DNA from: Cheilinus undulatus
Taxonomy: Eukaryota > Chordata > Actinopteri > Labriformes > Labridae
Direction of reading: 5' to 3'
Assembly (NCBI RefSeq): GCF_018320785.1
Contig: NC_054865.1
Location: 44,414,898 to 44,478,897 of the forward strand
DNA length: 64,000 nucleotides
Of the stretch, positions 1-64,000 are shown piece after piece (position 1 is the stretch's first letter; every line of letters starts with the position of its first letter). The notes beneath the pieces were generated by a model, which was not told the origin of the DNA, did no database searches, and was given only the letters and a program-made list of their open reading frames with translations. Made by a program: the position numbers and the translations under genes.

Positions 1-330
1 CTACAAGAGAACTACAGCTTGGGAGATTTATTTCCTAGTAAGACAATGACCTGTAGCATCCTACAAAAGCTACACAGAAATGGTTTAAAGACAAGGTGAA
101 TGCTCTGTAGTCGCCGAGTCAAAGCTCAGACCACAATCCAATAGAGAATTCATGGCTGGACTTAAAGAGCTTGAGCAGTTATGTGAAAAAGAATGGAGTA
201 AAATTAGTCTCCAGATGTGCAAGCCTGATTGAGACCTATCCACACAAACTCAGTGCTATGACTGCAGCCAAATGTCCATCTACCAACTACTAACTTGAAA
301 TTGGTAAATATTGATACAACATATTTTGTT
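1..330 (+). mobile_element. Tc1-like DNA transposon, 3' part of transposase (relic)
   Basis: The stretch reads like the C-terminal end of a fish Tc1-type transposase. It has a 'cacagaaatggtttaaag' segment, a 'NPIE'-like proline-asparagine motif near 136-150, then an 'LSAMTAA'-like tail near 251-271. It is no longer one open frame and its 5' half lies outside the window or is lost. It sits downstream of ercc3 and plays no part in that gene. Family assignment is from memory of fish Tc1 sequences. Confidence 0.6.
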
Positions 331-374
331 TATTATTAAACTTGTTCTATGTCCTGTTTAATGTATTATGTGAA

Positions 375-478
375 ACTAATGCTGCTGTCTTGGCCAGGAC
401 TCCCTTGTAAAAGAGATTTTTGTATCTCAATGGGAATAAATCCTGGTTAAATAAAGGTTAAATAAAATAATGATTAAA
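375..478 (+). mobile_element. 3' tail of a fish non-LTR retrotransposon
   Basis: The segment contains the pattern familiar from many fish LINE 3' ends: 'tcttggccaggactccctt', then 'gagatttttgtatctcaatg', then 'tggttaaataaaggttaaat' running into an A-rich end. Only the tail is present, with no coding part. I recognise the type but not the exact family. Confidence 0.5.
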
Positions 479-777
479 AAAATGGCATTAAATTACCAAA
501 TAATATTGACCATGATTGGTTTATAAAATCAATAAAAGGGTAAACTCTATCTATAATAATTTTTAAGAAGTGTCAGTTTTTCTTTTAAGAAGAGAAATGT
601 GTATATTTTAACCCCTGCAGTTCTTTGTACTAATCATAATTTTATAATTTTTAAGACTTGAAAGAAAAAGACATTTCTTTTACAAAATTAAGGCTATCAT
701 TTCAAAGATCAAAACAAATAGAGAAAAAACAGTTTTAGCCTGAAGGAGAGCACCAGTGTCAGCAGATTTTTGTAGGT

Positions 778-1502
778 TTTATTGTGTAAAAATAAAGCTA
801 AATTGACAACCATAGGTATGATCACAAAAACGTAATTTTCCCCTCAGATACAGTTGGCTCTGTAAAAAAACAGAAAGTAGGACTCAACTTTTAAATCATT
901 TAAAAATGCTTCAGAGCTGATCTCCAACCTCTGAAAGGGCTGATATTACGTACTGAAAACTATGGTAGCCATCCATTCCCATACCTTACAGTCTGTGGCT
1001 GAAAAATGATACAAACAGCAGAAAAAAAAGTCTTCAGATATTGTGGACACTTTAAATGTAATTTAACAAACAGAACATTTTTAATTCAGAACAGGAAATG
1101 ATTCCTAATCTGCACCACTGTAAAGTGAAACAGCACAATTTTACCTTATTTGTTTCTAATGGCAGCAAACAGCAGCTGACACATAAAACAAGATTTGAAA
1201 TGCTTTACATCCAAAAACTGGCATACACTTCAAGTGCTTGAGAAGGGTAGAGCTTGAAATGCATCGAACAGAGCAACTCAGCTCTGCAGGCATCACTCGC
1301 TGTAATCTTACACCTTCATTACCAGTTATAAGAGTATGTCTTGCCAGCTCCAGATAAACACTGTCAGGCTTACAAAATGTCACTGCTGCAATCTTTGGAC
1401 TGGCTGGACTTTCTGAACCTGCTGCTGGTAGCTTGGAGCTTTGCCTCAGTGTATATCACCTTCAGAGCAAGTCTTTTATGGCTGTCTTTGACAACAGAGT
1501 TT
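778..1502 (-). other. ercc3: ercc3 3' untranslated region and candidate poly(A) signal
   Basis: Downstream of the ercc3 stop codon (1505-1503, minus strand) there is no further coding match. A minus-strand AATAAA lies at 783-778, a plausible end for the transcript. The exact cleavage site cannot be seen. The region is AT-rich and has no recognised repeat. Confidence 0.5.
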
Positions 1503-14591
<13,089 letters not shown>

Positions 14592-15138
14592 TTTTTTTTT
14601 TACTTTCTTGAGTCGTTAATATCTTTCAAAAGATGTCAAACACATATTTGTTCTTTGTCTAACATTCCCAGTACGGTCCACAAAGACAGACTGTGGCGTG
14701 ACAGAAAGTTACCACGATAAAATACCAGTATTCAGTGAGGTATTACATCGTAGAAGCAAAACTTCCGGTTGCATCCTTCAGAATAAAATCTTTGACATCC
14801 ACCATGAGGGGAAAAAGGTCAGTCTGAATGTTGCTCTGTTGAAAAATTAATGTTATGGAAATGTGCCAAGTGTCCTTATAAAACCTTATCAATGGGGGGG
14901 GGGGTTAAAAAAATTTTGTTTTTTAAATACCATTCATTAGAAATTTCCGGTTTAGCGTTACCTTTCGTGTATCTTTAGGTAACTTGACAAAAACATCAGC
15001 TTCTTACTGTTTACTTCCTGTGTCAAAGGGCAAATTCGTTCAGTGAGGTTTCACTGGCTATAAGTTCCTTTTTCTCATCCAAATAGAAATGTATTAGAAC
15101 TAAATTACTTATAATTAAGTAAAACATTAATTTCAAAT
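14592..15138. promoter_or_regulatory. Shared head-to-head promoter interval, ercc3 / gpalpp1
   Basis: The two start codons face away from each other across 547 bp, so both 5' UTRs and both promoters must fall here. An ETS-type ACTTCCGG lies at 14761-14768, a second TTCCGG core at 14945-14950 and an ACTTCCTG near 15012. There is no obvious TATA box, as expected for housekeeping genes. A run of 10 or more G is present near 14894-14904. Start sites are not visible from sequence; the binding sites are inferred from motif match only. Confidence 0.6.
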
Positions 15139-17954
15139 ATGTCGTCCGATAAACTCATAGGACCTGCTTTACCCCCGATGTTCAGAAATGAGGAGAGCGA
15201 TGGAGACTCTGACGATGGAGAATGTAAGTAAGATAAATTATATTCCATTAAGAGTCTTTCTGCCACCCTATCTAAAAAGATTATAGTTAACCATAGACAA
15301 CATATGAAATATGTTTTCCCTGTTGTTTTCTTTGTGTCACCTTTTGTTAGTCGTTGGCCCTGCTTTGCCTCCCGGCTATAAACGAGGAGGACCTTCCAGC
15401 TCATCGGATGAGGAGGGGAAGGTGTCGGTCAAAAGAGCAAAAACACACCACACTACCTCAGAAGGGTAGGTTCAACAGTAAACAGTGAGTTGTTTTTATA
15501 TCTTTGACAACAAGCATGAAGGTAGCATTTTGATTTGGAGCAGGTTGAAGAAAACAAATTCACAAGAAGAAGATGATGGTTTCTTCGGACCAGCACTGCC
15601 ACCAGGATTTAAGAAACAACTTAGCTCACCAGAAAGGTGAACAGATTAATTTTACAGAAATTTAAAGGTTAATTATGCAAACCATAACCTTATAGTGTTC
15701 CTCTAGGCCACCAGTGCTGGGACCCGCTTTACCTCCTGGGTTTCGCAGAGCAGCATATGATGATGATGATGATGATAATGGTCAAGATGGAGAGGATATC
15801 CAGGGGCCAGCCCTTCCACCAGGCTACAGGGCTGAGTCCTCCAGCAGCGAAGGAGAGGATGAAGATGTTATTGGGCCCATGCCATCTAAAGGACCTGTGC
15901 AAGACTCTGTGGCACTGGATTTTGAGCGCAGAGCACAAAGGATGAAGGACAAGCTGAAAGGAGATGTGAGTCATATTTTTAAAAAGCTGAGTTCTCATGA
16001 GTTTGATCTGCACAGTTCCAAGTTAATTGATTACTGGGGTGCAGATGGCCTAGCGGTTAGGTTGTGACCCATGCATGTGGAGGTCCTGGGTTCAAGTCCA
16101 GCCTGTGGCCCCTTTCCTGCTTGTCTCTACCCAACTCTCTCATCCCTGTTTCAGACTCTGTCCACCATCCTGCTCTCTAAAATAAAGGCATAAAAAGCCC
16201 CAAATATATCTTTTAAAAAGTGATTACTGGTTGAATTTTCAATAGGAAAAATAACAATGAAAGGCCTTTAATTAGTCAAAGCAGACTGAATTGCTCCATT
16301 CCTCTCTGGCATCTTTTCATTGTCTTCTTCTGCTTTTTGATTTCTTCTATGTGTAATATTTCTGTTTGTTCAGGACGCCCCTGAAGTGCTAGCTAGAGAA
16401 TCATGGATGACAGAACTCCCTCCTGAACTGCAGCACATTGGCTTGGGTGCTCGAACCTTCAAGAAGAGATCAGGTCCAGAGAACAAAGATCGCTCCATTT
16501 GGACAGATACACCAGCAGACAGGGAGCGCAAAGCTAGGGTAGATATACAACTTCTCTTTTCACTTATCAATTAAATGTTTTTTAATCAAATCTAAGTATT
16601 TTTGAATGTATATCGTTGTATATTTGGTTTTTAATCTGTAGGAACGCCTTGAACGAAAGGAAAAGGGTCAACCGGAACAGGCTGAAGACGACAAACCAAA
16701 ACTCTCCAAGAAAGACTTGGACATGGCTGAAAAAGTTTCTAAATATAATGTAAGATGAGTTACCTTATTTTATTTGTTTCCTAAATGCCCATGCAGATGA
16801 GGTTATAATTATTCGCCCCCACAGGAAAATTTCAGTTTTCCCCAAGTATTTCCTAAATGCTGTTAAACAAAGCAAGGAATTGTTAACACAGCTTTTCCAA
16901 AAATCCTAGTTTTATTTTGGATGATAACATTATTTTAATTTGCACACAGAAATTAAAATGTATCACAAAACTACCAGGGTTGAAATTTTTAGACTTTTTT
17001 TTGGAAATTGTAGTCTCAGAGAAGACGATCTTAGAGCCCTGCACAGGAATGGAAGGAATCATGAAGAAAGAAGGATATGTGAAGATTCTGAAAGAAAACC
17101 TCAAGCAGTCAGGAGTAAAACTGGGTCTGGGTTGTCGCTTTGTCTTCCAACACGACAGCTACCCATAACATAACTCACTCCTGATGAAGAACTACCTTAA
17201 CATTAATACGTGACCAGAAAAAAGCCCTGACTTGAATCCCATTGAAAATCTGTGGGGTAAACTGAAGACCAAGGTCCATGCCAGAAGACCATCAAATCTG
17301 TAGGAGCTTGAGAGATTGGCCAAAGAAGAATGGGTTGGGATTCCTCAGGAGAGGAGTCTGAGACTTGTTGAAAACTACAACAAATGACTGCAGGCTATTA
17401 TCCAGCAAAAAGGAGGTACAACTTACCATTAGCATCAAGGGGCTAATTATTTAGACCCTGGTAGTGTTTTTTTGTTTGTTTGTTTTTTTGGTGAAATGAT
17501 TTTTTTTCCGCTTGCAAAGTACCGTGAACATCCAAAATAAACCTAGAATGTTTGGAAAAGCTGTGTTAAAAAAAGACCTTTCTCTGCTTAACAGCCCTTT
17601 ATCATACATAAAACAACAGAAATTTTCCTAGCGGAGCTAATAATTTTGTCCTTTTCTGTGTATATAATTCATTGAAGACCTGATACAGATTATTGAAGTG
17701 TCCTCTTTTAACTCACACCAACTTCCTATTGTCAGGAGTCTAAACGCGCTGAGTCTCTGATGAGTATGCACTCCAAAACAATGAAGGAAAAAGCAAAAGA
17801 GAAGGCTGACAAACCAGTGGAAAGGAGGCCATTTGACAGGGATAACGACCTGCAAGTGAATCGCTTTGATGATGCACAGAAGCAGCGCCTGATTAAGAAA
17901 TCTCAGGAACTAAACACACGTTTCTCCCACAGCAAGGATCGAATGTTTTTGTGA
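15139..17954 (+). CDS. gpalpp1: GPALPP motifs-containing protein 1, complete
   Basis: Seven exons join in phase to 347 aa: 15139-15223, 15351-15465, 15544-15636, 15707-15965, 16374-16538, 16642-16749, 17736-17954. The name-giving GPALPP motif occurs five times (residues 8-13, 31-36, 82-87, 103-108, 131-136), followed by a related IGPMPSKGP near 153-161. Between them lie acidic, serine-rich stretches, including six aspartates at 116-121. The C-terminal half matches the DUF3752-type domain: ESWMTELPPEL, RSIWTDTPADRERKA, the invariant-looking PFDRDNDLQVNRFD, and the closing LNTRFSHSKDRMFL. The molecular role is poorly known; a nuclear, RNA-related role is only a guess from its composition. Orientation and adjacency to gtf2f2 match the mammalian order as I recall it. 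Intron 4 carries a SINE and intron 6 a Tc1/mariner relic. Confidence 0.96.
16038..16220 (+). mobile_element. tRNA-derived SINE with target-site duplication
   Basis: The head has a Pol III A-box-like TGGCCTAGCGGTTAGG and a B-box-like GGTTCAAGTCC, followed by a pyrimidine-rich body and a tail with AAATAAAGGCATAAAAAG. A 10-bp direct repeat TGATTACTGG flanks it at 16028-16037 and 16221-16230. It resembles the AFC-like SINEs of percomorph fish; the family name is from memory. It lies in gpalpp1 intron 4. Confidence 0.85.
16800..17660 (+). mobile_element. Tc1/mariner transposon relic with inverted ends
   Basis: The ends are inverted repeats of over 100 bp; both contain AACACAGCTTTTCCAAA and a TTTATTTTGGATG block (left near 16890-16922, right near 17534-17572). 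The middle encodes the C-terminal half of a transposase: GMEGIMKKEGYVKILKENL near 17050-17106, an FQHD-like catalytic block, and NPIENLWGKLK near 17236-17268. The frame is broken and the 5' half of the transposase is missing. It lies in gpalpp1 intron 6. Confidence 0.8.
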
Positions 17955-19400
17955 GAAACTGTTCATACATTAACAGCCTGATGGAACAGGAAACTAATGT
18001 AATATCTTCTTGTGGAGGGAATTATTAAAAGTTGTTTATCTTGGTGTCTTTTGAGTCATAGAATATCAGATGTTAAATTCAGTTGGGTTATGCTCTTTCA
18101 CTTTGACTGAATTTATTTCATGTCTTGGTTATCAAGTGTGTAGGGATTATTCAGTGTTTGATAATGTTCAAACATATACAAATTAACATTACCATTCACT
18201 ATACATAACAAAGCCACTATATGAACCTTTACAGAGGATAAGTAGTTTTGGAAAAATAATAATTATGGTATGTGTGCTTAAAGAATATAGAAATGTGAAT
18301 TCTGACTTACTGGCTTTAGTGCTGCATTAGATCATCTCCCTTTAATGTTACAATTTTTGATAAAGATTTCACAGGCCTGTAAAATTTAGACTGTTCTTTT
18401 TCATTTAGCCCCATTATTTTTTGAATTTGACTCACAATGAGTAATTAAAATGCTTTTTTGTACAGATGTCTGCAAAGTGTATGTTTATACAGTCTCCACC
18501 TCTTTGTCTTACGTAAATTGTGTGATAACTTTTACAATTTCTTTACGTAGATTAAACCTATATATTTCAACCTTCACATGTGTACTTCTTTTCCACGTGC
18601 CTTATCACAGTGATACTCAACGTGTTGCTATTGATCCACATGTTGACTCTTTGGTGTCGACTTGTGGCTCTTTTAAGTCTTGCTTGGAGAAATGATTCCC
18701 CAGAGAACCTTAAAAAAGGAAAGTTGTGACCTCAAAACTGATCCTTTGCAAGTCAGTTTTCTTTCCTGTACATTTCGGTCAGATGCAAGGAAGAGCATGC
18801 AGGATATATGTAACTGATTCTTGAGAAAAGGGACAAATATGTTCTGAACTTGACTTTTTTTGTCAATATCTTGATTTTTGTCAACTCTGCCAGACATACT
18901 AATATGTTTGTAATTTTTATTTAATTAGCAAAAGATGAATGTCAAAATTCAGTTATCTTATATAGGTATTCAGAAATTATATCTGGTAATTGCTTTTTTT
19001 TTCATTTATTTATTTTTTTGTAATATCTTCTCTGCTGAATTTTAGCATTTTCTAACTTATATACTTTCTTAGTATCAACCATATTAAATAGATATTTGAT
19101 AAAATTACGTATTATTGCATAAAGATTAACTGGTATATTATCAAATAAGCGGAATAAAATGAGAGGAAATGCATATTTTGTAAAATGAAGTCATCATCTG
19201 ATTCTGTTGACGAGTATCTGACAGACTTAGCAATGGGGATAAAAAGTGATGGCTTAAGCTAAGTTTTTATCCCGAAAAATTATCTTAATTGCCTATTTAA
19301 AGGGTTTTTAAAGGATTTTTAGACAGCTTGGCTCCGTGGTTTAGCAGGGTTGAGTGTCTTTCGAGAATCAACCATAGATTTTGGACTATCGGAGATTCCG
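17955..19400. other. gpalpp1 3' UTR and intergenic gap before gtf2f2
   Basis: An ATTAAA at 18023-18028 is a possible poly(A) signal for gpalpp1. Beyond it the DNA is AT-rich, with no recognisable gene, repeat family or conserved motif. Short open frames near 18450-18900 look random. Confidence 0.5.
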
Positions 19401-19471
19401 TACTGTATGTTTCCATTACGCATGCGTGTAGCAGTCGCATTGTAAGCTATCCGAATTTTTAATTCTAAAAA
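19401..19471 (+). promoter_or_regulatory. gtf2f2: gtf2f2 proximal promoter / 5' UTR
   Basis: Just before the gtf2f2 start there is a palindromic ACGCATGCGT at 19418-19427, close to an NRF1-type site (GCGCATGCGC), with CpGs otherwise rare here. No TATA box is apparent. Assignment is by motif and position only. Confidence 0.4.
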
Positions 19472-22400
19472 ATGTCAGAGAAAGGAGAAGTGGATTTAAC
19501 TGGCGCTAAACAGAACACGGGCGTGTGGCTCGTAAAGGTGAGCGCAGATGTCTTTTATGCAAATTCCTCGTCAGTGAACGATTTAACAGTTTAGAAAAAA
19601 ATAAATATAGCCAGGGCTAACGCTATTGTGGCTTAGCTTCTGAAGCTACAATGAGACTGTTCGACGAAGCTCACGATGGCTAAGCTCACTTGCTAGCTGC
19701 TATCCAAAGCACCCTAAGTTTTGATTGTCAGTACTACTTGTCATGGTTATTTTTAGGTGAAGTGAAACGTTGTATATTAGTCAGGTGGAACTATATTGAC
19801 AGCACCACCAAAACGTGGAAAGGTAACATCATTGAAAGCTTTAAGCAGATAGAGTCTAAAAATAGATGCACTTTTGATAAATTTTAGTCTAGAAATCAAA
19901 TAGAGCCTGCCTTTAGTCATAAAACAACACAGCTGCTAAATAACCGGTATGAATTTACATTTTCTTGTGCATTCGACGCTTTGTTTTCGTGGATATTTGC
20001 AATATTATTAGTTACAGAAGTTTGTTTTTAGAGCTTTAAATAGCCAGGGGGGGGGGGAAGTAACTTATTACATTTATTCAAATGACTGTGTTTGAGTATT
20101 ATTTTGAGGTACTTGTACTTTTTTAGTACATTTTGTAATCAGTAGTTTTGGTCTACTAATGCAGGTTTTAACCATAGTAGCTGTACTTTTACTTGAGTAC
20201 AATCCTCTTGATCTTTTTACACCTCTGTTGATGACACAATAGCAAAGAGCGAGAGAATGAGTTTGTAGATGTTTCTAAAAAAATTTTTTTTTTCTTCTTC
20301 ATTATGGGGTACTGAGTTTAGATTAATGAGAATTACAATGTTTTTTGGACTGTAGCACCAGGCTGCAACATAACAGAACTTAAAAAGTGAAGGGGTCTTA
20401 ATACTTTCTGAGGGCACTGTAAAGAGAGAATGATTCCACATTAAAACTTACAACAGCTGTTTTAATTAACTTTATTATAAAGTTTCCTTGAACTACCTGG
20501 TTAGAGATCCATATTCTCACGTTGTTATTGTCACTAAGGGAAGATTATATTTTACTGTCCTTGTAAGCAGTCATCATGACAACATAAAACACTACCCAAG
20601 AAGTGTGGCATAAATATCAGTTTGACAGATAGTAACAAGACGGGCTGAACAGTTTTAAAAATATCCAAATGCGACTATTTTGACTAATTCAGAATTAATT
20701 GCTGGATTTTGGGGAGTGATCATTTTAATGTCATTCTCATTTTTAATAAGAAAAATGTATACAACATTATGGAAAGTAGAATTTTTGCAACCCATTCTCA
20801 AAAATTGATACTTGAATGCTTGCATGATGTGTAGAGCTTAACACTTCTGCTGCAAAACTGCATTTAACTGATTTTTGATGCACATTTCAGGTTAAGGAAA
20901 TAATGCAGTGTCTGCAGTTCGAAAAATGCTGTTAGCCGTATTAGAATGTAATCTAAATTGATTAGTTGCCCAGCCATAGTATTTATTCAGTACTTACTGT
21001 ATGAGAAACTTTTTTTCTTTTACTTGAGTAAGTTTATAGTCCTGTATTTTTACTTAAGTAAATTTTAACCAATTTACTGACTTTTACTTGAGTGCAATAG
21101 TCCAGTACTCTTTCACCTCTGGTTACAGTCTAGTCTTTACAGTGTATTTAAATTCTGCTCCAGATTGATGTTAGAACTTCTCACCTGGGAATGAATAATT
21201 CCACACTCAAAAAGGATAACTCCTTTAATGAATATCAGTACCTGAAGAATCTTTTTGAAGGTAAAAAAGCATCCTTCATATCCTTGTTCCTTTCTGCAGG
21301 TGCCCAAATATCTTTCTCAGCAATGGGCAAAAGCATCAGGAAGAGGAGAGGTCGGGAAACTCCGCATCTGCAAGTATGTGAAGCATTGGAGATTTTGTTA
21401 CTAATATGTATTGCTGTGCAAAGGAAAAGTGCAAAAAAAAATCCCATGATATTTAAGTATGAGCTTTTTTGGTTGAAATAGACAAGTTATGAAGGCAGTG
21501 TTTGTTGTGGTTTATATGCATTTTAAATGAATTGTAATGAATTAAACAGTATTGCCCTTTCCAATCCATGCATCCTGACTTATCACTTTTGTCTCCAAGG
21601 AAAGGAAACCTTGGGAAAGCAGAGGTATGTTATGAAATTAATTTCACTCAGTATCTTTGAATCTCATTATCACATTTTGGTCAAAAGCAGGGGTAAATAG
21701 CTATAGTGAGAGTGAAAATAGCCTGAGTTTGGTCAAATGCATGCATTCATTCATCAGTTTAACATCCATTTACAAACATCTAATCTGAAAGGCCAGATAG
21801 AATTTTTCTCATATCCATTGCATGGGAGCTTTGCACGATGGAGCTGCCTGATGAAAGACGTGAAATCTGGCCAATGTGCCAGCTCTGTGAGTTTATGAAA
21901 CATCAGCCATCAACCAATCTAATTCATGTTATAACACTATACTGAGAACAGGGTAACAGCAGTTTTGTCAAAAGGAAGCAAAGTTTTTGTTTAGCTTATT
22001 TGTGGCTGGTATTCTTTTTGTAGGTGTCATTCACTTTGAATGAGGAACTGACAGCGATTGAAGGCATAGAAGATAAGACGGTGTCTGCACCTCGTGAGCA
22101 CCCATTCACCATGCAGTCAGTCGGCGGTCAGACGCTCGCCGTCTTCACCGAAAGTTCATCGGGTGAGTTTTATATTCCATTCGTCAGGAAAAACGGGCTT
22201 AAATGCCCCTTCTATAAGACAAGATTCTGCCAAAAATCCATTAACTGTGTTGTTAGTTTTTTGTCATATGAAGTTTAAAACTAAACCCAAAGGTACGTTT
22301 TGTGTGATTAGGTGGTGGAGCTGCACATCCTGCTACCCTTTGTACAGTCTGCTGTCTTAATGCAAAGTCTTTCCCTCGCCTGCTTGTCTCTGTGTTGTGA

Positions 22401-25400
22401 ATTTTCACCAGTGTGAGACTGTCCACATTCCTGGCAGAGTACTTGTAAAGGAGATGTACTCCTGTGGGATAAGTGAACACTCACTGGGAAACAGAAGAAG
22501 CTGTTCTTTTGAAAATGTCTTCATTCAATCTAATTTGAGTTTCTGTCTCTCTGTGTACAAGACTTAAGCCTCAGTGTTGGATCCTCTGTCAGTTAACTTG
22601 TATTTGGTTTGACCTTTCCTGTCTTTGCCAATCACCTCAGTAGATCTGGTGTCTGATCAGGCACAATGGCCCTAATATATTAACATAGAGTAGACTGGAA
22701 TCAACTCAAATCACTGTTGGGTTTGGAGTTGATTTAATTTGTGCATGTGTTTCTTTGGTTTGGTTCGAATTTTACTACCTTCGTCTGCCCTCTGAATGTA
22801 CTGTTTTGTCGCTATGGGTGCTAGTGAGCTTATGCTTGTGTTGGTGAAGCATTTGTGTGTGTTTTTTTTAGGGCTGCACAGCTGAAATGTTATCAATAAT
22901 TAAACATATTTTTTTAATCATTTAAATTTTTAAAAGTGCAATTACTTGACTCAGTGACCCTAAACAGATATGCTGTAGAGTTAACAGATGGATGTAAGGA
23001 CAATTTCTTGTGAAGTAAGCAGCTACCAAGGAAAAACATTTTCTTTTAAATCAGCAAATTGAGAAGAAATAAAGAAAATGTTAATTATTATAACTGTAAA
23101 CACTGTAAATTAAAGGATGTTTAACACTTTATTGGTGAAATTGTGAAAATAAGTTTTCCTTTTAAAAAATATATTCAGTTTTGTTCTTTATTTGTGCAGC
23201 CCTGATGTGAAAGTGTATTTGTGATCGGCCAGGGTATCTGCTTTTTCGTTGTAAGGGCATGCTTGCTTTGCTCATGCGCACGCGTGTGTACCCGTCAGAG
23301 ATTTCGCCGAGATGCTCTGTGTGACGATCAACGTTTTGGTGTGCAACTAAACCCTGGGTGTGGCTCTTACTGTTCGATCCCCTCCTCCCATTCCCACTGT
23401 ATTTTCATCTTTACCATCCCTCCCTCCCTCCCTGTAGGCCAGTCAGAAGAAAGATCTGATGGCAGCAGCTCAGGTTCGGGGGCAGGGGGAGGTCCAGGTG
23501 AGTCCAATAGGAATCAGGCATACTGAGTGTCTATTTTTTTGGTGAATGGTTGTTCATAGGGTCACAGTAGTAGCCCTAATACATGCATGACAATACGCAT
23601 GTATTGATCCCAAGGCAGTAGATGTATTTTCTTCATGAAGACCTCCAGTTTCTACCTGAAGTGTCAGGTATGCTTCCTCTAGCTTTTGAGCACATTTCAA
23701 GTGGGCTTCTGCACAGACTGTTCCCTTTGAATCAGTGATAAGAATGAGAGCATGCAGTAATACTCGACAATAAACGTGTGCAGATATCCAGCTAGTCATT
23801 GTGATGGTTGTAATACTAGTGAGTTTGGTCATGATTTTGTGTTGATTTATGTGGAGTTAAGTTATGGATCCTACTTCAAGTTTAGATCCCCCAAGTGGTC
23901 AAAGCAAATGTAATAAGGAGCTTCAACATGGACCCTTGAATAATATAACATTTTCTTTTTAACTTTAGGAGAAAGCCTGGGCTGAACCAGATTCACTAGC
24001 ATTGTCAAACTTGGTGGCTCAAGTGTTTTTTTATTTCAAACATCCATTTGTATTATTCTCTATCCCTTCTCTCTGACACGCGCCTCTCCTTCCCTTTGAA
24101 AATAATATGTACTAAAGATGCATTTGTATATATGGTCGTAAACTGAGGTTTTCTTTAACTCTTCTTTTATAGATAAAATAGCCTTGGAGGGAGTGGTGGT
24201 GCAGAGAGCGGAATGCAGACCTGCTGTTAGTGAAAGCTACATGAGGCTAAAGAGGTGAGATATTGTAATATAGTTAGATGACAAGTTGTGTCGAGAACCT
24301 ACCCTTGTATTTGATTTACAGTTTATGTATGCATGACTGCAGTCTGTTGTGCTGTCATATCCAGCATAACCCAGCAGTTCATTCTTTGAACTGTATGTGG
24401 AAATCCTGATGTTAGTTCTGTCAGTGAATCATGTTAAGTCTTAGTCATGTCAGATGTCCTTGTGATCTTTTTTATGGCAAGCTTGTGTAATTATAAATCC
24501 AATCATAAATGTTTTTACATTTTGAATTATTCTAAGGTTCAAATTTATGTACATTTCATCACACAGATGTTTATTTTTTTCCCATCTCAGAGGTTACCTT
24601 AAAAATCGGAAGTATTCTACTGAAAGTAAAATGTTTCTTGTCATCTTACAGGCTACAAATCGAAGAGTCCTCAAAGCCAGCCAGGCTGTCAAAACAACTG
24701 CAGAGTCCCGTCACAAACAACTACAAACCTGTGGCCAACCACACATACAATGTAAGAAATATAGTCTGTTATAGGAATTCATTTTTCATCTAATCACTCT
24801 TTTATTCATGTTCCATCAAAAATGTAAACAGTGCATACCATTGCGATTACTCATACATTTAGAACTGGGTAAGAATTTTGCTGTTTTTTTAAGTGACTAA
24901 ACATGTTTTTGTTTGCTTTCCACTGAAACAATGTCCGTAAAAAAGTATTCATCCCTTGGATGTTTTACCCTTTTATTGATTTATAAATCAACCATAGTCA
25001 ATATAATTTAGCTTTTTTTGACAAAAAAGTCCAAAAAACTCTCTTATGTCAGAGTGAAAACCGTTTTCTTCAGGATGTTAATTGAATAAAAATTGGTCCT
25101 GCTCCGGAGCAGGGCCAAAGCAAGCCATCCCCGCCTCCAAGTGCGCTGTGGTGCACAACCAGAACTCGAAATTTATGTGCTCATACTGAGGTTTTCACAC
25201 TGACGAGTAAAAGACAGACCAGGTGCAGCGCAAGGATTATATATTCGTCTGTGCCTACTAATAACAAAAAGTTTAACCATTTCCCCTTGTTAAAAAATAA
25301 ATTCTAGACTTTTTGAAAATAAGATGCCAGAGATATTATCACTGTAATACTATTAAACTGTTTTTAAATTAATTTTAAAATATGAGATAAATATAGTAGT

Positions 25401-26287
25401 TATAATAATAATAATATAATGACATTAATAATAATAATCAATGTATCTCAAGTGATTGTTGTATAAAAAGGACATTTAAAAGCAACAAAAGCTAGAGCAT
25501 CATACAACAACCAAAGTAATGTTAAGGAATGAGAGATAGAAACAAGAATAGAAAATGCATAGAACAAACCACCAACTCAGAAAAGGGGTATTCAAACTCT
25601 TGTATGTAAAAGTATGTATTGAGGCCAGACTTGACAGAGGCAACAGAGAGATGTACTGATGGAGGATCTAAGAGGACTCAAGGTTGCATTAGAGCTCAAG
25701 AGGTCAGTTATATTGGAAGGGTGCAGTCTATTCAAGGATTTAAACACCAATAACACAAGCGTGAAATAGAACCTAAAGCAAGCCAAGAACCTGTGAAGAT
25801 AAGCCCATACCAATATGATATCTGACCTTTGTGTTTACTTTCTGCTACAGCTGGAGTATGAGAGGAAAAAGAAAGAGGAGGGCAAGAGAGCCAGAGCTGA
25901 CAAACAGCAGGTGTTGGACATGTTGTTTTCTGCTTTTGAGAAACATCAGTACTACAACATCAAAGACCTGGTGGACATCACCAAACAGCCTGTGGTAAGA
26001 CTAGAGGGCAAAATAAGGGCTCTCGTTTCTGACTTAAGTTTGCTTTTAATCACCACGAGTAAAGCTTTTTCTTGATGAACACGTTGTCATTGTAGCCTTG
26101 CAGGCACATAAAAATGAGGAAAAAAATATGTTTTTAACCATTTATGGTCTATTTCTCCTCCCAGATTTACTTGAAAGAAATCTTGCGTGATATCGGCATC
26201 TACAATGTGAAGGGAACACACAAGAATACCTGGGAGCTCAAGCCAGAATACCGACATTACCAAGGAGAGGAAAAGACTGATGAATAG
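19472..26287 (+). CDS. gtf2f2: TFIIF beta subunit (RAP30, GTF2F2), complete
   Basis: TFIIF beta pairs with GTF2F1, binds RNA polymerase II and helps start-site choice and early elongation. Constitutive exons 19472-19537, 21300-21373, 21600-21624, 22024-22162, 24173-24254, 24652-24751, 25851-25994 and 26165-26287 join in phase to 250 aa (human 249). Landmarks: the N-terminal DLTGAKQNTGVWLVK, VPKYLSQQWAKASGRGEVGKL in the dimerisation domain, EHPFTMQSVGGQTLAVFTES, a basic linker EYERKKKEEGKRARADKQ, and the C-terminal winged helix from about residue 175, ending ELKPEYRHYQGEEKTDE. Exon 3 is only 25 nt. A 60-nt in-frame exon candidate lies between the 22162 and 24173 junctions and is listed separately. 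The 1.8-kb first intron holds transposon fragments. No open frame for KCTD4, which I recall nested here in mammals, is present. Confidence 0.97.
20050..21125 (+). mobile_element. Fragments of DNA-transposon ends in gtf2f2 intron 1
   Basis: Two plus-oriented segments, about 20060-20226 and 20990-21122, share a 'ctgtacttttacttgagtac'-like tract and close with 'cacctctg'. This is a pattern common at the ends of fish hAT-like elements. Between them, 20255-20421 is a Tc1-type right end: a 'cattatggggta' tract, 'ctgcaacataacagaact', and a terminal 'gggcactgta'. No transposase coding sequence is visible. Confidence 0.5.
23438..23497 (+). CDS. gtf2f2: Candidate in-frame cassette exon of gtf2f2 (20 codons)
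   Basis: A long pyrimidine tract (CCCTCCCTCCCTCCCTGTAG) ends at 23437 and a GTGAGT donor starts at 23498. The 60 nt between are open in the phase left by exon 4 (ends 22162, phase 1) and hand the same phase to the exon at 24173, so inclusion or skipping keeps the frame. Inclusion would add GQSEERSDG followed by SSSGSGAGGGP after the TESSS block, between the N-terminal dimerisation domain and the LEGVVVQRAE strand. The inserted residues are low-complexity and do not match human GTF2F2 as I recall it. Whether it is used, always or in some tissues, cannot be told from sequence. Confidence 0.7.
24935..25130 (+). mobile_element. Tc1-like left end plus dispersed MITE fragment
   Basis: The tract from 'gtattcatcccttggatg' through 'cccttttattgatttataaa' and 'agctttttttgaca' is the familiar 5' region of a fish Tc1-like element. 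It breaks off near 25090. Directly after it, GAGCAGGGCCAAAGCAAGCC at 25108-25127 recurs with one mismatch at 32915-32934, so a different dispersed element abuts here. Located in gtf2f2 intron 7. Confidence 0.55.
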
Positions 26288-26998
26288 TTTCCAAACCTTG
26301 CCATGCTGGCACATCATCTTTATATGGGTGTAACTCCCAGATCAGGCCTTGGTTGGACCTTGGAGGACTGACCTGATTTCTTTACATCAGATCAAACACT
26401 GAATGACAAGGTCAAGCAGAGGTCCAGTTTTACAAATAGAAGTTGTTATATACTGTTGTCATTATGAAGGAAACAAGAAGAATCTGCATTAGGAGACAAT
26501 ATGAGGTTTAATGCTTGTGTGCACCGTTTCTTCCAGATGTGCTCTCTGTAACAGCTCTAGCAGAATCTCAAGGTAAAAGAGAGTATTTGAATTAGGTGTG
26601 CCGTTTATAAGAGACAGACTTGGCATTGTTCAAAGCTGAAGATGCACTGTTGTTTTTAGCAGTTTCTAAGGACTAAGAAGTAATTATGGGTTTCATTTTT
26701 CAAAGATAAACCTCAGGTAGGTTAGAATCGCTCTCTAAAATAATGTGCTACAGAACTTTTTCCCTGGACATTTTTTGATAATTTCCTTTTTTTGTAAAAT
26801 GACTCTTGTGTTTTTTTAAAGACCCAACCTAGCAAGTTTCAGAATGACAACTTTTGAAGATTATTTTAGCCTGAACTTGTGTTGACAAAATTCAATCTGT
26901 GACATTTTTTCGGAAATTATGCTTCAAGGTTCTTGACATTTTTAACTTTTATTATTTGATGTATGTATAATAAATAAATGTTTTCACTAGAAAAAATA
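26288..26998 (+). other. gtf2f2: gtf2f2 3' UTR with poly(A) signals
   Basis: Non-coding sequence after the stop. Overlapping AATAAA signals lie at 26969-26974 and 26973-26978, giving an expected 3' UTR of about 0.7 kb. The end point is inferred. Confidence 0.6.
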
Positions 26999-28400
26999 GT
27001 TCATATTTGAGTCAAACACATGCCTGAAATTCCAAACATGACATTCATCACAAAGCACCATAGCAGCAAAATCCAGAATCCACCAGCCTGCATCACTCCC
27101 CATTTCCTTCTGCTCATGACTGTTCTGAACTCTTCTGAGCATTTTTTGTGGCCTCACTGTTAAATTTAGGTAGTTTAATTCTATGTTCATACCTGGCGAA
27201 AAACTTGAATTGTATGTAAACACTGGTACAAATGGTGTTTATTTTTCAGAAAATCTGACATTCATCCATCTTCCTCATTTGCCAGAGCCAGATCATAGGG
27301 TACAGGCAAATGACATTGCATTGAACACTTTTTAAGACCTTTTTAAAGACCCTCTTTGTACATTTTAAGACCTATCGCAGCTTTAGTTTCTAATCACTTA
27401 CAGTAACGAAACAGTTGCATATAGGTTTTGCGGTGATAGTAAGACAATTATGTGATCAAAAGAAGACCCTGGTAATTGGTATTTTTTTGTTGTAGTTTGG
27501 AAATTAAGCTTCTTTGAGAATTTTGAGAATAGACAATGAAATAAGAAGAACCAGAAACCTAAAGGCAGCTGAATGAAAGGTCTTATTTTTTATTTAAGAA
27601 GCCTAAAAGTTGCTATCCTAAACTCTGGAAGTATCTATTTACAAGCACTACCTTCAAAACTTTAAAATGGAAAGCTTAAAATTAGGTATTAAGAAAACAT
27701 TTTATAATTGACAATTTCAGGGCACTTGCTATATTATCACTAATTCGGACTCTAAAGCATTGGTGTGTCTGATCATTTTTCCGTTTACAGCTTGACAGCC
27801 ATATCACATCAATTTAATCATACTCATTTTAAAAAATTAATCTTCATATGTCTGGGAAGAATTCAGGTCAAATCTGGTGGTTTCAAAAAATATCTAGTGA
27901 TTAAAGGTCACATATTTTACCCCTTTAAGACAAGTTTATATTGGTCTCTTTCTTCCAAGTCGGGAGGGCCAACCAAACCAGGGGGCTGTGCTTTTAAAAG
28001 CCTCAATTTTTTTGCTGAATTGATTTATCAACCTTATATTGAGACCCCTGGACACCCCGTTTTTGATCAATTTTTATAAAATTGCTTATGCTACTGATAT
28101 ACATCTTGCATCAGCAACATCACACAAATCTACAGCATCATGACTTATGTGAAAGGCAAAATAACAGACCTGCACATGTTTTTCTCAAGCTCATAACCCT
28201 CTCCCTCCTTTGGGTCTATCTTATGTACAATGCAAGAAGAAATATCTGGAGTAAGAGACAAATGCATCCCAAGCAAATTAATAAATGCATGCTTCAGTGG
28301 AATGAAGACTTTTTTTAATTCAAGATGACATATCAATTTGACTCACTGCATGCACAGCGTAAGATTTATATTACCTGATACATTACTTTACAAACACTAA
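26999..28400. other. Intergenic sequence, mostly featureless
   Basis: AT-rich DNA. The stretch near 27895-27960 ('aaaggtcacatattttaccc' then 'acaagtttatattggtctct') resembles a common fish interspersed repeat, but I cannot name it. No gene is supported. Confidence 0.4.
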
Positions 28401-31140
28401 AGCAACTGATCTTTATGGTGCAAATTAATGAGGAAAAACTTTTGGCTAAAGAAAGGAAAAGTCCCATCTTCATCAGGTGCTGTGTATGGCTGATCACCTG
28501 AAAGAAAATGAAAGACATTAGGGAAGATGCCAAAAAGCCCAGTTTCCCTACAGGGGTAATTCTGTAAAAGATAGTTGTTCCTCAAGCTCTGTAATGCCTT
28601 TATGAGCTTCTTGGTTACTATATTAAGTCTAATTGAAAACATTCACCTTCATATGATACTTTGAGCCAATAATTTCATATGTATTCCTCAATTCAATCTG
28701 TGCTGCTATGGAGCTTAGCAGTCAGAAAGCGCAAGGATGTTTTCTTTAGCATCTCTATGCAAACCCAAAAGCCAACGAAACCTGCTTCAGGTCTATCAGT
28801 GGATGCAACTACAGCCAATGTTACAATTGCTCACCTGTAAAGTGTGGGCTATGAACAAGAGAGTTCATGAGTGTCTGTTGTCACTTGCTGCAACACTCTC
28901 GCTCTGGTTTCATCAAGACCGTGGACCTTGATACTGCACAAAAAAGAAAACATTACATTTTATTTTTTACATTTTCAGACTGGCGCAGTTAAGGTGTTAA
29001 AGAGTGCATGCATTGTTCTGATTTATCCTCCCTGATTCAATCTGAGACGCCATGGTAAAGAGGCGGGCAGAAAGCGCAGGGACATTTAATATTGCATCTG
29101 AAATAGTAAAACCCAGGATATCTCACATCAGAGAGCCCAGGCTGTCAAAGATGCAGTTTCTGTGAGGGCTTAAAGGCTGTAATTACCATGTACACATTAG
29201 CACAAGTCTTTCAAAAGAAACCACATTGATACATACATTTCCTCACATGACTCAGAGCACACAGCAGCCTTCAGGTTGGAGCTTCTTCCTCAGGTTATGA
29301 TACTAGCATGGCAGACTGGTGTGTTTCACCAGTACATTTTATCCCTGTGAGCTTCAGCATTCTGGTGATGCTCAAACACAGCCATCATCCTCCATCTGGC
29401 TCACCCTCATGTTCACTGCATGGCACAGGATCTGCTATGATAGAAAGGGAAGGAGAAGAGGGTAATTAACCAGTAGTTTGATTATTTTAATCCCAAAGCA
29501 TGATCTATTCAATAACACCTATGATGATTGTAATGATACAGCACAGAAATTCTCCTAAAAGGTAGCACATCTAAAAATCCAAGTTATGGAGGACAAAACA
29601 ATAAAAATGTTTCTAGTATATCTGGCTCACATCATAACAAACAAAAGCTTACATTTTGGCACAAGGCCTTCATCAGAGCATTTCCTATAATAAATCTGAG
29701 ATGGATTCATTCTAGCAAACCCTCTGATGAGGACCTTATGCAAGCATTTGTTGTGATCCAAATAAACAGTGACATGTTATCGCTTTGACCACCATAACTT
29801 GGGCTTTGTGATGCGCTACATTTTTTGGGACTTTTTGAATGATTTTTAGCTAAGGCTAAGCACTCAACTGATTGTCTTTGTTGATGTGAAGTACAACCTG
29901 CCCCTCCACCTGACTAGAAAATGGAAGTCTTGTAATGATCTAAGCTCTTGAAAGCTGCAGATAACATGCAAGTTGTTACATTTGCAACAGTATTAGTTAC
30001 TGAAGTATTAAGTAATTCTTGACTAAAAAAAAGCTACAAAAATGTTCAAATATGCCAATATTTTCTTAACTTCAGGACATTTTTTCCAATGTCTGCAAAT
30101 TTAAACTTAAATGATAGGCTGACAGTCAACTTGTTTCTCAACTACATAGTTTTCTACTAATCCTGCTTAATATAAACTGCCTTCAAGTTTGGGTACTAAG
30201 ATAATTTGTCTGAAGGAAATGAGTATTTTTGTGGATTTCACGTGAAATAAACTACAACAAACGTGTGTATCCGTTTATAATGAAAAGTCACACTTGGCTG
30301 ATGTTTGGGGCTCTGTTTCTGATTTTAATCTCCGTTTCTCTTCAGGTCAGCAAAGCAACAAGCAGAATTATACAAAGCATTCACCTCGTGTATAGTTTAA
30401 TGTCCTTAAAAAGTAGAACTACAACCCTAAGCCGCTAATGTAAAGCCTGTAAAAATGCAGCAGAAAACGTAACTGCTATATTAGCCCGAAATAATAAAAA
30501 GGTGAAGCACATGAAACCTCCCGTATCGTAAAGACAATGTTAACTGGATTTCTTAATCATATGTGCCAACATTGCTAAAGTAGTTGTAACCACACGTGCA
30601 AGCTAATATACTGTCCTCCATTTGTAATCAAACAAAGCTGTTCCTCTCTTGAATTTGGTACCCTAATTTTCATTTTTCCTCAGCTTGACTTTCAAAAGCA
30701 ACACGGGTATTCATTCAACGTTTGCTTTAAACCTTAGCTTCAATGTTAGCTAGCTAGGCGGCATGGTTGCACGAAGGCCCTTCCGGTGTTGAGCAAAATT
30801 TGATTAAAATGTGTCCCTCCGGCTATCTAGTTCAGTTATGTTGGATAGATTATTTCGTTAACTTAAAAGCTTTCATGATGCAACTAACGTTTTAGATTTT
30901 TTAAACTACGTGTGGCATGAAGACACAAACTGACACCAGCTAATCTGCACGTGTCCACGTCCAAGAAATTTTCAACAATTTCCAAAGTTTCATGAACGGT
31001 TTACTGTAACTCATGACAGCGCGAGACGTGATGATACAATACTTACAACTCGGCATGACGATAGAGATATTTGAACAACTGAAGCTGGTCTGTATGTTGC
31101 ACCGAAGGTGAATACCCATCTCCAAAGACTCTACTGAGAG
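28400..31140 (-). ncRNA. Possible spliced minus-strand transcript, coding status unknown
   Basis: Several exon-like pieces with good splice signals line up on the minus strand. A first piece ends at a GTAAGT donor at 31046 (exon end 31047), a 30-nt piece lies at 29434-29405, a 99-nt piece at 28933-28835 (acceptor TTTTTTGTGCAG, donor CAG/GTGAGC), and a last piece starts at 28497 after CTTTCAG. An ATG at 31056-31054 would read MPSSDPVPCSEHEV and continue only to about 30 residues. All three frames of the 99-nt piece contain stops. I recognise no protein. It may be a non-coding RNA or a chance line-up. Confidence 0.2.
29629..29760. repeat. Imperfect inverted repeat (foldback)
   Basis: The left arm 29629-29683 contains GGCACAAGGCCTTCATCAGAG. 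The right arm 29714-29760, read on the other strand, contains CATAAGGTCCTCATCAGAGG. Flanking bases also pair (ACAACAAATGCTTG against ACAAACAAAAGCTTA). The arms surround a 30-bp centre. It is probably a small dispersed element, family unknown. Confidence 0.45.
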
Positions 31141-31312
31141 ATCAGCCTGAGAAAAGACCAGTGAAGTGGTATTACAGGGTTAAATACTTGAGATGGGTAC
31201 AGAATTTTGCGCAGTTCTGCCCCCTTGTGGCTGAAGAAAACTAAATAAATCACCGGCATGCTGTCGCCCTCTGGTGGTGGCCTCAGGTCTCCAGTGCAGT
31301 AAACATTGGATT

Positions 31313-32497
31313 TACACTATATTGACAAAAGAATTCAGCCGGCTGGCCATTACACCAACTGGGACTGTAATTACACTGTACTCAAATACATGTAGTTCAT
31401 TATGTAGTTGCCCCCTTTTTGCAGCTATAACAGCATCTACTCTTCATGGAAGGCTTTCCACAAGATTTGGAGTGTTTTTTTAATGGGAATTTATGTCCAT
31501 TCATTCTGTAGAGGTCCTAGGTCAGGCACTGACGTTAGACAAGAAGGCCTTGCTCCCAAGCTCTGTTCCAGTTCATCCTAAAGCTGCTCAATGGGGTTGA
31601 GGTCAGGGCTCTGTGTGGGCCAGTCAAGTTCTCACTGAACTCATCAAACATGTCTTAAAATCCCTTGCTTTGTGCACTGAGGCACAGTCGTTCTGAAATA
31701 AAATAGAGCTTTCCCCAAACTATTGCCACAGAGGTGGAAGCAACATTGTCCAAAATGTGTTGGTATGCTGGAGCATTAAGATTGGCCTTCACTGGAGATA
31801 ATGGGCCCAATCCAAACCCTGAAGAACAGCCACATACTATCATCCCTCCTCCACCAAACTTCACAGTTGGTACAATGCACTTAGGCAGGTAACGTTATCC
31901 TGGTGTCCACCAAACCTAGACTCAATAATCTCGACAGGGACACAGAGAAGCATGATTTGTCATTCCACCTAACATGTTCCACTGCTACAGCTCAGTGTCA
32001 TGTGCTTTACACCACTCCATCCAATGCTTGGTATTGGACTTGGTGACATGAGGCATGCATGAAGCTGCTCAGCCATGAAGCCCCCTTTCATGAAGTTCTT
32101 GCCGTATACTTTTTGTGTTAACATTAATGCCAGTGGGAGTTCAGAACTCTTCAGCCATGGAATCTGAAGAGTTTTGGGGACTTTTTACATGCCACTTGCC
32201 TTAACAGTTGTTGAACCCGCTCTGTTATTTTACATGGTCTTGCACTTAATGGCTGCATTGCTGTTGTTTCCAAATGCTTCAACTGTCTAATTAGATCACT
32301 AACGTCTTATTGCAGAGGTGGCGACCATCACAGTGCCATGCTTGAAGCCACTGAGCTCTTCAAAACGATCCATTTTATATCACAAAGGTTTGCAAATGGA
32401 GACTGCATGGCTAGTTGCTTGATTTTATACACCTGTGGTAACAGATCTGATTGAAATACCTAAATTCAATAATTAAAAGCTGTGGCCAAATACCGTT
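31313..32497 (-). mobile_element. Tc1-family transposon relic (minus strand)
   Basis: The left border ACACTATATTGACAAAAG is a known-type Tc1 end. On the minus strand the body reads like a Tc1 transposase, for example [19 protein letters not shown] (near 31860-31800), followed by an NPIE-type area and, at the far end, the first domain. The frame is interrupted in several places. The far end near 32497 is diverged. It lies between the gtf2f2 and tanc1 genes. Confidence 0.8.
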
Positions 32498-32689
32498 GTT
32501 TGCATAGTGCACATTTTTTTGTAAAGTATGGCTTCCTCATTAAACCATTTTTTACTCAAGCTATATGTCAGTTTATAACAGTACAAAAAGTAAGTAAATT
32601 TGTGTTTGGTAGATTATTTCTTGTTGTAGAAATGCTTCTTGGCAATAAATCTTATACAGTTGGAAAGCCTATTTATTTCCCTTTTGAAC

Positions 32690-33955
32690 AGGGCTGAGCA
32701 GCAGAGCTGAGTATGTGGGTTGCAATGAAAAATTTGTCTAATCTTCTCAGCCAATGCCAAACTGATTTTGCTGTTGTTCTTGATTTGTTTTGAGCTTCTT
32801 TCACCTCCAGGTGCTGACATATGGGACTTTTCCACTACGGCTTTTGGCCACACCGAACCAAACCAAGCCGTGCTGATTTGCTTTTCCGTCACCAGCTCAA
32901 ATGGCCATGCTCATGAGCAGGGCCAAAGCGAGCCAGCCTGGCTGTGCTGGCATCAAAGCGGTTCACAGGGTATGATTTCTCAGGGGGATACACGTGCCCG
33001 TTTCCTCTCCCTACCAGCACTTAGGAACCATAAGCTGTCTACTACAGATTTACAGTCATGTTTTGCAGGATGATATGGCCGATGACTCTCTGCCCAGACA
33101 ATCCAGAATAGACTGCACGCAGCCAATCTCTGGTCTCACGGGGCTGCCAGGGGGCCTGCCATGACTGCCATTCACCATCAGGCCCATTTGTGCTGGTGTT
33201 GACAACATATACACTGGAACCTGAACATGTGGAGGAATTTTATGTTCAGCGATGAGTCCAGGTCCTGCCAACGGCAGTTACATCGCAGGGTCAGAGTGTG
33301 GAGAAGATATGGAGAACACTTGCTGATTGCTGCACCGAAACATCTTTTGGTGGCGGCAGTCTGATGGTGTGGGGCGGCATCTCCCTCACTGGAAAAATGA
33401 GCTTGGTCATCATTGTAGGCAATCTCAATGCAGAGAAATATCAAAATAAGATTCAAAAAACAGTGTCAAACTCTATCCTCCAAGATGACAAAGCTCACCC
33501 CCTCGGAGCGAGGATTATCAGAGACAGAGAATTTGGGAGTGGAGAGGATGGAATGGCCTGCCAACAGTCCTGACCTCAACCACCTTGAACACTTGTGGGA
33601 TCAGCTTGGGCGGCCAGAGTGACAAACACAACAACATTGGCTGACTTGCCACAAATGCTGGCTTAAAAAAATGGGATGCCATCCCACAGCAGTGTGTGAC
33701 CAGGCTGACCAGCATGAGGAGGAGGTGCCAGGCTATTGAGGCTGTGTATGGTTCTTCCACATTCCTCTGAGACTCCTCAAAGTTGTTGATTTGCTTTTAT
33801 GTCTTGTTTCTTCAGACGTCAATCATCCAATTTGCCAAACTACATCAAACAACAGTCATTGGCAGGATAAGCTGTTTGGCATTGGCAGAAAAAATATGGA
33901 AAAAATTTCATGGGTGCAACCCATACACTCAGCTCTGCTGCCCATCCCACAAACG
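32690..33955 (+). mobile_element. Second Tc1-type transposon relic, with a foreign insert
   Basis: The ends are inverted: 32690-32785 read backwards (CAACAG..., TTTGGCATTGGC, then GCAACCCACATACTCAGCTC) matches 33850-33955. The middle (33060-33770) reads on the plus strand as a Tc1-like transposase with a GGGSLMVWGGISLTGK block near 33348-33395 and a WPANSPDLNHLEHLWDQLGR-like block near 33555-33614, in frames that no longer join. Between the left end and the coding part, about 32818-32960 looks like a different element (see the MITE fragment at 25108). Decayed, not active. Confidence 0.75.
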
Positions 33956-34430
33956 CATGTTCTTTATGTGGCACCTCTTGGAAGTCTAGAAAAGCAGGAT
34001 TGATTGGAATAGCCCACAAGAGGGCAGAGTGTAGAGACTGCTGGAATAGATGGGCTACTGAGCGAAAATAATATAATAGACATGTCAAAAATAATGAACT
34101 TATTACAGTGAATATGATGTACATTGCTATTACAGTCTATTCATGCACTTGCAGCCATATTAACTAGGCCTATGGCACATCATATTTAGTATGTGTAGAG
34201 CACAAAAATCAACAAGGTTTTTATTCATTTGTGTCACTTTTAATGTGGGCTTTTTAAATGATTTAGTACTAGTTATCGGGGTATTCAGTGGGATGGTGGT
34301 GGAGGTACAAAAGACTGATCAATCAAATGAGAGCCAGGATCACTCGTACTTTAAATTTAATTGAAAAAAGACTTCAATTAAAGCTTTGAATCATCATCAA
34401 TGGATGCCTGATCTGGATCAAAAGTGGAGC
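33956..34430. other. Intergenic sequence upstream of tanc1
   Basis: No gene or recognised repeat. The stretch from 34440 becomes CpG-richer (AAGCGCGCGCCTGCCTC), suggesting the start of the tanc1 promoter region. Confidence 0.4.
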
Positions 34431-34874
34431 ATGGAGCTAACACGCATGTGCGTAAAGCGCGCGCCTGCCTCTTCTCCCAGCATTGATAGAGGAGCTGCAG
34501 CACTTCTTAATTGGTCTCGGTGAGTTTAAATGGTCTACCAGCAGCTTCCTGCGGATTTACGTGCAGACATGCAGGCTTCAAAGACGTAAGAACAGGTGAG
34601 TCGACGTTCACTAGGTTCATTTTTTAAATGTGTGGCCTCTTTATGTGAACTAATAGGCTAATGTTGGTAAATGTGAGGAATACTTAGGCTGTGAAAAGTA
34701 AATAGAAATTATTTTCGCCAAATACAGTGAAGTAAATCTGTTTCTCCAGCTGTTGAATTAGGACCAAACTGTGAGGGAAATGTAGCCTAAAACATAATGT
34801 GTTTCTTATTCAAACGAACGTTTTGCAAAGACTTTTACAGGCAGCAGTGAGCAGTGAAGCAACAGCCCTACAAC
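34431..34874 (+). promoter_or_regulatory. tanc1: tanc1 promoter region, 5' leader exon and first intron
   Basis: A CpG-rich patch (34440-34480) is followed by three possible 5' splice donors: GTGAGT at 34520, GTAAGA at about 34586 and GTGAGT at 34596. A good acceptor (CTTTTACAG) at 34832-34840 opens the exon that carries the start codon at 34875. The leader exon is therefore non-coding, and its boundaries and start site are not fixed by sequence. Confidence 0.45.
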
Positions 34875-60779
<25,905 letters not shown>

Positions 60780-63214
60780 GTAGTCCAAAACACAAACGCA
60801 CACACTCTGAGCTCTACCCTTGTGAGGAGCCTTGATTATGAAATTCTCAAACGGAGAGTTTGATTAGAGGATACACCACTGTCTGCAGACTACAATTGGA
60901 GCTCAATTCAGGGCATTGTTAGTTTTTGGAAACAGAGGGAAGCAAGCGGCCCCACTCTCTCGATAATTGTCATGTCGTGCCTTTTTTTGCTTTTCTGGAT
61001 ATGGGGGGGGGGTGCTGGACTCATTCTCAGTAAGGAGGATGAGGGGCCAGGCAATGAGAATAAGCTCAATGAAGTTTTTACAGTTTACTTCAGGACCTGA
61101 ATAGTTGCATAGTTATTATTGAGTGTGGCGTTACCCTCTGAGACCCAGGACAAGAAGATACCTGATTATTTAAAGTTAAATAGCTTTTGAACCAATAATC
61201 ACAGCCACCTTTTCCCCCTCTTGCAGCCTCTTACAGCCATTTTAATGACACTATCAACACCTTCTTGGTCCCTAAAGAAGCTTTTTGGGTTACTTTCCGG
61301 GATCTTTAAGGACTAAATCCACACCAGTAGCTTCAATATTGAAAGTCTATTTTATCCATTTTTAATCAATTTTTGATCGTTCCTCCCACTAGCTTAGCAT
61401 GCTGTCCACTATATTATTTTACTACTTTGGTTGTCACATGGGCTTTGACAACCAATGGCAGGCTGCTTTGTTGTCGTGTCATGCTTTGCCACACTGTGCA
61501 TGTCTTTACACCTAGATTGTAAAGGAGATGGCCTGAATATCTTACAATGGAGAGGAATAGAGACAGAGAGCCTGTGATGTGGCCCATTGTGTCACTGAAG
61601 ACAGGAACTGCTTTGAATAATGGCCCTAATAGAGCCAATACAAGCAAGCGCAACAACTTTTTTGGTAAATTTGTTGATATTTTGAAAACTTTTTGTTGAA
61701 GAATGATTCTTTTTCACATTTTGGTCCCAAAGAGATGGGAGAACAAGTTGGTGAAAAGATAATATATTAAAGCCCAAGTTGTACTGAAAAATGGATGTTT
61801 AGAGCTTGTCTGTGCGCTACAGGGTTGGTGTTTTACAAGCTTTTTATTACAACAGGTCCAAGTGAGACAAATGACTCAAAAATATCTCAAAGCTCAAAGG
61901 GTTGAATTTACAAAGCCTCCTCCCTGGTGAAAGCTGAGAGAAAAAAGTAAATTTTGTAGAAATATTCATTCACAACTAATAATATCTCCTAGTCTATAGT
62001 TGGCACAGATTTGACAGCTGTGTAAAAATTTGTAAAAAAAAAAATTCTTTCTCTAGAGAACAAGAAATGGAACATTTTCACAGCCATTGCATCCACCAAG
62101 TAGATCTTCAATTTATCTAAACTTGAATGTAGATTAACTGCTAACTTATGTCTTGTAATGGACAGCTCTCCCAATGTAACCCTGTATTTATTATGCTTTA
62201 CACTTAAGTCCAATGCAAAGCATAGTGTAATTAAAATTACTCTTATATCCAGAAAAATCAAACTTAGTTGGCAGCAGTGTTAATTTTGGTAGCTCTTTTA
62301 CATCGTATGTTACACGAAAAAAAAACAAAAGAGACATTTTTAAATGGTTTAAAGTGGTTTATTTTATCCATTATTATAAACGATGTATTTAAAATGAGTT
62401 CAGTATAGAATAAGAGCAGGTTAATAGAGTTAAATGTTAGCTTAAATGTAAGTTATGTTTACAAAAACTTCCTAAAATGTGAAATTGTACATGATGCTTT
62501 TTGCCACATTCACTTAAACCACCGCCAGGGATGATGGGGGTCCCCAGTATCTGTCATTGTTATTTTGCAGGTCAAATGCTGAAAAGTTTGGGAAACCCTG
62601 ATCTAGGAAGCATGGCTATTGAATAATGAAAATGTACTAATGAGGATAAAACATTGTGGTTCACAGTCACACCAAGTGTTATATAATAAAGGTTGGGTGT
62701 TCATGCACATATGCTGTAAGTTTCCAATTGGTTACATCTTGAGTTCAATACTAGCTGCTGATTGAAGTGCTCGTGTTTTTGCTAAGGTGTCTAAAAAATG
62801 ATTTTCTTAAAAGTTGAGCAATTTTCTCAAATATTTTGGTTTCAGTTTGTTCTAAAATGTCTCCATACATTTGCCTATGTTTTTTCTATTGAACAGGATT
62901 CAGACGTTTTGAGACAACTTTGGCACACACTTTTCTCAGGTTTAAATTTTCATGCAAAATTTGCCAAACTGCCTCTTTAACAATGGAGAACATTTCTGCT
63001 CTCACTCTTATACTGAGTCGTCAATCATTTCCAACGATTCGTTCAATTTGTTGAATGTTTTCAGAAGTTTTTGATGTGCATGGGCGTCAGAACGTTCATC
63101 GTCTTGGACATCATCTTTGCCTCCATGAAATCTTTTGTGCCATTTAAACACACGTGCGCATGACATGCAGTGTTTTTATCCTCATAAGCAGTCTCGCTAC
63201 ATAATAGCCATACC

Positions 63215-63440
63215 TTGTAGACCACGTGGGCTAACATGTAGAGACAAAACCAGTCATGCTCACCACTGGGAAATTCAGTCACTAGTTAACCCAGCGAGCA
63301 TATTTTTGGTTTGAAGAGGAAGCCAAAAAAACAGAGTGAGCATACAAGCTCCTCACAGAAAAATACTGCAACATGTCTTGAACCGGTGCCTTTTTGCTGT
63401 GAGATGACAGTGCTGACCCCTCCACCACTGTGCAGCCCTG
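63215..63440 (+). repeat. Dispersed fish repeat, 3' part
   Basis: It contains 'taacatgtagagacaaaacc', 'tagttaacccagcgagcata' and 'gtgcctttttgctgtgagat' followed by a GACAGTGCTGACCCC-like end. The order matches the copies at 38215 and 38755. More diverged than those. Confidence 0.5.
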
Positions 63441-63676
63441 TGTTGTCTCATTGATGAAAACTAAACATACATTTCATTACTTTTCATGATCACTGATCCT
63501 TTTTTAGCCTGTCATTTTCTCATTTTCATCATGGAAAAATGTCATTGTTGGACATTTTTAATTTCTGAAATGTATTTTTTTTTTTTTTTTGACAAAATTA
63601 ATACTTCTTGGGAGATACGGTCACCATGGAAACTGTCTGTTCCATGTTCTCTGAAGTAAGAAATTGTATTTACAAA

Positions 63677-63754
63677 ACCATGCCCACAGTTTTACAAAAC
63701 TGCTCCCACAGTTATCAAAATGATGCCCACAGATTTCAAATCAGTGGGCATGGT
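63677..63754. repeat. Short GCCCACAG direct repeats with inverted ends
   Basis: The block CCCACAG followed by AT-rich spacer recurs about every 24 bp (63683, 63705, 63726). ACCATGCCCAC at 63677-63687 is inverted as GTGGGCATGGT at 63744-63754, so the stretch could fold into a hairpin. Confidence 0.5.
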
Positions 63755-64000
63755 TTGGGCATTGATTAGAAACTGCCCACGCATTTACAAACCAATAGTA
63801 CAGATTTACACTTGGGACTTGTTTTTCCCAGCTGAACCTGGACTGCTCTGTAGAAACGGAACTGGTACGGGTTTTTTAAGCCGCCTCTATCTGATAGTTT
63901 TCTAGTCTTTGCAAAGTTAGTTTGGTTCTAGATGTAGCTTCAGATTAGTTGCACAGATAAGAGAAATATTTGATTATCATAGCTTCACTCTTCAGAAGTA

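Follow-up and report, generated by a model that had tools for sequence, protein, structure and literature searches.

The gtf2f2 locus

The window, that is the whole 64 kb stretch of DNA that was analysed, carries on its + strand the gtf2f2 gene, which encodes the beta subunit of TFIIF (RAP30/Tfg2). The gene was rebuilt from tblastn matches with human RAP30 as the query in combination with splice rules, and the result supports the gene identity and exon anatomy proposed in a sequence-only reading of this DNA. A PDB search places the product in TFIIF beta with an E-value of 8e-134 over residues 1-248 of the form that lacks the candidate exon described below (the skip form); in this typed query the microexon was represented by an X and one residue was surplus. 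The protein comprises a dimerisation domain and a winged-helix domain that are homologous to those of RAP30, and Pfam recognises TFIIF_beta in the exon that starts at 25851. The coding exons of the model are as follows.

19472..19537, + strand: gtf2f2 coding exon 1 (MSEKGEVDLTGAKQNTGVWLVK); tblastn (human RAP30 query) and splice model
21300..21373, + strand: gtf2f2 coding exon 2; tblastn and splice model
21600..21624, + strand: predicted 25-nt gtf2f2 microexon encoding (K)KGNLGKAE; AG..GT intron scan and splice model
22024..22162, + strand: upstream flanking exon of gtf2f2, ending in VFTESSS, with donor CGG/GTGAGT in phase 1; tblastn and splice model
24173..24254, + strand: downstream flanking exon of gtf2f2, starting with (D)KIALEGVVVQRAECRPA; tblastn and splice model
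24652..24751, + strand: gtf2f2 coding exon; tblastn and splice model
25851..25994, + strand: gtf2f2 coding exon in which the winged-helix domain begins (Pfam TFIIF_beta); tblastn, Pfam and splice model
26165..26287, + strand: final gtf2f2 coding exon, ending with the stop codon; tblastn and splice model, with the end derived from the 250-residue model

The microexon was placed because the reading frame needs to be restored between the exon end at 21373 (phase 2) and the exon start at 22024 (phase 0), and it is one of four candidates left when the intron was scanned for AG..GT segments shorter than 90 nt that carry a [QKRN]G motif. In this region the protein would read KKGNLGKAEVSF where human RAP30 has KTQGRTEVSF, and is thus two residues longer here. 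One scan of each of two sets for relatives, with a 51-residue query from the conserved exon at 25851, confirmed none of 21 peptide-pattern matches in viral_contigs and none of 163 in genome_contigs; records of the window's own genome were possibly excluded from both sets. A study of Lake Victoria cichlids names gtf2f2a among highly differentiated regions (PMC8321545).

A candidate 60-nt exon between the flanking exons

The intron that separates the exons at 22024-22162 and 24173-24254 is 2010 nt long and contains a short segment with the appearance of a cassette exon, together with the following features.

23312..23435, + strand: 124 nt devoid of AG upstream of the candidate acceptor; branch-like motifs are CTTAC (-69), TTCAT (-31) and TTTAC (-25); motif scan
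23417..23433, + strand: (TCCC)4.2 repeat within the polypyrimidine tract; repeat scan
23438..23497, + strand: candidate 60-nt in-frame exon, which would add the 20 residues GQSEERSDGSSSGSGAGGGP; sequence, splice scoring and gene model
23474..23494, + strand: G-runs within the candidate exon, with predicted pairing to the pyrimidine tract; fold prediction

The segment, GCCAGTCAGAAGAAAGATCTGATGGCAGCAGCTCAGGTTCGGGGGCAGGGGGAGGTCCAG, is preceded by a long C/T tract that ends in TGTAG and is followed by GTGAGT. Its acceptor reads ...CCCTCCCTCCCTCCCTGTAG/GCC and its donor, CAG/GTGAGT, matches the consensus at all 9 of 9 positions. The phase-1 frame runs through the segment free of stops as (G)QSEERSDGSSSGSGAGGGP(D), and 13 of the 20 encoded residues are Gly or Ser. 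Its length is a multiple of three, both ends are in phase 1 and it fits both neighbours, as expected of a symmetric cassette exon. When the segment is skipped the flanking exons join in frame as TESSS-DKIALEG, and the full gene model yields a skip form of 250 aa and an include form of 270 aa. The sequence-only reading had given the same boundaries, splice sites and open frame, which can be read directly in the DNA, and its in-frame joining of the neighbours and its two protein lengths are reproduced by the gene model.

The candidate resembles the symmetric cassette exons of vertebrates in its 1-1 phase, its length in a multiple of three, its shortness and its low-complexity Ser/Gly product, but differs from such exons generally in that its host encodes a subunit of a general transcription factor. 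At 60 nt it is longer than the neuronal microexons of the Srrm3/4 class, which measure about 3-27 nt. The segment contains GAAGAA, a motif of the splicing-enhancer type. The skip form has at its junction an SSSD motif, presumably CK2-like, which the include form lacks over the corresponding stretch.

Strength of the splice sites and expectation by chance

How rare the candidate appears depends on the acceptor model, that is on whether C is counted like T or T is favoured. The acceptor was scored with a C/T-mixed matrix, with a T-favouring matrix over 20 bases and with a T-favouring matrix over a 14-base tract. With the C/T-mixed matrix the candidate acceptor ranks first among the 8307 AGs of both strands of the window, and the donor score is attained by three of 7036 GTs, the candidate included. 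No other acceptor-donor pair in the window with a spacing of 20-250 nt reaches both scores, and equally good pairs over the same spacing arose in 0 of 9000 simulated introns (3000 from each of three Markov models, orders 1-3). This top rank depends on C being scored like T and on the simple (TCCC)n run. With the T-favouring 20-base matrix the acceptor drops to rank 315 of 8307, where the seven acceptors in the gene model hold ranks 15-249, and its score of 3.0 is the weakest of the gene (3.6-8.2 for the other seven). Over the 14-base tract it ranks 191 of 8307, inside the range of 11-288 occupied by the modelled acceptors. An AG-free stretch as long as the one ahead of the candidate acceptor precedes 10 of 8258 AGs, the candidate included, and overlaps the pyrimidine tract.

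Taken together, the favoured interpretation, to which a probability of about 60% may be given, is that gtf2f2 has a genuine small in-frame exon at 23438-23497; the figure is held at this level because the candidate was picked out of 64 kb. In its favour stand the full-consensus donor, the top acceptor rank under the C/T-mixed matrix, the rarity of equal pairs in the simulations, the long AG-free stretch with its branch-like motifs, the GAAGAA motif, the fitting length and phase, and the yeast parallel described below. The most substantial competing explanation, rated somewhat improbable yet well ahead of the others considered below, is that the segment is an unused pseudo-exon, a decoy pair of sites created where a C-rich simple repeat adjoins a G-rich stretch and ignored by the spliceosome. 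The contribution of (TCCC)4.2 to the acceptor tract and the lower ranks under the T-favouring models fit this explanation, and G-rich repeats may give rise to Gly and Ser codons. Similar pairs also occur elsewhere in the window. Two further CAG/GTGAGT donors on the + strand, at 34596 and 36597, each lie within 250 nt of a passable acceptor (34481-34595 and 36411-36596), and no protein was recognised by eye in the translations of these two segments. On the - strand, the last of the four donors with the full consensus (AAGGTAAGT, 3867) has a fair acceptor as its partner (3868-3985). As the other full-consensus donors also find acceptors, pairs of this sort prove nothing on their own. When the thresholds are lowered to 4 for the acceptor and 6 for the donor, the two strands of the window together yield 18 pairs, and the candidate is one of three among them that are symmetric and have an open phase-1 frame. 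The open frame is likewise weak evidence, as it forms part of a stop-to-stop run of 106 codons and runs of at least 100 codons are common in the window (35 in six frames). What speaks against a decoy is the coincidence of site quality and frame under the stricter matrix: with the T-favouring 20-base model equally good pairs occurred in 51 of 6000 simulated introns (7, 13 and 31 per 2000), whereas pairs that were in addition symmetric, open and in phase occurred in only 2 of 6000 (2, 0 and 0 per 2000).

If the exon is genuine, it might also be a constitutive, lineage-specific one that is nearly always included and gives a single longer RAP30 rather than a switch. Such an exon, a special case of the favoured interpretation with a likelihood that overlaps with it, is considered unlikely. 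Under the C/T-mixed matrix the candidate sites score 10.4 (acceptor) and 9.1 (donor) and exceed those of the flanking exons, the upstream donor at 7.6 and the downstream acceptor at 5.2, so that the exon, if real, could be near-constitutive; site strength does not clearly give skipping an advantage. Against constant inclusion stands the T-favouring 20-base score of the acceptor, which lies below all seven modelled ones, and U2AF binds more weakly to C-rich tracts. An alternative first exon or a transcript from an internal promoter, rather than a cassette, is very improbable even though GC content and CpG o/e rise to 0.53 and 1.15 just upstream (23263-23362) and the frame is open over its full run, because that open frame has no ATG ahead of the segment, and the 100-nt step at 23263-23362 is the only one in the intron where CpG o/e exceeds 1.

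Place of the putative insert in RAP30 and comparison with yeast Tfg2

The skip form aligns with human RAP30 (GTF2F2) over its whole length in the PDB search and is 81% identical to the human sequence, and the TESSSDK junction is identical in human RAP30 (PDB 29tk_R, 1f3u_A). The human PDB chain reads TESSSDKLSLEG and thus passes through TESSS^DK without the 20-residue insert, as had been stated when the exon was first proposed. That proposal placed the insert beside the dimerisation domain, which is incorrect: the insertion site, VFTESSS^DKIALEG, is spanned by 1f3u_A, the crystallised human dimerisation domain of 118 residues, and the insert would therefore lie inside the domain.

A lengthening at nearly the same place is found in yeast Tfg2. 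The full-length chains 5fyw_R (400 aa) and 7ml4_R (398 aa) align to the window protein in two pieces, which in 5fyw_R run to residue 142 (...VFTEQNLKK) and resume at residue 210 (KKTAIVG...). The shorter chains 4v1n_R (331 aa) and 5fmf_V (174 aa) are uninterrupted through VFTEQNLKKTAIVG, which in the alignment of 4v1n_R lies opposite VFTESSSDKIALEG. Their shortness probably reflects an engineered deletion or the inclusion of modelled residues only, and 5fyw_R exceeds 4v1n_R by 69 residues. By these alignments the candidate insertion point would fall about two residues or less from a yeast insertion of about 69 residues. The split is in agreement with a figure legend in PMC3043253 that gives the Tfg2 dimerisation domain as two parts.

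Like the candidate, Tfg2 thus carries extra residues at the same place of the dimerisation domain (VFTEQNLKK^...^KKTAIVG), but it has about 69 of them as opposed to 20, and the comparison concerns their position. The yeast residues indicate that the loop tolerates insertions, and since the two insertion points coincide to within about two residues the product encoded by the candidate exon would be tolerable as well. By this analogy the 20 residues should be accommodated with changes only to the contacts of the loop, and the putative insert is less strange and more believable for the yeast parallel. To our knowledge TFIIF beta, a core initiation factor, is usually regarded as invariant in vertebrates. 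The absence of the insert from the human protein speaks against a genuine exon. Given the long extension of the same loop in yeast, an insert here would be less surprising than first proposed. Among the literature matches listed (titles and the starts of abstracts, from open-licence literature, so that the absence is weak) there is no report of an alternative gtf2f2 exon.

Possible consequences and control of inclusion

On the favoured interpretation of a genuine exon, the spliceosome would use the segment and skip it in some transcripts, and as the cassette is symmetric both products would remain in frame, so that subunits of 250 aa and 270 aa are possible. Splicing-in would lengthen a loop of the RAP30 dimerisation domain, probably an exposed hairpin, by 20 mostly Ser/Gly residues and leave the rest of the protein sequence unaltered. 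The effect on TFIIF is likely to be mild, with a tunable exposed loop and no change to core activity. Judged from its sequence, the candidate is a plausible new alternative exon of a conserved factor.

The choice between inclusion and skipping may be set by the RNA itself, if the C-rich tract pairs with the exonic G-runs and thereby hides the acceptor. In fold predictions the tract at 23417-23433 and the G-runs at 23474-23494 have a mean pairing of 0.78 in a 120-nt window of folding and of 0.68 at 180, 260 and 360 nt. The stability of the 120-nt fold is not significant in comparison with shuffled sequences (-46.4 vs -40.7 +/- 4.1 kcal/mol, z -1.4, with 15 of 200 shuffles as good), and control of inclusion by RNA structure is put forward as a suggestion. 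Alternatively, factors that bind the exonic G-runs could control skipping. The fuller proposal, in which a regulated switch generates two forms of TFIIF beta in fish by lengthening the loop that is also lengthened in the budding yeast genome, possibly under the control of pairing between G-runs and tract, is doubtful, albeit a little less so than constant inclusion.

If the exon is used, a core initiation factor would exist in an alternative form that varies at the loop of the yeast Tfg2 insertion, and the role of this loop would become testable in an animal by the deletion of a single exon. If it is unused, it makes a good case of a strong-looking decoy exon.

Neighbouring features of the window

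The same intron contains, just upstream of the candidate exon at 22870-23203, perfect 11-bp inverted repeats (AGGGCTGCACA / TGTGCAGCCCT) that are 312 nt apart, which we take to delimit an element resembling a small hAT-type non-autonomous DNA element. The candidate exon lies outside this element and bears no sign of being derived from it. A second inverted repeat, at 5290-5603, has 64-nt arms that are 97% complementary and separated by 186 nt. Three further open frames were noted: one at 10326-10709 on the - strand with a Pfam ResIII match, presumably ercc3-like, one at 15696-16064 on the + strand, which has no Pfam match and is assumed to be gpalpp1-like, and one at 59473-59877 on the + strand with a Pfam AAA_16 match, which we take to be tanc-like. 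A long degenerate array at 57296-58746 is built of ATATGATA-like units, the copies of which lie mostly at 5-bp steps.
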